Below are positions 1 through 64,000 of a stretch of 64,000 bases of DNA, one piece after another. The first letter of the stretch is position 1. Each line of letters begins with the position of its first letter. The notes under the pieces were generated by a model. The model was not told where the DNA came from. It saw nothing but the letters and a program-made list of their open reading frames with translations, and made no database searches. The stretch comes from Actinophytocola xinjiangensis. Lineage in GTDB: Bacteria > Actinomycetota > Actinomycetes > Mycobacteriales > Pseudonocardiaceae. The stretch lies in NCBI RefSeq assembly GCF_001921215.1, contig NZ_MSIF01000002.1, forward strand, positions 558,001 to 622,000. The letters run 5' to 3'. The translations under genes and the position numbers were made by a program.

Positions 1-809
1 GGGGCTGGGGACTTGGCTGGGTGGACGTGGCGCTGGCCGCGATCTTCTACACGGTCACCTGCCTGGGGGTGACCGTCGGCTTCCACCGCTACTTCACCCA
101 CCGCTCGTTCAAGGCGCGCCGGCCGCTGCGGGTGGCGTTGGCGATCGTGGGCAGCATGGCCCTGCAGGGCCCGGTCACCCACTGGGTGGCCGACCACCGC
201 CGCCACCACGCCTTCTCCGACCGCGACGGCGACCCGCACTCACCGTGGGCGTTCGGCACCTCACCGATCGCGCTGGTCAAGGGCTTCTGGCACGCGCACA
301 TGGGCTGGGTGTTCGACCGGAACCTGACCAACGCCGAGCGGTTCGCCCCCGACCTGCTCGCCGACCGCGACATCGCCAGGGTGCACCGCCAGTTCGGCCT
401 GTGGACCGCGGTGACCCTGCTGGCCCCCGCGGTTCTCGGCGGCCTGCTGACCTGGTCGTGGTGGGGCGCGGTGACCGCGTTCTTCTGGGCCGGGCTGGTC
501 CGGGTGTCGTTCCTGCACCACGTCACGTGGTCGGTCAACTCGATCTGCCACATGATCGGCAGCCGGCCGTTCGCGGCGCGCGACAAGTCGGCGAACTTCT
601 GGCCGCTGGCGATCCTGTCGATGGGCGAGTCCTGGCACAACCTGCACCACGCCGACCCGACGTGCGCGCGGCACGGCGTCAAGCGCGGGCAGATCGACAT
701 TTCGGCGCGGATTATCTGGATGCTGGAGAAGTTCGGCTGGGCGACCGATGTGCGCTGGCCGACCGAACGGCGGCTGAACACCCTGGAAAAGCGGCGCGCG
801 ACCAGCTGA
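1..809 (+). CDS. Acyl-CoA / fatty-acid desaturase, 5' end cut by window
   Basis: Membrane di-iron desaturase that introduces a double bond into acyl chains. The reading frame is open to the left edge (first full codon at nt 3), so the N-terminal membrane segments are missing; about 268 residues remain. The three histidine boxes of the family are all present: HRYFTH at about nt 84-101, HRRHH at about nt 195-209 and HNLHH near nt 637-651. Hydrophobic stretches lie between boxes two and three, as expected for the Delta-9 (stearoyl-CoA desaturase-like) fold. The gene ends 52 bp before the next gene on the same strand. The family call is secure; substrate and regiochemistry are not visible from sequence. 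Confidence 0.93.
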   Translation, partial: GWGLGWVDVALAAIFYTVTCLGVTVGFHRYFTHRSFKARRPLRVALAIVGSMALQGPVTHWVADHRRHHAFSDRDGDPHSPWAFGTSPIALVKGFWHAHMGWVFDRNLTNAERFAPDLLADRDIARVHRQFGLWTAVTLLAPAVLGGLLTWSWWGAVTAFFWAGLVRVSFLHHVTWSVNSICHMIGSRPFAARDKSANFWPLAILSMGESWHNLHHADPTCARHGVKRGQIDISARIIWMLEKFGWATDVRWPTERRLNTLEKRRATS

Positions 810-861
810 ATTTCCCGGGTCACCGGTGTGTTGTTCCCGGATTTCCCTGTAGAACAGAGGG

Positions 862-1752
862 ATGCGAACACTCCCCTTCTACTCCAGGAAATCCGGGTTC
901 ACCGCTGTCGGCGCACACGCCGAGAACATTCGCCGGCTGCCCGGCGAGGTCGCCGCGCTGTCGGCGGTCGCCCAGGGAGTGTTGATCCACGAGCACCTCG
1001 CCGAGTCCTACGGGGTGACGCTGGCCGACGAGGACCGGGCGCCGGTGCACCTGCGGGCCGCCGCCGACCTGATCGACCGGATCCTGGCCGTCGACCCCCG
1101 GCCGCTGGAGGTGGCCCGCGAGCCGGCGGCGCGCGTGGCCGCCAACTGCCGGCAGTTCACCGTGCTGGTGGTGGCGATGCTGCGCGAGCACGGCGTCCCG
1201 GCCAGGGCGCGCTGCGGGTTCGGCACCTACTTCGGCGGCGAGATCGTCGAGGACCACTGGGTGGTCGAGTACTGGCTCGACGGCCGGTGGCGTCTGGCCG
1301 ACGCCCAGATCGACGACCACCAGCGTGAGCTGTTCGGCATCGACCTGGACCTGACCGACGTCCCGCGCGACCGGTTCGTGGTGGCCGGGGCGGCGTGGGC
1401 GGCGTGCCGGGCGGGCACCGCCGACCCGAACCGGTTCGGTCTGAGCATCACCGGCGAGGTCGGCTACTGGTGGATCGCCGGCAACCTGGTGCGCGACCTG
1501 GCGGCGCTGAACAACGTCGAGATGCTGCCCTGGGACGCGTGGGGTGTGATGCCCGGCCCGGACGACCGGATCGACGAGGAGCGGGTGGCGCTGTTCGACC
1601 AGCTCGCCGAGCTGACCACCGCCCCCGACGACCACGTCGACGCGCTGCGCCGCCGCTACGACACCGACGAGCGGCTGCGGGTCGGGCCGACCGTGCACAA
1701 CGTGCTGCGTTCGCGCAACGAGCGGATCAGCCTGGACTTCGCCGGAGCTTGA
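862..1752 (+). CDS. Transglutaminase-like domain protein
   Basis: A 296-residue cytosolic protein without signal peptide. The core resembles the transglutaminase/protease-like fold: a Cys in NCRQFTVL (about residue 95), a His in EDHWVVEYW (about 132) and an Asp in LADAQIDD (about 150) sit in the right order for a Cys-His-Asp triad. Actinomycete homologues are uncharacterised; the substrate is unknown. A TAGAAC -10-like hexamer ends 6 nt before the ATG, which fits a leaderless transcript; the AGAGGG next to the ATG is too close to act as a normal ribosome site. The 3' end overlaps the convergent GntR gene by 26 bp. Confidence 0.8.
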   Translation: MRTLPFYSRKSGFTAVGAHAENIRRLPGEVAALSAVAQGVLIHEHLAESYGVTLADEDRAPVHLRAAADLIDRILAVDPRPLEVAREPAARVAANCRQFTVLVVAMLREHGVPARARCGFGTYFGGEIVEDHWVVEYWLDGRWRLADAQIDDHQRELFGIDLDLTDVPRDRFVVAGAAWAACRAGTADPNRFGLSITGEVGYWWIAGNLVRDLAALNNVEMLPWDAWGVMPGPDDRIDEERVALFDQLAELTTAPDDHVDALRRRYDTDERLRVGPTVHNVLRSRNERISLDFAGA

Positions 1753-2467
1753 CCCGGTAGGAGTAGTGCTCGGGCAGGAAGTAGCTGATCGCCAGTTCGA
1801 CCAGCTGCCCGGCGGTGGTCAGGTAGGTCCGGTCCACCCGCAGCAGCGGGGTGCCCGGCGCGCAGCGCAGCCGCTCGCCGATCTCCCGCCCGGCGGCCAC
1901 CGCCGTGATGCTCTGCTCGGCCTCGGCGATCGGGTGCCCGGTGCGGGTGTCGACCATGGCGATCACCGTGACGTCGCTGACCGCGCCGGTCGTGGTCAGC
2001 TCCGGCAGCTCCGCCAGCCGGGTGCCGATCTCCGGCGGCAGGTGCACGGCGGTCACACAGAACGGGGTGCCGTTGTGCCGGCGGCGGAACAGCACGCTGT
2101 GCACCAGGTCGCCGTCCAGGCGCAGCCGGCTGGCGGCCTCGATGTCGACCTGGCGGCGCAGCGGCTCCACGATCTCCAGCTCGGTGTCCAGCGACAGGCC
2201 CATCAGGTCCTCGATGGACCCGAACTGGCGCAGGTAGGGGCCCTGCGGCGTGGCGAAGGTGCCCCGGCCGGCGGTGCGCCGCACCAGGCCCTCGGCGACC
2301 AGGTCGTGGAAGGCGCGGCGCACGGTCTGGCGGCTGACCGAGAACTCCCGCGCCAGCTCGGCCTCGGTCGGCAGCCGCACGCCGCCCGCGTAGCGCCCGC
2401 GCCGGATCTCGCCGCGCAGCGTGCGGGCCAGGCGCTGGTAGGCGGCCTCGGTGCGCACCGGCATCAT
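1727..2467 (-). CDS. GntR-family regulator, HutC/UTRA type
   Basis: A 246-residue transcription factor. Residues about 10-75 form the winged helix typical of GntR (LPTEAELAREFSVSRQTVRR recognition region). The rest is a UTRA effector-binding domain with the usual C-terminal VDRTYLTTAGQLVELAISYF pattern. The ATG at 2467 was chosen because residues upstream in the same frame belong to a shadow of the dehydrogenase gene. It starts inside the dehydrogenase stop codon (4-bp overlap), so it is the third gene of the CoA-transferase/dehydrogenase operon and probably its local repressor, responding to an acyl or CoA-ester intermediate. That assignment is inferred from position. Confidence 0.9.
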   Translation of the reverse strand: MMPVRTEAAYQRLARTLRGEIRRGRYAGGVRLPTEAELAREFSVSRQTVRRAFHDLVAEGLVRRTAGRGTFATPQGPYLRQFGSIEDLMGLSLDTELEIVEPLRRQVDIEAASRLRLDGDLVHSVLFRRRHNGTPFCVTAVHLPPEIGTRLAELPELTTTGAVSDVTVIAMVDTRTGHPIAEAEQSITAVAAGREIGERLRCAPGTPLLRVDRTYLTTAGQLVELAISYFLPEHYSYRVKLRRSPG

Positions 2468-3618
2468 GTCGGCACCCCCCGGGCGACGAGCTGGGCGGCG
2501 ATGACGTTGCGCTGGATCTCGTTGGTGCCCTCGCCGACGATCATCAGCGGCGCGTCCCGGAAGTACCGTTCGACGTCGAACTCGGTGGAGTAGCCGTAGC
2601 CGCCGTGCACCCGCACCGCGTCGAGCGCGATCTCCATCGCGGCCTCGGAGGCGAACAGCTTGGCCATGCCGGCCTCCAGGTCGCAGCGCTGCCCGGCGTC
2701 GTGGCGGCGCGCGGCCAGCAGGACCAGCTCGCGGGCGGCGGTGTACTTGGTGGCCATGTCGGCCAGCAGGTTGCCGACCGACTGGTGGCGCCAGATCGGT
2801 TTGCCGAAGGTCTCCCGCTCGGTGGCGTAGCGCAGCGAGTCGTCCAGTGCGGCGCGGGCGACGCCCAGTGCCCGTGAGGCGACCTGGATCCGGCCGGTTT
2901 CCAGGCCGGTCATCATCTGGGTGAAGCCCTCGCCCTCGCGCCCGCCCAGCAGCGCCTCGGCCGGCGCGCGGTAGCCGGCGAAGGACAGCTCGCAGCTCTC
3001 CACACCCTTGTAGCCCAGCTTGGGCAGGTCGCGGGAGACGGTCAGGCCGGGCCCGTGTTCGACGAGCAGGACGCTGATCCCGGTGTGCCGGGGGCTCGCG
3101 GCCGGGTCGGTCCGGCACAGCAGGGCGATCAGTTGGGAGCGGCGGGAGTTGGTGATCCAGGTCTTGGTGCCGTCGACGACGTAGCTGTCGCCGTCGCGAC
3201 GGGCGGTGGTGGTGATGGCCTGCAGGTCCGAGCCGCCGGCCGGTTCGGTCAGCGCCATGGTGGCGCGGATCTCGCCGGTGGCCATCCGGGGCAGGTAGTG
3301 GGCGCGCTGGTGGTCGGTGCCGAAGCGGTGGATGAGCTTGGCGACCACGGTGTGCCCGCCCATCGCGCCGGCCAGGCTCATCCAGCCGCGGGCCAGCTGT
3401 TCGGTGACCTGGACGTAGCACGGGGTGGAGACGGCGACCTCGCCGTAGGGCTCGGGGATCGCCAGGCCGAAGACCCCGAGTCGTTTCATCTGCTCGATGA
3501 GGTCGGTGGGGTAGGTGTTGGCGTGTTCGAGTTCGCGGACCACGGGGCGGACCTCGCGGTCGACGAACGCGCGCACGGTGTCCACCACGGCCTGCTCGTC
3601 GGGGTTCAGTTCGGTCAT
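2464..3618 (-). CDS. Acyl-CoA dehydrogenase
   Basis: FAD-dependent acyl-CoA dehydrogenase of 384 residues, the normal length of the family. Visible signatures are the flavin/substrate loop ALTEPAGGSDLQ (about 125-136), the VHGGYGYSTEF segment and the C-terminal IVGEGTNEIQR with the usual catalytic Glu. It oxidises an acyl-CoA at the alpha-beta position and passes electrons to ETF. It lies 11 bp after a family III CoA-transferase gene and overlaps the following GntR gene by 4 bp, so the operon would activate an acid as a CoA ester, then dehydrogenate it. The substrate cannot be read from sequence. Confidence 0.95.
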   Translation of the reverse strand: MTELNPDEQAVVDTVRAFVDREVRPVVRELEHANTYPTDLIEQMKRLGVFGLAIPEPYGEVAVSTPCYVQVTEQLARGWMSLAGAMGGHTVVAKLIHRFGTDHQRAHYLPRMATGEIRATMALTEPAGGSDLQAITTTARRDGDSYVVDGTKTWITNSRRSQLIALLCRTDPAASPRHTGISVLLVEHGPGLTVSRDLPKLGYKGVESCELSFAGYRAPAEALLGGREGEGFTQMMTGLETGRIQVASRALGVARAALDDSLRYATERETFGKPIWRHQSVGNLLADMATKYTAARELVLLAARRHDAGQRCDLEAGMAKLFASEAAMEIALDAVRVHGGYGYSTEFDVERYFRDAPLMIVGEGTNEIQRNVIAAQLVARGVPT

Positions 3619-3629
3619 GCCATGGCTCC

Positions 3630-4814
3630 TCAGATCGCCCGCGTGGCGCGGAGTTCGGCCAGGTCGTCGTTGGTGCGGCCGAGGGCGCGCAGGATGGCCG
3701 CGGTGTGTTGGCCGACCGAGGGCACCGGGCGCAGGACCGGGTCGACGCCGTCGAGGTCGGCCGGCGGGCGCAGGACGTCGATCGCGCCGTGCGGGGTGGC
3801 GACCGAGGACCAGCGGTCGCGGGCGGCGAGCACCGGGTGGTCGAGGAACTCCCCGACGGTGTTGACCCGGCCGTTGGCCACCCCGGCCTCGTCGAGCAGT
3901 CGCAACACCGTCTCGGTGTCCATGGTGGACAGTCGGTCGCGCAGGACGTCGTTGAGCGCCGCGCGGTGGGCGACCCTGGCCGGGTTGGTGGCGAACCGGG
4001 GATCGGTGGCGATCGACGCGTCGCCCAGGACCAGCCGGCACAGGCCGGTCCACTCGCGCTCGTTCTGCACGGCCAGCACGACCGTGTCGCCGCCCGCGGT
4101 GACGTACGGGCCGTAGGGGGCGATGGTCGCGTGCTCGGCGCCGGTGCGTCGCGGCTGGGCCGGGCCGTAGCGCGTGTAGTAGGCGGGGGAGCCCAGCCAC
4201 TCGGCCAGCGCCTCGAACAGCGACACCTCGACGGTGGAACCCCGGCCGGTGGCCGTGCGGCGCAGCAACGCGGTGAGTATCCCGGAGTAGGCGTACATCC
4301 CGGCGGCGATGTCGGCCACCGAGATGCCGGCGCGGACCTGGTCGGTGTCCGTCCCGGTCAGCGACACCAGCCCGGTCTCGGCCTGGACGATCAGGTCGTA
4401 GGCCTTGCGGTCGGCCCACGGCCCGGTGGTGCCGTAGCCGGAGACCGTGCAGTGGATCAGCCTCGGGTGCCGGGCGCGCAGCGGCGCGGCGTCCAGGCCG
4501 AGGCGCCCGGCGGCGCCGGGGGCGAGGTTGTGCACGAACACGTCGGCGCCGGCGAGCAGGTCGTGCAGCGCGGCGAGGGCGGCCGGCTGCTTGAGGTCGA
4601 GGGTGAGCGACTCCTTGGACCGGTTGAGCCAGACGAAGTAGCTGGACTGGCCGTGCACCGACTCGTCGTAGCGGCGGGCGAAGTCGCCGCCGCCCGGCCG
4701 CTCGACCTTGATCACCCGGGCGCCGAGGTCGGCCAGCTGTCGGGTGGCGTAGGGCGCGGCGACGGCCTGCTCCAGGCTGACGACCGTGATGCCGGCGAGC
4801 GGCGGCTCCTCCAT
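3630..4814 (-). CDS. Family III CoA-transferase (CaiB/BaiF type)
   Basis: A 394-residue CoA-transferase of the formyl-CoA/carnitine CoA-transferase fold. The N-terminal AAPYATRQLADLGARVIKVE segment and the YDLIVQAETGLVSLTG motif carrying the expected catalytic Asp (about residue 169) are intact. It would move CoA between carboxylic acids and supply substrate for the adjacent acyl-CoA dehydrogenase. The ATG at 4814 begins MEEPPLAG, the usual N-terminus length. It is the first gene of a three-gene reverse operon. A TTGACA (4874-4869, reverse strand) with AT-rich hexamers 17-20 bp downstream is a plausible promoter. Confidence 0.94.
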   Translation of the reverse strand: MEEPPLAGITVVSLEQAVAAPYATRQLADLGARVIKVERPGGGDFARRYDESVHGQSSYFVWLNRSKESLTLDLKQPAALAALHDLLAGADVFVHNLAPGAAGRLGLDAAPLRARHPRLIHCTVSGYGTTGPWADRKAYDLIVQAETGLVSLTGTDTDQVRAGISVADIAAGMYAYSGILTALLRRTATGRGSTVEVSLFEALAEWLGSPAYYTRYGPAQPRRTGAEHATIAPYGPYVTAGGDTVVLAVQNEREWTGLCRLVLGDASIATDPRFATNPARVAHRAALNDVLRDRLSTMDTETVLRLLDEAGVANGRVNTVGEFLDHPVLAARDRWSSVATPHGAIDVLRPPADLDGVDPVLRPVPSVGQHTAAILRALGRTNDDLAELRATRAI

Positions 4815-4825
4815 GACGTCCCTTC

Positions 4826-4857
4826 GGGCGGCAAATGTACGGCCAATATCGCCGCCC
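4826..4857. promoter_or_regulatory. Imperfect inverted repeat, candidate GntR operator
   Basis: GGGCGGC and GCCGCCC arms enclose an AT-containing centre between the CoA-transferase start (4814) and the divergent methyltransferase start (4926). The position suits autoregulation by the GntR protein at the end of the operon. The arms are GC-rich and short, so chance is possible. Confidence 0.25.
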
Positions 4858-4890
4858 ACTGCCCGGCCTGTCAAGCACTTGCTCGACCCT

Positions 4891-4918
4891 TTGGCCGGAC
4901 CAATCGCCGGCGTAACGT
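4891..4918 (+). promoter_or_regulatory. Probable leaderless promoter of the methyltransferase
   Basis: TTGGCC (4891-4896) and TAACGT (4913-4918) are 16 bp apart. The ATG at 4926 starts 7 nt after the -10 box, which places the likely transcription start on the start codon. Confidence 0.5.
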
Positions 4919-4925
4919 CGGGCGC

Positions 4926-5657
4926 ATGACCGAACACGATCCACGGCTCTACGGCGCCCGCTGGGCCGACATCTACGACGAGTGGCACGACGGGCTGATG
5001 GACGACGAGGGCGCGGTCACCGCCCTGGCCGACCTGGCCGCCGGGGGAGCGGTCCTCGAACTGGCCGTCGGCACCGGCCGGCTCGCGCTACCCCTGGCCA
5101 GGCTCGGTGTTCCGGTGTCCGGAGTGGACATCAGCGAGGAGATGCTGGCCAAGCTCGCGGAGAAACCGGACGCCGACCGGATCGCCCTGACCGTCGGCGA
5201 CATGACCACGACCAGGGTCGATGGCGAGTTCGCGCTGGTGCTCGTCGCGTTCAACTCGATCTTCATCCTGCCCGACCAGCGTTCCCAGGTCGCGCTGTTC
5301 CGCAACGCCGCCGCGCACCTGGGCCCCGGCGGCCGGTTCGTGCTGGAAACCGCCGTCCTGCGCGGCGACGGGCCGTCGAGCAAGCTGGACGTCGTCAGCG
5401 TCGAGTCCGACCGGGTGACGCTGAGCGCCGGTGTGCGCGACGCGGTCGCCGGGACCTACCAGGGCATGTGGGTCGTGCTCGGCGCCGACGGCACCCGCTT
5501 CTACCCGATCAGCGGGCGCCAGGTCACCCACCACGAGATGGACCTGATGGCGCAACTGGCCGGCCTGGAGCTGGAGAACCGTTGGGGCGACTGGAAAGCC
5601 GCCCCGTTCACCAAGGACTCCACGCTGCACGTGTCGGTCTACCGCAAGCCGGGCTAG
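4926..5657 (+). CDS. Class I SAM-dependent methyltransferase
   Basis: A 243-residue soluble methyltransferase with a Rossmann core. Motif I is VLELAVGTGRLALPL (about 41-55), followed by GVDISEEML (acidic residue for the SAM ribose) and VGDMTTTRV. The C-terminal half has the beta-strand-rich cap seen in small-molecule methyltransferases. The acceptor is unknown. The gene is divergent from the CoA-transferase operon and ends 3 bp before the convergent anti-sigma gene, so it is transcribed alone. Confidence 0.88.
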   Translation: MTEHDPRLYGARWADIYDEWHDGLMDDEGAVTALADLAAGGAVLELAVGTGRLALPLARLGVPVSGVDISEEMLAKLAEKPDADRIALTVGDMTTTRVDGEFALVLVAFNSIFILPDQRSQVALFRNAAAHLGPGGRFVLETAVLRGDGPSSKLDVVSVESDRVTLSAGVRDAVAGTYQGMWVVLGADGTRFYPISGRQVTHHEMDLMAQLAGLELENRWGDWKAAPFTKDSTLHVSVYRKPG

Positions 5658-5660
5658 ACC

Positions 5661-6701
5661 TCAGACCGGCACCACCAGCAGCGGCTCGGTCCCGTCGCCG
5701 TGGATCTCGAAGCGGCTGATGTCGTGCTGCGGCAGGGCCGAGACCCCGGTCGTGCGGACCGACGGGCTGCCGTCGGCCTTCCAGGTGGCGACCTGCTCGC
5801 GGTCACCGAACCGGGACACGACGAAGACCTCGCCCTGCTGCGGCGCGGCGACCTCGTAGAGCGCAACGTCGATCTGGGTGCCCTCGGCGACCGGCTCGAT
5901 CGTGATGATCGCGGTCACCCCGGACGTGGGGTCGGTGCCGCTCACCACGTGCGCGCCGGCGACCGCGCCGGAGGTCGGCGCCGGCGGCGTCGAGGTCGCC
6001 GGGTCGGCCACCTGTTGTCCGCCACCGGAACCACCGGACGTCACGCCGATCACCACGCCGACCGTCGCCAGTACCGCGACGACCGCCGCCGCCAGCCAGA
6101 CCGGCCGACGGCGACGGCCGCCGGGTCCGGCGGCCCTGGCTGGTGCCTGGGTGGGTGGTCCGGCGGGTGGCCGGCTGCTCCCGGGGGACCGGGTGCCTTC
6201 CGGTCGCCGGGACACCGGCGCCGACCGGCCGGTGCTCTCGGCAGGCCGGGCGACCGGCGCTGAGCGGCCGGTGTTCTCGGCCGGCCGGGGGATCGGACGG
6301 TTCGGGCGGGTGACCGGCGTGTGCCGGGTGCCCGTGGCGGCCGGGCGGCCGTTGACGTGGGGGCCGTTGACCTGACGGCCGTTGGTCGGGGGGATCCGCT
6401 GGGGCTGGGTCGCGCCCGCCGGGCGGAGCTGGGGCGGCACCGAGGGGCCGGGCGGTGTCCGCTCGCCGGCCAGCTCGCGGAAGTTGATCAGCGAGTCCAG
6501 CGGCGGAAGTGCCGGCTGGGGGCCGGGATCGGCCTTGGCCGGCTTCATCGTGTCCAGGATCGCCGGCAGGTCGGCCAGCTCGATGTACTCCCGGCGGCAC
6601 TGCTCGCACTGGGCGAAGTGCTCCTCGTAGGACGCCTCGTCCGGCTCGTCGAGAATGCCGAGCACATAGGCGCCGACGTCAACATGTCGCGGTGCGGTCA
6701 T
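5661..6701 (-). CDS. Zinc-type anti-sigma factor, single membrane span
   Basis: A 346-residue membrane protein. The first 45 residues hold the zinc anti-sigma motif HFAQCEQC (His-x3-Cys-x2-Cys) after DVGAYVLGILDEPDEASYEE. A long Pro/Arg-rich linker (about 75-215) leads to one transmembrane helix (about 216-240, WLAAAVVAVLATVGVVIGV) and an extracytoplasmic domain of about 100 residues. It lies 7 bp after the ECF sigma gene in the same operon and should hold that sigma factor at the membrane until a signal, often thiol-oxidative, releases it. The domain layout resembles RslA, the SigL antagonist of mycobacteria. Confidence 0.9.
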   Translation of the reverse strand: MTAPRHVDVGAYVLGILDEPDEASYEEHFAQCEQCRREYIELADLPAILDTMKPAKADPGPQPALPPLDSLINFRELAGERTPPGPSVPPQLRPAGATQPQRIPPTNGRQVNGPHVNGRPAATGTRHTPVTRPNRPIPRPAENTGRSAPVARPAESTGRSAPVSRRPEGTRSPGSSRPPAGPPTQAPARAAGPGGRRRRPVWLAAAVVAVLATVGVVIGVTSGGSGGGQQVADPATSTPPAPTSGAVAGAHVVSGTDPTSGVTAIITIEPVAEGTQIDVALYEVAAPQQGEVFVVSRFGDREQVATWKADGSPSVRTTGVSALPQHDISRFEIHGDGTEPLLVVPV

Positions 6702-6708
6702 CGTCGGT

Positions 6709-7263
6709 TCACTCCCCGTCCCGAAGCTGTTGCCGCAGCGCGCGCAGCGCGTAGTACACCCGCGACTTCACCGTGCCGGGCGGTATCCCCAGTACCGCCG
6801 CCGCCTCGTTGACCGTCCGGTCGCGCAGGTACGTCTCGGCCAGCGCCTCCCGGTGTTCGGCGCTGAGGCCCTGCAACGCGTCTGCGATGACCATGGCGGA
6901 CAACGACTTCTCCGATCCGTCGGGTACCGGCATGGCTTCCAGCGGCGCGGCGTCCACCTCCTTGGGACGGGCACTGTGACTGCGCCGGCCGTCGATGACG
7001 ATACGGCGGGCCACGGTGTACAGCCAGGCACGTAACATGCCTGGCTCCCGATCCAGTCGATCGGCATTGCGCCAGGCACGGACCAGGGTCTCCTGCACGA
7101 CATCCTCTGCCCACTGCCGGTCGTTGCCGGTCAGATGCAGCACATGTCCGAACAGCGCGCCACCGAACTCGCGGTAGAGCATCCTGACCAACGCCTCGTG
7201 TCTGTCCGAGACGTCGTCCGCGCCGGCGAGATCGATTCTTGAACGCCGGCTCACGGCGCACAT
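6709..7263 (-). CDS. ECF-family RNA polymerase sigma factor
   Basis: A 184-residue sigma factor with region 2 (about 25-90, including QWAEDVVQETLVRAW and LRAWLYTVARRIVIDGRR) and region 4 (about 125-180, with the helix-turn-helix EAAAVLGIPPGTVKSRVYYALRAL). There is no region 3 and no C-terminal extension, as in standard ECF groups. The ATG at 7263 was chosen for a GAGGGGG ribosome site about 7 nt upstream; the longer open frame has no family similarity. It is co-transcribed with the zinc anti-sigma gene. The pair resembles SigL/RslA. A matching promoter motif lies on the opposite strand at 7327-7351. Confidence 0.93.
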   Translation of the reverse strand: MCAVSRRSRIDLAGADDVSDRHEALVRMLYREFGGALFGHVLHLTGNDRQWAEDVVQETLVRAWRNADRLDREPGMLRAWLYTVARRIVIDGRRSHSARPKEVDAAPLEAMPVPDGSEKSLSAMVIADALQGLSAEHREALAETYLRDRTVNEAAAVLGIPPGTVKSRVYYALRALRQQLRDGE

Positions 7264-7326
7264 CGTGGACCCCCTCGCCTCGCCTTGTCGAGTGACCCAC
7301 GTCACATCTGATGATCTGACCGTGAT

Positions 7327-7351
7327 TGAACCGTGACTCCGGGCTTTCCGT
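7327..7351 (+). promoter_or_regulatory. Candidate ECF (SigL-like) promoter
   Basis: TGAACC (7327-7332) is followed after exactly 16 bp by CGT (7349-7351). This matches the mycobacterial SigL pattern as I remember it (TGAACC, 16-18 bp, CGT). It points away from the sigma gene, toward the small ORF at 7414 and the DUF1996/redox block. Confidence 0.4.
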
Positions 7352-7413
7352 ATCTGCTGGTGACCGCACGTGCTGGTGACGAAGAAACTCCTTGCTGAAG
7401 AAAGGAAATCTCC

Positions 7414-7494
7414 ATGAGCACCCGATGCGACCACCCGGTCGCGCCCATCCCGTACACCAGATCCGGCGGGCGCGTCCGGGGCGACGAGTTCTGA
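7414..7494 (+). CDS. Possible 26-residue small ORF
   Basis: Begins with ATG three nt after AAAGGAAATC and encodes a short Arg-rich peptide starting MSTRCDHPVAP with one Cys. It starts 62 nt after the candidate ECF promoter. It may be a leader peptide or a remnant. Only the ribosome site and position support it. Confidence 0.25.
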   Translation: MSTRCDHPVAPIPYTRSGGRVRGDEF

Positions 7495-7926
7495 GTCCAC
7501 AATGGACCTACGAGTTCGTGGTCGCATCCCGGCGGTGACGTCGCCGGTGCCGCTCGTCCCGCTGGCTGCTGCGGTCCACGGGACGAGCGCACCGGTGTCG
7601 TCCGGCGCGGGCAGCGCCGAGCCGAACCCTGACCCTGGTGGAGGACACCGGACCGGTCACCATCACCGAACTGCCAGCGGAGACGCCGGCGACCGGCACG
7701 ACGGCCCACCCGGGCCGCGCCCCGGCCGGCCACCCTCCGCCGCGCCGATCGAGCCGCCACCGGCTCCAGCGACAACGATCCGCCAGGGCGCCTCGATTCC
7801 GGCCTGGTCCCGTCCGGGACCGGCTGCGGGAACGGCGTCGACCCCGGCCCGGCGGTCGTCCTCCGCGTCGCACGGATCGGCCTGACCCTCCCCGAACGCA
7901 CACACCGAACTGCGAGGCACACAGCT

Positions 7927-9432
7927 ATGGCACGACACCAGATACCGCGACATCTACGCCGGCGGCTGGTCGCCGCCGGCACGGCCGCGGTCTGCATCCT
8001 CGGCGCGGCCGTGGGCATCGGCATCTACGGCGCCGCCCAGGCGGACGACGAGCAGGCCCGTCCGGTCCAGTGCCTGCCGGAGATCCCCCCGACCAGCGAG
8101 GCGCCGCCCCCGGAAGCCCCGCCGTCCGAGGAACCGCCGGCCGAGGAACCCCCCGCGTCCGAGGAACCTCCGGCCTCGGAGGAACCCCCGGCGTCCGAGG
8201 AGCCCCCGGTCTCGGAGGAACCCCCGGCCTCCGAGGAGCCCCCGGCGTCGGAGGAACCGCCCGCGTCGGAGGAGCCGCCGGCCGGGACCGCGCCCCAGAG
8301 CCTGCGCGGCGACTCCCCGCTGAGCGCCCGCCCGCGCGGCCAGCAGCCGACCGAGGAGCAGCCCCCCGCCTCCGAACAGCCCCCCGCCACCGAGGAGCCG
8401 CCCGCGTCGGAGGAGCCCCCGGCCACCGAGGAGCCGCCGGCGTCGGAGGAGCCACCCGCCGAGGGTGACGAGGAAGGGCCGCCGCCGCCCGAGACCGTTC
8501 CGCCGGTCGACGACGACGCCCCCGAGGACGACTTCGGCGACGACGAGTGCACCGACGAACTGGGCCCCTTCGCCCAGGACTTCGTCAGCATCCTCGAGGT
8601 CGACCGCAACAACCTCGCCCGGGGCCCCCGGCCCAACCGCAACGGCTCGCGCGGCACCTTCACCACCGACTGCGGCAACAACGAGAACGGCAACTTCAAC
8701 TCCGACAACCTGATCGCCGCGCCCGGCAAGGTCAACGCCGCCGAGCACACCCACGACTACGTCGGCAACCAGGACGTCAACGCCGAGGCCACCGACGACA
8801 GCCTGGCCGCCGCCGAGACGACCTGTGAGAACGCCGCGGACCAGTCGGCCTACTTCTGGCCGGTGCTGCGCGCCCGCAACGCCGACGGCACCGGAGCCGT
8901 CGACGAGGTCAACGCGCACAACACCGGCACGATCCTGCGCCCGACCGTCCAGCTCCAGTTCCGCGGCAACGCGCGCTCCGACGTCGTCGCGATGCCCCGC
9001 TTCCTCAAGGCGCTGACCGGCAACTCCAAGGGCCAGACGGCCGGCGGCGTGAACGTCAACGCCAAGTGGACCTGCACCGGGTTCGAGAACCGGATCACCG
9101 ACAAGTACCCGCTGTGCCCCCGGGGCAGCCAGGTCACCCGCATCGACGACTTCCCCAGCTGCTGGGACGGCGCCAACACCGACAGCGCCAACCACCGCGA
9201 CCACATCGTGTTCCCGGACCGGCGGGGCGCGTGCCCGGCCGGGACGCAGGCGGTGCCGCAGCTGCGGGTCACGCTGACCTGGGAGGTGCCGCGCGGGCGG
9301 GTGTTCGCCCTGGACGCCTTCCCCGCGGAACTGCACAGTCCGGTGACCGCACACAACGACTTCATCAACGTCATGTCCGAGGACCTGATGAACGAGGTCG
9401 TGGAGTGCGTCAACAACGGCCGGCGCTGCTGA
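7927..9432 (+). CDS. Secreted DUF1996 protein with Pro/Glu repeat linker
   Basis: A 501-residue exported protein. Residues 1-40 form a signal peptide or anchor (RRRLVAAGTAAVCILGAAVG then IYGAAQA). Residues about 55-180 are a low-complexity linker built on PPASEE/PPATEE units. From about residue 205 a DUF1996 domain follows, recognised by EHTHDYVGN, the NAKWTCTG region, FPSCWDGANTDSANHRDHIVFP and several paired Cys. DUF1996 is widespread in fungi and actinomycetes and has no firmly known activity. The linker suggests display across the cell wall. A terminator-like hairpin at 9459-9493 separates it from the redox genes downstream, although the strand is shared. Confidence 0.85.
   Translation: MARHQIPRHLRRRLVAAGTAAVCILGAAVGIGIYGAAQADDEQARPVQCLPEIPPTSEAPPPEAPPSEEPPAEEPPASEEPPASEEPPASEEPPVSEEPPASEEPPASEEPPASEEPPAGTAPQSLRGDSPLSARPRGQQPTEEQPPASEQPPATEEPPASEEPPATEEPPASEEPPAEGDEEGPPPPETVPPVDDDAPEDDFGDDECTDELGPFAQDFVSILEVDRNNLARGPRPNRNGSRGTFTTDCGNNENGNFNSDNLIAAPGKVNAAEHTHDYVGNQDVNAEATDDSLAAAETTCENAADQSAYFWPVLRARNADGTGAVDEVNAHNTGTILRPTVQLQFRGNARSDVVAMPRFLKALTGNSKGQTAGGVNVNAKWTCTGFENRITDKYPLCPRGSQVTRIDDFPSCWDGANTDSANHRDHIVFPDRRGACPAGTQAVPQLRVTLTWEVPRGRVFALDAFPAELHSPVTAHNDFINVMSEDLMNEVVECVNNGRRC
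8092..8466 (+). repeat. Tandem PPASEE-coding repeats
   Basis: About 375 bp of 18-bp units encoding PPASEE and variants (PPVSEE, PPATEE) inside the DUF1996 gene. They are interrupted by a non-repetitive insert at about 8287-8350. Synonymous codons vary between units, so the array is not freshly duplicated. Confidence 0.85.
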
Positions 9433-9458
9433 TCCTCCCGCGTCCGCGGTAGCCGGCG

Positions 9459-9493
9459 GGCGGGCAGGTCGGGGCTCCGCCGACCTGCCCGCC
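9459..9493 (+). terminator. Hairpin after the DUF1996 gene
   Basis: A perfect 14-bp stem (9459-9472 with 9480-9493) and a 7-nt loop, 26 bp after the stop. No U-tract, as is common in actinomycetes. Confidence 0.7.
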
Positions 9494-9520
9494 GTCCCCG
9501 TTCCGATCCGAGGAGTCCTG

Positions 9521-10099
9521 GTGTCCCTTTACCTGGCGGCCGATGCCGGACACGACAGCGGCGTGCTCGAGGTGTCGACGCTGTCCGCCCGGCTGGCCTA
9601 CGCGCTGATGTGCCTGACGCTGGTCTGGGGCGTGCTGACCAGCACCGGCTGGGTGAACCGGCTGACCGGGCGGGACGCGTTGCGCGGCAGCCACCAGGTG
9701 CTGGCCACGCTGACCCTGGCGTTCGCCTTCGTCCACGGCACCACGCTGCTGATGCTCGACAGCGGGGCGTGGGAGCTGGTGGAGGTGGTGGTGCCGTTCA
9801 AGGAGACGCTGCGCTACACGTTCGGCGTGCTCGCCTTCGAGGGCATGCTGGCCGCGTCGATCGCCGTGGGGCTCAAGCGGTTCATGACCTACTGGCGGTG
9901 GATGTGGCTGCACCGCCTCGCCTATCCGGCGTTCGTGCTCGGTGTGCTGCACGCGTTCTTCGGGGCGCTGGCCGCCGGCAGCCTCGCCACCGTGTGGATG
10001 CTCGGGATCACCCTGCTGGTCCCGGCGGTGACGGTGATGTTCCTGCGGTTCCTGCCGGCGCGGACGCTGGCCACCGCCGGCCTGGTCGAGGACCTGTGA
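9521..10099 (+). CDS. Ferric-reductase-like (haem b) membrane protein
   Basis: A 192-residue integral membrane protein with about five hydrophobic helices. Histidines placed inside helices (GSHQVLATL, FAFVHG, MWLHRLAYP, GVLHAFFG) fit a two-haem ferric-reductase-like/cytochrome b fold. The GTG start follows GAGGAG by 5 nt. Its stop overlaps the ferredoxin ATG (TGATG), and the ferredoxin abuts the reductase gene. The three look like one electron chain from NAD(P)H through FAD and Fe-S to membrane haem. The terminal acceptor is unknown. Confidence 0.8.
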   Translation: MSLYLAADAGHDSGVLEVSTLSARLAYALMCLTLVWGVLTSTGWVNRLTGRDALRGSHQVLATLTLAFAFVHGTTLLMLDSGAWELVEVVVPFKETLRYTFGVLAFEGMLAASIAVGLKRFMTYWRWMWLHRLAYPAFVLGVLHAFFGALAAGSLATVWMLGITLLVPAVTVMFLRFLPARTLATAGLVEDL

Positions 10100-10320
10100 T
10101 GGGCGCGAGGAAGTCGAGGTCACGCACGACGGTCAGCGTGAACAACGACCGCTGCCGCCGGTACGGGATCTGTGTCGCCGAGGCGCCGTCGCTGTTCCGG
10201 ATGACCACCGACGGCGGCCTGCGCTACCTGCGCACGGTGCCCGGCGAGCAGGTGGAGCAGGCGAAGGCGGCGGTGCGCAGCTGCCCGATGCTGGCGATCG
10301 AGCTGGACGAGAGGCGTTGA
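10099..10320 (+). CDS. 3Fe-4S-type ferredoxin
   Basis: A 73-residue small acidic ferredoxin. Cluster ligands are Cys19 and Cys25 (CRRYGIC) and Cys62 (SCPMLAI). The position of the second Cys in a 4Fe-4S motif is Tyr22, so a three-Cys 3Fe-4S cluster is expected, as in SoyB-type partners of cytochromes P450. Here the partner is more likely the adjacent membrane haem protein. It overlaps the preceding stop by 1 nt and is immediately followed by the reductase ATG at 10321, which indicates translational coupling. Confidence 0.92.
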   Translation: MGARKSRSRTTVSVNNDRCRRYGICVAEAPSLFRMTTDGGLRYLRTVPGEQVEQAKAAVRSCPMLAIELDERR

Positions 10321-13300
10321 ATGGGCCGGGAGCGAATCGTTGTCGTCGGTGGCGGGGCCGCTGGCCTGCGCGCCGCCGAACGGCTCCGCGAGCTGAACTT
10401 CGGCGGTGAGCTGGTCGTGGTCGGCGAGGAGCCGTACCGCACCTACCACCGTCCCGGCCTGACCAAGCACCTGATGACCGGGGTGGCGCGCCCGCGTGAG
10501 CTGGTGCTGCCGGTGCTCACCGACCTGGACGCGGTGTGGCGCTACGGGGTGCGCGCGTCGCACCTGGAGCCCGACGAGCACGTCCTGCACCTGCCGGGCG
10601 GCGAGGAGATCGTCTACGACGGGCTGGTGATCGCGACCGGTGCGCAGGCGCGGCACCTGCCCGGCGCGCCCCGGCACGACCCGCGCGTGCACGTGGTCCG
10701 CACGATCGCCGACGCGGTGGGCGTGCAGAAGAGTCTGCGGCGCGGCAAGGGCCGGCTGGCGGTCATCGGCAGCGGTTTCCTGGCCTGTGAACTGGCCTCC
10801 GCCGCCCGGGCGATGGGCCGCGACGCCACGATCGTCACCCGCGACCACGGTCTGCTGACCGGCGTGCCCGGCGGCGACCTCAGCGAGACGGTCACCGCGC
10901 TGCACGACGCCCACGGCGTGCAGATCGTGACCGACGCGCAGGTGCACCACTGGGTGCGCCAGCAGGACGGCGTCGCCCTGCACCTGACCACCGGCCAGGT
11001 CGTGGTGGCGAACTGTGTCGTGCTGGCGGTGGGCGCGGTCCCGGCGGTGAGCTGGCTGCGCGGCTCCGGCCTCATCCTCGACGACGGCGTCATGTGCGAC
11101 GCGACCTGCCACGCGATCGGCGCCCAGGACGTCGTCGTGGCCGGCGACGTGGCGCGCTGGCCGAACCTGCGGTTCGACACGGTGCCCCGGCGGGTGGAGC
11201 ACTGGCTCAACGCCGTGGAGATGGGTCGTGCGGCCGCCGAGAGTCTGGTGGTCGGTTCGGCGTCGGCGGCGCCCTACACGCCGCTGCCCAGGTTCTGGAC
11301 CGACCAGCACGGCCTGCGTATCCAGGGCGCCGGTCTGCCGGCGCTCGCGCAGGGCACCGTGCCGTTGACCAGTTCGGTCGACGTCGGCCAGCGCGTCACC
11401 GGCTATGTCAATGACGGCGAGCTGGTCGGCGTGATGGCTTTCGACAGTCCCCGGGGCATGCTCGGCTGGACCGCCGAACTGGAGTCCCGCACCACGGAGG
11501 CCATGCGGACGCGTCCGGTCCGCGTGCGGCGGCCCGAGCCGGAGCCGAACCTGGCCGAGCCGCACCCGTCGGTCGCCGCGATGAACTCGACCGCGCGGAC
11601 GCAGGCCACCGACGCCGCCCCACCGACCCAGGCCATCCCGGCCTTCGCGATGAGCGCCATGGAGTCCGCGGCGGCGATGGACGCCGCCGTGGCCAGAGCG
11701 CTCGAGATGTCCGACAGGAGTTCGATGGAACACCCGTCGATGCCCCCGGGCGGTTTCGCCCCGCTGGGTGGTTTCGCCGCGCAGGGCGGTTTCGCCGCGC
11801 AGGGCGGTTTCGCCGCGCAGGGCGACCAGGCCGCTGGTTCGTGGTCGGCCCGTTCGGTGCGTGGTGGTGACCACGGACCGGCGACACCGCGGTTCGGCCC
11901 GCTGGACTCGCCCCCGCTGGGCCCGGAGGACTCGTGGCCGTCCCTGCCGGCCGCCGGCGGGAAGTCCTGGCCAGAACTCCCCTCGGTCCAGGCGATGGAC
12001 TCGTGGCTGTCGATGCCCGCGGTGGATTCGTCCCCCAGGCTGCCGGTGGTGAGCCGCCCCGACTCCCCGCCCGGCCGCCAGACCCCCTTCGATTCCGCGC
12101 CCGGCCATGGAACCCACCCCGACTCCCTGCCCGGCCGTCAGGCGCCCCCAGATTCCGCGCCCGACCGCCGAGCCCATCCTGATTCCGCGTCCGGCGGCCA
12201 GGCGCACCCTGATTCCCCGTCCGGTCGCCGGGCGCGTGCGGACGACACCCCGCCGTCGGGGACCCTGGCCGACGCGCTGGCGAAACGGTCCGGCCGCCGG
12301 ACCCGCCCCGAGGAGGTGACGAGCTCGATCCCGCCCGTCCGCGGTTCGAGACCAGAACGCGACGACACCCAGGCGATCCCGCCGGTCCGCGAAACCAGAG
12401 CCCAACGACGGGCGAGGGCGGCGGTGGAGGAGACCACCGCGATCCCGCCGGTGGACTCCCCGAAACGCCCGGTACCCGCCGACTACTCACCCACCACCCG
12501 CCGCCCCACCTACGACGAGTCCGGTCCAGCGATGGCCTCCATCCCGTCGATGCCCGCCGTGGGCCGCCACGCCGAACCGGAACTCCCGCAACTGCCCCCC
12601 TCCCCGCCCACCGGCTCCGCCTACACCGGCTCGGCCCCGGCTACCAGGCCCGCGTTCGCTGGTTCGGGTTCGGCTGGTGGGCCCGCGTTCGCCGGCCCGA
12701 CGTCGGCGGAAGTGACGGCTGTTCGGTCTTCGCCCGCCGGTCCCGCGTTCGCCGGGCCGCCGCTTCCGGCGGAGGTGACGGCCGCGGGGCCGTCGACGGG
12801 TTTCCCGACGGCGCGGCCCCTGCCCGTGTCGCCGGCGGCGCGGCCGCAATCGACGTTCCGGCAGCCGACACCGCTGGAATGGGCCGAAACCGGCGAGATC
12901 CCGCCGGTGCGGTCAACGACTCCGGCGGCCCCTCCGGTGTTCTCCGCACCGGGCGGGCCGCCGGGCCCTCCGGTCCGTCCGACGTTCCCGCCGGCCGCGG
13001 GCTCCCGCGCCACCGGCTGGCCGACATCGTCCGCACCGGACTTCCCGCAGTCCGCCTACCCGCCGCCGGGAGCACTGGGCCGCACCCGCCCCTCAGGCCC
13101 GCAGGCCGGCGGACCCCAGTACCCGCCGACCCCACCCGATTCCGCACCATGGAACCCCGTCAACCGCTACCCACACCCCACCGCCTCGTCGCCAGGCATG
13201 CCTCCAGTGGTTCCGACGGACTCCTCACCAGCCATGCACCCGGTAGCCCCGGCACAGTTCTCGCCCAGAACACACCCGGCCGCTCCGACACACTCCTCGT

Positions 13301-14187
13301 CGGGCCCACGCCCGGTCGGCCCGACGGCCTCTTCGTCGGGCCTACGCCCGGTCGGCCCGACGGCCTCTTCGTCGGGCCTACGCCCGGTCGGCCCGACGGC
13401 CTCTTCGTCGGGGATGCGTCCGGTTGGTCCGGTGGATTCTTCGGCGGGCCTGCGTCCGGTTGGCCCGACGCAGTCCTCATCCGGCATGCGCCCAGTCGGC
13501 CCGACGGATTCTTCGGCTGGCCTGCGCCCGGTCGGTCCGATGGATTCTTCGGCTGGCCTGCGTCCAGTTGGCCCGATGGACTCCTCGGGCGGGATGCGGC
13601 CAGTCGGTCCGATGGGGGCCGCGCCGGGAAGGCCGGCCACCGCCACCCACCCCGGGATGCGGCCGGTGGGGACCTCACCGGCCAGGCGTCCGCCCGGCCC
13701 GGCCGATTCGTCGGGCGGCCTGCGGCCGGTCGCCCACCACCCCAGTTTTCCGGCGCCACCACCGCACCCCACCGACTCCGCGCCGCGTCCCGTCGGCCCG
13801 CCCGGTTCCGCGACCTCCACCGGGACCCGGCTGGCCCAGGTGCCCCAGAGGCCCACCACCCCGAGCCTGCCCGGCATCCCCGCCATCGCCAGTGGTGTCA
13901 GCCCGTTGGCTCCCGTCCCCGAGACCCCGCCCAAGGAACGGGTCTTCGCCGATGTTCCGCCAGCCCCGACCTTCCGCCCTGCGAGCAGCCGCGCGGCCGG
14001 TAACCCCCCAGCCGGCCGCGCGGCCCCACCCGACCGTGAACGTCACCCCGACGCCAAGAAGCCCAAGGCCACCTCCCGCCGCCGCCGGGCGGCGATGCCG
14101 CCGCAGGGCACGGTCTCCGCCGTGCCTCCGGCGGTACCGGGGATAGAGGACCCGTCCCGTTACGAGGAGATCACGCCGATGGGCTGA
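10321..14187 (+). CDS. FAD-dependent ferredoxin reductase with giant low-complexity tail
   Basis: A 1288-residue protein. Residues 1-395 are a complete ferredoxin/rubredoxin-reductase-type flavoprotein: FAD Rossmann motif VVVGGGAAGLRAAE (7-20), ATGAQARHLPG, NAD(P) motif VIGSGFLACELA (about 150-161) and the VVVAGDVARWP FAD loop (about 275). Family members normally end near 400 residues. The rest is rich in Pro, Ser, Ala and Gly and built from repeats: GGFAAQ (11767-11820), PDSxPGR units (about 12055-12240), several IPPV motifs, and nine 12-residue units ending RPVGP (13288-13611). A basic KATSRRRRAAMPPQG segment lies near the C-terminus. The frame is unbroken with no membrane helix in the tail. 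It converges on the kinase gene with 28 bp overlap. Confidence 0.88.
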   Translation: MGRERIVVVGGGAAGLRAAERLRELNFGGELVVVGEEPYRTYHRPGLTKHLMTGVARPRELVLPVLTDLDAVWRYGVRASHLEPDEHVLHLPGGEEIVYDGLVIATGAQARHLPGAPRHDPRVHVVRTIADAVGVQKSLRRGKGRLAVIGSGFLACELASAARAMGRDATIVTRDHGLLTGVPGGDLSETVTALHDAHGVQIVTDAQVHHWVRQQDGVALHLTTGQVVVANCVVLAVGAVPAVSWLRGSGLILDDGVMCDATCHAIGAQDVVVAGDVARWPNLRFDTVPRRVEHWLNAVEMGRAAAESLVVGSASAAPYTPLPRFWTDQHGLRIQGAGLPALAQGTVPLTSSVDVGQRVTGYVNDGELVGVMAFDSPRGMLGWTAELESRTTEAMRTRPVRVRRPEPEPNLAEPHPSVAAMNSTARTQATDAAPPTQAIPAFAMSAMESAAAMDAAVARALEMSDRSSMEHPSMPPGGFAPLGGFAAQGGFAAQGGFAAQGDQAAGSWSARSVRGGDHGPATPRFGPLDSPPLGPEDSWPSLPAAGGKSWPELPSVQAMDSWLSMPAVDSSPRLPVVSRPDSPPGRQTPFDSAPGHGTHPDSLPGRQAPPDSAPDRRAHPDSASGGQAHPDSPSGRRARADDTPPSGTLADALAKRSGRRTRPEEVTSSIPPVRGSRPERDDTQAIPPVRETRAQRRARAAVEETTAIPPVDSPKRPVPADYSPTTRRPTYDESGPAMASIPSMPAVGRHAEPELPQLPPSPPTGSAYTGSAPATRPAFAGSGSAGGPAFAGPTSAEVTAVRSSPAGPAFAGPPLPAEVTAAGPSTGFPTARPLPVSPAARPQSTFRQPTPLEWAETGEIPPVRSTTPAAPPVFSAPGGPPGPPVRPTFPPAAGSRATGWPTSSAPDFPQSAYPPPGALGRTRPSGPQAGGPQYPPTPPDSAPWNPVNRYPHPTASSPGMPPVVPTDSSPAMHPVAPAQFSPRTHPAAPTHSSSGPRPVGPTASSSGLRPVGPTASSSGLRPVGPTASSSGMRPVGPVDSSAGLRPVGPTQSSSGMRPVGPTDSSAGLRPVGPMDSSAGLRPVGPMDSSGGMRPVGPMGAAPGRPATATHPGMRPVGTSPARRPPGPADSSGGLRPVAHHPSFPAPPPHPTDSAPRPVGPPGSATSTGTRLAQVPQRPTTPSLPGIPAIASGVSPLAPVPETPPKERVFADVPPAPTFRPASSRAAGNPPAGRAAPPDRERHPDAKKPKATSRRRRAAMPPQGTVSAVPPAVPGIEDPSRYEEITPMG
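11767..11820 (+). repeat. 18-bp tandem repeat (GGFAAQ), 3 units
   Basis: Three near-identical 18-bp copies in the reductase tail, preceded by a diverged unit encoding GGFAPL. Confidence 0.85.
13288..13611 (+). repeat. 36-bp tandem repeat (12-residue RPVGP unit), 9 copies
   Basis: Nine in-frame 36-bp units encoding x-x-S-S-x-G-[LMP]-R-P-V-G-P. Units two and three are almost identical at DNA level; the others differ at synonymous and a few coding positions. A degenerate continuation reaches about 13735. Confidence 0.9.
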
Positions 14188-15335
14188 CCGGGCAGGCTGA
14201 CCGTCACCGCGAGTCCACCTTCGGGCCGGGCCTGTGCCGACGCGGAGCCGCCGTGGGCCAGGGCGACCGAGCGCACGATCGACAACCCGAGCCCGGAGCC
14301 CTTCGCCGAGGTGAGACGGTCGGGCAGGCGGCGGAACGGTTCGAACAGCGTCGGCACCTCGTAGGGCGGGATCGCCGGCCCGGTGTTGCTGACCTGCACC
14401 TCCACCCGCCCGCCGGCCGTCCGGCTGGCGACCCGCACCCACCCGTCCGGCTCGTTGTACCGCACCGCGTTCTCCACCAGGTTGTGCACCATCCGTTCCA
14501 GCAGCAACGCGTCGCCGGTCGTCCACGCCTCCCGCGCCGCCAGTTCGACCGGGTGCTCGAACTGGGTCACCACGTGGCTCACCACGTCCGCGAGGTCCAC
14601 CGGCCGCCGCTCGGTGATCTCGTTCTCCGAGCGGGCGAGCACCAGCAGCCCGCCGATCAGCCGCTCGTGCCGGGAGTTGATCTCCAGCAGGTGTTCGCCC
14701 AGCCGGATGACGTCCGGTGACGCGCCGCGGCGGTGCATGGCCATCTCGACCAGCGAGCGGCCCAGCGTCAGCGGTGTGCGCAGCTCGTGCGAGGCGTTCG
14801 CGACGAACCGGCGTTGGCCGTCGAAGGACCGGTCGAGCCGCTCGACCATCGTGTCGAACGTGTCGGCCAGGTCCTTGACCTCGTCGTCGCGCCCGCGCAG
14901 GGCGATGCGTTCGTGCAGGCCACGGTCGGCGGCGGGTGCCAGCGAGATGCGCCGCGCGGTGTCGGTGACCCGGTGCAGCGGCGCCAGCACCCGGCCGGCG
15001 ACCAGCCAGCCGAACCCGGCCGCCGCCCCGCCGACCAGGCAGAGCGCGATGGAACCCTGCGCCAGCAGCGAGGTCATCGCCGCCGCACGCACCTGCCGCT
15101 GCTGTTCGAGCATCCACTCCTGGGCCTCGTCGGGCGGCTCGCCGGTCTGTGTCCAGGTGCGCTGGCCGTCCGGCTGGACCTGGGCGATGACCTTCATCCC
15201 GGACCGGGACAGCTGCTGGTTGAACAACGCGTAGGTAACGCCGAGCAGGACGACGCCGGCCACCAGGAACAGCCCGCCGTGGAGCAGCGTCAGCCGGGCG
15301 CGCAGCGTGACCCGCCTGGGCCGCGAGCGCTTCAC
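14160..15335 (-). CDS. Two-component sensor histidine kinase
   Basis: A 391-residue membrane kinase. Transmembrane helices lie at about 13-38 and 88-114, with a short extracytoplasmic loop of about 50 residues. HAMP follows (about 115-170), then HisKA with phospho-accepting His183 in ASHELRTPL, and an HATPase domain with N box NLVENAVRYN and G box GSGLGLSIVRS. The GTG start overlaps the response-regulator stop by 4 bp (GTGA). The small sensor loop gives no clue to the stimulus. Confidence 0.94.
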   Translation of the reverse strand: MKRSRPRRVTLRARLTLLHGGLFLVAGVVLLGVTYALFNQQLSRSGMKVIAQVQPDGQRTWTQTGEPPDEAQEWMLEQQRQVRAAAMTSLLAQGSIALCLVGGAAAGFGWLVAGRVLAPLHRVTDTARRISLAPAADRGLHERIALRGRDDEVKDLADTFDTMVERLDRSFDGQRRFVANASHELRTPLTLGRSLVEMAMHRRGASPDVIRLGEHLLEINSRHERLIGGLLVLARSENEITERRPVDLADVVSHVVTQFEHPVELAAREAWTTGDALLLERMVHNLVENAVRYNEPDGWVRVASRTAGGRVEVQVSNTGPAIPPYEVPTLFEPFRRLPDRLTSAKGSGLGLSIVRSVALAHGGSASAQARPEGGLAVTVSLPGQPIGVISS

Positions 15336-16012
15336 GGGATCCGGTACCCGACGCCGGTCACCGTCACCACGACCGACGGCTCGCCGAGTTTGCGGCGCAG
15401 TTTGAGGATCGTCAGCCGCACGACGCCGGTGAACGGGTCGGCGTGCTCGTCCCACGCCTTCTCCAGCAGGTGTTCGGCCGACACCGGCGCTCCCTGCGCC
15501 AGCAGCAGCTCGGTCAGCACGGCGAACTCCTTGCGGGACAACGGAACGTAGTGCCCGTCGCGGAAGACCTCGCGGCGGCCGGGGTCGAGGGTGATGCCGG
15601 CGCGGCGCAGCACGGGCGGCGCGGCGGGGCGGGCGCGGCGGCCCAGTGAGTGCACCCGCGCGGCCAGTTCGGGGAACGCGAAGGGTTTGGTGAGGTAGTC
15701 GTCGGCGCCCAGGCCGAGGCCGGCGACCCGGTCGGTGATCTCGGCGGCGGCGGTGAGCATCAGGATCCGGGTGGTCGCCGCCGAGTCGACGACCTGCCGG
15801 CACACCTGGTCGCCGCCGACGACGGGCAGGTCGCGGTCGAGGACCAGCACGTCGTAGGCGTGCACGCCGAGCCGGTCCAGTGCCGCCGCGCCGTCGTGGG
15901 CGACGTCCACGGCGTGGGCCTCGTCGCGCAGCCACTCGGCGATCGCGTCGGCGAGCAGCGGCTCGTCCTCCACCACCAGTACCCGCATGGCGGAATCATC
16001 GCCGAACACCAT
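15332..16012 (-). CDS. OmpR/PhoB-family response regulator
   Basis: A 226-residue regulator. The receiver domain has the acidic pair in VVEDEP, phospho-accepting Asp59 (VLVLDRDLP) and the Lys of DDYLTKPF. The C-terminal winged helix includes FTGVVRLTILKLRRKL and VTGVGYRIP. The ATG at 16012 is preferred to the internal ATG at 15988 (MRVLVVED) because AAGGAAAC directly precedes it and the internal one has no ribosome site; this adds eight residues. It is the first gene of the operon with the sensor kinase. Confidence 0.93.
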   Translation of the reverse strand: MVFGDDSAMRVLVVEDEPLLADAIAEWLRDEAHAVDVAHDGAAALDRLGVHAYDVLVLDRDLPVVGGDQVCRQVVDSAATTRILMLTAAAEITDRVAGLGLGADDYLTKPFAFPELAARVHSLGRRARPAAPPVLRRAGITLDPGRREVFRDGHYVPLSRKEFAVLTELLLAQGAPVSAEHLLEKAWDEHADPFTGVVRLTILKLRRKLGEPSVVVTVTGVGYRIP

Positions 16013-16064
16013 GTTTCCTTGCCGTTAGCGACCTCGGAAACGACACAGAAACGGCGCGGCGCTG

Positions 16065-16586
16065 TCAGCTCGGTTGACCCGGCTCCCGCTTGAGGGCGTT
16101 GAGGATCCGCTTCATCACGTCGTCGCCGAGATCCGCCTCGTTCTCCTCCTCGGGAGGACGCACGGCAGCGGCCTTGGTGGTGCCCCGACGCGGAAGCGGG
16201 ACGACGGTCGCGTCCATGCCGCTGGGGAGTGGGATGTCCGACCAGATGAGTTGCTGGCCGCCGCCGAGGATCTCGACACCGCTGGTCGACTGCGGCAGCT
16301 CCGGCGGCACGGCCAGCCGAGGGCTGGACCGGTCATCCTGGATCTCGATGGACAATCGGCTGCCCGACAGGCGCAACCGCACAGTGATCATGGCAGGGGG
16401 CGCCGACTTGTCCACCTCGCCCACCACCGCGCGCACAAGACTCCTGGTGGTGTTCGCGACGTCCTCGATCATCGTCGCGACCCGCCACTCGGTCAGGGTG
16501 AACCGCACGAAGAGATCGGCGCAGTTCATGGCGCTTGGCAGCGCGACGAGCCGGAGGTCGTCGACCTGCACGGTCTGGTCGTGCAC
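16065..16586 (-). CDS. Small HATPase-like ATP-binding protein
   Basis: A 173-residue cytosolic protein of a conserved actinomycete family. It begins VHDQTVQVDDLRLVALPSA, followed by NCADLFVRFTLTEW and a GHKL-like fold without phospho-acceptor His, which resembles anti-sigma regulatory ATPases (RsbW-like). The C-terminal 45 residues are charged and probably disordered. The GTG at 16586 is supported by GGAAGGAT upstream; the longer frame crosses non-coding sequence. No partner gene is adjacent. It probably binds a sigma factor or another regulator, but this rests on family resemblance only. Confidence 0.75.
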   Translation of the reverse strand: MHDQTVQVDDLRLVALPSAMNCADLFVRFTLTEWRVATMIEDVANTTRSLVRAVVGEVDKSAPPAMITVRLRLSGSRLSIEIQDDRSSPRLAVPPELPQSTSGVEILGGGQQLIWSDIPLPSGMDATVVPLPRRGTTKAAAVRPPEEENEADLGDDVMKRILNALKREPGQPS

Positions 16587-16961
16587 TGGATCCTTCCACC
16601 CGTTTGCAGCAGGCAACTGACGCCAGATCTTGCCTCTAATCCGCCCCGTTTTGCAAACCCCCTGTCGTCCGTCGGCCGCCCTGCCGCGACGAACGGTCGG
16701 CGGGTGAGAGCCATGCCACATTTCCTCCGTTCGGGTGGTGTGTGGCGGTGTGGGTCCGGGGGTCCTCCTGACCGTGAGCCGAAGGCCCGGCGATGGGGGT
16801 TGAGCCTGGGTCGGTCCGTCGGAGGCCTGGGCCGTCGAGGGGAGGGGTCCGCACCCCCTCAGCACCCCACAACCCAACCCGCCACACCAAAGAAACACGA
16901 TCGAGTGATCACCAAGCGCGTCACGAACAACCCGTCGCCACACCATCGATAACTTCCCGGA
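16587..16961. other. 375-bp divergent intergenic region
   Basis: Separates the HATPase-like gene from the TNT-domain gene. G/T-rich DNA at about 16735-16830 is followed by C/A-rich DNA (16860-16935) on the same strand, which forms an imperfect long inverted repeat. I see no convincing ORF. Confidence 0.5.
16950..16955 (+). promoter_or_regulatory. -10 box of a leaderless promoter (TAACTT)
   Basis: TAACTT ends 6 nt before the ATG at 16962 and no Shine-Dalgarno sequence is present. Confidence 0.45.
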
Positions 16962-17585
16962 ATGCGCCGTTTCCTCACCCTCATCGCCAGCGCAGCGCTG
17001 GCCTTCTCCCTCACCGCCCCGGCTCACGCCGCTCCGATCGTCGACACCGGATGTTCCACCGACTTCTACCGTGAGGACCGACGGCTCGGGCCCGACGATC
17101 TCCCCACCGACGGGCCGGTCGGCGGTCAGCTGGTCGGGTACGACCGCACCGGGCACCGTCCTGTCGACACGTTCCTCGACACTTTCTACGACGACGCCAC
17201 CGATTCCTGGCGTTACCCGCCGAACGACGGCTATCTCACCGGCCCCGACGGCGAGCCGGTCCGTTCCGAGCTGATGCTTCTCGACGGCGCCAGGATCGAT
17301 CGCTACGGCAGCGAGTTCGGCGCTTTCCTCGCCCCCGCCGGCAGTTCCTACACCACCCGCGCCATTCCGCCGTCCAATCTCGTCGGTGAGCCGGCGGCTG
17401 ACTGCAACTATCACGCCTACGAGGTGCTGCGCCCGTTCGAGGTGAACTCCGGGCCGATCGCGCCGTGGTTCTTCCAGACCGGCGGCGGGATCCAGTACCA
17501 GCTCGACGGCGACCTCGTGCCGGGCGCGCCCGACCGGTTGTCGGTGAAGTGGTTGCTGGACAACGGGTATCTCGTCGAGGAATGA
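16962..17585 (+). CDS. Secreted TNT-domain protein (NAD+ glycohydrolase-like)
   Basis: A 207-residue exported protein with a clear signal peptide (residues 1-23, cleavage near AHA). The mature part matches the tuberculosis necrotizing toxin fold: WRYPPNDGYLTGP, DRYGSEFGAFLAPAG, YTTRAIPP, YHAYEVLRPFEV and GGGIQYQL. Catalytic TNT enzymes use conserved Arg residues and a Gln; equivalents are plausible at the YTTRA Arg and the Gln of GGGIQY. Activity would destroy NAD+ outside the cell or in a target cell. No linked immunity gene is visible, and unlike CpnT there is no channel domain. A strong terminator follows at 17591. Confidence 0.85.
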   Translation: MRRFLTLIASAALAFSLTAPAHAAPIVDTGCSTDFYREDRRLGPDDLPTDGPVGGQLVGYDRTGHRPVDTFLDTFYDDATDSWRYPPNDGYLTGPDGEPVRSELMLLDGARIDRYGSEFGAFLAPAGSSYTTRAIPPSNLVGEPAADCNYHAYEVLRPFEVNSGPIAPWFFQTGGGIQYQLDGDLVPGAPDRLSVKWLLDNGYLVEE

Positions 17586-17590
17586 ACAAA

Positions 17591-17631
17591 ACGACGCGCC
17601 GGCCCAAGGGGGAGGGAGGCCGGCGCGTCGT
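17591..17631 (+). terminator. Terminator of the TNT-domain gene
   Basis: A perfect 14-bp stem (17591-17604 with 17618-17631) and a 13-nt loop, beginning 6 bp after the stop. Confidence 0.8.
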
Positions 17632-17721
17632 ACGGGGCGGGTTGGGGGATCACCGCCTTGCGGACGCTCGGTGCGTCACGACCAATACTCGCAGGTCGGG
17701 GTCTGGTTGGCGTCGGATGGA

Positions 17722-17767
17722 CGAAGGCTCCCGGTCTACGCCCCAGGGCGTAGACCGGGAGCCTTCG
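17722..17767. terminator. Perfect 22-bp inverted repeat, bidirectional terminator
   Basis: Arms 17722-17743 and 17746-17767 match completely with two central bases. It lies between the convergent TNT-domain and SecDF genes, 17 bp from the SecDF stop. Confidence 0.85.
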
Positions 17768-17783
17768 CGTACGCCGATCGGGG

Positions 17784-20048
17784 TCAGACCACCGCCCCGG
17801 TTCCCTGGCGTTCCCGCTGGCGGGACGGGGTGCGGGACTTGCCGGCCCCGGGCCACCGCTTGTCCAGCAGGATCGCCACCGGCCCGGCCGTCACCACTGT
17901 CGACAGGGTGCCGACCAGCAACCCGAGCAGCAGCGCCAGCGCGAAGTCCGCGAGCGAACCGTCGCCGAGGAACAGCAGCGCGCCGAGCACGAACAGCACA
18001 CCGATACCGGTGTTCACCGTGCGGGGCAGCGTTTGCAGGATCGCGCCGCCGACAACCCGGTGGAACGGTTCTCGTCGTTTCCTGCCGCGGAGCTCGCGCA
18101 CCCGGTCGAACACGACCACCGAGTCGTTGACCGAGTAGCCGATCACGGTCAGCAGCGCCGCCAGGAACACGCCGTCCATGGTCTTGCCGAGCCAGGTGAA
18201 GATCCCGAGCACCAGCACCACGTCCTGCGCGAGCGCGATGACCGTCGCCAGGCCAAGACGCCAGTCGAAGCGGATCGCCAGGTAGGCGAGCTGGGCCAGG
18301 ACCGCCAGGCCGAGCGCGATCAGCGCCTGCACCCGCAGTTCGGCACCGAGGCTCGGGCCGATCTGCTCGTCCCGCACCTCCTCCGCACCGCCGGCGACGT
18401 CCGCGACGGCCGTGCGGATCTGCTCGGCCTCCTCGTCGGTGGCCGGCTCGGTGCGCACCGACACCCCGCCGTCACCGGCGAGCTGGACGACCGCGCGCGG
18501 GAACCCGACCTCGGCGACCGCGTCGCGCACCTGCTCGACGTCGACCGCCTGGCCGGTGTCGTACTCGAGCTGCCGGCCGCCGGTGAACTCGACACCGAGG
18601 TTCGGCCCGACGGCGAACAGGCCGGCCAGCGCCAGCACCACCGCGACCGCCGACCCCAGCAGCCACCGCAACGGCCGCGACACCCAACCCCAGTCGCGCC
18701 GCTCCACCCACGTGCGCACCCGGCCCTGGTGGGCCAGCCCGCTCAGCGCGGGGCGACCCAGCGGCGAACGCAGCACCATCTCCAGCAGGGCCCTGGTCAG
18801 CACCAGGCAGGTGAACATGGAGGCGAGCACACCGATGGTCAGCGTCACGCCGAAGCCGCGCACCGGTCCGGACGCCAGCCAGAACAGCAGGCCGGCGGCG
18901 AGCAACGTGGTCACGTTGGAGTCCACGATGGCCGACAACGCGCCCCTGAACCCCCGGTCGGCGGCCTTCGGTAGCGAGCCCGTGTATTCCTCGCGGGCCC
19001 GTTCGAACACAAGGACCGTCGCGTCCACCGCCATCCCGATGGCCAGGACGAACCCGGCGAGGCCGGGCAGGGTGAGGGTGGCGCCGATCGCCAGCAGCGC
19101 AGCGTAGGACACCCCGGCGTAGCCGGCGAGCGCGAGGACCGCGACGAACCCGGCGAGCCGGTACACCACGATCAGGAACGCCGCGATCAGGGCGAGCCCG
19201 ATGATCGCCGCGCGGGCGCTGGTGTCGATGGCTTCCTCGCCGAGCGTGGGGCCGACGGTCCGCTGCTCGATCACCTCGACCGGGACGGGCAGGGCACCGG
19301 CGTTGACCAGCAGCGCGAGGTCGGCGGCCTCCTCCTGGGTGAACTGCCCGGTGATCTGGGTACTGCTGCCGATGATCCCGACACCGCAGGTGATGCTCGG
19401 ATCGACCTGCGGTGAGGAGATGGCCTCGTCGTCGAGCACGATCGCCACCCGGCGCGACGGGGTACCCGGCGGGGAGCACGCCGCGTCGGCGGTGAGCTTC
19501 TCCCACGCCTGCCCGTCCCGGAAGTTGACCGACACGATCCAGCCGGCGCCCTGCGGGTTGTTGCCGGCCCGGGCGTCCTCGACCCCGTCGCCGCTGAGCG
19601 CCGCCGGCCCCAGCCGCAGCTGCTGGCCGGACTCGTCCGGCACGATCCGCTCACCCTCGGCCGGCTGCGCCCCCGGCTCGGCGACGCCGACCACCGGGTG
19701 GAACGTCAACGCGGCCGTGCGCCCGATGACCTCCACGGCCTCGGCCGGGTCACGGACGTCCGGCAGTTCGACGACGATGCGCCGCTCCCCGGACCTGGCC
19801 AACGTCGGCTCGGCGACACCGAGCGCGTCGACCCGCCGCCGCAGCACCTCGATGGCCCGGTCGGTCGACTCGGCGTTGGCCTCGACGGTCGGTGAGTTGT
19901 TGGTCTCCAGAACGATCTGGGTGCCGCCACGCAGGTCGAGACCGAGCCGGGGGGCGGTGGTGAGCAGCAGGTAGGCGGTGGTGGCGAGGACGGCGAGGGA
20001 GAGCAGGGCTCTGATGAGCAGACCTCGCTGCGCGGGTGTGCGCGGCAC
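17784..20048 (-). CDS. secDF: Protein translocase SecDF, fused
   Basis: A 754-residue RND-type protein that uses the proton gradient to help Sec export. The SecD half begins with one helix and the LGLDLRGGTQIVLE motif, followed by a periplasmic domain and helices carrying AIGMAVDATVLVFERAREE. The SecF half starts near residue 455 (NLGVEFTGGRQLEYDTG) and has GYSVNDSVVVFDRVRE. Actinomycetes usually have separate secD and secF next to yajC; this fused copy has neither neighbour and may be a second SecDF, as reported for some streptomycetes. A small exported protein gene lies 48 bp upstream on the same strand. Confidence 0.95.
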   Translation of the reverse strand: MPRTPAQRGLLIRALLSLAVLATTAYLLLTTAPRLGLDLRGGTQIVLETNNSPTVEANAESTDRAIEVLRRRVDALGVAEPTLARSGERRIVVELPDVRDPAEAVEVIGRTAALTFHPVVGVAEPGAQPAEGERIVPDESGQQLRLGPAALSGDGVEDARAGNNPQGAGWIVSVNFRDGQAWEKLTADAACSPPGTPSRRVAIVLDDEAISSPQVDPSITCGVGIIGSSTQITGQFTQEEAADLALLVNAGALPVPVEVIEQRTVGPTLGEEAIDTSARAAIIGLALIAAFLIVVYRLAGFVAVLALAGYAGVSYAALLAIGATLTLPGLAGFVLAIGMAVDATVLVFERAREEYTGSLPKAADRGFRGALSAIVDSNVTTLLAAGLLFWLASGPVRGFGVTLTIGVLASMFTCLVLTRALLEMVLRSPLGRPALSGLAHQGRVRTWVERRDWGWVSRPLRWLLGSAVAVVLALAGLFAVGPNLGVEFTGGRQLEYDTGQAVDVEQVRDAVAEVGFPRAVVQLAGDGGVSVRTEPATDEEAEQIRTAVADVAGGAEEVRDEQIGPSLGAELRVQALIALGLAVLAQLAYLAIRFDWRLGLATVIALAQDVVLVLGIFTWLGKTMDGVFLAALLTVIGYSVNDSVVVFDRVRELRGRKRREPFHRVVGGAILQTLPRTVNTGIGVLFVLGALLFLGDGSLADFALALLLGLLVGTLSTVVTAGPVAILLDKRWPGAGKSRTPSRQRERQGTGAVV

Positions 20049-20096
20049 GGGGTTTTCCTCCAGCGGAAGGGACGGATGCGGGGTGTGAGGCGTCCG

Positions 20097-20423
20097 TCAG
20101 GCCGGGGGAGCGCGGTCGCCGGCGGTCCGCAGATGAGCACGTGACGTCGCCTGCTCGTCCTCGGCCGTGCCCGTCGCGGTCACCGAGGGCACCTGGTCAC
20201 GCGCGGGCGGTGGTGCGGCGTCGGCCAACGGCAGGTCAGGCGGGCCGGGAGAATGCGCGAGCCCCGAAGCGGGCGGGGTGGCGACAGCCAGAACCACCGC
20301 GCCGTGACTGGGATCCTCGGGGGTCTGGGCGTTGGCGGAGGTCCCCATCCCGAACACGGCCAACACGGCGACGAGTAACGCCGCCGCTACCAGGCGGCGG
20401 TCTCTGGCCGTGTATCCGTGCAC
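20097..20423 (-). CDS. Small exported hypothetical protein
   Basis: A 108-residue protein from the GTG at 20423. Residues 10-30 (LVAAALLVAVLAVFGMG) form a signal peptide or anchor ending near SANAQ. The rest is Pro/Ala-rich and probably disordered. TACGGT ends 6 nt before the GTG, the leaderless pattern seen elsewhere in the window. It lies upstream of secDF with a 48-bp gap and could be co-transcribed. No family recognised. Confidence 0.55.
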   Translation of the reverse strand: MHGYTARDRRLVAAALLVAVLAVFGMGTSANAQTPEDPSHGAVVLAVATPPASGLAHSPGPPDLPLADAAPPPARDQVPSVTATGTAEDEQATSRAHLRTAGDRAPPA

Positions 20424-20493
20424 GTCCGCACCGTAGCCGGTTGGCCGGGGTGCTGGCGAGAGCTGGTCGGTGACCGGGCGCTCGACCACCCGG

Positions 20494-20524
20494 CTCTGGG
20501 GCAGGGCGCGGCCCTGCCCCAGAG
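20494..20524 (-). terminator. Terminator of the PadR/ABC operon
   Basis: A perfect 14-bp stem (20494-20507 with 20511-20524) and a 3-nt loop, 15 bp after the permease stop. Its GGGGCAGGGC/GCCCTGCCCC core recurs at 27187 and 40335. Confidence 0.8.
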
Positions 20525-20539
20525 CGCACACCGGTCAGA

Positions 20540-23197
20540 TCAGTCCAACCGCCGAACCATGGGCAGCCGAGAACGCGTGGACACCATCGCGACCCCCACC
20601 GCCAACAACGGCACCACCACCACGGTCACCGCGAGGTTCTCCCAGGGCATCGCCACCTCCAGCTGCCCGGTCAACGGCACCACGGCAAATCCGAGCGCCC
20701 CACCGAAAACCAACCCCGTCGCCGTTCCCAACAAGCTCAGCACCAACGCCTGGGCACCGGCCAGGAACCGCCGGCGTCGTGGCTGCGCACCGATCGCCGC
20801 CAGCGTCGCCAGGTCGGCCCGGCTTTCCGCCCCGGACAGCGCCACCGTGATTCCGACGCCGAACAAGGTCACCAAGCCGGCCCCGGCCGCCAGCGCCAAC
20901 GAAATCAGGTTCGCTTCGTCGGCGTGGTCGGTTTCCACCGTGGCGGTCAGACCACTGTCCTCGGCCGACGTGATGGCCGCGTCGATCTGGTCCTGGGTGG
21001 CGTCCGGTGAATGGACCACGGCATACGAGATGGTTCGTACCGTCCAGCCGTTGGCGCGTGCGGTTTCGGCGGAGACGAACGCGTCGGGCAGATCGTAGAA
21101 GGACGTCTGGTCGCCGAGTTTCTGTGGGAGGTGGTGGGCCGGGAGGCTGACGGTCTCGCCGCCCTCCGATTGCGGGATGGTGGTCGCTTCTCCGTCAATG
21201 ATCAGGCATTCGTCGGTGATCAGGACGTCGCCGTTGGCCATGGCGGTCAGCGCGGCCGGGTCGGGGCGTTGGCCGGTCGCCAGCTCGATCAGTTCCGGGG
21301 TGGCTACGCCAAGACGGTTGGACTGGTGGGCGCAGTCGATGGTGGAGATGCTGGTCTGGCCGAAGTTGATCGGGAACGGATACGAGTCGGTCTCCTGCTC
21401 GACGAACTGGATCTCGTGGGTGACCGCCCCTGGCAGCTCGGCCGCGGCCGCGGTGGTGCCTTCGGCCAGCCGCTTGTCGACGTTGTCGTCGGCCAGCCAC
21501 GGGTCCTCGCTGACGAGGATCGTGTGGTCGGGGACCGTGCGGTAGTCGTTGGCGGTCACGGAGGACAGGCTGAACGCCAGCGTCACCGAACCGGTCACCA
21601 CGACCATGATCGCCACGATCGCCGGGACGGTGCGGTGCCGGTGACGTCCGGCGTCGCGCAGAGCCAGGCGACTGGTCAGCGGCAACCGGGATCCCACCCG
21701 GCCGAGGACACCGACCAGGCCCGAGACCGCCAGCGCCATCCCGGCCACCAGCACCAGCGAGCTGACCAGCACCCCGACCATCGCCGGGAACACCTCCAGC
21801 GACGGGTACTCGGTGGCCGTCGACGACTCCAGCGCGGCGTTGTAGTCCCGCACCGCCGCCCTCGCCACCAGCGCGGACACGATCAGACCGCCGATCCCCA
21901 CCCCCAGTAGAGCCATGCCGAGGACCGGCCGCCGGGACGTGCCCGTGGTGTTGCGGAAACGTTGGGCCAGCGCGTCCACCGGCCGCATCCTGGCCGCGCC
22001 GATCGCCGGCAGCAGCGCCGCCGCGGCGCCCGAGGCCACGCCGATGGCGGCCGCAACGGACAGCTCGATCCAGCCCAGCGTCCAGCCGTCGATGAGATTG
22101 TTGGTCGCCCACTCCCACGTCGACGTGCCGGCGACCAGCACCAGCCAGCCGAACACCAGGCCGGACGCGGTGCCGATGACCCCCAGGAACAGGCCCTGGG
22201 CGAGCACGATGCGCCGCACGTGCCGGGCCGTGCCGCCGTTGGCGCCGACCAGCCCCAGCTCACGGATCTGGCGTCGGGCGCCGACGGCGAACGCCGCGCC
22301 GGCCAACAGCACGACCTCCAGCAGCCCCAGCGCGACGATCAGCACGACCGGGGCCGCGGTCTCCATCAGGTCGACGAACGACGACGTCGGCAGGTACTGC
22401 CCGGGATCGGTGTAGAACGCGCGGGGACGGAACTCGACGCCATGGTCGGCCAGCAGCGGCCACACCGTGTCGCCGTCGGTGCCGGCCGGCAGGTCGACGT
22501 AGTAGTTGAGCAGGGGTTTCAGGTCGTCGGGCTTGTCGTCGACCAGTACGGAGCCGGGCAGCACCTGGGCCGCTTCGGAGTCGGTCATGTACGGGTGGAC
22601 CGACACGCCGGTCACGGTGATCGTCGGCCCGTCGTCGGGGGTGATCGTGGCGCCGGCGCGGAGTTGGTCGTCGTCGAGCAGGCCGAGGCGTTCGGCCAGC
22701 GGTTCGGTGACCACGGCCTCGGTCGGGGAACTCGGTGGACGGCCGGAGAGCATCCGGGCGAACTGCGCGGTCAGCGGGTCGCCGACGGCGAAGATCGACA
22801 GTTCCGAGCGCACGATCCGGTCGCCCTCGCGCAGCCGCAGGGCCTGTGAGTCCGGGGAGGCGACGATCCGCGAACCGGGCGGCAGCAGGCCGAGTACGTC
22901 GACCGTGGCCGGGTCGCGGGTCTCGTCGGGTGTCGCCTCGGGCATCTCCGCGTAGTCCGAGCGGCCCGGTTCCCAGCCGGGCAGCGAGGGCCGGTCGGTG
23001 ACCGAGACGAAACCATCCGCCTGGCCGAGGAACCTGTCGGCTTGGTACTCGTCGCCGGTGACCGTGCGCAGCAGCCCGTCGACCACGGTCGCGCCGGCGA
23101 TCGGCACGGCGATCAGCGACGCGACCAGGATCGAGCGTTTCAGGTTGCGCCGCACGGACCGCCGGGCGATCCGCAGCGCGGGCCGCCAGCCACTCAC
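20540..23197 (-). CDS. ABC transporter permease, FtsX/MacB type
   Basis: An 885-residue permease with a first helix at about 20-42, a large extracytoplasmic domain, FtsX modules near residues 280-420 and 770-880, and further helices between about 430 and 520. This is the usual double-FtsX layout. The GTG at 23197 overlaps the ATPase stop by 4 bp (GTGA); the longer frame reads through the ATPase gene. With the ATPase it forms a MacB-like exporter that either moves lipoproteins or peptides or works by mechanotransmission. PadR control suggests a drug or envelope stress response. Confidence 0.92.
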   Translation of the reverse strand: MSGWRPALRIARRSVRRNLKRSILVASLIAVPIAGATVVDGLLRTVTGDEYQADRFLGQADGFVSVTDRPSLPGWEPGRSDYAEMPEATPDETRDPATVDVLGLLPPGSRIVASPDSQALRLREGDRIVRSELSIFAVGDPLTAQFARMLSGRPPSSPTEAVVTEPLAERLGLLDDDQLRAGATITPDDGPTITVTGVSVHPYMTDSEAAQVLPGSVLVDDKPDDLKPLLNYYVDLPAGTDGDTVWPLLADHGVEFRPRAFYTDPGQYLPTSSFVDLMETAAPVVLIVALGLLEVVLLAGAAFAVGARRQIRELGLVGANGGTARHVRRIVLAQGLFLGVIGTASGLVFGWLVLVAGTSTWEWATNNLIDGWTLGWIELSVAAAIGVASGAAAALLPAIGAARMRPVDALAQRFRNTTGTSRRPVLGMALLGVGIGGLIVSALVARAAVRDYNAALESSTATEYPSLEVFPAMVGVLVSSLVLVAGMALAVSGLVGVLGRVGSRLPLTSRLALRDAGRHRHRTVPAIVAIMVVVTGSVTLAFSLSSVTANDYRTVPDHTILVSEDPWLADDNVDKRLAEGTTAAAAELPGAVTHEIQFVEQETDSYPFPINFGQTSISTIDCAHQSNRLGVATPELIELATGQRPDPAALTAMANGDVLITDECLIIDGEATTIPQSEGGETVSLPAHHLPQKLGDQTSFYDLPDAFVSAETARANGWTVRTISYAVVHSPDATQDQIDAAITSAEDSGLTATVETDHADEANLISLALAAGAGLVTLFGVGITVALSGAESRADLATLAAIGAQPRRRRFLAGAQALVLSLLGTATGLVFGGALGFAVVPLTGQLEVAMPWENLAVTVVVVPLLAVGVAMVSTRSRLPMVRRLD

Positions 23198-23916
23198 TGC
23201 GCCCCCTCCAGCAGCGAGTCGGGCGCGCCGAGGGTGCCGGTCTCGTCGACGACGCGGCCGTCGCGCAGGAACACGATCTCGTCGGCCCACGCGGCGTGCC
23301 GGGCCTCGTGGGTGACCAGCACGCCGGCGGCCCCGGCGTCGCAGCGAGCGCGGATGGTGCGCAGCACGGCCTCACCGGTGTTGGAGTCCAGGGCGCCGGT
23401 TGGCTCGTCGGCCAGCAGCAGCCGCCGGGGGCCGACCAGCGCGCGGGCGATCGCGACCCGCTGCTGCTGCCCGCCGGACATCTCGTCGGGAAAGCGTTTG
23501 GCCAGGTCGGCGACGCCGATGTCGGTCAGCGCTGCCATGGCGTCTTCCCGTGCCTGCGCCAGCTTCACGCCGTCCAGTTCCCGGGGCAGCGCCACGTTCT
23601 CCACGGCGGTCAGCGCCGGGATGAGGTTGAGGTCCTGGAAGACGTAGCCGACGCTGCGGCGGCGCAGTTCGGCCAGCCCGGCACGGCTCAGGTCGCCCAG
23701 GCGGCGGCCCTCCACCACGACGTCGCCCTCCGACGGCGTGTCCAGCCCGCCGGCCAGTTGCAGCAGCGTGGACTTGCCGGAGCCCGACGGCCCCATCACG
23801 GCGACCAGCCGCCCGGGGGCGACCTTCAGGTTCACCCGGTGCAGCGCGGTCACGGCGGTCGGGCCGCTGCCGTGGACGCGGGTGACGTCACGTAGTTCCA
23901 GTGCCAGGTCGGTCAT
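23194..23916 (-). CDS. ABC transporter ATPase (LolD/MacB type)
   Basis: A 240-residue ATPase with Walker A GPSGSGKST (about 42-50), signature MSGGQQQRVAIARAL, Walker B LLLADEPTGALDS and the H-loop VLVTHEARHAAW. The TGALDSNTG extension of Walker B is typical of the LolD/MacB/FtsE group that pairs with FtsX-type permeases. The start overlaps the PadR stop by 4 bp and its end overlaps the permease start by 4 bp. Confidence 0.95.
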   Translation of the reverse strand: MTDLALELRDVTRVHGSGPTAVTALHRVNLKVAPGRLVAVMGPSGSGKSTLLQLAGGLDTPSEGDVVVEGRRLGDLSRAGLAELRRRSVGYVFQDLNLIPALTAVENVALPRELDGVKLAQAREDAMAALTDIGVADLAKRFPDEMSGGQQQRVAIARALVGPRRLLLADEPTGALDSNTGEAVLRTIRARCDAGAAGVLVTHEARHAAWADEIVFLRDGRVVDETGTLGAPDSLLEGAQ

Positions 23917-24491
23917 CGCCGGGCCTCCTGCTGGTGCGGGGTGACCGGCGCTCGGGGCGCGGCGGCCGGGGGCGGTTCGAGGCGGGCCAGCCGAGTCTCG
24001 GAGTGGTCCAGCCAGCGGACCTCGGCCTCCGCGCGGAAGAGCATCGAGTCGAGGACCAGTAGCCAGGCGGTGTCCGCGTTGTCGTCGGCCCTGGTCTTGA
24101 GTCGGGTGAGTTCCTGCAGGTGGCGCACGGTGGCGGTGCGTTGGGCCTGGACGACGGCGCGCGCGTCGACGCCCGGCGTGGTGACCGCGAGCGCGATCTT
24201 GATGGCCAGCTCGTCGCGGGGGCGGGCGTCCTGGGTGACCGGCGTGGTGAACCAGCGTTCCAGCTCGACGCGCCCGGCGTCGGTGAGCTGGTAGACCACC
24301 TTGCCCTGGTCGTCGGCCTCGCCGGTCTCGGCGACCAGGCCGTCGCGGTGCAGGCGGGACAGGGTGGTGTAAACCTGCCCGATGTTCAGCGGCCAGGTGG
24401 CGCCGGTCGAGCGTTCGAACTCGGTGCGCAGCTGGTAGCCGTACATGGGCTCGCGTTCGAGCAGCGCCAGCAGGCCGTACTTGATGGACAT
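23913..24491 (-). CDS. PadR-family transcriptional regulator
   Basis: A 192-residue regulator. The N-terminal winged helix (residues 1-85) has the family pattern SIKYGLLALLEREPMYGYQL and GQVYTTLSRLHRDGLV. The C-terminal coiled-coil dimerisation part contains HLQELTRLKTRAD and ends in a Pro/Ala tail. It is the first gene of the operon with the ABC exporter and should repress its own operon through the palindrome just upstream of its start. Confidence 0.94.
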   Translation of the reverse strand: MSIKYGLLALLEREPMYGYQLRTEFERSTGATWPLNIGQVYTTLSRLHRDGLVAETGEADDQGKVVYQLTDAGRVELERWFTTPVTQDARPRDELAIKIALAVTTPGVDARAVVQAQRTATVRHLQELTRLKTRADDNADTAWLLVLDSMLFRAEAEVRWLDHSETRLARLEPPPAAAPRAPVTPHQQEARR

Positions 24492-24493
24492 GG

Positions 24494-24517
24494 ATACGGA
24501 GTATGCATACTCGGTAT
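24494..24517. promoter_or_regulatory. PadR operator palindrome
   Basis: GAGTATGCATACTC (24499-24512) is a perfect 14-bp palindrome. Outer ATAC/GTAT arms extend it to 24 bp with one mismatched pair. It ends 3 bp before the padR ATG, where it would overlap the promoter. Confidence 0.75.
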
Positions 24518-24537
24518 CTATTGCGCAAGCGGAACGC

Positions 24538-25239
24538 TCAGCCGCGGGTCAGCTCCGCCAGTGCGAGTGCGGGCTCGACCGCCCCGGCCTCGGCCAGCGG
24601 CTCGCCCTCCGGGTGCCACACGCCGGTGCCGGCACCCCGGTGCGCGGCGAGCACCGCGAACAGGCCGTTGTCGGTGGCCAGCCGGGTCAGGGTGGCGGCG
24701 GCGCCGGCGGGCCAGCGCCCGGCGACCGCGTAGACCAGGCAGCCGTCGCGGGCGGCGGCGCGGGCGTGCTCGGGGTGGTCGAGGTCCTCGCCGATGGCCA
24801 GGCCGATCCGCCAGCTGTCGAGGGTGACGGTGTGGCCGTGCTCGCCGGGGCTCAGGCCGGCGGCCCGCTCGGTGGCGTTGAGGTGCTGCTTGTCGTAGCG
24901 GCCGGCGGGTTGGCCGCCGCGCCCGATGACGTGCAGGGAGTTGAGGATCTGGCCGTCCTCGGCGATCGGGGCACCGAGGACCGCGGCGGTCCTGGTCTCG
25001 GCGCACGCTTCGGCCAGCGGGTCCAGGCGGCTGTCGGTGTCGTTGACCGTGTACTTGGCCGGTTCGACGACCACGGCGGTCAGATCGTGGCCGGTGAGGA
25101 ACAGTTCGGGCAGAACCAGCAGTTCGGCGCCCTGCGCGGCCGCGCGCCGCACGAGGGTCGCCGCCGCCGCGACGTTCGCCGGGACGTCCAGCGCGACGCA
25201 GGGTGCCTGTCCGGCCGCCAGGACGAGGGGTGCGTTCAT
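24538..25239 (-). CDS. Nitrilase-superfamily protein without catalytic Cys
   Basis: A 233-residue carbon-nitrogen hydrolase fold. The catalytic Glu45 (LPELFLTG) and Lys117 (YDKQHL) are present. The position of the nucleophilic Cys in the usual IC-[YE]-D-x2-[FH]-P-E motif is Gly150: RIGLAIGEDLDHPEHAR, encoded by GGC. Without the Cys, hydrolysis by the normal mechanism should be impossible. It may be a regulator, a binding protein or a subunit. It ends 46 bp before padR on the same strand but is separated from it by the operator. Confidence 0.85.
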   Translation of the reverse strand: MNAPLVLAAGQAPCVALDVPANVAAAATLVRRAAAQGAELLVLPELFLTGHDLTAVVVEPAKYTVNDTDSRLDPLAEACAETRTAAVLGAPIAEDGQILNSLHVIGRGGQPAGRYDKQHLNATERAAGLSPGEHGHTVTLDSWRIGLAIGEDLDHPEHARAAARDGCLVYAVAGRWPAGAAATLTRLATDNGLFAVLAAHRGAGTGVWHPEGEPLAEAGAVEPALALAELTRG

Positions 25240-25374
25240 GACCCCGCATCATCTCGGACGGCGTTGCCCCGGTTTCCTTGGCTCCCTTGAGTCCCGCGGA
25301 CGCGGCCGGCCCGTCCCCGTTGCCGGGTTCGGGCCGGTCCCTGCGCGCTCCGTGGTGTCGCTTCGTGCTCTCGC

Positions 25375-25641
25375 TCAGCGGTGTACGGTCCTGCGCTGCT
25401 TGCCCGCGATCGCCTCCGCGCCACCGATCAGCAGGACCGAGGCGACGACGGCGAGGATGAAGCCCAGGACGTTGAGTTCCCAGATGGATCCGGTGCCCAG
25501 CAGCCACGCTATGGTCCCGCCGATGATCGAGCCGACCAAGCCCAGCAGCAGGGTCGCGAGGATGCCGAGGTTCTGTTTACCCGGTTTGATCAGCCGGGCG
25601 AGCGCGCCGATGATCAAGCCGGCGATGATGAATCCGATCAT
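25375..25641 (-). CDS. GlsB/YeaQ/YmgE-family small membrane protein
   Basis: An 88-residue protein with three helices and the Gly-rich family pattern IIAGLIIGALARLIKPG and LLLGLVGSIIGGTIAWLLG. These stress-linked proteins are known as transglycosylase-associated, but their function is not established. AGGAGG lies 5 nt before the ATG. It is monocistronic. Confidence 0.92.
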   Translation of the reverse strand: MIGFIIAGLIIGALARLIKPGKQNLGILATLLLGLVGSIIGGTIAWLLGTGSIWELNVLGFILAVVASVLLIGGAEAIAGKQRRTVHR

Positions 25642-25742
25642 TCGAACCTCCTGAGAGTGGCTGTACCCCGCAAGGATGCCCGGTGTTCGGCAGGTCAAAC
25701 CACGGGGTCACTCCTTGTGATGGGTTGACTCCGGGTCTTTTT

Positions 25743-25754
25743 TGGTCTAGACCA
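25743..25754. promoter_or_regulatory. DasR-type operator, site 1
   Basis: TGGTCTAGACCA, a perfect 12-bp palindrome and the core of the dre element bound by the GlcNAc-responsive regulator DasR. It starts 68 bp before the LPMO start codon. Confidence 0.8.
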
Positions 25755-25761
25755 TAAGGTG

Positions 25762-25773
25762 TGGTCTGGACCA
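25762..25773. promoter_or_regulatory. DasR-type operator, site 2
   Basis: TGGTCTGGACCA, with arms extending to GTGGTC/GACCAC. Its centre is 19 bp from that of site 1, about two helical turns, on the same DNA face. Confidence 0.75.
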
Positions 25774-25810
25774 CATCCCGGAGTTGTTCCCTGCCCTCAC
25801 GGGAGTTGAC

Positions 25811-26524
25811 ATGAATCTGAAGCGAAAACTCGGCATCTTCACGGCCGCGGCGACGCTCGCTCCGCTCGGCCTGTTCGTGTTGCCGGCCGGCACCGCGACC
25901 GCGCACGGTTACATTTCCTCGCCACCGAGCCGTCAGGCCCAGTGCGCGCAGGGCACCGTGTCGTGCGGGTCGATCAAGTGGGAGCCGCAGAGCGTCGAAG
26001 GCCCCAAGGGCCTGCGCAGCTGTCACGGCGGCGTCGGCCGCTTCGCCGAGCTGAACGACGACAGCCTGCCCTGGCGGGCCACGTCGGTCGGCTCGTCGGT
26101 GACGTTCACCTGGACGTTCACCGTTCGGCACGTCACCGCGAACTTCGAGTACTACGTGGGCAACACGCGCGTGGCGTCGTTCTCCGGCAACAACCAGCAG
26201 CCGCCGCCCGGACTGTCGCACACGGTGAACCTGAGCGGGTTCTCCGGCCGGCAGAAGGTGCTGGCGGTCTGGAACATCGGTGACACGTCCAACGCGTTCT
26301 ACGCGTGTGTCGACCTGCAGATCGGTGGCGGCGGTGCCCCGGCGCCGACCGACCCACCGACCAACCCGCCGGAGACCCCGGGTGGGTCGTGGGCGTCCGG
26401 CACCGCCTACACCGCCGGCTCGACGGTGACCTTCGGCGGTAGCACGTACCGCTGCCTGCAGAACCACACGGCACTGCCGGGCTGGGAGCCGGCAAGCACA
26501 CCCGCACTGTGGCAACCCGTCTAG
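25811..26524 (+). CDS. Lytic polysaccharide monooxygenase AA10 with CBM5/12
   Basis: A 237-residue secreted copper enzyme. The signal peptide ends at Ala31, which leaves His32 (HGYISSPPSR) as the mature N-terminus. The second histidine-brace residue is His107 in FTVRHVTANFEYY, and NAFY supplies the axial aromatic. Residues about 32-175 are the AA10 domain, close to streptomycete chitin- or cellulose-active types. A Pro/Thr linker joins it to a C-terminal CBM5/12 chitin-binding module (about 192-237, WASGTAYTAGSTV to WEPASTPALWQPV). It oxidatively cleaves crystalline chitin. Two DasR-type sites upstream link it to GlcNAc sensing. The ATG at 25811 has GGGAG 5 nt upstream. Confidence 0.96.
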   Translation: MNLKRKLGIFTAAATLAPLGLFVLPAGTATAHGYISSPPSRQAQCAQGTVSCGSIKWEPQSVEGPKGLRSCHGGVGRFAELNDDSLPWRATSVGSSVTFTWTFTVRHVTANFEYYVGNTRVASFSGNNQQPPPGLSHTVNLSGFSGRQKVLAVWNIGDTSNAFYACVDLQIGGGGAPAPTDPPTNPPETPGGSWASGTAYTAGSTVTFGGSTYRCLQNHTALPGWEPASTPALWQPV

Positions 26525-26544
26525 TGGCAACCCATCTGGAAGCT

Positions 26545-26579
26545 GCCGGCCGGCCCGTACTCCACACGGGCCGGCCGGC
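26545..26579 (+). terminator. Terminator of the LPMO gene
   Basis: A perfect 14-bp stem (26545-26558 with 26566-26579) and a 7-nt loop, 21 bp after the stop and only 16 bp before the next ATG. Confidence 0.75.
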
Positions 26580-26595
26580 CGCCCGGGGGCGTTCG

Positions 26596-27171
26596 ATGCA
26601 TTACCTGATCGTGGTGTTCGTGTTCCTGCTGTCGGGGTGCGACAGCGCGCTGTTCGCCGGCAGCTCCGAGCCGGCCGTCTCCGAGTCGGCGCCGCCGCTG
26701 GACGGCTCGTTCAACGACACCGACGTGATGTTCCTGCAGATGCTGGTGCCGCACCACCAGCAGGGCCTGCGGCTGGCTGAGCTGGGCAGGTCCAAGGGTC
26801 GAACAGCCGCTGTCCGCGACTTCGCCGCCGCCGTGGTGGCCACCGAGGACGACGAGCTGGACGCGGTGCGGACGTGGCTGACCGACTGGAACCAGCCGAT
26901 CGAAGCCGATCCCGATCCGGGTGCGCACCACGGGCACGGGGACGGGCTGCACGCGCCTGATCCCGAGGTCGTTACCGCTCTGGAACAGACCGAACCCGCG
27001 AAGTTCGATGCCACATTCGTGAACCTGTTCACCGGGCATCAGCATGGTGCCGTGAAGCTGGCACAGATGGAGTTGGCGAAGGGGCGCCATCCGGAGGCCC
27101 GCGACCTGGCCGACCGGATCGTGAAGTCCCGTACCGCGCAGGTGCGACAGATGGCTTCCCTGGTCGGTTGA
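26596..27171 (+). CDS. DUF305 lipoprotein
   Basis: A 191-residue exported lipoprotein with lipobox LLSGC (Cys15). The DUF305 domain has two helical halves, each with a His-rich metal-like motif: MLVPHHQQGLRLAEL (about 49-63) and FTGHQHGAVKLAQMEL. A His-rich insert (AHHGHGDGLH) lies between them. DUF305 proteins are often linked to copper or other metal handling; this copy has no metal gene next to it except the copper-dependent LPMO upstream. The ATG at 26596 was chosen because it begins the signal sequence directly. Confidence 0.88.
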   Translation: MHYLIVVFVFLLSGCDSALFAGSSEPAVSESAPPLDGSFNDTDVMFLQMLVPHHQQGLRLAELGRSKGRTAAVRDFAAAVVATEDDELDAVRTWLTDWNQPIEADPDPGAHHGHGDGLHAPDPEVVTALEQTEPAKFDATFVNLFTGHQHGAVKLAQMELAKGRHPEARDLADRIVKSRTAQVRQMASLVG

Positions 27172-27186
27172 GTCCGGGTGGAGCAC

Positions 27187-27214
27187 CGGGGCAGGGCGGA
27201 CGCGCCCTGCCCCG
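27187..27214 (+). terminator. Terminator of the DUF305 gene
   Basis: A 12-bp perfect stem (27187-27198 with 27203-27214) and a GACG loop. It shares the GGGGCAGGGC/GCCCTGCCCC core with hairpins at 20494 and 40335. Confidence 0.75.
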
Positions 27215-27370
27215 ATCCGTTTCTCGTGGGCGGGGCGCCGGTGGCTGGAGTTCGGATCGGGTGACCGGTGGCGGACGGCGCCCCGGGCGGGGGTGTGGCG
27301 TGCTCGCGGGCTGACAGGGCGCCGAAGGTGGGGCACAGTGGCCACGAGCACCTCACGGGAAGGAACCCAG

Positions 27371-28816
27371 ATGTCGGATCTGGCACAGATCGGTGTCAGC
27401 GGGCTCGCGGTCATGGGCCGCAACCTCGCGCGTAACCTCGCTCGCAACGGCTTCTCGGTCGCGTTGCACAACCGCACGTCGGCCAAGACGAAATCCCTGG
27501 TGGCCGAGCATGGCGACGAGGGCACCTTCGTGCCGACGGAGACGTTGGAGGAGTTCGTCGCGGCGCTGGAGCGTCCTCGGCGTGTGGTGATCATGGTGAA
27601 GGCCGGCGCGCCGACCGACGCGGTGATCGACGAACTGGTCCCGTTGCTGGACGAGGGTGACATCGTCATCGACTGTGGCAATGCCCACTACGCCGACACC
27701 CGTCGGCGCGAGGCCGACCTGCGGGAGCGGGGCCTGCACTTCGTCGGCGCCGGCGTGTCCGGCGGCGAGGAGGGCGCGCTGCTCGGCCCGAGCATCATGC
27801 CGGGCGGCTCCAAGGAGTCCTACGCCACGCTCGGCCCGATGTTCGAGAAGATCGCCGCCCAGGTCGACGGCACGCCCTGCTGCGTGCACGTCGGGCCCGA
27901 TGGTGCCGGCCACTTCGTCAAGATGGTGCACAACGGCATCGAGTACGCCGACATGCAGCTCATCGCCGAGGCCTACGACCTGCTGCGCGACGGGCTGGGC
28001 GCCACCCCCGCCGAACTCGCCGAGATCTTCGCCGAGTGGAACAGCGGTGACCTGTCCTCGTTCCTGATCGAGATCACCGCCGAGGTCCTCGGGCACACCG
28101 ACGCCGCCACCGGCTCCCCGTTCGTGGACGTCGTGGTCGACGAGGCCGAGCAGAAGGGCACCGGCCGCTGGACCGTGCAGACCGCGCTGGACCTCGGCGT
28201 GCCGGTCACCGGGATCGCCGAGGCCACCTTCGCCCGCGCGCTCTCGGCCCACCCCGACCAGCGTGCCGCCGCGCGCGCCGCGCTGCCGGGCCCGTCGGAG
28301 GCCGCCCAGAAGGTGCCCGCCGAGGAACGCGACGCCTTCGTCGACGACGTGCGCAAGGCGCTGTACGCGTCCAAGGTCGTCGCCTACGCGCAGGGCTACG
28401 ACCAGATGGCCGCCGCGAGCACCGAGTACGGCTGGGACATCGACCTCGGCGCGATGGCCACCATCTGGCGCGGTGGCTGCATCATCCGCGCCCGCTTCCT
28501 GGACCGGATCAAGGACGCCTACGCCACCGAACGCCCCGCCTCGCTGCTGGTCGCCCCGTACTTCCGGGACGCGGTGGCCGACGGTCAGCAGGCGTGGCGC
28601 CGGGTCGTGGCCCACGCGGCCCGCGCCGGTATCCCCACCCCCGGCTTCTCCTCGGCACTGGCCTACTACGACGCCCTGCGCGCCGACCGTCTTCCCGCCG
28701 CCCTGATCCAGGGCCTGCGTGACTACTTCGGCGCCCACACCTACCGCCGCACCGACCGCGACGGCAGCTTCCACACCCTGTGGGCCACCCCCGACCGCTC
28801 CGAGGTCGAAGCCTGA
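27371..28816 (+). CDS. gnd: 6-phosphogluconate dehydrogenase, decarboxylating
   Basis: A 481-residue enzyme of the oxidative pentose phosphate pathway that converts 6-phosphogluconate to ribulose 5-phosphate with NADP(H) and CO2. It has the N-terminal dinucleotide motif IGVSGLAVMGRNLARN, the signature IDCGNAHYADTRRRE, GAGVSGGEEGALLGPSIMPG, the catalytic Lys in HFVKMVHNGIEY and the C-terminal QGLRDYFGAHTYRR. This is the long, dimeric class. The ATG at 27371 has GGGAAGGAA about 8 nt upstream. Confidence 0.98.
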   Translation: MSDLAQIGVSGLAVMGRNLARNLARNGFSVALHNRTSAKTKSLVAEHGDEGTFVPTETLEEFVAALERPRRVVIMVKAGAPTDAVIDELVPLLDEGDIVIDCGNAHYADTRRREADLRERGLHFVGAGVSGGEEGALLGPSIMPGGSKESYATLGPMFEKIAAQVDGTPCCVHVGPDGAGHFVKMVHNGIEYADMQLIAEAYDLLRDGLGATPAELAEIFAEWNSGDLSSFLIEITAEVLGHTDAATGSPFVDVVVDEAEQKGTGRWTVQTALDLGVPVTGIAEATFARALSAHPDQRAAARAALPGPSEAAQKVPAEERDAFVDDVRKALYASKVVAYAQGYDQMAAASTEYGWDIDLGAMATIWRGGCIIRARFLDRIKDAYATERPASLLVAPYFRDAVADGQQAWRRVVAHAARAGIPTPGFSSALAYYDALRADRLPAALIQGLRDYFGAHTYRRTDRDGSFHTLWATPDRSEVEA

Positions 28817-28821
28817 CCACT

Positions 28822-28859
28822 CACGGTGACCGGATGCCCCCGGGTATCCGGTCACCGTG
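28822..28859. terminator. Bidirectional terminator between gnd and the MDR gene
   Basis: A perfect 14-bp stem (28822-28835 with 28846-28859), located between convergent stops at 28816 and 28883. Confidence 0.85.
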
Positions 28860-28882
28860 GGGTGTCGGAGTCCGAGGGGCCG

Positions 28883-29836
28883 TCAGGTGGTGAGGACGAC
28901 GCGGCCGGCGGAGGTGCCGGTGGCCTGGCGGGTCCAGCCGGTGGCCGCCTCGGTCAGGGGCAGGGTCTCGTGGTCGACCGCCAGTTCGTTCGCCGCCGAG
29001 TGGGTGGCGATCACGCGGATCGCCTTCGCGCGTTGGGCGGGGGTCAGTTCGTTGTTGGTGTAGCCCAGCAGGCGCAGCGAGTACGCGCGGATCGTGGACG
29101 ACGTGAGCGGGGTCGTCTCGGCGGCCGACGAACCGAGGTTCACCAGGCGTCCGCCGGGGCGCAGGGTCGCGGCGGCGGCTGCTGCCGGGACGCCGAAAAG
29201 GGGGTCGATGACCAGGTCAACCGGGCCGTCGGCGGCCTCGGTCAGTGCGGCGGTCAGTTCCGGCAGGTCTCCGGTGGTCAGCGGGACCACGGTGTCGGCG
29301 CCGGCGCGGGTGGCGCGTTCGCGTGCCCGAGGTGAGCGGGCGGCGGCGATGACGTGGGACGCGCCGTAGAGCCTGGCCAACCGCACGGCGGCCTGGCCGA
29401 CGACGCCGCCCGCGCCGAGCACCAGCACGCGTTCGCCAGGAGACAGTTCGCCTCGGTCGGTGAGGGCCATCAGCGCGGCGACGGCGGACAGGCCGAGGGC
29501 GGCGAAGGCGACCGGGTCGGTGCCGGCGGGGAGGTCGACCAGCGAGTCGGCCGCGACCGCCGCGTACTCGGCCATCGCGCCGTCGCCGGGAGCCATGCCG
29601 GCCGACGTGGGGAACCATACCGGACGGTCGGTCAGGAGGCCGACGCCCTGGACGCCGGGGACGTACGGGGTGGCGGGACGGCCGAAGTAGGACGTGCCGC
29701 TCGCGCACAGCAGGTCCAGCGGGGTGATCGGGGCGGCGAGGACCCGCACGAGCGCCCGGTCGCCGGCCGGTGACGGGGTGGCGCGGTCGACGACCACCGG
29801 CGCCTGGCCAGGGGTGCGGATCTCGGCGGCGCGCAT
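28883..29836 (-). CDS. MDR-family (quinone-type) oxidoreductase
   Basis: A 317-residue medium-chain dehydrogenase/reductase. The GroES-like domain comes first (LVRVLAAPITPLDLLCASG), then the NAD(P)-binding domain with VLVLGAGGVVGQAAVRLARLYGA (about 138-160). The Cys cluster of structural zinc is absent, as in quinone oxidoreductases. Its ATG overlaps the stop of the LigA-like gene by 1 nt, so it is the last gene of the dioxygenase operon and may reduce an enone or quinone-like intermediate. The substrate is unknown. Confidence 0.88.
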   Translation of the reverse strand: MRAAEIRTPGQAPVVVDRATPSPAGDRALVRVLAAPITPLDLLCASGTSYFGRPATPYVPGVQGVGLLTDRPVWFPTSAGMAPGDGAMAEYAAVAADSLVDLPAGTDPVAFAALGLSAVAALMALTDRGELSPGERVLVLGAGGVVGQAAVRLARLYGASHVIAAARSPRARERATRAGADTVVPLTTGDLPELTAALTEAADGPVDLVIDPLFGVPAAAAAATLRPGGRLVNLGSSAAETTPLTSSTIRAYSLRLLGYTNNELTPAQRAKAIRVIATHSAANELAVDHETLPLTEAATGWTRQATGTSAGRVVLTT

Positions 29837-30195
29837 CAGGTCGTGATGTCCGGGTAGGGCAGCGAGAAGTGCGCCAGCCGCCGCGCGTACTCCAGCTGGA
29901 AACCGAGGCCGTCGTGGTCGCGTTCGAACATCGCGATGAACAGGGTGAGCGTCAGGAACGGATGCGCGCCCAGCTCGAACAGCGCCGGATAGTCGTGGGT
30001 GGACAGTGCGGTGCGTTCGGTGTCGTCGAACCGCAGCCAGGTGGAGGACTCGGCGCCGTGGCAGTTGAGGATCCGGTTGGCCTGCTCGTCCTCCCACCAG
30101 CGCACGGTGTCCGCCGGGTCGGCGCGGTAGCGTTCCACCAGCTCCGGGTCACGGTCCACGGTGAACAGGAACTTGTTCAGCAGGTAACGGCTCAC
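29836..30195 (-). CDS. LigA-like small subunit of an extradiol dioxygenase
   Basis: A 119-residue protein with the LigA (protocatechuate 4,5-dioxygenase alpha) pattern: SRYLLNKFLFTVDRDPE near the start, then LFELGAHPFLTLTLFIAMFERD. In LigAB enzymes this subunit caps the active site of the LigB subunit. The GTG start overlaps the LigB stop by 4 bp, so the two are translated together. Confidence 0.85.
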   Translation of the reverse strand: MSRYLLNKFLFTVDRDPELVERYRADPADTVRWWEDEQANRILNCHGAESSTWLRFDDTERTALSTHDYPALFELGAHPFLTLTLFIAMFERDHDGLGFQLEYARRLAHFSLPYPDITT

Positions 30196-31052
30196 GACAA
30201 CCCTCCCGGATACCAGGTGAAGTAGGCCTCCATCGTGTGGAACAGGTCGTAGGTGTCGACGTAGTCGGCCGGGCGACCCTCGCCGGCGACACCCATCATC
30301 AGCATGAAGTCCATGAAACCGTGGGTGGCGTTGCCCGGCGCGTGCAGGCTGTCCAGCGTGACCTCCGACAGGCAGCCCTCCAGGTCGCCGGTGGAGATCC
30401 ACTCCACGGCACGCCGGTCGAACTCCGGGTCGGGGCCGTGCGGGCCGAACTGCCGCGGGCCACCCAGCTCCAGCGACAGGTGGCCGGTGCCGATGATCGC
30501 CACCCGCTGGTCCGACGGCCACGACTCCACCAGCTCGCGCAGCGTCTGTCCCAGTTGGACGAACCGTTTCGGGCGGGGCAGCGGCGGGGCGAAGATGTTC
30601 GTGTAGACGGGGACGATCGGCAGATCGTTCTGTGGCCGAAGCGTGATGATCGGACAGGTGATCGAGTGGTCGATCCGCAGCTCGTTGGAGAACGCGAGGT
30701 CGAAGCCGGCGTCCAGGCCCTCCCGCAGCACGTAGGCCGACAGGTCCTCCTGGCCGCGCATGACCATCCTCGGCAGGCCGAACTCGCGCTCCTCGTTGTA
30801 CCAGTTGGCGTCGTAGAACGGCGCCTTGCCGACGAGGAACTGCGGCATGTTGTCCAGCCACAGCTGGTGGAAGTGGTCCGAGCCGACCATCACCAGCACG
30901 TCGGGGCGGGCACGGGTCAGCGTCTCCCGGAACGCGGTGACCTTGCGGACCCATTCGTCGGCGAAGGGCGGGCGGTCCTCGCCGGTGGCCGTGCTCGCCT
31001 TGTAGTAGAACGGGTGGTGGGTGGACGCGATCACCGCGACCAGCTCAGCCAT
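30192..31052 (-). CDS. LigB-family extradiol ring-cleavage dioxygenase, catalytic subunit
   Basis: A 286-residue class III extradiol dioxygenase. Iron-ligand histidines are expected in STHHPFYY (residues 12-13), with further conserved His in VGSDHFHQLW, RIDHSITCP and GTGHLSLELGG. It is followed by its LigA partner and preceded by a citrate-synthase-like lyase and CoA-transferase in one operon. It opens a dihydroxylated aromatic carboxylate such as gallate or protocatechuate with O2; the exact substrate is not readable. Confidence 0.92.
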   Translation of the reverse strand: MAELVAVIASTHHPFYYKASTATGEDRPPFADEWVRKVTAFRETLTRARPDVLVMVGSDHFHQLWLDNMPQFLVGKAPFYDANWYNEEREFGLPRMVMRGQEDLSAYVLREGLDAGFDLAFSNELRIDHSITCPIITLRPQNDLPIVPVYTNIFAPPLPRPKRFVQLGQTLRELVESWPSDQRVAIIGTGHLSLELGGPRQFGPHGPDPEFDRRAVEWISTGDLEGCLSEVTLDSLHAPGNATHGFMDFMLMMGVAGEGRPADYVDTYDLFHTMEAYFTWYPGGLS

Positions 31053-31848
31053 GCGGACCTCCTTGTTCGTACGGCCGAGGCGGGACGGACCGGTTGTTCA
31101 GGTCGACCGACAGGAAGATCTCGTTACCGACGGGGTCGCGCAGTTCCTCGGCGAGCTGCCCGATCAGACCGGCGGTGCGGGCCAGCAACGCGAACCCGCG
31201 CAACAGTTCCAGCGGCAGGCCGAGGTCGGCGAGCGCTGCCCCGCACACGCCGGCCCCGTTGAGCGGCAGCGTCCGGCCGAGCACCCCCGGATGCACCCGC
31301 CCGATCGCCGCGAACAGCGACAGGTGCGGTCCGACCAGGCCTTCCTCGGCGGCGATCGCGAACAGCCTCGGGGTGCGCGGGTCGCCGTCCTTGTGCACGT
31401 GGTGGCCGAGGCCGGGGACGAACTCGCCCGCCGCCCGCCGGGCGGTGAGCACCTCGAACGCGATGGCGTCCCAGCCGTCGTCGTCGGTGGGCAGTTGGCG
31501 GCCGGCGAGCACGTCGTGCAGGAACCGGCCGCAGTCCTCGGTGACGCCGAGGAACCGGGACCCGCCGCCGAGCAGGCCGGCGGCGAGCGCCCCCTGCACG
31601 GAGTCCGGCGCGGACAGGTAGGTCAGCCGGGTGACGATCGCGGTCGGCGTGAACCCGTGGTCGGCGAGCGCGGCGAGCACCGCCTCGAACACCCGCGTCT
31701 GGCCAGGGGTCGGCCGGCGCTGGGTGGCCAGCCAGAACGCCAGCTCGCCGAACCCGACCTCGCCCATCACGTCCTGGGCGAGATCCTTGCCCAGCAACGT
31801 GATCCGGTCGCGGGAGGACGCGCCGAGCGCGGTCGGGTAGTCGGTCAC
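31045..31848 (-). CDS. Citrate-synthase-like protein / citryl-CoA-lyase type
   Basis: A 267-residue protein that matches only the C-terminal, catalytic part of citrate synthases (usual length about 400). GHHVHKDGDPRTPRL aligns with the synthase GHRVYKxxDPR, so that His (149) is kept. The first His (HGG motif) appears as GGGSRFLG, and the Asp region (NVDFYSG in E. coli) as LNGAGVCG. Actinomycete homologues are usually annotated citryl-CoA lyase. In this operon, after a CoA-transferase, it probably cleaves a CoA-activated citrate-like intermediate of ring cleavage. It overlaps both neighbours (4 and 8 bp). Confidence 0.82.
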   Translation of the reverse strand: MTDYPTALGASSRDRITLLGKDLAQDVMGEVGFGELAFWLATQRRPTPGQTRVFEAVLAALADHGFTPTAIVTRLTYLSAPDSVQGALAAGLLGGGSRFLGVTEDCGRFLHDVLAGRQLPTDDDGWDAIAFEVLTARRAAGEFVPGLGHHVHKDGDPRTPRLFAIAAEEGLVGPHLSLFAAIGRVHPGVLGRTLPLNGAGVCGAALADLGLPLELLRGFALLARTAGLIGQLAEELRDPVGNEIFLSVDLNNRSVPPRPYEQGGPHG

Positions 31849-33044
31849 GGGGTGTCCTTGTCGGTGCTCAGCCAGGCACGCAGCTCGTCGCCGTGCTCGT
31901 CGAGGGCGGGGGGTGGGAGGCGGTAGCTGGCGGGGGTGGCGGACAGGCGGATCGGGTGGCGGGTGGTGGGGATCGCGCGGTCGCCGGTGCCGACCTCGAC
32001 GATCGGGTCCAGGCCGAAGCGCTCGGCCATGGCGAAACCGCCGTCGATGGTGTTGATCGGACCGCACGGCACGCCGGCCTCGACCAGGAGGTCGAACCAT
32101 TCGACGGCGCCCCGGGCGGCGAGGCGTTCCACGAGCAGCGGGCGCAGCTGCTCGCGGTTCTCGGTGCGGTCGGCGTTGCGGACGAAGCGCGGGTCGTCGG
32201 CCAGCTCGGGGACGCCGAGGACCTCACAGAGCTTGCGGAACTGGGAGTCGTTGGCCGCCGCGACTATCAGGTCGTTGTCGGCGGTGGGAAGGGGCTCGTA
32301 GGGGACGACGCTGGGGTGGGCGTTGCCCATCCGGTAGGGCACGACGTCGCCGGCGGCGTAGGCGGAGCTGTGGTTGACCAGCCCGGTCAGGGCCGAGGAC
32401 AGCAGGTTCACCTCGACGCGTTGGCCCTCGCCGGTGGCGTCGCGGTGGCGCAGCGCCGCCAGGATGCCGATGACCGCGTGGTTTCCCGCCATCACGTCGA
32501 AAACCGAGATGCCGGCGCGGTAGGGCGGGCCGTCCGGGTCGCCGGTGAGGCTCATCAGGCCGGAGATCGCCTGGACCATCAGGTCGTAGCCGGGGACGTG
32601 CGCGCCGGCGCCGGAGCCGAAACCGCTGATCGAGGCGTAGACCACGCGGGGGTTGCCGGCGCGCACGGTGTCGAAGTCCAGGCCGTAGCGGTTCAGGCCG
32701 CCCGGTTTGAAGTTCTCGATCAGGACGTCGGCCCGCGCGGCCAGTTCCCTGGCCAGCTCGGCGTCGGCCGGGTCGCGCAGGTCCAGGGCGATGGAGCGTT
32801 TGCCCCGGTTGATGCCCAGGTAGTACGTCGAGACGCCGTCGCGGACCGGGGGTGTCCAGGAGCGGGTGTCGTCGCCCCGTGGGCCCTCGACCTTCACCAC
32901 CTCGGCACCGAGGTCGGCCATCAGCATGGTGGCGTAGGGCCCGGCGAGGATCCGGGAGAAGTCGGCGACAAGTACGCCGTCGAGCGGTCCGATGATGAGC
33001 CTCCGTCCGTGTGGCGGACAGCTGTCCGTGAATCCGATTCTCAC
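31845..33044 (-). CDS. Family III CoA-transferase (CaiB/BaiF type), second copy
   Basis: About 399 residues from the GTG at 33044. Family motifs are intact: AGPYATMLMADLGAEVVKVEG, GINRGKRSIALDL and YDLMVQAISGLMSLTG with the catalytic Asp. The start is doubtful. The first 16 codons have no family counterpart, GGAGG sits just before LIIGPLDG where the family normally starts, and the first codons overlap an IclR-type palindrome; yet only ATC and CTC codons occur at that point. It is the first gene of the five-gene catabolic operon and activates or transfers CoA for the lyase that follows. Confidence 0.93.
   Translation of the reverse strand: MRIGFTDSCPPHGRRLIIGPLDGVLVADFSRILAGPYATMLMADLGAEVVKVEGPRGDDTRSWTPPVRDGVSTYYLGINRGKRSIALDLRDPADAELARELAARADVLIENFKPGGLNRYGLDFDTVRAGNPRVVYASISGFGSGAGAHVPGYDLMVQAISGLMSLTGDPDGPPYRAGISVFDVMAGNHAVIGILAALRHRDATGEGQRVEVNLLSSALTGLVNHSSAYAAGDVVPYRMGNAHPSVVPYEPLPTADNDLIVAAANDSQFRKLCEVLGVPELADDPRFVRNADRTENREQLRPLLVERLAARGAVEWFDLLVEAGVPCGPINTIDGGFAMAERFGLDPIVEVGTGDRAIPTTRHPIRLSATPASYRLPPPALDEHGDELRAWLSTDKDTP
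33015..33028. promoter_or_regulatory. IclR-type operator 1
   Basis: CGGACAGCTGTCCG is a perfect 14-bp palindrome at the head of the CoA-transferase operon. It shares CGGAC-N4-GTCCG with the site at 33923-33936 on the other side of the IclR gene. Confidence 0.65.
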
Positions 33045-33059
33045 ACGGCGGTCAAGTCC

Positions 33060-33860
33060 TCACTCGCGCGTCACGTGCGGGACCTCGGCGAGCAGGGCGA
33101 AGTCGGCGCTGATCTCGCCGGCGGCGTGCAGCAGCAGCGGCAGGTGGTGGTCGACCAGGCGCTCCAGCGAGGTCTCCGCCGCGTGGGTGTTCACGTTCAG
33201 CGCGGCCACGACCCGGCCGCCGCCGTCACGCAGCGGGGCGGCGACCGAGCGGATGCCCAGCGCCAGCTGCTCGTCGGTCAGCGCCCAGCCCCTGGCGCGG
33301 ACCTCGCGCAGCGCCGCGTCGCGCTCGTCGCGGTCGGGCTGCCAGCGCGGGGTCAGGCCGGAGCGGCTCGGCTCGGCGAGCACCGCGTCGAGGTCCTCGG
33401 GGCACAGCGCGGCCAGCAGCACCTTGCCCAACGACGTTGGCAGCGCGGGGAACCGGGTGCCGATCTGCACGCTCAGCGCGACGATCCTGGGCACCGCGAC
33501 CCGGGCGACGTAGACGATGTCCGAGCCGTCGAGCTGGGCGACCGAGCAGGACTCGCCGGTCCGCTCGGAGAGCCTGGTCAGGTGCGGGCGGGCGACGTCC
33601 CACAGGCCCATCGACCGGACGTAGGCGACGCCGAGGTCGAGCACGCGCGGGGTGAGCGCGAAGCCCGAGCCCTCCGCGCGGACGTAGCCGAGGTCCCGCA
33701 GGGTCAGCAGGATGCGCCGGGCGGTCGGTCTGGCCAGGCCCGCCGCCGTCGCCACGTCCGACAGCGACATCACCGGCTGGTGGGGCCGGAACGCCGCGAT
33801 CACGTCGAGGCCCCGGGCGAGCGCCTCGATGAAATCCGGACCGGTGCCTTCGCGCGGCAT
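33060..33860 (-). CDS. IclR-family regulator, PcaR/PcaU-like
   Basis: A 266-residue regulator with an N-terminal winged helix (about 10-75, ALARGLDVIAAF and SLSDVATAAGLARPTARRILLTL) and a C-terminal IclR effector domain (about 90-255). The RGLDVIxxF and ARPTARRxLLTL pattern is that of the Pca/protocatechuate regulator group. AAGGAG lies about 7 nt before the ATG. It sits between the dioxygenase operon and the amidohydrolase. Matching palindromes flank it, so it probably controls both and responds to an aromatic acid. Confidence 0.93.
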   Translation of the reverse strand: MPREGTGPDFIEALARGLDVIAAFRPHQPVMSLSDVATAAGLARPTARRILLTLRDLGYVRAEGSGFALTPRVLDLGVAYVRSMGLWDVARPHLTRLSERTGESCSVAQLDGSDIVYVARVAVPRIVALSVQIGTRFPALPTSLGKVLLAALCPEDLDAVLAEPSRSGLTPRWQPDRDERDAALREVRARGWALTDEQLALGIRSVAAPLRDGGGRVVAALNVNTHAAETSLERLVDHHLPLLLHAAGEISADFALLAEVPHVTRE

Positions 33861-33922
33861 GGGCGACTCCTTGACTTCCCTCGTCCTGCGGATGAGAGTA
33901 GCTGCTGTCAACCGCCGCCATG

Positions 33923-33936
33923 CGGACAATCGTCCG
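33923..33936. promoter_or_regulatory. IclR-type operator 2
   Basis: CGGACAATCGTCCG has the same CGGAC/GTCCG arms and 4-bp spacing as operator 1. It lies between the divergent IclR (33860) and amidohydrolase (33950) starts, overlapping the region just before the AAGGAG ribosome site. Confidence 0.6.
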
Positions 33937-33949
33937 AAGGAGTTCGCCG

Positions 33950-35392
33950 ATGACCGAGATCGCGGAAGGGCGTCCGCTGGTGTTCCGCGGTGGCACGGTG
34001 CTGCCGATGGACCGCTCGCGCCAGGTACTCGCCGGCGCCGACGTCCTGGTGGTGGACGACCGGATCGCCGAGGTCGGCCCCGGCCTGGCCGTGCCGGACG
34101 GCACGGTCGAGATCGACGCGACCGACGGGATCGTCCTGCCCGGCATGATCGACACCCACCGGCACATGTGGCAGACCGCGCTGCGCGGCTACGGCGCCGA
34201 CTGGACCCTGACCCAGTACTTCGTCTGGTTCTACCTCGAACACGGCAACCGTTTCCGTCCCCAGGACATCCACGCCGGCAACACCCTGGCCGCGTTGGAG
34301 GCCATCGACGCCGGCGTGACCACCGTCGTCGACTGGTCGCACGGCCTGCGGACCGTCGAGCACGCCGAGGCGGCGGTCGACGCGCTGCGGTCGGTGCCCG
34401 GCCGGTACGTCCTGGCCTACGGCAACATCCAGGCGCCGCCGGCGGAGTGGACCGGCACGCCGGAGTTCCGCGCGTTCGCCGACCGCCACGTCGGTGGGGA
34501 CGACCTGCTCGGCTTCCAGCTGGCCTTCGACGTCACCGGCGACCCGTCCTTCCCCGAACGCCCCGCCTTCGAGGTCGCCCGCGACCTCGGTGTCCCGGTC
34601 AGCACGCACGCCGGTGTCTGGGGCGCGACGTCCGACGACGGTATCCGCCTCATGTACGACCACGGCTTCATGGACGAGCGAACCGTGTACGTGCACGCCG
34701 CGTCGCTGTCGACCGACTCGTACCACCGGATCGCGGCCACCGGCGGCTCGATCTCGGTGTCGACCGAGAGCGAGCAGAGCGCCGGGCAGGGCTACCCGCC
34801 AACGTGGGCGATCCGCGCGCACGACATCCCGGTGTCGCTGTCCATGGACACCAGCGTGTGGTGGAGCGGCGACCTGTTCAGCGCCATGCGCACCACGCTG
34901 GGCGCCGACCGTTCCCGGTGTCACCTGGAGGCGCACGCCAACGGCGAGACCGTCACCGAGTGCCGGCTGCGCGCCGACCAGGTCGTCGAGTGGGCGACCA
35001 GGGGCGGGGCGGCGGCGCTGGGCCGCACGGACCTCGGTTCCCTGGAGCCGGGCGGGAAGGCGGACCTGGTGTTGATCAAGAACGACCGGTCGCCGGTGTC
35101 GTTCCCGCTGCTCAACCCGTACGGACACGTCGCGTTCCAGGCCCAGCGCGGTGACGTGCACACCGTGGTGGTGAACGGGCGGGTGGTGAAGTACGCGCAC
35201 GAGTTGGTCGGGGTGGACCTGGCCGCCGCGCGCCGGGAGGTCGAGGAGACCGTGTCCTACCTGCGGGCGGAACTGGGGGAACAGGCCTGGGAGCAGGGCA
35301 TGCACCCGGCCGTCCCGGAGAGCAAGATCCTCGACAACCCGTACACGTACACGGATTACCGCAGCTCGGCCACCCGCACCAGCTCTCGCTGA
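33950..35392 (+). CDS. Amidohydrolase, ATZ/TRZ (cytosine-deaminase-like) type
   Basis: A 480-residue metal-dependent hydrolase of the amidohydrolase superfamily. The first metal motif is GMIDTHRHMWQ (about 66-76), then VSTHAG (about 220) and YVHAASLS; the usual Asp lies in LSMDTSVWW. The C-terminal composite domain (GRTDLGSLEPGGKADLVLI) is typical. The group deaminates or dechlorinates heterocycles or hydrolyses amides. AAGGAG sits 8 nt before the ATG. It faces the IclR gene and shares its operator, so it likely belongs to the same catabolic regulon. Confidence 0.92.
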   Translation: MTEIAEGRPLVFRGGTVLPMDRSRQVLAGADVLVVDDRIAEVGPGLAVPDGTVEIDATDGIVLPGMIDTHRHMWQTALRGYGADWTLTQYFVWFYLEHGNRFRPQDIHAGNTLAALEAIDAGVTTVVDWSHGLRTVEHAEAAVDALRSVPGRYVLAYGNIQAPPAEWTGTPEFRAFADRHVGGDDLLGFQLAFDVTGDPSFPERPAFEVARDLGVPVSTHAGVWGATSDDGIRLMYDHGFMDERTVYVHAASLSTDSYHRIAATGGSISVSTESEQSAGQGYPPTWAIRAHDIPVSLSMDTSVWWSGDLFSAMRTTLGADRSRCHLEAHANGETVTECRLRADQVVEWATRGGAAALGRTDLGSLEPGGKADLVLIKNDRSPVSFPLLNPYGHVAFQAQRGDVHTVVVNGRVVKYAHELVGVDLAAARREVEETVSYLRAELGEQAWEQGMHPAVPESKILDNPYTYTDYRSSATRTSSR

Positions 35393-35430
35393 CGCCCGGG
35401 ACTGTCGGGGCTCGGCCGTAGGGTCGGGTC

Positions 35431-36510
35431 GTGATCAGTACCCGGGTGCTCAACCGGTCCGTCCTGGCCCGGCAGTCGTTGCTGGAGCGGGTGGAACTGC
35501 CGGTCGTCGACGCCGTCGAACGGCTGATGGGGCTCAACGCGCAGAGCCCGAACCTGCCCTACCTCGCGCTGTGGGCCAGACTCACCGGCTTCGGGATCGA
35601 CGAGTTGACCGAGGCCATCGTCGACCGGAGGCTGGTCCGGTCGGTGTTGATGCGGGGCACCCAACACCTGGTCAGCGTGCCGGACTTCCGGTTGACGCGG
35701 CCGGCCGTCGCCGCGTTGCTGGCACGCGCCCGGCGCAACGTGTTCGGGCGGCGGACCGACGGCGTCGACCTCGACGCGATGGTCGCGGCGGCCAGGGAAC
35801 TGCTCGCCGACGGCGCCGTCCTGACCCGACCGGAGCTGGGACGCCGGCTCGCCGAACGGTTTCCGGTGGCCGAGAGCGGGGCGCTGGGGTGGAGCGTGCA
35901 GTACCTGGAACCGGTGGTGCACCCGGCGCCCAGCGGCACCTGGAACGTCTACGGGCCGACGCCGTTCGCCAGCGCGGACTGGACCGGGGCCGGCGAGCGG
36001 GCCGACCTGGCGGAGTTGGTTCGCCGGTACCTCGCGGCGTTCGGGCCGGCGACCGTCGCCGACGCGCGGGCCTGGTCGGGGGTCTCCGGCCTGCGGGAGG
36101 TGTTCGACGCGTTGCGGCCCACGCTGCGGGTCGACCGGGACGAGGCCGGCCGCGAACTGTTCGACCTGCCGACGGCGACCCTGCCGTCGCCGGATGTGCC
36201 GGCGCCGGTGCGGTTCCTGCCCGAGTTCGACGCGCCGCTGCTCGCCTACGCCGACCGCACCCGGATGATGACCGACGAGGTCCGGGCGCGGGTCTGTGTC
36301 GGCTCCGGTGTCGCCGCGACCGTGCTCGTCGACGGGACCGTCGCGGCGATGTGGTCGCTGTCCTACGACTCCGGCGCGGTGGCGCTGATCGTGACACCGT
36401 TGCGCCGGCTGTCCTCCTCGGACGTCGAGGCGGTCGAGGCGGAAGGCGCTCGGCTGCTGGACTTCGTCGAGCCGCGGGCGCGGCACGACCCCCTGGCGTG
36501 GGCGGAGTGA
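35431..36510 (+). CDS. AlkZ/YcaQ-like winged-helix DNA glycosylase family protein
   Basis: A 359-residue protein of the HTH_42 family. It has RLMGLNAQSPNLPYLALWARL (residues 31-51), VRSVLMRGTQHLVS, GPATVADARAWSG and a C-terminal VLVDGTVAAMW segment. The family includes AlkZ and YcaQ, which excise bulky or cross-linking DNA adducts with a Q-x-Q motif. Here that motif reads N36-A-Q38. TAGGGT ends 6 nt before the GTG start, so it is probably leaderless. It is monocistronic and converges with the epimerase gene. Confidence 0.85.
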   Translation: MISTRVLNRSVLARQSLLERVELPVVDAVERLMGLNAQSPNLPYLALWARLTGFGIDELTEAIVDRRLVRSVLMRGTQHLVSVPDFRLTRPAVAALLARARRNVFGRRTDGVDLDAMVAAARELLADGAVLTRPELGRRLAERFPVAESGALGWSVQYLEPVVHPAPSGTWNVYGPTPFASADWTGAGERADLAELVRRYLAAFGPATVADARAWSGVSGLREVFDALRPTLRVDRDEAGRELFDLPTATLPSPDVPAPVRFLPEFDAPLLAYADRTRMMTDEVRARVCVGSGVAATVLVDGTVAAMWSLSYDSGAVALIVTPLRRLSSSDVEAVEAEGARLLDFVEPRARHDPLAWAE

Positions 36511-36517
36511 GGCGGCG

Positions 36518-37504
36518 TCAGCGCACGGTGTACGGCCCGGTCGACTCGGCGTGGTAGCCCTTCGCGCCGACCGCCCTGGCCAGTGGGCTGCGGAAGTCCT
36601 CGCCGGCGCGCAGCAGACCCAGCACGTGGGCGAAGTCGTAGCGCGGACGCCAGCCGAGGACCTCGCGGGCGCGGGCGTTCACGTACACCCGGTCGATCTC
36701 GCCGAACATCCGCCAGCCCCGGCGCGCGTACTCGGCCGGCTGGTCGGGGAACAGGCGGGCCACCACGGCCGGCGCGTCCCGGTGCAGTTCGGGCAGGTCG
36801 GCCTGGGTGAACGGGGTGGTGGCGCTGACGACGAACCGGTCGAACCCGAGGTCGGGGGCGTGCTCGGCGGCCAGCAGGTGCGCGTCGACGAGGTCGTGCA
36901 GGTCGGCGCGGCGGTAGAGGTACTCGGTGGCCTTGATGTTGGCGTCCTCGTAGGCGTCGCGGATCTCGTCGCGGTCGTCGGCCTCCGGGAAGAACCGGGA
37001 CGTGCGCAGGACGACGACCGGCAGGCCGAGGTCGCGGTGGGCCAGCTCGCACAGGTTCTCGGCGGCGGTCTTGGTGACGCCGTAGATGTTGCGCGGGAGC
37101 GGGGCGACGTCCTCGGTGATCCAGGCCCCCGGCTCGCCGGGGCGCGGGGAGAGCGCGCGGCCGAAGGCGCTCGTGGTGCTGGTGAACACGAACCGGCCGA
37201 CGCCGGCCGCCGCGGACTCCTCCAGCAGGGTCAGCGTTCCCGTCACATTTGTGTCCACAAAGGACTGTCGCGGGTGGGAACCGACGTGCGGCTTGTGCAG
37301 GGTCGCGGTGTGCAGCACCATGGTGACCCCGCGCAGCGCCGCGCGCACCACGTCCCGGTCGGCGACGTCACCGACGACCGTCGTGTACGGCGAGGCGAGC
37401 AGATCCAGGCCGACCACGTCCCGGCCCTGCTCGGAGAGCACGCGGACCAGTGCCTCACCGAGATGCCCGGAGCTTCCGGTCACCAGTGTTTTCTCCTTGA
37501 CCAC
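36518..37504 (-). CDS. NAD-dependent epimerase/dehydratase (extended SDR)
   Basis: A 328-residue extended short-chain dehydrogenase. The N-terminal motif TGSSGHLGEALV binds NAD(P); the catalytic Ser/Thr and YxxxK are in FTSTTSAFG and YGVTKTAAE. Nucleotide-sugar epimerases are the closest functional group, but the substrate cannot be fixed. The GTG at 37504 lies 6 nt after TACATT, a leaderless arrangement, divergent from the small gene at 37541. The longer frame runs through that opposite gene. Confidence 0.9.
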   Translation of the reverse strand: MVKEKTLVTGSSGHLGEALVRVLSEQGRDVVGLDLLASPYTTVVGDVADRDVVRAALRGVTMVLHTATLHKPHVGSHPRQSFVDTNVTGTLTLLEESAAAGVGRFVFTSTTSAFGRALSPRPGEPGAWITEDVAPLPRNIYGVTKTAAENLCELAHRDLGLPVVVLRTSRFFPEADDRDEIRDAYEDANIKATEYLYRRADLHDLVDAHLLAAEHAPDLGFDRFVVSATTPFTQADLPELHRDAPAVVARLFPDQPAEYARRGWRMFGEIDRVYVNARAREVLGWRPRYDFAHVLGLLRAGEDFRSPLARAVGAKGYHAESTGPYTVR

Positions 37505-37540
37505 CCCGCCAATGTACGGGCCAGGCGCTACCGTTTTTCC

Positions 37541-37948
37541 ATGCGGGCGAAGCGACCGGGCCGGTTCAGCAGGCAGTGGCAGCGTCAGCGGGCCGAACAG
37601 GCCGACGCCGAACACGCCGATCGCGTCGCCCGGCTCCAGTGGGTGGCGCGGCGGTTCTCCCGGTTCCCGTTCTACGCGCCGCCGAGGAGCCCGGCCAGCG
37701 AGCATGTGCGGCCGTACCGGGGTTTCCGCAACGGACGCGCGAGAATGGCGCCGACCGACACCGGCTACGAGGAGCCGGTCGAGCGACAGCCCACCGTGCC
37801 AGGCAACGAACACCCGTGGCTGACCGGCCTGACCGACGAGCCGACCAGCGAGTCGGTGATCGGCGCCCCCGACCACCGCCGGGACGACCAGGTCCCCGAC
37901 GGCGAGCCGACCGTCGGCCCGGTGATCGGCGAGGACGACCGGAGCTAG
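37541..37948 (+). CDS. Hypothetical Arg/Gln-rich cytosolic protein
   Basis: A 135-residue protein without signal peptide or membrane helix. The N-terminal half is basic (MRAKRPGRFSRQWQRQRAEQ) and the C-terminal half acidic and Pro-rich, probably disordered. TACCGT ends 6 nt before the ATG, which fits a leaderless promoter back-to-back with that of the epimerase. Its stop overlaps the convergent SCO6045-like gene by 4 bp. No family recognised. Confidence 0.6.
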   Translation: MRAKRPGRFSRQWQRQRAEQADAEHADRVARLQWVARRFSRFPFYAPPRSPASEHVRPYRGFRNGRARMAPTDTGYEEPVERQPTVPGNEHPWLTGLTDEPTSESVIGAPDHRRDDQVPDGEPTVGPVIGEDDRS

Positions 37949-38274
37949 TTCCGGGGTAGCCGGGTGCGCGACCAGCGGCGGCGGCGAAGATGGCCGTTGG
38001 CGGTGAGCCAGGTGGCGAAGGTCTCCAGGTCGGCGCGGAAGGAGACGCCGCTGCGGCGGGGATGGGCGCCGGCCCATTCGTCGAACAGCGGGCGGAAGCG
38101 GTCGCCGAGGGCGTCGGTGAGATCGGGGCGCAGGTGTTGGGCGACCGAGCGGCGTTTGGCGTGCAGGGCCGCCGCTTCCAGGTGGACCCGGGCGGGGTCG
38201 AAGCCCGGGGGGACCGGGCCGCCGGCCAGCAGGGCGCGGACCAGTGCGGCCTGGCGGCCGGCCAGGTCAGACAT
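37945..38274 (-). CDS. SCO6045-like small partner of the DUF692 protein
   Basis: A 109-residue soluble protein: SDLAGRQAALVRALLAGGPV, then FDPARVHLEAAALHAKRRSVAQHLRPDL and a basic C-terminus (HLRRRRWSRTR). It resembles the small actinomycete proteins encoded beside DUF692 genes (SCO6045 C-terminal type), which may play the partner or recognition role that separate proteins play in other MNIO systems. Its start overlaps the DUF692 stop by 8 bp, which indicates coupling. Confidence 0.72.
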   Translation of the reverse strand: MSDLAGRQAALVRALLAGGPVPPGFDPARVHLEAAALHAKRRSVAQHLRPDLTDALGDRFRPLFDEWAGAHPRRSGVSFRADLETFATWLTANGHLRRRRWSRTRLPRN

Positions 38275-39070
38275 GGCGCTCGACGATCTCACGGATCGCC
38301 GACAGTTCGCCGGCCAGTTCGGTGTCGGCGGGATAGTCGTCGTCGCGTTCCAGCAGGACTCCCGGCGGGGTGACGCGGGCACAGAGTTGGTCGAGGACGT
38401 CGAGGACCTCGGGGGTGACGGCGTGAGCGTGGGTGTCGTGGTAGACGCCGTCGTGGTGGACGCCGCCGGCCACGTGGACGTAGGCGATGCGCTCCAGCGG
38501 GATCTCGTCGAGGAAACGGGCGGCGTCGGTGGCCAGGTTGACGGAGTTGGCGTAGAGGTTCGCCACGTCGATCAGCAGGTCACAGTCGGTGCGGTCGACC
38601 AGCTCGGCCAGGAACTGGCCCTCGGTCAGGTCGCTGTCCGGCCAGTCGAGCAGGGCGGCGATGTTCTCCAGCGCCAGCGGCGCCGGCAGGTCCTGGCGCA
38701 CCGCGCGGACGTTGGCCACCAGCACGTCGAGCGCCTCCCGGGTGCGCGGCACCGGCAGCAGATGACCGGAGTCCAGCCCGCCGGCGCCGGTGAACGCCAC
38801 ATGCTCACTGACCAGCGGTGCCGAGACGGCGTCGGCCACCGCCGCCAGATGCGCGACCCGCTTCGGGTCGACGGGGTCGGTGCCGCCCAACGACAGCGAC
38901 ACCGCGTGCGCCACCACCGGCAGCCCGCGCCCACGCAGCACCCGCAGCGACTCGGGCAGCGGATCCGTCGGCACGTTCTCCGCCAGCACCTCCACGAAGT
39001 CGACCGCCAGACCCTCGACGGTCAGGTCGATCTCCGCCCGCCAGCCGACACCGACCCCGAGCCGGTTCAC
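38267..39070 (-). CDS. DUF692 multinuclear iron oxygenase (MNIO)-family protein
   Basis: A 267-residue TIM-barrel protein of the DUF692/MbnB family. It starts VNRLGVGVGWRAEID, with FVEVLAENV, VVAHAVSLSLGG, LVSEHVAF, LALENIAAL, LLIDVANLYANS, IAYVHVAGG and HDTHAHAV; these supply the His/Glu/Asp positions of the multinuclear iron site. Known members oxidise Cys residues of ribosomal peptides together with a partner protein. The GTG start overlaps the stop of the Cys/Gly-tailed membrane protein by 4 bp, and the small partner gene follows with 8 bp overlap. The tail of that membrane protein is the natural candidate substrate; this is inferred. Confidence 0.88.
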   Translation of the reverse strand: MNRLGVGVGWRAEIDLTVEGLAVDFVEVLAENVPTDPLPESLRVLRGRGLPVVAHAVSLSLGGTDPVDPKRVAHLAAVADAVSAPLVSEHVAFTGAGGLDSGHLLPVPRTREALDVLVANVRAVRQDLPAPLALENIAALLDWPDSDLTEGQFLAELVDRTDCDLLIDVANLYANSVNLATDAARFLDEIPLERIAYVHVAGGVHHDGVYHDTHAHAVTPEVLDVLDQLCARVTPPGVLLERDDDYPADTELAGELSAIREIVERHV

Positions 39071-39960
39071 CCGCCGCCACCCCCGCCGCAGCCGCCACCC
39101 CCGCCGCCGCAGCTGGAGCCGCCCGAACTGCCGCAACTCGACCCGCCGGAGGACGTACTCCCCCCACAGGACGCGATGTACACGCCCGGGGCGTAGCTCC
39201 ACGAGCTGCTCGAACCCGACGACACCCTGGCCTTCCCGCCGGCCGACAGCGCGCTGCGCACGGCCTCGTTGGGGAACATCGCCAGTCCGAACAACGCGAC
39301 CAGCCCGAGGCCGTCGGCGATCGTGGTCCGCGCCGATTCCAGGGCGCGGTCACCGTGCACGGTCCTGGCCCGGATCGGCCGCTTGAGCAGGATCACGATC
39401 AACGCGAGCGTGGCGATCAGCTCGAACGCCAGATAGGACACCGGTAGCGACTTCACCGCACCGTTCACGAAACGCACCGCGCCGATCACCAACACCAGAA
39501 CCAGCCCCAGAACGGCCTTCCGTCGCGCACTCGCCGCCACGCGCGGCGTCACCACGAGCTGGTGGGCCGCCAGCTCGTCAGCGATCCGCTCGATCCGCTC
39601 GGACGAACGGATCGAGGAGATCACGGTGCGGACCTGGCGCGAACGTGCTGCCACAGCGCCGAGCACCGCGGCCTCCACCGGATCGTTGCCCTGGCTGCCC
39701 TTGACAGCGGAGATCGTGCCTGAGCGGTTCGCCCTGAGCGCGCCCGCTTCGAGCAGCCGGCCGATCGCCAGTTCGATCACCCGCCGGGAGCCGCCGGAGA
39801 GAAAGGCGACCGACTCCAGGTCCAACGGCGGGGTCGGCTCGATCTGACGTGGGCGACGGGCTCGCGTCCTGGTGACGATGAGCCAGGCCAGTGCTACGGC
39901 CAGGCCTGCGGCGTAGAGCCACAGGAACTCCGGGCCGGAGATCCCCCATGGGTGTTCCAT
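39067..39960 (-). CDS. TIGR04222-type membrane protein with Cys/Gly tail
   Basis: A 297-residue membrane protein. One helix lies near the N-terminus (about 11-32), followed by a soluble helical domain (about 45-155, with EPTPPLDLESVAFLSGG and a VIELAIGRLLEAGALR winged-helix-like part) and two or three helices (about 168-240). The last 33 residues are only Gly, Ser, Thr and Cys, with Cys at 265, 276, 284 and 291 and blocks of six Gly after the last two. AGGGAGGGAG precedes the ATG at 39960. It is first in the operon with the DUF692 gene. The tail could be a substrate for oxidative Cys modification or a metal-binding segment. Confidence 0.8.
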   Translation of the reverse strand: MEHPWGISGPEFLWLYAAGLAVALAWLIVTRTRARRPRQIEPTPPLDLESVAFLSGGSRRVIELAIGRLLEAGALRANRSGTISAVKGSQGNDPVEAAVLGAVAARSRQVRTVISSIRSSERIERIADELAAHQLVVTPRVAASARRKAVLGLVLVLVIGAVRFVNGAVKSLPVSYLAFELIATLALIVILLKRPIRARTVHGDRALESARTTIADGLGLVALFGLAMFPNEAVRSALSAGGKARVSSGSSSSWSYAPGVYIASCGGSTSSGGSSCGSSGGSSCGGGGGGCGGGGGG

Positions 39961-40234
39961 TGCTCGCTCCCTCCCTGGTGACAGCATTTTGGCTGATGTG
40001 GGGGGTTGGGGGGAGCGGAATGCTCCGATTCTGGTTTGTCGCTGGTTGGTGGGTGGTGTGGTTGGTGTGTCTTGGGGGTTGGTCGTGTGTCTTGGTGTGT
40101 GTCTTGGGGTTGTGGGTTCTTGGGGTGTGGGTTGTGGGTTCGCTGGTGGTGTGGGTTGTGGGGTCCTGGGGTGTGGGTTGTGGGGGGTTTTGTCTGTCTT
40201 GCCCGGGTCTGGCGGTGGATTTTACGGGCGGCCA

Positions 40235-40307
40235 CTCACGCCTCAAGAGGCCCTGAGCTGGGCTTTGTCTGGGTTCGTGTTCACCTGTGGGCCTCTTGAC
40301 CCGTGAG
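40235..40307. repeat. Imperfect long inverted repeat
   Basis: 19-base arms (40235-40253 and 40289-40307) match except at two positions, with a 35-base spacer. Possible structured RNA or terminator. Confidence 0.5.
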
Positions 40308-40334
40308 CCTCCGCCGCCCTGAGGCAGGGCCTTG

Positions 40335-40377
40335 AGGGGCAGGGCTGCGCCCTGCCCCTGGCGGTGTCCACCGCCAG
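40335..40377. terminator. Twin adjacent hairpins
   Basis: An 11-bp stem with GGGGCAGGGC core (40335-40345 with 40349-40359, loop TGC) directly abuts a 9-bp stem (40358-40366 with 40369-40377). Confidence 0.55.
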
Positions 40378-40747
40378 ACCCGGGTGGGCGAGGGCTCTGT
40401 GGTGGGGGGTTCTGGTTTGGCCTGTGTCTGTCCGTTGGAGGCTGGGTCGTGACGGGGAGGCTCCGGGGGTGGTGGGTTGCGGTCGTGACCGGGGGTCGGG
40501 GTGGTGGGCAGGGGCTTGGCCGCTGTGGCCCTGCCGCATCGAGGTTCGCCACCAATCCCAACCGCAGTTCCCCGCAACCCATCCCCGCCGAAGCCCGCAA
40601 TCCCAGCCTCGCCGAAGCCCACGGCGCCAACCCGCCGAAGCTCAGAACCCAACTCGCCGAGGGTTCGCAAACTCAGCTACCGGAGAACCCGCAACCAGCG
40701 ACGACCAAAAATGATCAAGAAACATGGCCCCGCGAGAAAACGATCAC

Positions 40748-40759
40748 TGAACCGCTTCA
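40748..40759. promoter_or_regulatory. LacI-type operator, distal
   Basis: TGAACCGCTTCA, flanked by two direct CACTGAAC copies (40745-40752, 40758-40765). It fits TGA-W-CCG-S-TTCA together with the proximal site, with centres exactly 110 bp apart. Confidence 0.6.
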
Positions 40760-40854
40760 CTGAACGTTAAGCACTCGCAACTGGTAACGAAAGTCTGGTG
40801 TTCTGAACAAGTCTCCGCGTATGGTGTGGCCATTCGCCCGTCGGAGATCTTCCA

Positions 40855-40872
40855 CACTGATCCGGTTCAGTG
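40855..40872. promoter_or_regulatory. LacI-type operator, proximal
   Basis: CACTGATCCGGTTCAGTG, an 18-bp palindrome with one mismatched pair and a CCGG centre. It ends 28 bp before the hydrolase ATG. It is the likely target of the LacI regulator encoded at the operon end. Confidence 0.7.
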
Positions 40873-40900
40873 AACGCGTGCGGACACACAGGAGGCGAAG

Positions 40901-42814
40901 ATGCTTCTGACCGGCGGGGCACCCTGGCTTGGCGCGAACTTCTGGTCGCGCGCCGGCGGTCCGCTCATGTGGCGTCGCTACGATGCCGAGCTCATTCGGC
41001 AGGAGTTACGGGTTCTGCGTGAGCATGGCATGAACCTCACGCGTTCCTTCTTCTACTGGCCGGACTTCATGCCCGCGCCTGACCGGATCGACGAGGACAT
41101 GGTCGCCCGTTACGCGGACTTCCTCGATCGGCATGTCGAGGCGGGTATGGCCACGATCCCCACCTTCCTGGTGGGGCACATGTCGGGGGAGAACTGGGAT
41201 CCTTCCTGGCGCGGTGGGCGCGATCTGTACACCGATGTGTGGCTGGTGGCCCGTCAGGCGTGGTTCGCGCGGGAGATGACGGCGCGGTTCCATCAGCATC
41301 CGGCCGTCGCCGGGTGGCTGGTTTCCAACGAGATGCCGATCTACGGGGAGCCGGCCGCTCGGGAGCAGGTGACGGCGTGGGCCGAGATCATGGTGCAGGC
41401 GGTGCGCGCGGGCGGCGGTACCCAGCCGGTGTCGATCGGGGACGGGGCCTGGGGGATCGAGGTCAGCGGGGTCGACAACGGGTTCTCCGTGCGGGACCTG
41501 GCCCGGTTGACCGACTTCGTCGGGCCGCATGTCTACCGCATGGAGAACGACGTCACGCGCCAGCACCTGGCCGCCGCGTTCGTCTGTGAGTTGGCGGGAA
41601 CGGCCGCGGGATCCGGGAAACCCGTGGTGTTGGAGGAGTTCGGGGTCACCGACAACTTCGTCTCCGCCGAGCACGCCCGGCACTACTACCGGCAGATCCT
41701 GCACAACACGCTGCTCGCCGGGTCCACCGGCTGGATCGCCTGGAACAACACCGACTACGACGACCTCTACGACCAGGACCCCTACCGCCACCACGCGTTC
41801 GAGATGCACTTCGGGGTCACCGACGCCCACGGGCGGCCCAAGCCGCAGTTGGAGGAGTTCCGGGACTTCGCCCAGGTACTCGACGACGTCGACTTTCCCC
41901 GGTGTTCCCGGCCGGCCGCCCGGACGGCCCTGGTTGTCCCGTCCTATTTGGAGCACGAGTACCCGTTCACCGAGCCGTCGGACCGGACCCACGTCTACGA
42001 CGTGCTGCGGCAGGGCTACGTCGCCGCCCGCGCGGCCGACCTGCCGGTGACGTTGGTGCGTGAGCGGGACGGGATCACCCCGGGCATGGCGCTCTACCTC
42101 GTCCCCTCGGCCAAGCAGCTCACGGCGCCGGCCTGGCACGTCCTGTCGCGCGCCGCCGAGAACGGCGCCGTCGTGTACGTCTCCTACAGTCCCGGCGGCA
42201 ACGGGGTGCAGCGCGGCCCCTGGTACGCCGACCTGAACGGGATGTTCGGGGTCGAGCACCAGCTGCGGTACGGGCTGGTCGACCCGATCGCCGACGACAC
42301 CGTCACGGTCACCGTGACCAGGGACTTCGGCACGCTCGCGCGCGGCACCGAACTGGTCTTCCCGGTCGGCGGCAACGAGCACTCCCGGGCCTATCTGCCG
42401 GTGCGGGCGGCGGGCGCGGAGGTCGTCGCGACAGATCAGCACGGGCGGCCGGTGTTGTTGGAGCGGCGTACCGGCAGTGGGCGGATCGTGCTGTGCACCT
42501 ATCCGCTGGAGTCGCTGGCCGCCGCCCGGCCGATGGCCAACCCGGAGCCGACGCACGCCGTCTACGACGCGCTCGCGGCGCTGGCCGGCGTCGAGCGGCC
42601 GGTGACCGTCGCCGATCCGCTGGTGCACGCCGCGAGCATGGTGCACGCGGACGGGCGGCGGTTCGTGTGGCTGGTCAGCCAGTCGCCGGAGGAGATCGAG
42701 GTCGTGCCGGAGGTCGTGGGGAAGCTGACCGGTCTGGGCGGGGGTGAACCGGTCGGTCGGGTGGCCCTGCCGCCCTTCGGGGTTCGTGTGCTGCAACTGA
42801 CGCCTGACTCGTGA
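40901..42814 (+). CDS. GH5-like intracellular glycoside hydrolase
   Basis: A 637-residue clan-A hydrolase without signal peptide. Residues 1-330 form a (beta/alpha)8 barrel with acid/base Glu144 in WLVSNEMPIYGE and nucleophile Glu246 in VVLEEFG. Residues about 345-637 hold a flavodoxin-like domain and a small beta domain, as in GH5/GH42-related beta-mannosidases or glucosidases. It is the first gene of a sugar-uptake operon with a family-5 binding protein, so it likely cleaves imported beta-linked di- or oligosaccharides (mannobiose or cellobiose are candidates). The exact bond is not readable. Confidence 0.85.
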   Translation: MLLTGGAPWLGANFWSRAGGPLMWRRYDAELIRQELRVLREHGMNLTRSFFYWPDFMPAPDRIDEDMVARYADFLDRHVEAGMATIPTFLVGHMSGENWDPSWRGGRDLYTDVWLVARQAWFAREMTARFHQHPAVAGWLVSNEMPIYGEPAAREQVTAWAEIMVQAVRAGGGTQPVSIGDGAWGIEVSGVDNGFSVRDLARLTDFVGPHVYRMENDVTRQHLAAAFVCELAGTAAGSGKPVVLEEFGVTDNFVSAEHARHYYRQILHNTLLAGSTGWIAWNNTDYDDLYDQDPYRHHAFEMHFGVTDAHGRPKPQLEEFRDFAQVLDDVDFPRCSRPAARTALVVPSYLEHEYPFTEPSDRTHVYDVLRQGYVAARAADLPVTLVRERDGITPGMALYLVPSAKQLTAPAWHVLSRAAENGAVVYVSYSPGGNGVQRGPWYADLNGMFGVEHQLRYGLVDPIADDTVTVTVTRDFGTLARGTELVFPVGGNEHSRAYLPVRAAGAEVVATDQHGRPVLLERRTGSGRIVLCTYPLESLAAARPMANPEPTHAVYDALAALAGVERPVTVADPLVHAASMVHADGRRFVWLVSQSPEEIEVVPEVVGKLTGLGGGEPVGRVALPPFGVRVLQLTPDS

Positions 42815-42840
42815 GTCGTGTGTCGAAGAAGGAGAGATCC

Positions 42841-44568
42841 ATGCGAAACCGGTTGAGGTTTCTGATCCTGCTCCTGTCGGCCGGCCTGACGGCTGCCGCC
42901 TGCACGGGCGCGGACGGTGCGAACGCTGGGGGTGATGCGGCCGGCGGCAGCTACCCCCGGGCGGAAACCCTGTTCACCAGCGGAACCCAGTGGGGTCCAC
43001 CGTCCAACTGGAACCCGATCATGAACTGGACCTACGCCACCGGAACGGTCGGACTGCTCTACGAGACGCTGTTCCTCTACGACCCACTCACCGACGAGTA
43101 CGAGCCGTGGCTGGCCGAGAACGGTGACTGGACCAACGACACCACCTACGAGGTGACCCTGCGCGAGGGCCTCACCTGGAGCGACGGCAAGCCGATCACC
43201 GCCGAGGACGTGGTGTTCACCGTCGAGCTCGGCAAGATGGAGTCGGTGCCCTACCACAACCTGTGGGACTACCTGGACAGCGCCGAGGCCGTCGACGAGC
43301 ACACCGCGCGGTTCACCTTCGGTGAGCCCCGCTACCAGCAGTGGGCCAACTGGGTGTACTTCAACCCGATCGTGCCCAAGCACCTGTGGGAGGGCAAGTC
43401 GGAGAAGGACGTCACCGCCGGCGCCAACGAGAAGCCGGTCGGCTCCGGGCCCTACAAGTACGAGACGCACGACCAGGACCGCCAGGTCTGGGTGAAGAAC
43501 GACGACTGGTGGGGCAAGGACACGCTCGACCTCGACGTCAAACCGCGCTACATCGTCGACCTCGTCAACTCCTCCAACGAGGCCGCGCTCGGTCAGCTGC
43601 TCGCCGGTGACATCGACCTGAGCAACAACTTCCTGCCGGGCATCGCCTCGCTGGTCAAGGGCGGCTACAAGCTGCAGACCTACTTCCCCGAGGCGCCGTT
43701 CATGCTGGCCGCCAACACCACCTGGATGATCCCCAACACCACCAAGGCGCCGCTCAACGACGCCGCGTTCCGCCGCGCGCTGGCCTCCTCGGTCGACACC
43801 GGCAAGATCGTGAACTCGGTGTACGGGCAGATCGTGTCCGCCGCGAACCCGACCGGGCTGCTGCCGATCTGGGACAAGTACGTCGACCAGGCCACGGTCG
43901 ACCGGCTCGGCTGGACGTTCGACACCGGTGAGGCCAAGCGGCTGCTGGCCCAGGCCGGCTACCGCGACACCGACGGCGACGGCCTGGTGGAGAACAAGGA
44001 TGGCTCGCCGCTGGAGCTCAAGCTGGCCACCCCGTCTGGCTGGACGGACTGGAACGAGGCGGCCAGGGTGATCGCCGAGGGCGCGAAGGCCGCCGGGATC
44101 AGCGTCACCTCCGAGACCCCGGCCGACACCGTCGTGCAGGACATGCGCGAGTCCGGCGAGTTCGACCTGATCCTGAACAACGAGCGGCAGATGGACAACA
44201 CGCCGTGGCGCTACTACGAGTACATCTTCAACCTGCCGATCCAGGACCAGCAGACGACGATGAACTTCGGCCGCTACGAGAACCAGCAGGCCTGGGACCT
44301 GGTCAACCAGCTCGACGCGACCAAGGTCGACGACCTGGAGGGGATGAACAAGATCATCTCCCGGCTGCAGCAGGCCCAGCTGACCGATGTGCCGGTGATC
44401 CCCCTGTGGTACAACGGATTGTGGTCCCAGGCCAGTAACAACGTCTGGACGAACTGGCCGTCGGCCGAAGGCGGCGCACCCGCCTACGTGCCGTCGATGT
44501 GGCACGGCTATCTCCAGCGCGGTGCCATCAAGATGCTGACCGAGCTCCGGCCCGCCGAGCAGCAGTGA
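42841..44568 (+). CDS. ABC substrate-binding lipoprotein, family 5
   Basis: A 575-residue extracellular binding protein with lipobox Cys21 (LTAAAC). The SBP_bac_5 fold is shown by TSGTQWGPPSNWNPIMNWTY near the N-terminus, LREGLTWSDGKPITAEDVVF, KPVGSGPYKYE and LNDAAFRRALASSVDTGKI. Family 5 binds peptides or oligosaccharides; the N-terminal NWNPxMNW pattern and the neighbouring hydrolase favour beta-glucan or mannan oligosaccharides. The ATG follows AAGGAG. A hairpin at 44574 separates it from the permease genes. Confidence 0.94.
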   Translation: MRNRLRFLILLLSAGLTAAACTGADGANAGGDAAGGSYPRAETLFTSGTQWGPPSNWNPIMNWTYATGTVGLLYETLFLYDPLTDEYEPWLAENGDWTNDTTYEVTLREGLTWSDGKPITAEDVVFTVELGKMESVPYHNLWDYLDSAEAVDEHTARFTFGEPRYQQWANWVYFNPIVPKHLWEGKSEKDVTAGANEKPVGSGPYKYETHDQDRQVWVKNDDWWGKDTLDLDVKPRYIVDLVNSSNEAALGQLLAGDIDLSNNFLPGIASLVKGGYKLQTYFPEAPFMLAANTTWMIPNTTKAPLNDAAFRRALASSVDTGKIVNSVYGQIVSAANPTGLLPIWDKYVDQATVDRLGWTFDTGEAKRLLAQAGYRDTDGDGLVENKDGSPLELKLATPSGWTDWNEAARVIAEGAKAAGISVTSETPADTVVQDMRESGEFDLILNNERQMDNTPWRYYEYIFNLPIQDQQTTMNFGRYENQQAWDLVNQLDATKVDDLEGMNKIISRLQQAQLTDVPVIPLWYNGLWSQASNNVWTNWPSAEGGAPAYVPSMWHGYLQRGAIKMLTELRPAEQQ

Positions 44569-44573
44569 CCACG

Positions 44574-44615
44574 CCGCTCCCGCCCGCGCGCCCCCTACGC
44601 GCCGGGCGGGAGCGG
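44574..44615 (+). terminator. Hairpin after the binding-protein gene (attenuator)
   Basis: A perfect 13-bp stem (44574-44586 with 44603-44615). It probably stabilises the binding-protein message and lowers transcription of the permease genes. Confidence 0.65.
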
Positions 44616-44632
44616 CCCCCCAGGAGGGCCGG

Positions 44633-45625
44633 ATGGGCCGATACTTCTCACGCAAACTGCTGATCTACGCGCTCACGTTCGTGGTCGCGGTGACGATCAA
44701 CTGGCTGATCCCGAGGTTCATGCCGGGCGACCCGGTGAGTGCGATGGTCGCCCGCGCCGGGTTGCAGTCCCCCGAGGGCGTCGCCGCCATGCGGGAGTAC
44801 TACACGGGCCTGTTCGGCTTCGACGTGCCGGTCTGGCAGCAGTACCTGAACTTCTGGGGCGGGCTGTTGTCCGGTGACCTCGGGGTGAGCCTGTGGGCGT
44901 TCCCGCAGCCGGTGACCTCGATCATCATGGCGGCCGTGCCCTACACGCTGGGCCTGCTGATCCCGGCGATCCTGCTGAGCTGGTGGGCCGGCAACAAGTT
45001 CGGCGCGTACGCGGCGCGCAAGAAGGTGCTGGACAACACCGTCCTGCCGATCTGGTACGTGCTGACCGCGACCCCGTACATGTGGCTGGCGATCCTGCTG
45101 GCCTGGGCCCTGGGCAAGGTCGCGGGGCTGTTCCCGGTCGGCCGCAGCTTCAGCGCCTCGCTGCGCCCCGATTGGTCGTGGCTGTTCATCAGCGACCTGA
45201 TCAGCCACTGGTTCCTGCCGTTCCTGTCGCTGTTCCTGGTGGCCTTCGGCGGCTGGGCGATCGGCATGCGCAACCTGATCATCTACGAGCTGGAGGCCGA
45301 CTACTCGCACTACCTCGGCTCGCTCGGCGCGCCGAGCAGGCTGGTCCGCCGCTACGCCTTCCGCAACGCGCTGCTGCCGCAGGTGACCGGGCTGGCGTTG
45401 CAGTTGGGGGTGATCGTCGGCGGCGCGGTGGTCACCGAGATCGTCTTCGACTACCGGGGCCTCGGGTACCTGGTGCTGGAGGCGATCAAGGCCAGCGACT
45501 TCTTCCTGTTGCAGGGCATCTTCCTGTTCATCGTGATCGGTGTGCTGGTGGCCAACTTCATCATCGACATCGTCTACGTCCTGGTCGATCCCCGGACCAG
45601 GGCGGGGATGGGAGGCGGGGCATGA
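44633..45625 (+). CDS. ABC permease, DppB/OppB type
   Basis: A 330-residue permease with the N-terminal LIYALTFVVAVTINWLIPRFMPGDP of DppB-type subunits, six helices and the EAA-like cytoplasmic loop ADYSHYLGSLGAPSRLVRRYAFRNALLP. CAGGAGG lies upstream of the ATG. Its stop overlaps the next start (ATGA). It is the transmembrane half of the oligosaccharide importer. Confidence 0.94.
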   Translation: MGRYFSRKLLIYALTFVVAVTINWLIPRFMPGDPVSAMVARAGLQSPEGVAAMREYYTGLFGFDVPVWQQYLNFWGGLLSGDLGVSLWAFPQPVTSIIMAAVPYTLGLLIPAILLSWWAGNKFGAYAARKKVLDNTVLPIWYVLTATPYMWLAILLAWALGKVAGLFPVGRSFSASLRPDWSWLFISDLISHWFLPFLSLFLVAFGGWAIGMRNLIIYELEADYSHYLGSLGAPSRLVRRYAFRNALLPQVTGLALQLGVIVGGAVVTEIVFDYRGLGYLVLEAIKASDFFLLQGIFLFIVIGVLVANFIIDIVYVLVDPRTRAGMGGGA

Positions 45626-46536
45626 GCGAGGTCGACGGGTCGGCGCCGGAGCCGGCGGCGGTGCCGGGGGTGGCGACCGTGCACGGCACCGGCGTGCGCC
45701 GCGAGGCCCTGTACTTCGCGCTGCGCAACCGCAAGCTGGTCGGCGGGCTCGCGGTGGTGGTGGCGTTCCTGCTGGCGGCGATCGTCGGCCCGTGGTTCGT
45801 GACCGAGGACCCGCTGACCTACGTCGGGCCGCCGGCGGCCGGGCCGTCGGGGTCCTACTGGCTGGGCACGACGACGTTCGGCCAGGACGTGTGGGCGCAG
45901 TTCCTGTACGGGCTGCGGGCGACGTTCTTCGTCGGGTCGGTGGCGGCGCTGATCGCCGGGGTGATCGGCATGGTCGTCGGGTTCACCGCCGGCTACCGGG
46001 GCGGGCTGGTCGACGAGGTGCTCAACATGATCACCAACGTGGTGCTGGTGCTGCCGGTGCTCGCGGTGCTGATGATCATCGCGGCGTACCTGGAGGTGCG
46101 CAGCATCGAGGTACAGGCGGTGATCATCGGGTTGTTCTCCTGGCCGTGGGTGGCCCGCGCGGTGCGGGCCCAGACGCTGTCGCTGCGGTCGCGGGAGTTC
46201 GTCGACCTGGCGCGGCTGTCCGGGCTGCCGGTGCGGCGGATCATCTTCCGGGAGATCGCGCCGAACATGGCCTCCTACCTGTTCATGGTGTTCATCCTGT
46301 TGTTCGGCGGCTCGGTGCTGTTCGCCGCGACGCTGGACTTCATCGGCCTCGGCCCGACCGACGGCATCTCGCTCGGCCTGATGCTCAACCACGCCAAGCA
46401 GTGGAGCGCGATGAACCTCGGCCTGTGGTGGTGGTTCATCCCGCCCGGCCTGGGGATCACGGTGATCGTGGGCTCGCTGTACATCATGAACGTCGGCCTG
46501 GACGAGGTGTTCAACCCGAAGCTGCGGGAGATGTGA
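45622..46536 (+). CDS. ABC permease, DppC/OppC type
   Basis: A 304-residue permease with an N-terminal cytosolic segment, a first helix (about 39-60) and the WLGTTTFGQDVWAQFLYGLRATF motif of DppC subunits. The EAA loop is REFVDLARLSGLPVRRIIFREIAPN. It overlaps the preceding gene by 4 bp and the following ATPase by 1 bp. Confidence 0.94.
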   Translation: MSEVDGSAPEPAAVPGVATVHGTGVRREALYFALRNRKLVGGLAVVVAFLLAAIVGPWFVTEDPLTYVGPPAAGPSGSYWLGTTTFGQDVWAQFLYGLRATFFVGSVAALIAGVIGMVVGFTAGYRGGLVDEVLNMITNVVLVLPVLAVLMIIAAYLEVRSIEVQAVIIGLFSWPWVARAVRAQTLSLRSREFVDLARLSGLPVRRIIFREIAPNMASYLFMVFILLFGGSVLFAATLDFIGLGPTDGISLGLMLNHAKQWSAMNLGLWWWFIPPGLGITVIVGSLYIMNVGLDEVFNPKLREM

Positions 46537-47483
46537 TGCTGAAGGTGGAGGACCTGCGGGTCTACTACCGGTCGCTGCGCGGCGACGTGCAGGCGCTGGA
46601 CGGGGTGAGTTTCTCCCTGGCGGACAAGGAGATCATGGGCCTGGTCGGCGAGTCGGGGTGCGGCAAGAGCACCTTGGGCAAGAGCCTGATCCGGCTCGAC
46701 GGGCGGATGCGCCACGTCGGTGGCAGTGCCGAGCTGGACGGCGAGACACTGCCGATCGCCGACGACGCGCGGATGAACGAGTTCCGGTTCAGGAAGGTCT
46801 CGGTCATCCCGCAGTACGCGATGAGCGCGCTGAACCCGACCCGCCGGATCGGCCGGATGGTCCGGGAGCTGGTGGAGTCACGCGGGATCCGGTTCCCGAC
46901 GGTGCGCGCGGAGCTCGACCGGCGGCTCGCGCTGGTCGGCCTGGACCAGGACGTGCTGGAGCGGTTCCCGATCGAGCTGTCCGGCGGGATGAAGCAGCGG
47001 ATGGTCATGGTGATCTCGACGCTGCTCAACCCGTCGTTGCTGATCGCCGACGAGGTGACCTCCGCGCTGGACGTGTCGACCCAGAAGGCGGTGGCCACCG
47101 CGCTGGCCGGGTTCCGCGACCACGACCTGGTGCGCAGCATGATCGTGATCACCCACGACGTGTCGCTGGTCTACCAGATCGCCGACACGATCATGGTGAT
47201 GTACGCGGGGAAGCTGGCGGAGAAGGCGGCCACCGACGTGATCGTCAGCCGGCCCAAGCACCCGTACACCCAGCTGCTGATCTCGGCGCTGCCGGAGGTC
47301 GGAGTCCGCTACGACGGCAAACGGCTGGTGGGTATCCCGGGCAGCCCGCCGTCGCTGCGTCCGGCGCCGACGGGCTGCCGGTTCCGTGACCGCTGCCCGC
47401 TGGCGTTCGACAAGTGCGCCGAGCAGCCCCCGTTCGTCGAGGTCGAACCGGGGCACTCGGTGGCCTGCTGGAAGGCATCCTGA
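46536..47483 (+). CDS. ABC ATPase, DppD/OppD type
   Basis: A 315-residue ATPase: Walker A GESGCGKST (about 38-46), Q-loop VIPQYAMSALNPT, signature ELSGGMKQRMVM, Walker B LLIADEVTSALDV, H-loop VITHDVSLV. The C-terminal oligopeptide-transport extension carries the Cys pattern CRFRDRCPLAFDKC near residue 285, typical of a 4Fe-4S site in Dpp/Opp ATPases. The Glu after Walker B Asp is kept (ADEVTSALD). Confidence 0.94.
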   Translation: MLKVEDLRVYYRSLRGDVQALDGVSFSLADKEIMGLVGESGCGKSTLGKSLIRLDGRMRHVGGSAELDGETLPIADDARMNEFRFRKVSVIPQYAMSALNPTRRIGRMVRELVESRGIRFPTVRAELDRRLALVGLDQDVLERFPIELSGGMKQRMVMVISTLLNPSLLIADEVTSALDVSTQKAVATALAGFRDHDLVRSMIVITHDVSLVYQIADTIMVMYAGKLAEKAATDVIVSRPKHPYTQLLISALPEVGVRYDGKRLVGIPGSPPSLRPAPTGCRFRDRCPLAFDKCAEQPPFVEVEPGHSVACWKAS

Positions 47484-48412
47484 TGTTGAAACTTGAGGGT
47501 GTTTCGAAGACCTACAAGGTCGGGGCGTTCGCGCGGCAGGACCTGGCGGCGGTGCGGGACGTGAGTTTCGAGCTGCGGCCCGGCGAGGTGGTGTCGCTGA
47601 TCGGGGAGAGCGGCAGCGGGAAGTCGACGATCGGGCGGATGATCCTGCGGCTGACCAGCACCACCAGCGGCACGATCACCTTCGGCGGCAAGGACATCGC
47701 GACCCTGCGGCGCGGGGCGCTGCGCGACTACTACCGCGAGGCGCAGGGCGTGTTCCAGGACCCGTTCTCCACCTACAACCCGGTGTTCAAGGCCGACCGG
47801 GTGCTGACGATGATCCGCCAGTCCTACTTCCCCGACGTCGGCGACGCCGACTGGCGTACGCGGGTGCGCGAGGCGCTGGCGGCGGTGAGCCTCAACCCGG
47901 ACCTGGTGCTCGACAAGTATCCCCACCAGCTCTCCGGCGGGCAGCTGCAACGGCTGCTGATCGCCCGCGCGCTGCTGCTGGACATCAAGCTGCTGGTGGC
48001 CGACGAGGTGATCAGCATGCTCGACGCGTCCACCCGCATCGACGTGCTGAACCTGCTGGCCGACCTCAAGGAGCGCGGGCTGGCGGTGCTGTTCATCACC
48101 CACGACCTGTCGCTGGGCAACTACCTGGCCGACCAGACGGTGATCCTGCGGCGCGGGTCGATCGTGGAGCGCGGCGCGACCGCCGAGGTGTTCGGCGACC
48201 CCACCCACCCGTACACCAGGACCCTGCTGTCCTCGGTGCCCCGGCTCGGCGAGCGGTGGACCGACACCGAACTCGAGCACGGGCCGTGCCGCTACCACCA
48301 GCTCCACCCCGACGGCACCGATCCCGCCGGCCCGGCGCTCGCGGCCGTCGGCGATGACCATTTCGTCGCCTGCTTCGCGCTGGGCGAGGACCGGAAGTGC
48401 GGGCAGCCGTGA
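47483..48412 (+). CDS. ABC ATPase, DppF/OppF type
   Basis: A 309-residue ATPase partner: Walker A GESGSGKST, Q-loop VFQDPFSTYNPVF, signature LSGGQLQRLLIARAL, Walker B LLVADEVISMLDA, H-loop FITHDLSLG. The C-terminal extension has fewer Cys than its partner (HGPCRYHQLHP, ACFALGEDRKC). It overlaps the preceding stop by 1 nt and the LacI start by 4 nt (GTGA), so the importer and its regulator are one transcript. Confidence 0.93.
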   Translation: MLKLEGVSKTYKVGAFARQDLAAVRDVSFELRPGEVVSLIGESGSGKSTIGRMILRLTSTTSGTITFGGKDIATLRRGALRDYYREAQGVFQDPFSTYNPVFKADRVLTMIRQSYFPDVGDADWRTRVREALAAVSLNPDLVLDKYPHQLSGGQLQRLLIARALLLDIKLLVADEVISMLDASTRIDVLNLLADLKERGLAVLFITHDLSLGNYLADQTVILRRGSIVERGATAEVFGDPTHPYTRTLLSSVPRLGERWTDTELEHGPCRYHQLHPDGTDPAGPALAAVGDDHFVACFALGEDRKCGQP

Positions 48413-49431
48413 CCAAACGAGTGACGATCGCCGACATCGCCGAGCGCGCCGGGCTGTCCAAGGGCGCGGTGTCCTACGCGCTCAACGGGCAGCCCGGCGT
48501 GTCCGAGGCGACCAGACAACGGGTGCTGCGGATGGCCCTGGAGATGGGCTGGCACCCCAACAGCGCGGCCAAGGCCCTCTCCGGCGCCCGGTCGGGCGCG
48601 TTCGGCCTGGTGATGGCCCGGTCCCCGGCGACGCTGGGCATCGAACCGTTCTTCATGAAGCTGATCTCCGGCATGGAGAGCGCGATGGCGCAGAGCCAGA
48701 CGGCGCTGTTGTTACAGGTCGTGTCCGACCACGACCGGGAGATCGCCACCTACCGGCGCTGGTGGGCCGAGCGCCGCGTCGACGGCGTGTTCCTGCTCGA
48801 CCTGCGCTGCGAGGACCGGCGGGTCCCGGTGCTGGAGGAGCTGAAGCTGCCGGCCATGGTCGTCGGCGGGCCCGGTCACCACGGCAGCCTGCCCGGCGTG
48901 TGGATCGACGACGTCGGCGCGATGGTCGTGGTCATCGAGTACCTGGCGGCGCTGCGCCACCGCCGGATCGCCCGGGTCGCCGGAGTGCCCGGCATGCTGC
49001 ACACCGAACTGCGCACCCAGGCGTTCAACGAGGTCACCCAGCGCATCGGCATCGAGGCGACGACCGTCAGCACCGACTACACGCCCGACGAGGGCGCCCA
49101 GGCCACCCGCCGCCTGCTCAGCGCCGCGACCCCGCCGACGGCGATCGTCTACGACAACGACGTGATGGCCGTCGCCGGGGTGTCGGTGGCCCACGAGATG
49201 GGGGTGGACGTGCCGGGGGAGCTGTCGATCATGGCGTGGGACGACTCGGTGCTGTGTGAGATCGTGCACCCCGCGCTGAGCGCCGTGCGCCGCGACATCA
49301 CCGCCTACGGCACCCACCTGGCCGAACACCTGCTGGCGCTGCTCGACGGCCAGCAGGTCAGCGACTTCGAGAACGCGCCCCCGCGCCTGGTGGTCCGGGG
49401 GAGCACGGCACGGCCTACTGTGGGCCCGTGA
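48409..49431 (+). CDS. LacI-family transcriptional regulator
   Basis: A 340-residue regulator. The N-terminal helix-turn-helix and hinge read TIADIAERAGLSKGAVSYALNGQPGVSEATRQRVL and NSAAKALSGARSG (about 5-60), followed by a periplasmic-binding-protein-like sugar domain. The GTG at 48409 overlaps the ATPase stop; an in-frame GTG at 48397 would add four residues. It closes the sugar operon and probably represses it through the TGAWCCGSTTCA operators at 40748 and 40858. Confidence 0.93.
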   Translation: MTKRVTIADIAERAGLSKGAVSYALNGQPGVSEATRQRVLRMALEMGWHPNSAAKALSGARSGAFGLVMARSPATLGIEPFFMKLISGMESAMAQSQTALLLQVVSDHDREIATYRRWWAERRVDGVFLLDLRCEDRRVPVLEELKLPAMVVGGPGHHGSLPGVWIDDVGAMVVVIEYLAALRHRRIARVAGVPGMLHTELRTQAFNEVTQRIGIEATTVSTDYTPDEGAQATRRLLSAATPPTAIVYDNDVMAVAGVSVAHEMGVDVPGELSIMAWDDSVLCEIVHPALSAVRRDITAYGTHLAEHLLALLDGQQVSDFENAPPRLVVRGSTARPTVGP

Positions 49432-50072
49432 CTGTGTTTGTCGACGTGTGGTCGGACATCGTCTGCCCGTGGTGCTACATCGGCAAGCGCCGGTTCGAGT
49501 CGGCGCTGGCCGGGTTCACCCACCGCGACGAGGTGCGGGTCCGCTGGCGGGCCTTCGAACTCGACCCCAACGCCCCGAAGGTCAGTGACCTGACCGTCCC
49601 CCAACGCCTCCAACGCGACCACGGCCTGAGCGCCGAGCAGGTCGAGCAGATGTTCGCCCACGTCACCGAACTGGCCGCCGCCGAGGGCCTGACCTACCGG
49701 CTGGCCGAGGCCACCGGTGTCAACACGTTCGACCTGCACCGCCTGCTGGCCCTGGCCGCCGAACGGGAGGCCGGCGACACGCTGCTGGAGTCGCTGATGC
49801 ACGCCCAGCACTGCGACGCCGCCAACCTGGGTGACCGGGACACGGTGCTGGCGCTGACCTCCGCCGCCGGACTGGCCGACGACGAGGTCACGGCCGTGCT
49901 GGACGGCGACGCGTACGCCGACACCGTCCGGGCCGACGAGGACCAGGCCCGTCGGCTCGGGGTGACCGGGGTGCCGGCGTTCGTGCTGGTCGACCGGTAC
50001 CTGGTGTCCGGCGCCCAGTCGGTCGAGGTGCTGGGCGCCGCACTGAACCGGGTGTGGCGGGAAGCCGCCTAG
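49428..50072 (+). CDS. FrnE-like DsbA-family thiol oxidoreductase
   Basis: A 214-residue cytosolic thioredoxin-fold protein of the FrnE group. The active site CPWC is at residues 13-16 (WSDIVCPWCYIGKRRFE), the helical insert includes VNTFDLHRLLALA, and the cis-Pro loop is GVTGVPAFVLV. The role is in disulfide exchange or 2-hydroxychromene-2-carboxylate isomerase-like chemistry. Its GTG overlaps the LacI stop by 4 bp, so it shares the sugar operon transcript without obvious functional link. It ends with a 4-bp overlap with the convergent esterase. Confidence 0.92.
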   Translation: MTVFVDVWSDIVCPWCYIGKRRFESALAGFTHRDEVRVRWRAFELDPNAPKVSDLTVPQRLQRDHGLSAEQVEQMFAHVTELAAAEGLTYRLAEATGVNTFDLHRLLALAAEREAGDTLLESLMHAQHCDAANLGDRDTVLALTSAAGLADDEVTAVLDGDAYADTVRADEDQARRLGVTGVPAFVLVDRYLVSGAQSVEVLGAALNRVWREAA

Positions 50073-51013
50073 CAGCGGTGCCCGCACAGGGCTCGTTCCA
50101 GCAGGGGGAACGAGTCGTGCAGGGCGCGTTCCCAGTAGGGCCAGGCGTGCCGGCCGGGACCGTAGAAGTCGGTGGTGACCGGGATCCTCAGCGCGCGCAG
50201 GCGCTCGGCCAGCGCGACGGACTCCTCGCCGAGGAACCGCTCCAGGCTGTCCGGCTGGGCGTCGGGCGGGTCGAGCGGGCCGGGCTGGCCGTTGCCGGTG
50301 GACAGGTAGAGCGGCGTTCCGCGCAGGCGCTTGGCCAGGTCGTAGGGGTTGTGCGCGGCCCAGGTCCCGGCGTCGGCGACCGGGTCGCCCCACAGGTCGT
50401 CCGGGTCGAGGCCCCAGCCGGAGACCAGGCCCTGGACCAGGTCCGGGCCCTGGTAGGTGGTGTGCACGACGCCGCTGTAGGAGGCGGCGGCGCGGAAGAA
50501 ACCGGGGTGGCGGGCGGCGTAGGACAGGGCGCCGAAGCCGCCCATGGACAGGCCGGCTACCGCGCGCCGGTCGTCGGAGCGGTACTGGCGTTCGAGCAGC
50601 CGGCGCAGCTCGGTGAGGTGGAAGGTCTCCCAGGCGGGGCCGGAGCGCCAGTCGGAGTAGAAGCCGGCTGGGCCGGCCTCGGGCATGACGACCAGCACGT
50701 TCGACCGCGCGGTCAGTTCCTCGACGTCGGTCTTGTCGGTCCACGAGCGGTAGCCGGTGTCGCCGTCGCAGCAGCCGTGCAGCAGGTAGAGCGTTGGCCA
50801 GTCGCGGCGCGGCTGGCGGTCCCAGTCGCGGGGCAGCAGCAGCCGCACGCCGATGTCGTGGCCGACGGCCTCGGAGCTGACGGTCAGCTCCAGCAGCCGG
50901 TCGCCGAGGCGCTGTTCGTCGACGACCCAGGCACCTCGGGTCGCCGACGCGGGTGGGGTGAGTACGAGACTGAACAGCAGAACCAGGGTGAGCAGGAGTC
51001 CCCGGGTGCGCAT
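50069..51013 (-). CDS. Secreted esterase of the Ag85/esterase D superfamily
   Basis: A 314-residue exported alpha/beta hydrolase. The signal peptide is residues 1-28 (LLLTLVLLFSLVLTPPASA). The oxyanion strand reads TLYLLHGCCDGDTGY, the nucleophile elbow is AVAGLSMGGFGAL, an Asp follows after the core strands, and the catalytic His is in YGPGRHAWPYWERAL. The fold matches mycolyltransferase Ag85-like and tributyrin esterases. GGAGG lies 7 nt before the ATG at 51013. The natural ester is unknown. Confidence 0.9.
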   Translation of the reverse strand: MRTRGLLLTLVLLFSLVLTPPASATRGAWVVDEQRLGDRLLELTVSSEAVGHDIGVRLLLPRDWDRQPRRDWPTLYLLHGCCDGDTGYRSWTDKTDVEELTARSNVLVVMPEAGPAGFYSDWRSGPAWETFHLTELRRLLERQYRSDDRRAVAGLSMGGFGALSYAARHPGFFRAAASYSGVVHTTYQGPDLVQGLVSGWGLDPDDLWGDPVADAGTWAAHNPYDLAKRLRGTPLYLSTGNGQPGPLDPPDAQPDSLERFLGEESVALAERLRALRIPVTTDFYGPGRHAWPYWERALHDSFPLLERALCGHRC

Positions 51014-51076
51014 GCCTGACCTCCAGTGGCCGGTGTCAGCACCCATCGTGCGCATCCGATCGCCGAGTGTCCACCG

Positions 51077-52222
51077 TCAGGGCGCGGGGTGGCCGATCAG
51101 CGGGCGGGACCGCGCCAGCGGCCCCGGCATCCCGATCGCCGCGACCCCGGTGACGACGCCCTCGCGCCGGAAGTGGGCCAGGAACTTGCCGGATTCCAGC
51201 GACCCGTCGACCACGACGAACTCGTCGGTCGGGGTCGGTAGCCCGAGGGCCTGCAACCGCCGGCCGTACTGGTCGGTCCAGAAGTAGGGGACGGCGGTGA
51301 GCGGCGTCGGCTCGTCGGCCAGCAGGTTCGCGGCGACGGTGTTGGCCAGGTCGATGGCGCCGGTCCAGTGCTCGAAGCGGACGGTGCCGGGCGCCCACGG
51401 GTGCGGCAGCCGGGCGATGTCGCCGGCCGCCCACACGTGGGGCGTGGCGGTGGCGCCGGTCCGGTCGCACAGCACACCGTCGTCGAGGGCGACGCCGGTG
51501 AGCCACTCGGTGTTGGGCCGGGACCCGACGGCGACCACGACCAGGTCGGCCGGCAGGACCGTGCCGTCGGCGAGCTCGACCCCGGCGACCCGGCCGTCGC
51601 CCTTGAGGGCGGTGACCTCGGCGCCGCAGAGCACGCGGACCCCGGCGGCCCGGTGCAGGCCGGCGACGTGCGCGCCGAGCGCGTCGCCCAGGACGGGGGC
51701 CAGCGGCTGGTCGAACCGTTCGACGAGGGTGACGTCGAGGCCGAGCCCTCGGGCGGTGGCGGCGATCTCGCAGCCAAGGACCCCGGCGCCGATGACGACC
51801 AGTTGGCGGACCGTGGCGAGTTCGGTGCGCAGGGCCGCGCAGTCGTCCCAGGTGCGCAGGGTGTGGACGCCAGGCCGGTCGAACAGCGCCGGCCGGGCGG
51901 GGCGCACGCCGGTGGCGATGACCAGGTGGTCGAAGGTGACGGCGCCGGTGGTGAGCACGACCCGGTCACCGTCGAGGGCCTCGGCGCGGGTGCCCAGGCG
52001 CAGGTCGAGATCGAGGTCGGCGTAGTCGGCCTCGCGCAGCGGGGGCCGGGGGGACTCGGGGTCGGCCAGGACCGTCTTGGACAGCGGGGGACGGTCGTAG
52101 GGGTGGTGCGGTTCGGCGCCGATCAGGGTGATGGGGTCGGTGTGCCCGAGGTGGCGCAGGCGTTCGGCGGTACGCAGACCGGCGAGTCCGGCACCGGCGA
52201 TGACCACGCGTCCTATGCCCAT
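51077..52222 (-). CDS. FAD-dependent ferredoxin-reductase-like oxidoreductase
   Basis: A 381-residue flavoprotein of standard length: FAD motif VVIAGAGLAGLRTAERLR (6-23), YDRPPLSKTVL, NAD(P) motif VVIGAGVLGCEIAATARGLG and VWAAGDIARLPHP. It reduces a ferredoxin or rubredoxin with NAD(P)H. No ferredoxin gene is adjacent. It follows the conservon operon after 66 bp on the same strand. It gives a natural comparison for the tailed reductase at 10321-14187. Confidence 0.92.
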   Translation of the reverse strand: MGIGRVVIAGAGLAGLRTAERLRHLGHTDPITLIGAEPHHPYDRPPLSKTVLADPESPRPPLREADYADLDLDLRLGTRAEALDGDRVVLTTGAVTFDHLVIATGVRPARPALFDRPGVHTLRTWDDCAALRTELATVRQLVVIGAGVLGCEIAATARGLGLDVTLVERFDQPLAPVLGDALGAHVAGLHRAAGVRVLCGAEVTALKGDGRVAGVELADGTVLPADLVVVAVGSRPNTEWLTGVALDDGVLCDRTGATATPHVWAAGDIARLPHPWAPGTVRFEHWTGAIDLANTVAANLLADEPTPLTAVPYFWTDQYGRRLQALGLPTPTDEFVVVDGSLESGKFLAHFRREGVVTGVAAIGMPGPLARSRPLIGHPAP

Positions 52223-52288
52223 GGGGTCATGGTCTCGTGGCGGGTGGTGGCTTGGCCAGTTCGGATCGGGTGGTTCTCCAGGGCCGTT

Positions 52289-53044
52289 CTAGTGGTTCTG
52301 CACGGGCCGCGCGCCGACCAGAACGGGCCGGGCCGGGGCCATCAGCACGGCGCTGATCGGGACGGCCAGGGCCACCACGCCCAGCACGAACACCGGGAAC
52401 AGGAAGCTGAACACCTCCACGCCGCCGGGGTCGGGGGCGGCGGCGTCGAGCGTGACCCGCATCGCGGCCATGCCGGTGTAGTGCATGCCGGTGACCGCCA
52501 CACCCATCACCAGGCCGGCCGCCGCCTGGGACACCAGGCGGTTGGTCACCACGGTGAACAGCAGCGCGGCCGTCGCCGCGACCACGGCGATCAGCACCGA
52601 CAGGGCGACCAGGCCGCCGACGTAGGAGATCGTGCCCTTGATCCGCAGCGCCCACATCCCGCTGTAGTGCATGAGGTTGACGGCCAGGCCGGTGATCACG
52701 CCGCCGACGAGCAGGCGCCACCGGGAGAAGGTGTCGGTCCTGGCGCCGAAGACCAGCAGGCCGCAGTAGACGGCGCCGACGGCCAGCACGGCGGAGAACA
52801 CGGTGCGGGGGATGTCGTAGCGCACGGGGAAGCCGGGGGTGTCGAAGCCGAGCATGGCGATGAAGTGCATCAGCCAGATCCCGACCCCGCCGATGGAGAC
52901 CGCGGCCAGGGCCAGCCAGCCGTGGCGGGAGCGGCCGGTGGCGTGCCTGGCCTGCCGGGTGCAGGCCAGGCCGACCGTGCAGCCGACCACCGACGTGGCG
53001 TACGCGAACACCAGCAGCCACGTACCCAGGTGGAAGTGGTTCAT
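52289..53044 (-). CDS. MHYT-domain membrane sensor protein
   Basis: A 251-residue protein with about seven helices and three repeats of the MHYT signature near membrane faces: IWLMHFIAM (His60), VNLMHYSGM (His126) and VTGMHYTGM (His188). MHYT domains are proposed to sense O2, CO or NO through copper. Here no output domain is fused. The ATG overlaps the stop of the conservon GTPase by 4 bp, so it is the fifth gene of that operon, in the place often held by a cytochrome P450. Confidence 0.92.
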   Translation of the reverse strand: MNHFHLGTWLLVFAYATSVVGCTVGLACTRQARHATGRSRHGWLALAAVSIGGVGIWLMHFIAMLGFDTPGFPVRYDIPRTVFSAVLAVGAVYCGLLVFGARTDTFSRWRLLVGGVITGLAVNLMHYSGMWALRIKGTISYVGGLVALSVLIAVVAATAALLFTVVTNRLVSQAAAGLVMGVAVTGMHYTGMAAMRVTLDAAAPDPGGVEVFSFLFPVFVLGVVALAVPISAVLMAPARPVLVGARPVQNH

Positions 53045-53646
53045 CGCCGGGCCCTTTCGATGGGACGTCGGGGGAGTGCGGGTGGGCCGAGACGGGACAG
53101 GGCGTGCTCGCTCGCGGCGATCAGGACCTGTGTGGCCGACTCGGTCGAGCGGGCGTCGCACGGCATGATGGCCACGTCCTCGCGCAGGGCCAGGGCTTCG
53201 CGGACGTCCTCGACGCCGTGTTCCAGTTCGCCGTGGAACTGGTTGAGGGCCACCAGGAACGGCAGTCCCCGGGACTCGAAGTAGTCGATCGAGGGGAAGC
53301 AGTCGGCCAGGCGGCGGGTGTCGGCCAGGACCACCGCGACGATCGCGCCGCGCACGATGTCGTCCCACATGAACCAGAAGCGGTGCTGGCCCGGGGTGCC
53401 GAAGACGTAGAGGACCAGGTCCCTGGCCAGGGTCAGCCGGCCGAAGTCCATGGCGACCGTGGTCGAGACCTTGCCGGTGTTGCCACGGAGTTCGTCGATG
53501 CCCACGCTGGCCCTGGTCATCAGCGCCTCGGTGCGCAGCGGGACGATCTCCGAGGTCGAGCCGACGAACGTCGTCTTGCCCACGCCGAAGCCGCCGGCCA
53601 CCACGATCTTCGCCGACGTGATCCGGTCACCGCGCACGAAGTCCAC
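53041..53646 (-). CDS. Conservon small GTPase (CvnD-like)
   Basis: A 201-residue GTP-binding protein: P-loop VVAGGFGVGKTTFVGS (about 15-30), Thr of switch I, switch II FGTPGQHRFWFMW and NKxD-like VALNQFHGE. It is the prokaryotic MglA/Rap-like GTPase that works with roadblock and DUF742 proteins at the membrane. Its start overlaps the DUF742 gene by 20 bp. Confidence 0.94.
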   Translation of the reverse strand: MDFVRGDRITSAKIVVAGGFGVGKTTFVGSTSEIVPLRTEALMTRASVGIDELRGNTGKVSTTVAMDFGRLTLARDLVLYVFGTPGQHRFWFMWDDIVRGAIVAVVLADTRRLADCFPSIDYFESRGLPFLVALNQFHGELEHGVEDVREALALREDVAIMPCDARSTESATQVLIAASEHALSRLGPPALPRRPIERARR

Positions 53647-53986
53647 TGAGGACCCTCTCGATCAGTTCGCGGCGCACGTCCACCTCCGCGTCGTCGGTCA
53701 ACGTGGCCTGGACGTGCACCAGGTCGTCACTGAGCAGATCGGCGACCAGCACCCTGGCCACGCCCAGCGGCACCCCCAGGTGCGCGGCGATCTCGGCGAC
53801 CGACCTCGGCTGGAAACACAGCTGGGTCACCGTCCACGTGGCGCTGGCCCGGCGTTCGGGCAGCGCGGCACCCCGGTCGGTGGTCAGCACCCTGGCCTCC
53901 ACCGGCAGGTCGACGGTGGGCTCGGTGCGGCCCTCGGTCCAGGAGTACGGCCGGGCGAGCGCCGGCCCACCCTCGTCGTCGGTCAC
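53627..53986 (-). CDS. DUF742 protein (CvnC-like)
   Basis: A 119-residue protein with the family pattern [40 protein letters not shown] (a winged helix-like fold) and [12 protein letters not shown]. It is part of the conservon complex. It overlaps the roadblock stop by 4 bp and the GTPase start by 20 bp. Confidence 0.93.
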
Positions 53987-54399
53987 GGCACCGGGCGGGA
54001 ACCGCGTGCCGGGGTCTCGACCATCCGTCCGACCCGGTCGACGAGCAGCGTCATCTCGTAGCCGACCAGGCCGATGTCGCAGCGCGGGGAGGCCAGTACC
54101 GCCAGGTGCGAGCCGTCGCCGACGCTCATCAGCAGCATGAAGCCGCCCTCCATCTCGATCACCGACTGCACCACCCGGCCCGCGGTGAACAGCTGCGCCG
54201 CCCCGACGGTGAGGCTCGACAGCCCGGCGGTCAGCGCCGACATCTGGTCGGCCCGGTCGCGCGGCAGACCGTCGCTCGCGGCGACCAGCAGGCCGTCGGC
54301 CGACACCAGCACGGCGTGCGTGACCCCCGGGACCTCCTGGGTGAACGCGGACACCAGCCAGCCGAGCGACGGCTCGGTCGCGGTGGTCTCGCTCGTCAT
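53983..54399 (-). CDS. Roadblock/LC7 protein (CvnB-like)
   Basis: A 138-residue roadblock-fold protein: [37 protein letters not shown] is split over the first strand and helix, followed by [25 protein letters not shown]. Such proteins regulate the nearby GTPase. It overlaps the kinase stop and the DUF742 start by 4 bp each. Confidence 0.94.
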
Positions 54400-56630
54400 C
54401 GATTCCCCTCCCTCTGGTCCTGCCTGGAGCGCCGGGCGGCCTGCATGCCGCTGTAGTGCCGGGACAGGTTGCTGCGAATGGCCTCCGGGTCCCGGAAGTC
54501 GGCGCGTGGCGCGGGTTCGGGCTCCGGTGCCGGCGGCGGGGCCGGTACCGGTCGCGGTGGTGGTGGCGCGGCCCGGCCGGCGGGGCGGCGCATCGGCAGG
54601 CCGGCGGCGGTGACCGGCTCGGGGTCGGGTGCCTCGGTCGGCCACAGCGGTGGTGGGTCGGCCTCGACGACCGGGGTGAACCAGTCGACGGGCTCGGCCG
54701 GCGCGGCGCCGGCGGCGACCAACTCCGGGACCGGCGCCGGGGCCAGCGCGGGCGGCGGAGTGCCGTCGGCGATCACCAGCGTGCCCGGCACGTGGAGGCC
54801 GGCGGTCACACCGGCCTGCGTGGCCGAGTCGTGGGTCGGCCGCAGGGTCACGGTGATGCCGTGCCGTGCGGCGAGCTGGCTGACCACGAACAGGCCCATC
54901 CGCCGGGTGGTCTCCGGGTCCACGACGTCCGGTGTGGACAGCCGGTCGTTGGCGGCGGCCAGGTCGTCGGCGGCCATGCCCAGTCCACTGTCGACGACCT
55001 CGAACAGCAGGCCGCCGTCGCTGCCCCGGTCGGCGGTGAGCACCACCCGCTGCTCGGGCGGGGAGAACCGGGTCGCGTTCTCCAGCAGCTCGGCCAGGAT
55101 GTGCACGACGTCGGCCGCCGCGCTCGCGCGGATCGCCGCGCCGGGCGCGTTGCCCAGGGAGACCCGCTGGTAGTCGGTGATCTCCGAGGTGGCCGCGCGC
55201 AGCACCTCGACCACGTCGACCGGGCGGGACCCGCGCCGGGGCGGGGTGCCGCCGGCCAGCACCTGGAGGTTCTCGCCGTTGCGGCGCAGGCGGGTCGCCA
55301 GGTGGTCGAGGCGGAACAGGCCGGCCAGCCGGCGCGGGTCCTGCTCGTCGGACTCCAGCTCCTCGATGACCGTCAGCTGTGACTCCACCAGCGACTGGCT
55401 GCGCCGCGACAGCGTCATGAACATCTCGCTGACCTGTAGCCGCAGCTCGGCCTGCTCACCGGCCAGGCGAACGGCCTGGCGGTGCATGTCGTCGAACGCG
55501 CGGGCCAGCTGGCCGACCTCCTCCTCGGTGTGCACCGGCACCGGCTCCACCGACCGGTAGTCGACCTGCTCGCCGGCCCGCACCCGCTCCACGGTCTCGG
55601 GCAGCCGCTCGTTGGCGGCGTGCAGGGCCGCCGAGCGCAGCCGGTGCAGCGGCGAGAGCAGTGACCGGGCCACCGCCAGCGCGATCGCCAGCGCCGCGAG
55701 CAGCGCGCCGAGCACGACCGCGGTGTCGCGCAGCGCATCGGCGCGGGCCTCGTCGGTCCTGGCCGACACGGTGGTCGACAGGTCGGCGACCACGTCGTCG
55801 AGCAGGGCCGCCATGCCCTCGGAGGTGGTGTCCAGGCCCAGCAGCAGGGTCGGCAGCGGGGCGATCCGTTCGCCGGCGACCGCCGCCCGCAGCACCGACT
55901 GGCGCTGGGCGACCGAGAGGGTCGCGTCGTCGAGCCGGGTGACCCAGGCGCCGGTCAGCTCCGCGCGCAGCTGCTGGCCGCGCACGACCTCCTCGGTGAC
56001 CGCCTGCTGCGCGGCGGCGATCATCGCCGACCGGCGCGCACCGTCCACCCCGGACCTGATGAGCGCGGTCTCGCTGGCGAGCGCGGCCCGCAGCATCGAC
56101 AGCGACGCCACCGCGCTGGCCCGGTCGTCGAGTTCCTCGTTGCGGGCCAACGAGACCACGGCCGGCACCAGGTCGGCCAGGGTGGCCAGGACCTCGCGGT
56201 AGCCGGCGCTGACCGCGACCGGGTCGTCGGCCGGCAGTGCCCGCAGGGTGGCGAGCCGCTCCAGGGCCACGCGCAGGTCCTCGGCGACGGTGTCGGGCAG
56301 GCCGGCGAAGTCGGTGGCCGAGCGCAGCACGGCGATCTGCTGGTCGACCCGCGCGACGCTGGTGTCCAGGCTGTCGCCGGCGCCGCCGACCGCGGCGTCG
56401 ACCATCTCCACGCCGATCAGGTCGGCCAGCGTGAGCGACTCGGTGAGCACGGTCAGCCGGTCGCGGACGGTGCTCAGGCCGGCCGCCTCGTCGAGTTGGG
56501 ACTGGACCCGCAGCCCGCCGAGGACCAGGGCGACCACGGCCGGCACCACCAGCACGACGGCGACCTTGGTCCGCAGCGGCCAGCCGGAGACCTGCCAACG
56601 CGATACGTCCCGCCGACCCGGCTCCGACAC
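54396..56630 (-). CDS. Conservon sensor histidine kinase-like protein (CvnA-like)
   Basis: A 744-residue membrane protein. The first helix is at about 19-40 ([19 protein letters not shown]), then a nitrate-sensor-like helical extracytoplasmic domain (about 45-310), a second helix (about 318-340), HAMP and an HATPase domain with [17 protein letters not shown] and [10 protein letters not shown] classical phospho-His box is not evident, as in other conservon kinases. The C-terminal 130 residues are Pro/Ala-rich. The GTG at 56630 has GGAGAG upstream. It heads the five-gene conservon. Confidence 0.92.
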
Positions 56631-56816
56631 AGCTCTCCCCACCCGCCCCGCACCCGAAAAGGGAACCCGTCGCGTCCGGCACAAGAGGGTGCGCGGTTAT
56701 CAGCGGAACGGATTCACCGGGGATGAAAGTCGATGGAAACGCAAAAGTCAAGGCAGGCGCGACCGGTGACACAACGGTTTGCGGAAAATGGCGGAATGGT
56801 CGTTCGAACTATTCGC

Positions 56817-57650
56817 TCATTTCCACACGGAGCGAATTCGGTCGAGTACGGATTCGGACTGGACGACGCCCGAGCGGGCCGCCGCGCCGCGCCGGGCCGG
56901 GTCGAGGACGTTGCGCCCGATCGCCCGCAGCGCGCCCCGGTCCGGGCTCACCAGCTCCACCCGCGACCGCGCGCGCAGCGCCTCGACCTGGGTGGCGGCC
57001 GGCGTCATCCGGCCGAGTCCGCGTGGCAGCGGCGCCAGCACGACGACCCGGTCGTAGCCGGCGGCCAGGTCGGCGTTGGCGCCCGACCGCATGCCGCCGT
57101 CGACGTAGCGGCGGCCGTCGATGGTGACCGGTGGCCAGACCCCGGGCACCGCGCAGCTGGCGGCGACCGCGCGGGCCAGCGGCACCCCGGCGTCCCGGTC
57201 GAAGGTCGCGAACGCGCCGGATCCCGCGTCCACGGCGGTGACCAGCAGCGGACGGTCCGGCCAGGTCTGCACCGGCAACCGGGACTCGATGACCGCGACC
57301 CGCTCGGCCTCGGGCATGGTGGCCGTGCGCAGGGCCAGCCGGCCCAACCGGGCGCGGGTGCCCTGCGGGCCGCCCGGCCCGAACTGGGCCAGCGCGTAGC
57401 GCAGGATCGTGGCCGGACCCAGGGCCGCGGCGACCTCGCCGTTGGACGGTTCGAGCTGGGTGGCGTAGCACCGCTCGACGTCCAGCCCGCTGGCGACCTG
57501 CGCGCCGACCACCGAGCCGGCGGAGGTGCCGACGACGAGGTCGGCCCCGGTCAGGTCGACCCCGGCCCGCGCCAGGCCCGCCAGCATCCCCCATTCCCAG
57601 GCGATCCCGGTGATTCCGCCCCCGCCCAGGACCAGTGCGCGCCGAGTCAT
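56817..57650 (-). CDS. Patatin-like phospholipase
   Basis: A 277-residue Ser-Asp dyad lipase: oxyanion motif LGGGGITGIAWEWG (about 8-21), nucleophile Ser in VVGTSAGSVVG (about 40-50) and catalytic Asp in VDGGMRSGANADL. It hydrolyses acyl esters of phospholipids or lipids in the cytosol or at the membrane. It sits between two conservon operons on the same strand, with gaps of about 190 bp on both sides, so it is probably transcribed alone. Confidence 0.93.
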   Translation of the reverse strand: MTRRALVLGGGGITGIAWEWGMLAGLARAGVDLTGADLVVGTSAGSVVGAQVASGLDVERCYATQLEPSNGEVAAALGPATILRYALAQFGPGGPQGTRARLGRLALRTATMPEAERVAVIESRLPVQTWPDRPLLVTAVDAGSGAFATFDRDAGVPLARAVAASCAVPGVWPPVTIDGRRYVDGGMRSGANADLAAGYDRVVVLAPLPRGLGRMTPAATQVEALRARSRVELVSPDRGALRAIGRNVLDPARRGAAARSGVVQSESVLDRIRSVWK

Positions 57651-57842
57651 GGGTTCATGATGCCGTCGATCGGCCTCACCCGACAGGGTGATTTTCGGGC
57701 GGGAAGCCGGCGCCGGTCATCGTTCGCTAATGCACCGGTTGTCCCAGGAAATCAAAAACACGTGGCCGATCCGTAACGTTTTCGTGCCGCAAACGAGGCC
57801 CTCGGCGAATGGTTTCGAAATGCGCTTCGTAGTCGTCCGATC

Positions 57843-58331
57843 TCAACCGCGCAGGTTCGTCAGGCCGCGCAGCACCCGGTGCAGCAACTCCACGTCCGGG
57901 CCGTCCTGCGCACCGGCGGCCGTCTCGTGCACCGCCACCAGACCCAGCGCCGCCATGTCCGCCAGCAGCACCCGGACCACCCCCAGCGGCACCGACAGCA
58001 ACGCCGCGACCTCGGCCACCGACCGCGACCGCCGGCACAGCTGGGCGACCGCCTGGTGCTCACTGCGCAGCCCGTCCGCCGCCTCCGCCCGCGGCGTCGT
58101 GGACACCAGCGTCTCGATCTCCAGCCGGACCCGCGCCCTGGTCCGGCCGCCGGTCCAGGCGTAGGCCCGGACCATCGCGGCGTTGTCCGCCACCGGCTCG
58201 TCCACCGGACCCGGCTCGGCCGTGGGCGGCAGCGGGTCCACCCGGTCGGCGGCCGGCCGCGACCGCCGGGACCGGGTCAGCCCGTTGAGCACGTCGGCGA
58301 AGGTGACCTCCTCGGGGTCCTCGGCGCGCAC
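57843..58331 (-). CDS. DUF742 protein (CvnC-like), second conservon
   Basis: A 162-residue DUF742 protein with an extra N-terminal extension of about 50 residues before VRAYAWTGGRTRARV. The core has AQLCRRSRSVAEVAALLSVPLG and VRVLLADMAALGLV. It follows the roadblock gene by 3 bp. It is the last gene of this operon; the expected GTPase gene is missing, and the next 190 bp hold no ORF I can support. Confidence 0.9.
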   Translation of the reverse strand: MRAEDPEEVTFADVLNGLTRSRRSRPAADRVDPLPPTAEPGPVDEPVADNAAMVRAYAWTGGRTRARVRLEIETLVSTTPRAEAADGLRSEHQAVAQLCRRSRSVAEVAALLSVPLGVVRVLLADMAALGLVAVHETAAGAQDGPDVELLHRVLRGLTNLRG

Positions 58332-58334
58332 GGG

Positions 58335-58757
58335 CTACCCGGCGGCCAACGCCGCCCGCAGCTGCGGCGTCAGGATCTGCCCGACCTGGTCCACCAGGAC
58401 CGTCATCTCATAGGCGACCTGCGTGATGTCGGTGTCCCGGTCGGCCAGCACAGCCAGGCACGAACCGTCCTTGACCGACATCAGCAACAGCGCGCCGTGG
58501 TCCATCTCGATCACCGAGCGGATCACCTTCTCCGCGCCAAGGCACTGCGCCGCCCCGAGGTTGAGGCTCACGATGCCCGCCGCGATCGCCGACATCTGCT
58601 GGGCCCGCTCGGCCGGCAGACCGGCCGAGGACGTCAGCAGCAGCCCGTCCACCGACACCACCACCGCGTGCGCCACCCCGGGCACGCTGTCGGCGAAGTT
58701 GTTCACCAGCCAGCCGAACTGCCCCATGTGGTGCGCCTGCTCGGAAGTTCCGGTCAT
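58335..58757 (-). CDS. Roadblock/LC7 protein (CvnB-like), second conservon
   Basis: A 140-residue roadblock protein with FGWLVNNFADSVPGVAHAVVV, SVDGLLLTSSAGLPAERAQQ and SVIEMDHGALLLMSVKDGSCLA. It is clearly paralogous to the protein at 53983-54399. It overlaps the kinase stop by 4 bp. Confidence 0.94.
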   Translation of the reverse strand: MTGTSEQAHHMGQFGWLVNNFADSVPGVAHAVVVSVDGLLLTSSAGLPAERAQQMSAIAAGIVSLNLGAAQCLGAEKVIRSVIEMDHGALLLMSVKDGSCLAVLADRDTDITQVAYEMTVLVDQVGQILTPQLRAALAAG

Positions 58758-61102
58758 GCCTCCCCCTTCTGGTTCTGGCCATCACGAACGCCCGCCTGGA
58801 AGGCACTGAGGAACCCGCGTGCCCGCGCGGGGTCCCGCGCCGGGGCACCACCGGACGGCGGCGCGACCGGCGGTGCCGGCGGGGCGAGCAACTGACCCTT
58901 CGGTACCCGCTTGGGCAACCCGTTGGGCCCCAACGCCACCGGCGCGGCGGCCGGTGCGACCGGGGCGACCCCGGGCGCGCCGGCCGGGCCGCGCAGCCAG
59001 GTGAACCCACCGGCCGCCGGCGCCGGCGAGTCGACCGGGGTGTGCGCGGTGAACAGGATCGACGCCGGGGTGCGGGCCGACGGGAACTCCGGCAGCCGCA
59101 CGTGGATCCCGGCCAGCTCCAGCCGGTCGGCCACCGGCCCGGCGTGCGCCGTCAGGGCCGGCACCGGTTGTTCGTCGTGGGTCACCAGCGTCGCCGGCAC
59201 GGTCACCGCCGCACACAGCCCGGCACCCTCACGGCGCCCGAGCGCGACCGTGATCCCGTGCCGCGCGGTCAGCCGGCCGACGACGAACAGGCCCATCTGC
59301 CGGGAGATCGGCACCCCGGCCCCACCGCCAGCGGCCACCCGCTCGTTGGCCGTACGCAGCTCCGCGTCGCCCATCCCGACACCCTGGTCGAGGATCTCGA
59401 CGCGCAGCGACCCGTCGGCCCGCTCGGTGGATTCGATCACCACCTGGCTCTGCGGCGGGGAGAACGTGGTGGCGTTCTCGATCAGCTCGGCCGCCGACCG
59501 GATCAGGTCACCGGCCGCGTAGCCGACGATCCGCAGGCCGGGTGCGGACCGGATCAGCGCGCGCTGGTACTGCTCCACTTCGGACACCGCGGCCCGCAGG
59601 ACGTCCGAGAGCGGAACGGGTTCGGTGAACCGGCGGGACAGTGTCGCGCCGGAGAGCACCATCAGGTTCTCGTTGTTGCGGCGCATCCGGGTCGCCAGGT
59701 GGTCGATCCGGAACAGGTTCGCCAGCTGGTCGGGGTCGTCGGCCTTCTGCTCCAACGCCTCCAGCTGCCGCAGCTGCCGCTCCACCAGCCCCTGGCTGCG
59801 CCGGGACAGGTTCTGGAAGATGTTGCTCAGGTCGCGGCGCAGGTTCGCCTCGTCGGCCGCCGAACGCACCGCCTGGGAGTGCACCGCGTCGAACGCCCGC
59901 GCCAGCTGGCCGAACTCCTCGGTGGTGCGCAACGGAACCGGCTGGATCGCCGCCTGGCCGGTGTCGCCGGCCCGGATGGCCGCCACCGCCTCCGGCAGCC
60001 GGGTGGCGGCCACCTCCAGCGCCGTGCGCCGCAGCGTGCCGAACGAGCGCACCAGGTACCGGCCCAGCCCGCCGCCGATCCCGGCCGCCAGCAGGACCAG
60101 GGTCAGCAGCAGCACCGACTCCGCCCCGGCGCGGTTGCTGATGTACTCGGCCAGCCGCCCCGACTCGGCACGCAGCCGGCGGGCCTCGTCCTCGCTGACC
60201 TGGCGCATCAGGTCGCCGGAGGTCGACAGCGATGCGTGCCACTGGTCGGTGTCGAACCGCGCGGTGCCGGCCCGCACGGCGTCGGTCATCACCCGCCGGT
60301 CGGCCAGCGCGCTGCCGGTGACCGTGCGCCCGTAGCGGCCGACCATCGCCGGCGGGGCGACCGCCTCGAAGTCACCGAGGTTGTCGTCCAGCCGCAGTTC
60401 GGCCTCGACGATCGGCGCGCCCTCGACGGCGGTCAGTTGGCCGTCGGCCAGGCCGAGCAGACCGGTGGCGTGCTGCACGCCGATCTGCTCGCGCATGCCC
60501 TGCAACTCGTTGAGCGCGATCGAGGTCCCGGTGAGCTGCTCGTCGGGGAACCGGCCGACCAGCGCCCGGTCGAAGTCCAGGATCGCCTGGGTGACGGCGT
60601 TGTAGGCGTTGAGGATGACCGTGCGGTCACCGCCGTTGATCATCCGGTCGCGGGTGTAGTCGAGCAGCCCCAGGGTCCCGGTCATCGCCCGGTACCGCAG
60701 CGACACCTCCTCGGCCAGCTCCGGCGCGCGCCCCAGGGTGTCCCGCGTGCGGTCGATGGCCGCGTCGGTGGTCTCGGCCAGCAGCGCCATGTTCGGCCCG
60801 CCGCGCGCCGCCTCGGTGCGCTCCAGCTGGACGGCGGTCAGCGTGTGGCCCAGGTCCACGCGCAGCGCGGCGACCCGCTCGATGTCGCGGTAGCTCTCGG
60901 CCAGCCGAACGTCCTGGTAGACCCGCAGCACCCCCAGCACCAGCGCGCCGACCACGGGCACGACGAGGACCACACCCAGCTTCACCAGCAGCGGCCAGTT
61001 GCGCCACTGCACGACGGCGGCCCACCATGCCCCGTTCACGAGCTGCTGCACCTCGCGGGAGATCCACCCGGCCGGACGCGTGGCCGGTGCGACGATTTTC
61101 AT
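58754..61102 (-). CDS. Conservon sensor histidine kinase-like protein (CvnA-like), second
   Basis: A 782-residue membrane protein: first helix about 38-60 (LVKLGVVLVVPVVGALVLGVLRV), a helical nitrate-sensor-like domain (about 65-330), second helix about 335-355, HAMP and an HATPase domain with AAELIENATTFSPPQSQV and DQGVGMGDAEL. The long Pro/Ala-rich C-terminus is shared with its paralogue. The ATG at 61102 begins MKIVAPATRPAGW. It heads the second conservon and is divergent from the DUF485/symporter genes. Confidence 0.92.
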   Translation of the reverse strand: MKIVAPATRPAGWISREVQQLVNGAWWAAVVQWRNWPLLVKLGVVLVVPVVGALVLGVLRVYQDVRLAESYRDIERVAALRVDLGHTLTAVQLERTEAARGGPNMALLAETTDAAIDRTRDTLGRAPELAEEVSLRYRAMTGTLGLLDYTRDRMINGGDRTVILNAYNAVTQAILDFDRALVGRFPDEQLTGTSIALNELQGMREQIGVQHATGLLGLADGQLTAVEGAPIVEAELRLDDNLGDFEAVAPPAMVGRYGRTVTGSALADRRVMTDAVRAGTARFDTDQWHASLSTSGDLMRQVSEDEARRLRAESGRLAEYISNRAGAESVLLLTLVLLAAGIGGGLGRYLVRSFGTLRRTALEVAATRLPEAVAAIRAGDTGQAAIQPVPLRTTEEFGQLARAFDAVHSQAVRSAADEANLRRDLSNIFQNLSRRSQGLVERQLRQLEALEQKADDPDQLANLFRIDHLATRMRRNNENLMVLSGATLSRRFTEPVPLSDVLRAAVSEVEQYQRALIRSAPGLRIVGYAAGDLIRSAAELIENATTFSPPQSQVVIESTERADGSLRVEILDQGVGMGDAELRTANERVAAGGGAGVPISRQMGLFVVGRLTARHGITVALGRREGAGLCAAVTVPATLVTHDEQPVPALTAHAGPVADRLELAGIHVRLPEFPSARTPASILFTAHTPVDSPAPAAGGFTWLRGPAGAPGVAPVAPAAAPVALGPNGLPKRVPKGQLLAPPAPPVAPPSGGAPARDPARARGFLSAFQAGVRDGQNQKGEA

Positions 61103-61289
61103 AAACCTAGGGAGAGCGTGACAATGAGTACAAGAGCTGATTACGCCACCGGTCGAACACACTCCGTTGCCTACCGATAGTAGGGCTCCCGATCAGGGTC
61201 TTCCGACCCTGAGCCGGCCTTGACGTCGTGGCTACGCTTTCGTCGCCACACCAGGTTGGCGCGCTGGAGATCATCGCGGAGGCACCTGC

Positions 61290-61658
61290 ATGACCCGAAT
61301 GTCTTCCTTTGCCCAGGTGCCGGAAAAGGATTACCTCGTCGACGAGTCCGGCGAACCGGACTTCGCCGCGATCCACGCGCACCCGGAATTCCTGGCGCTG
61401 CGCCGCCGGGTACTCCGGTTCGTGTTTCCGCTCGCCGCGTTGGTCCTGTGCTGGTACCTGACCTACGTCCTGCTCGCCGCCTACGCGCCGGACCTCATGG
61501 CCACACCGGTGTTCGGCTCGGTCAACGCCGGTCTGCTGCTCGGCCTGTCGCAGTTCGCCAGCACGGTCCTGATCATGTCGCGGTACGCGCGTTTCGCCCG
61601 CAGGAAGGCCGATCCGATGGTCGCGTCGCTGCGGGAACGGGCCGGTGTCGACCGGTGA
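61290..61658 (+). CDS. DUF485 membrane protein
   Basis: A 122-residue protein with two helices: FVFPLAALVLCWYLTYVLLAAYAPDLM and GLLLGLSQFASTVLIMSRYARFARRK. The AxHPEFLALRRRxLRFVFP motif is typical. DUF485 proteins (YjcH-like) are encoded before acetate/solute symporters, and here the stop overlaps the symporter GTG by 4 bp. Confidence 0.94.
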   Translation: MTRMSSFAQVPEKDYLVDESGEPDFAAIHAHPEFLALRRRVLRFVFPLAALVLCWYLTYVLLAAYAPDLMATPVFGSVNAGLLLGLSQFASTVLIMSRYARFARRKADPMVASLRERAGVDR

Positions 61659-63232
61659 ACGGCGACCCGATCCTCAACGTGGCGATCTTCCTGGCGATCG
61701 TCGCGGTCACCCTGTTCGTGGTGTACCGGGTCAGCAGCGCCAACACCTCCACCGCCGACTACTACGCCGCCGGAAGCGCTTTCACCGGCGTGCAGAACGG
61801 CGTCGCGCTGTCCGGGGACTATCTGTCGGCCGCGTCGTTCCTCGGGGTCGCCGGCGCGATCGCGGTCCACGGCTACGACGGATTCCTGTACTCGATCGGA
61901 TTCCTGGTCGCCTGGCTGATCCCGCTGCTGCTGATCGCCGAACGGTTCCGCAACGTCGGCCGGTTCACCATGGGCGACGTCGTCAGCTTCCGGATGCGCC
62001 AGCGCCCGGTCCGCGCCGCCGCCGCGTACTCGACGCTGGTGATCTCGGCGTTCTACCTGATCGCCCAGATGGCCGGGGCCGGCGTGCTGGTCTCACTGCT
62101 GCTGGACGTGCGTTCCACCGGCGGGCAGGCGCTGGTGATCGCCGGTGTCGGCGTCATCATGATCGTCTACGTGCTGGTCGGCGGGATGAAGGGCACCACC
62201 TGGGTGCAGATCATCAAGGCCAGCCTGCTGCTGGTGTGCGTGCTGATGCTCAGCGTGTTCATCCTCGGCAAGTTCGGCTTCAGCCTGACCACGCTGCTGG
62301 ACCGGGCCGCCGCCGGCAACGGCCACGGCGCCGCCATGCACGCCCCCGGCACCCAGTACGGCGCCAGCCCCACCAGCCGGCTCGACTTCGTCTCCCTGGC
62401 GCTCGCGCTGGTCCTGGGCGCGGGCGCGCTGCCGCACGTGCTGATGCGCTTCTACACCGTGCCCGACGCCTTCCAGGCCCGCCGCTCGGTGCTCTCCGCG
62501 CTCTGGGCGATGGTCCTGTTCTACCTCGCCACGCTGGTCATCGGCTACGGCGCCAGCGCGATCGTCGGCTCGTCGGCGATCATCTCCGCGCCCGGCGGGG
62601 AGAACGCCGCGGTGCCGCTGCTGGCCTTCGAGGTCGGTGGCGCGGTCCTGCTGGCGATCGTCGCCGCCGTCGCGTTCACCACGATCCTGGCGGTGGTCGC
62701 CGGCCTGACGCTCACCGCCTCGGCCTCCTTCGCCCACGACGTGTACGCCAACGTGCTGCGCGGCGGCCGGCCGAAACCGGGCGCGGAGCTGCGGGTCGCG
62801 CGGATCACGGCGGTGGTCATCGGCTGCCTGTCGATCCTCGGCGGCATCCTGGCCCTCGGGCAGAACGTGGCCTCGCTGGTGGCCCTGGCGTTCGCGATCG
62901 CCGCGTCGGCCAACCTGCCGACGATCCTCTACACGCTGTTCTGGCGCCGGTTCAGCACCACCGGCTCGCTGTTCTCGATGTACGGCGGGCTCGGCTCGTG
63001 CCTGCTGCTGATCGCGTTCTCCCCGGTGGTCTCCGGCGCCAGCAACTCGATCTTCACGAACGTGGACTTCCACCTGTTCCCGCTGAGCAACCCCGGCCTG
63101 GTGTCCATCCCGCTGTCGTTCCTGCTCGGCTACCTCGGCACCGTCCTTGGTCGCGACCGCCCCGACCCCCGGCTCGCTGACCAGCTGGAAGTCCGCTCGC
63201 TGACCGGCATCGGCGCCCGGCCGCGACCCTGA
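61655..63232 (+). CDS. actP: Solute:sodium symporter, ActP (cation/acetate) type
   Basis: A 525-residue transporter with about 13 helices. SSS family marks are TADYYAAGSAFTGVQNGVALSGDYLSAASFLG in parts at about 30-62, GGMKGTTWVQIIKASLLL and ALPHVLMRFYTVPDAFQARRS. It takes up acetate or other short monocarboxylates with Na+. The GTG start is coupled to the DUF485 gene. The specific substrate within the ActP group is not certain. Confidence 0.93.
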   Translation: MNGDPILNVAIFLAIVAVTLFVVYRVSSANTSTADYYAAGSAFTGVQNGVALSGDYLSAASFLGVAGAIAVHGYDGFLYSIGFLVAWLIPLLLIAERFRNVGRFTMGDVVSFRMRQRPVRAAAAYSTLVISAFYLIAQMAGAGVLVSLLLDVRSTGGQALVIAGVGVIMIVYVLVGGMKGTTWVQIIKASLLLVCVLMLSVFILGKFGFSLTTLLDRAAAGNGHGAAMHAPGTQYGASPTSRLDFVSLALALVLGAGALPHVLMRFYTVPDAFQARRSVLSALWAMVLFYLATLVIGYGASAIVGSSAIISAPGGENAAVPLLAFEVGGAVLLAIVAAVAFTTILAVVAGLTLTASASFAHDVYANVLRGGRPKPGAELRVARITAVVIGCLSILGGILALGQNVASLVALAFAIAASANLPTILYTLFWRRFSTTGSLFSMYGGLGSCLLLIAFSPVVSGASNSIFTNVDFHLFPLSNPGLVSIPLSFLLGYLGTVLGRDRPDPRLADQLEVRSLTGIGARPRP

Positions 63233-63247
63233 GCGGGGGCCACTAGC

Positions 63248-64000
63248 ATGGCTCGGGTGTGGACACACCTGGACTGGCTGGAGGCCGAGAGCATCGACAT
63301 CATGCGCGAGGCGGTGGCCGAGAGCGAGAGACCGGTGCTGCTGTACTCGATCGGCAAGGACTCCTCGGTGCTGCTCCACCTCGCCAGGAAGGCCTTCTAC
63401 CCCTCGCGCCCGCCGTTCCCGCTGCTGCACGTCGACACCACCTGGAAGTTCCGGGAGATGATCGAGTTCCGGGACCGGGTCGTGGCCGAGCACGGCCTGG
63501 ACCTGATCGTGCACCACAACCCGGAGTGCCTCGCCCAGGGCATCAACCCGTTCACCCACGGCTCGGCCACCCACACCGACCTGTGGAAGACCCAGGGGCT
63601 GCGCCAGGCCATGGACAAGCACCGCTTCGACCTGGCCTTCGGCGGCGCGCGCCGCGACGAGGAGGCCTCCCGGGCCAAGGAGCGGGTGTTCTCCTTCCGC
63701 ACCGCGGACCACCGCTGGGAGCCGCGCGCCCAGCGTCCTGAGCTGTGGCGGCTCTACAACGCGCGCAAGGCGCCGGGGGAGAGCATCCGGGTGTTCCCGC
63801 TGTCCAACTGGACCGAGCTGGACGTCTGGCAGTACATCGAGCGGGAGTCGATCCCGGTCGTGCCGCTGTACTTCGCCGCGCCGCGCCCGGTCGTCGACCG
63901 TGACGGCACGATGATCATGGTCGACGACGACCGCCTGCCGCTGGAGTCCGACGAGACCCCGCGCGTGGTGACCGTGCGGTTCCGCACGCTGGGCTGCTAC
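63248..64000 (+). CDS. cysD: Sulfate adenylyltransferase subunit 2, 3' end cut by window
   Basis: The first 251 residues of the ATP-sulfurylase small subunit, which makes adenosine 5'-phosphosulfate for cysteine synthesis together with CysN. The PP-loop [17 protein letters not shown] (about 34-50), [36 protein letters not shown] and [15 protein letters not shown] are intact. The start is uncertain: ATG 63248 is given, but TAGCAT (63244-63249) lies 7 nt before an in-frame GTG at 63257, the leaderless pattern of other genes here, and that GTG may be the true start. The gene runs off the right edge. Confidence 0.95.

What the first reader, a model, noticed from the sequence alone, without database searches (positions are those of the whole stretch)
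37945..39960. DUF692 oxygenase operon with a Cys/Gly-tailed membrane protein as possible substrate
Three translationally coupled reverse genes encode a membrane protein ending in 33 Gly/Ser/Thr/Cys residues with four Cys (265, 276, 284, 291), a DUF692/MNIO enzyme and a small SCO6045-like partner. Characterised MNIOs modify Cys of ribosomal peptides with a partner protein. A full-length membrane protein whose own tail acts as the modified segment would be an unusual, anchored RiPP-like product. The substrate role is inferred from operon order, 4-bp coupling and tail composition.
Basis: partly seen in the sequence, partly recalled or inferred. Interest (0 to 1): 0.78.

Follow-up and report, generated by a model that had tools for sequence, protein, structure and literature searches.

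The report
Membrane-anchored cysteine tail with MNIO enzyme
Three overlapping genes encode a membrane protein with a glycine/serine/cysteine tail, an iron enzyme of a family known to modify cysteines and a small helper; such sets were proposed in print in 2025, and comparison here supports the tail as the enzyme's target and suggests that it faces the cell interior.

Summary
In detail: a TIGR04222 membrane protein with a 33-residue G/S/T/C tail (Cys 265, 276, 284, 291), an MNIO enzyme with all nine iron ligands, and a 109-residue partner overlap by 4 and 8 bp on the minus strand. The idea is not new: Antoine et al. 2025 (PMC12452194) proposed TIGR04222 tails as MNIO substrates with "PME-type 2" partners. 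What I add: (1) in 348 genomes of the order, 121 of 127 with an MNIO also hold TIGR04222; at 114 TIGR04222-anchored loci examined, 113 show the partner and 113 have at least 2 tail Cys on the nearest TIGR04222. (2) Tails with at least 3 Cys: 147 of 189 proteins from MNIO genomes, 0 of 23 from genomes without; but few transitions are independent. (3) One MNIO lineage (27 of 46 named loci) has the same tail on tiny one-helix proteins. (4) Flanking charges put the tail in the cytoplasm for both anchors, against the published periplasmic reading. Against: a Streptomyces lineage keeps the enzyme with a tailless TIGR04222 neighbour or none. No modification has been measured.

The parts
39067..39960 (-). 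TIGR04222-family membrane protein (P0001, 297 aa): helix 9-34, winged-helix-like domain about 48-132, helices 139-166 and 174-193, short helices 201-245, then the tail
   Evidence: NCBIfam TIGR04222 128.6 bits, cut-off 43; AlphaFold2 model with 16-row alignment, mean pLDDT 77.8, tail mostly under pLDDT 50
39070..39168 (-). Gly/Ser/Thr/Cys tail, residues 265-297, Cys 265, 276, 284, 291; proposed MNIO substrate segment
   Evidence: read directly; only such tail among 522 ORFs of the window
38267..39070 (-). MNIO (DUF692) enzyme (P0002, 267 aa, GTG start, 4-bp overlap with P0001)
   Evidence: PF05114 276.5 bits; aligned to TglH, all nine iron ligands present: H55, H90, E135, D168, N171, H199, D212, H214, E241 (TglH ligands from passages of PMC10880893)
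37945..38274 (-). small helical partner protein (P0003, 109 aa, 8-bp overlap with P0002)

Best explanation
The trio is a minimal protein-modification system: the MNIO, docked by its small helical partner, oxidises several Cys residues in the Gly/Ser-rich C-terminal tail of the membrane protein. The likely product is a row of Cys-derived heterocycles (thiooxazole or oxazolone/thioamide type, by analogy with bufferins and methanobactins) that stays attached to the inner face of the membrane and probably binds a soft metal such as copper. Shown here: gene set, conserved iron ligands, conserved tail and partner, co-occurrence, and the same tail on a second anchor. Inferred: that the tail is modified, the chemistry, the cytoplasmic side and the metal role.
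For: Of 127 MNIO-bearing genomes among 348 of the order, 121 also hold a TIGR04222 match. At 114 loci the partner follows in 113 and the nearest TIGR04222 has at least 2 tail Cys in 113. Tails with at least 3 Cys: 147 of 189 proteins in MNIO genomes, 0 of 23 in genomes without MNIO; in family f3 48 of 51 MNIO-adjacent proteins and 0 of 14 non-adjacent paralogues. In 155 tails 697 of 724 Cys lie between G or S, spacing peaks at 6, and CC never occurs against a shuffled mean of 55 tails. One starred MNIO clade carries the same tail on small one-helix proteins (39 in 29 loci; tree), and one TIGR04222 locus (L175) has such a mini too. All nine TglH iron ligands are present. Flanking charges favour an inside tail in 120 of 125 Cys-tailed TIGR04222 proteins and 37 of 39 minis. 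In G533 the MNIO is found only as three pieces in separate frames and the tail has one Cys.
Against: No modification, metal binding or expression is shown. The Streptomyces lineage keeps an MNIO, mostly fused to its partner, with a tailless TIGR04222 neighbour (9 loci in the tree) or none seen (5). In the window's family 11 of 14 non-adjacent TIGR04222 copies also carry the tail, so adjacency is not required. With a threshold of 2 Cys, 4 of 23 proteins in MNIO-free genomes pass. After correction for relatedness only 4 supported independent pairs exist and the sign test cannot reach significance (median p 0.5). At 6 of the mini-lineage loci no tailed protein was found. Published work places the tail in the periplasm (PMC12452194).
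Confidence: 0.65

Rival explanations
1. As Antoine et al. 2025 propose, the tail is modified but exposed on the outer face (periplasm or cell-wall zone), acting like a tethered bufferin.
For: Bufferins act in the periplasm; their topology prediction for TIGR04222 proteins (PMC12452194, passages seen). A weak fourth hydrophobic segment could cross the membrane: 30% of 125 Cys-tailed proteins reach KD19 of 1.6 there.
Against: Basic flanks lie on the domain and tail side in 120 of 125 TIGR04222 proteins and after the helix in 37 of 39 minis. The fourth segment is weak (median KD19 1.46, against 2.37, 2.40 and 1.75 for the first three) and the AlphaFold2 model has no fourth long helix.
Confidence: 0.25
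2. The tail binds metal or forms disulfides as free thiols; the MNIO modifies some other protein.
For: The Streptomyces lineage keeps the MNIO without a visible tail; 11 of 28 non-adjacent TIGR04222 copies in MNIO genomes have the tail.
Against: No tail with at least 3 Cys in 23 proteins from MNIO-free genomes; the same tail stands beside related MNIOs on a different anchor.
Confidence: 0.2
3. The tail is a low-complexity by-product of GGC repeat slippage in a GC-rich gene, without function.
For: G, S and C codons are one step apart (GGC, AGC, TGC); tail length and Cys number vary (2-11 Cys).
Against: 511 Cys against 23 Arg codons in the last 40 codons at 114 loci; no CC in 155 tails.
Confidence: 0.03

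Closest known systems
TIGR04222 - MNIO - PME-type 2 gene clusters (Antoine et al. 2025, PMC12452194)
   Same: Same three kinds of protein, tail composition and proposed substrate role; mostly Actinomycetota, with a Micromonospora example.
   Different: They report PME-type 2 partners in at least 10% of TIGR04222 clusters and say many appear to lack one; at the loci of this order I find the partner family in 113 of 114. They predict a periplasmic tail; charges here favour the cytoplasm. Their main precursor search took genes preceding the MNIO (section 13), with a later search for unannotated ORFs that gave no conserved family (section 15); 23 of the 27 named mini loci here have the mini after the MNIO. 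Their supplements were not seen.
Bufferins (BufA/BufB/BufC)
   Same: MNIO acting on a Cys-rich substrate with a helical partner; P0002 scores 200 bits on the BufB model.
   Different: Below the BufB cut-off of 310 bits; no DUF2282 or DUF2063 hit in the trio.
Methanobactin MbnA/MbnB/MbnC
   Same: MNIO plus small partner; P0003's best structural match is MbnC.
   Different: The MbnB model scores only 46.4 bits (cut-off 325); the proposed substrate here is a membrane protein, not a short peptide.

Membership tests
TIGR04222 (NCBIfam) | Score above the curated cut-off over the domain | tested here: met
   128.6 bits, cut-off 43, residues 15-227
MNIO / DUF692 (PF05114) | Pfam score above gathering | tested here: met
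   276.5 bits, cut-off 25
MNIO / DUF692 (PF05114) | Conserved iron ligands | tested here: met
   9 of 9 TglH ligands aligned and identical
PME-type 2 partner | Encoded directly after the MNIO, no DUF2063 signature | tested here: met
   8-bp overlap; no Pfam hit at E<=1
PME-type 2 partner | Fold related to NGO1945 / TglI | tested here: inconclusive
Bufferin system | MNIO over the BufB cut-off | tested here: not met
   200 bits, cut-off 310
RiPP (modified ribosomal peptide) | Demonstrated post-translational modification | not testable with these tools
   needs mass spectrometry
RiPP (modified ribosomal peptide) | Cleavage from a leader | not tested
   no search for a protease was made

The most novel reading that the evidence does not exclude
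MNIO enzymes of Actinomycetota make a cytoplasm-facing, permanently membrane-tethered array of modified cysteines. The tail is a portable module: one MNIO lineage (Tsukamurella, Williamsia, Nocardioides, Aeromicrobium, some Mycobacteroides and others) has it on 75-123-residue one-helix proteins instead of the multi-helix TIGR04222 anchor. This would be a third placement of MNIO products beside secreted peptides and periplasmic bufferins.
Probability: 0.5. Interest if true: 0.72.

Novelty: new member of a known kind. Interest (0 to 1): 0.5.

Why it matters
If the tail is modified in place, MNIO chemistry acts on full-length membrane proteins and not only on cleaved peptides, and the 121 genomes of this order with both families would carry an unstudied membrane-bound Cys-derived metallophore or redox device. 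The 75-123-residue one-helix proteins should be easier substrates to express and measure than TIGR04222 proteins, which makes the open substrate and topology questions directly testable.

Tried and rejected

Rows dropped: 2 low-score and 3 contig-edge proteins and 11 rows of weak DUF2207-like loci or the duplicate L002. In one search, 10 weak loci, 3 contig-edge, 2 under 60 bits, 1 duplicate, 1 from another class. The 23 proteins from MNIO-free genomes come from 21 of the 24 f84 genomes plus G489 and G623. In one search, L225, L226 and L227 were left out as duplicates, at most nine loci per family were drawn, and three rows bear the label 'TIGR Cys tail' by default only: L012 (one Cys), L202 and L247 (cut by the contig end). 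L254 was dropped from the mini count (fragment of a TIGR04222 protein). L225 is the same locus as L206; L226, L227 and L257 are near-identical. Of the six MNIO genomes of the order without TIGR04222, G303 and G575 were not fetched; G372 (L209) has a distant MNIO and no tail seen; G613 (L199) is cut by its contig.

Full report
What is there. P0001 (39960-39067) is a 297-residue membrane protein, P0002 (39070-38267) a 267-residue MNIO and P0003 (38274-37945) a 109-residue protein. The junctions overlap by 4 and 8 bp. P0001 ends in 33 residues of G, S, T and C with four Cys. P0001 is a TIGR04222 protein (128.6 bits, cut-off 43) and P0002 a PF05114 MNIO (276.5 bits). Aligned to TglH, P0002 has all nine iron ligands that PMC10880893 lists (passages seen): H55, H90, E135, D168, N171, H199, D212, H214, E241. 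P0003 has no Pfam or NCBIfam match at E<=1. The window's genome has one TIGR04222 and one MNIO match, and they are these neighbours.

Already in print. Antoine et al. 2025 (PMC12452194; outline, sections 18, 15, 13 and 17, passages of others; supplements not seen) propose that subsets of TIGR04222 proteins are MNIO substrates through C-terminal Cys-rich segments, with PME-type 2 partners, mostly in Actinomycetota. The substrate idea is therefore theirs; they say the modification remains to be investigated. They state that more than a quarter of TIGR04222 proteins lack C-proximal Cys, that a third of genomes with TIGR04222 lack MNIO, and that the tail is likely periplasmic.

Co-occurrence. In 348 genomes drawn from the window's order, 159 have a TIGR04222 match, 147 of them over its cut-off, and 127 have an MNIO. 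Of the 127, 121 also have a TIGR04222 match. Genomes with TIGR04222 over the cut-off but no MNIO are the 24 of family f84 plus G489 and G623. The f84 matches cover only about the first 145 of 229 model positions, so they are partial relatives. I took TIGR04222 loci and fetched more, and built profiles from them. At 114 loci of the order (113 genomes) with an MNIO over 150 bits, the partner lies downstream in 113; in the one miss, L051, about 500 bp after the MNIO are held. The nearest upstream TIGR04222 has at least 2 tail Cys in 113. The exception, L154, has a tailless 53.6-bit copy nearest the MNIO and a tandem copy with 7 Cys. These loci were anchored on TIGR04222, so they do not sample MNIOs without it.

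Does the tail follow the enzyme? Among 212 TIGR04222 proteins kept, tails with at least 3 Cys and 60% G/S/C are found in 136 of 161 near an MNIO, 11 of 28 in MNIO genomes but elsewhere, and 0 of 23 in genomes without MNIO. With a threshold of 2 Cys, 4 of the 23 pass, all in f84. Of the 25 neighbours without the tail (listed), 17 are in the window's family f1 (14 of them about 1 kb or more from the MNIO, mostly extra tandem copies; two with 2 Cys; and L156 of G533), 3 in f3 have 2 Cys, 1 in f75 is an extra copy, and 4 are the class-level f5 proteins. In f3 the non-adjacent paralogue never has the tail (0 of 14). All 11 non-adjacent tailed copies are in f1, so action in trans or another role is possible. 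Fisher tests give small p values but the proteins are related; on a tree only 4 supported independent pairs exist, going the same way in 2.1 and the other way in 0.2 on average, median p 0.5. The association is strong in counts and weak in independent events.

Tail design. In 155 tails the median length is 41, Cys make up 11%, 697 of 724 Cys lie between G or S, spacing peaks at 6 residues, and CC never occurs, against a shuffled mean of 55 tails. These tails were chosen for Cys, so the codon test was repeated without that choice: in the last 40 codons at 114 loci there are 511 Cys and 23 Arg codons. In fetched loci, 187 of 193 stop-to-stop ORFs with such tails are TIGR04222 or mini proteins, and 6 of 15,554 other ORFs have one, of which L207 is a cut TIGR04222 gene and L175 a further mini.

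A second anchor. Two MNIO genomes without TIGR04222 (L206, L210) carry small one-helix proteins with the same tail. A scan with their two MNIOs brought 46 named loci: 27 hold such mini proteins, 26 of these 27 also the partner family (not L229), 6 show none, and 13 are of TIGR04222 or Streptomyces type. In all, 39 minis in 29 loci, 75-123 residues with the start chosen by the script. In 23 of the 27 the mini follows the MNIO; in the four Aeromicrobium loci it precedes it. The MNIOs of this group form one starred clade of 32 rows (26 with a mini, 6 with none found; support 99), inside a wider group with TIGR04222-linked MNIOs at support 92, not starred. So an MNIO lineage seems to have kept the tail and changed the anchor. 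Antoine et al. collected precursors mainly from genes preceding MNIO genes (section 13), and their main text does not name Tsukamurella, Williamsia, Nocardioides or Mycobacteroides.

Which side? Net charge on the predicted inner flanks exceeds that on the outer in 120 of 125 Cys-tailed TIGR04222 proteins and 19 of 20 tailless ones; for minis the flank after the helix is more positive than that before it in 37 of 39 and equal in 2 (for L224, L226, L227 and L257 the chosen start puts basic residues on both sides). The possible fourth membrane segment of TIGR04222 is weak (median KD19 1.46, 30% reach 1.6; the first three have 2.37, 2.40 and 1.75 with 98, 100 and 63%), and the AlphaFold2 model of P0001 shows helices 9-34, 139-166 and 174-193 and then only short ones. 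With three crossings the winged-helix-like domain and the tail share one side, and the charges make it the cytoplasm, where an enzyme without a recognised export signal would be (export was not tested). This reverses the published orientation; it is a prediction from sequence.

Counter-evidence. In Streptomyces-type loci the MNIO is mostly fused to its partner. A tailed TIGR04222 is kept at L196, L242 and L249 (L247 is cut by its contig end). Nine loci have a tailless TIGR04222 and five show none near; two of these five (L245, L253) branch early. Either the substrate lies elsewhere or the enzyme has another target. My search for a tail elsewhere failed its positive controls. G533 fits the model the other way: its MNIO is found only as three pieces and its tail has one Cys, though an assembly error is possible.

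Relatives of the anchor. Weak TIGR04222 matches in other classes include DUF2207 proteins (two tested, L014 and L018: DUF2207_C 144.8 and 139.7 bits) that end in Gly-rich tails without Cys. Kinship with TIGR04222 is plausible but weak in direct scans (2 of 16 members, best E 0.046).

Verdict. The substrate role is better supported now but unproven. The mini proteins and the inward topology are the parts I did not find in print.

Noticed in passing
L206:2887-3177(-), L210:4730-5312(+), and 27 of the loci L212-L257: Family of 75-123-residue one-helix proteins with Gly/Ser/His/Cys tails beside MNIO genes in Tsukamurella, Williamsia, Nocardioides, Nakamurella, Metallococcus, Flexivirga, Aeromicrobium and two Mycobacteroides.
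   Followed up: yes
L192-L198, L242-L246, L250-L252: Streptomyces-type MNIO fused to its partner domain, mostly with a tailless TIGR04222 nearby or none seen (L196 and L242 keep a tail); a DUF4142 protein lies between them in L192; substrate unknown.
   Followed up: partly
L156 (G533:C1:393272-401967): MNIO matches only as three pieces in separate frames and the neighbouring tail has one Cys: possible joint decay or assembly error.
   Followed up: no
40000-40250: Strong strand asymmetry upstream of the operon (GC skew 0.57, AT skew -0.77) with short G/T-rich repeats on the + strand, C/A-rich on the operon's strand.
   Followed up: no
39268-39840 (P0001 residues 41-231): Foldseek's top three solved structures are Vps74 chains (GOLPH3 family), but a second look puts GOLPH3 level with helical bundles.
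   Followed up: partly
L226 (Kitasatospora arboriphila contig): MNIO locus almost identical to Williamsia muralis (L257): the genome record is probably mislabelled or contaminated.
   Followed up: no
L175:7955-8230(+): A TIGR04222-type locus with an additional one-helix mini protein bearing the same tail: both anchors in one place; no relative of it in the other fetched loci except a marginal match.
   Followed up: partly
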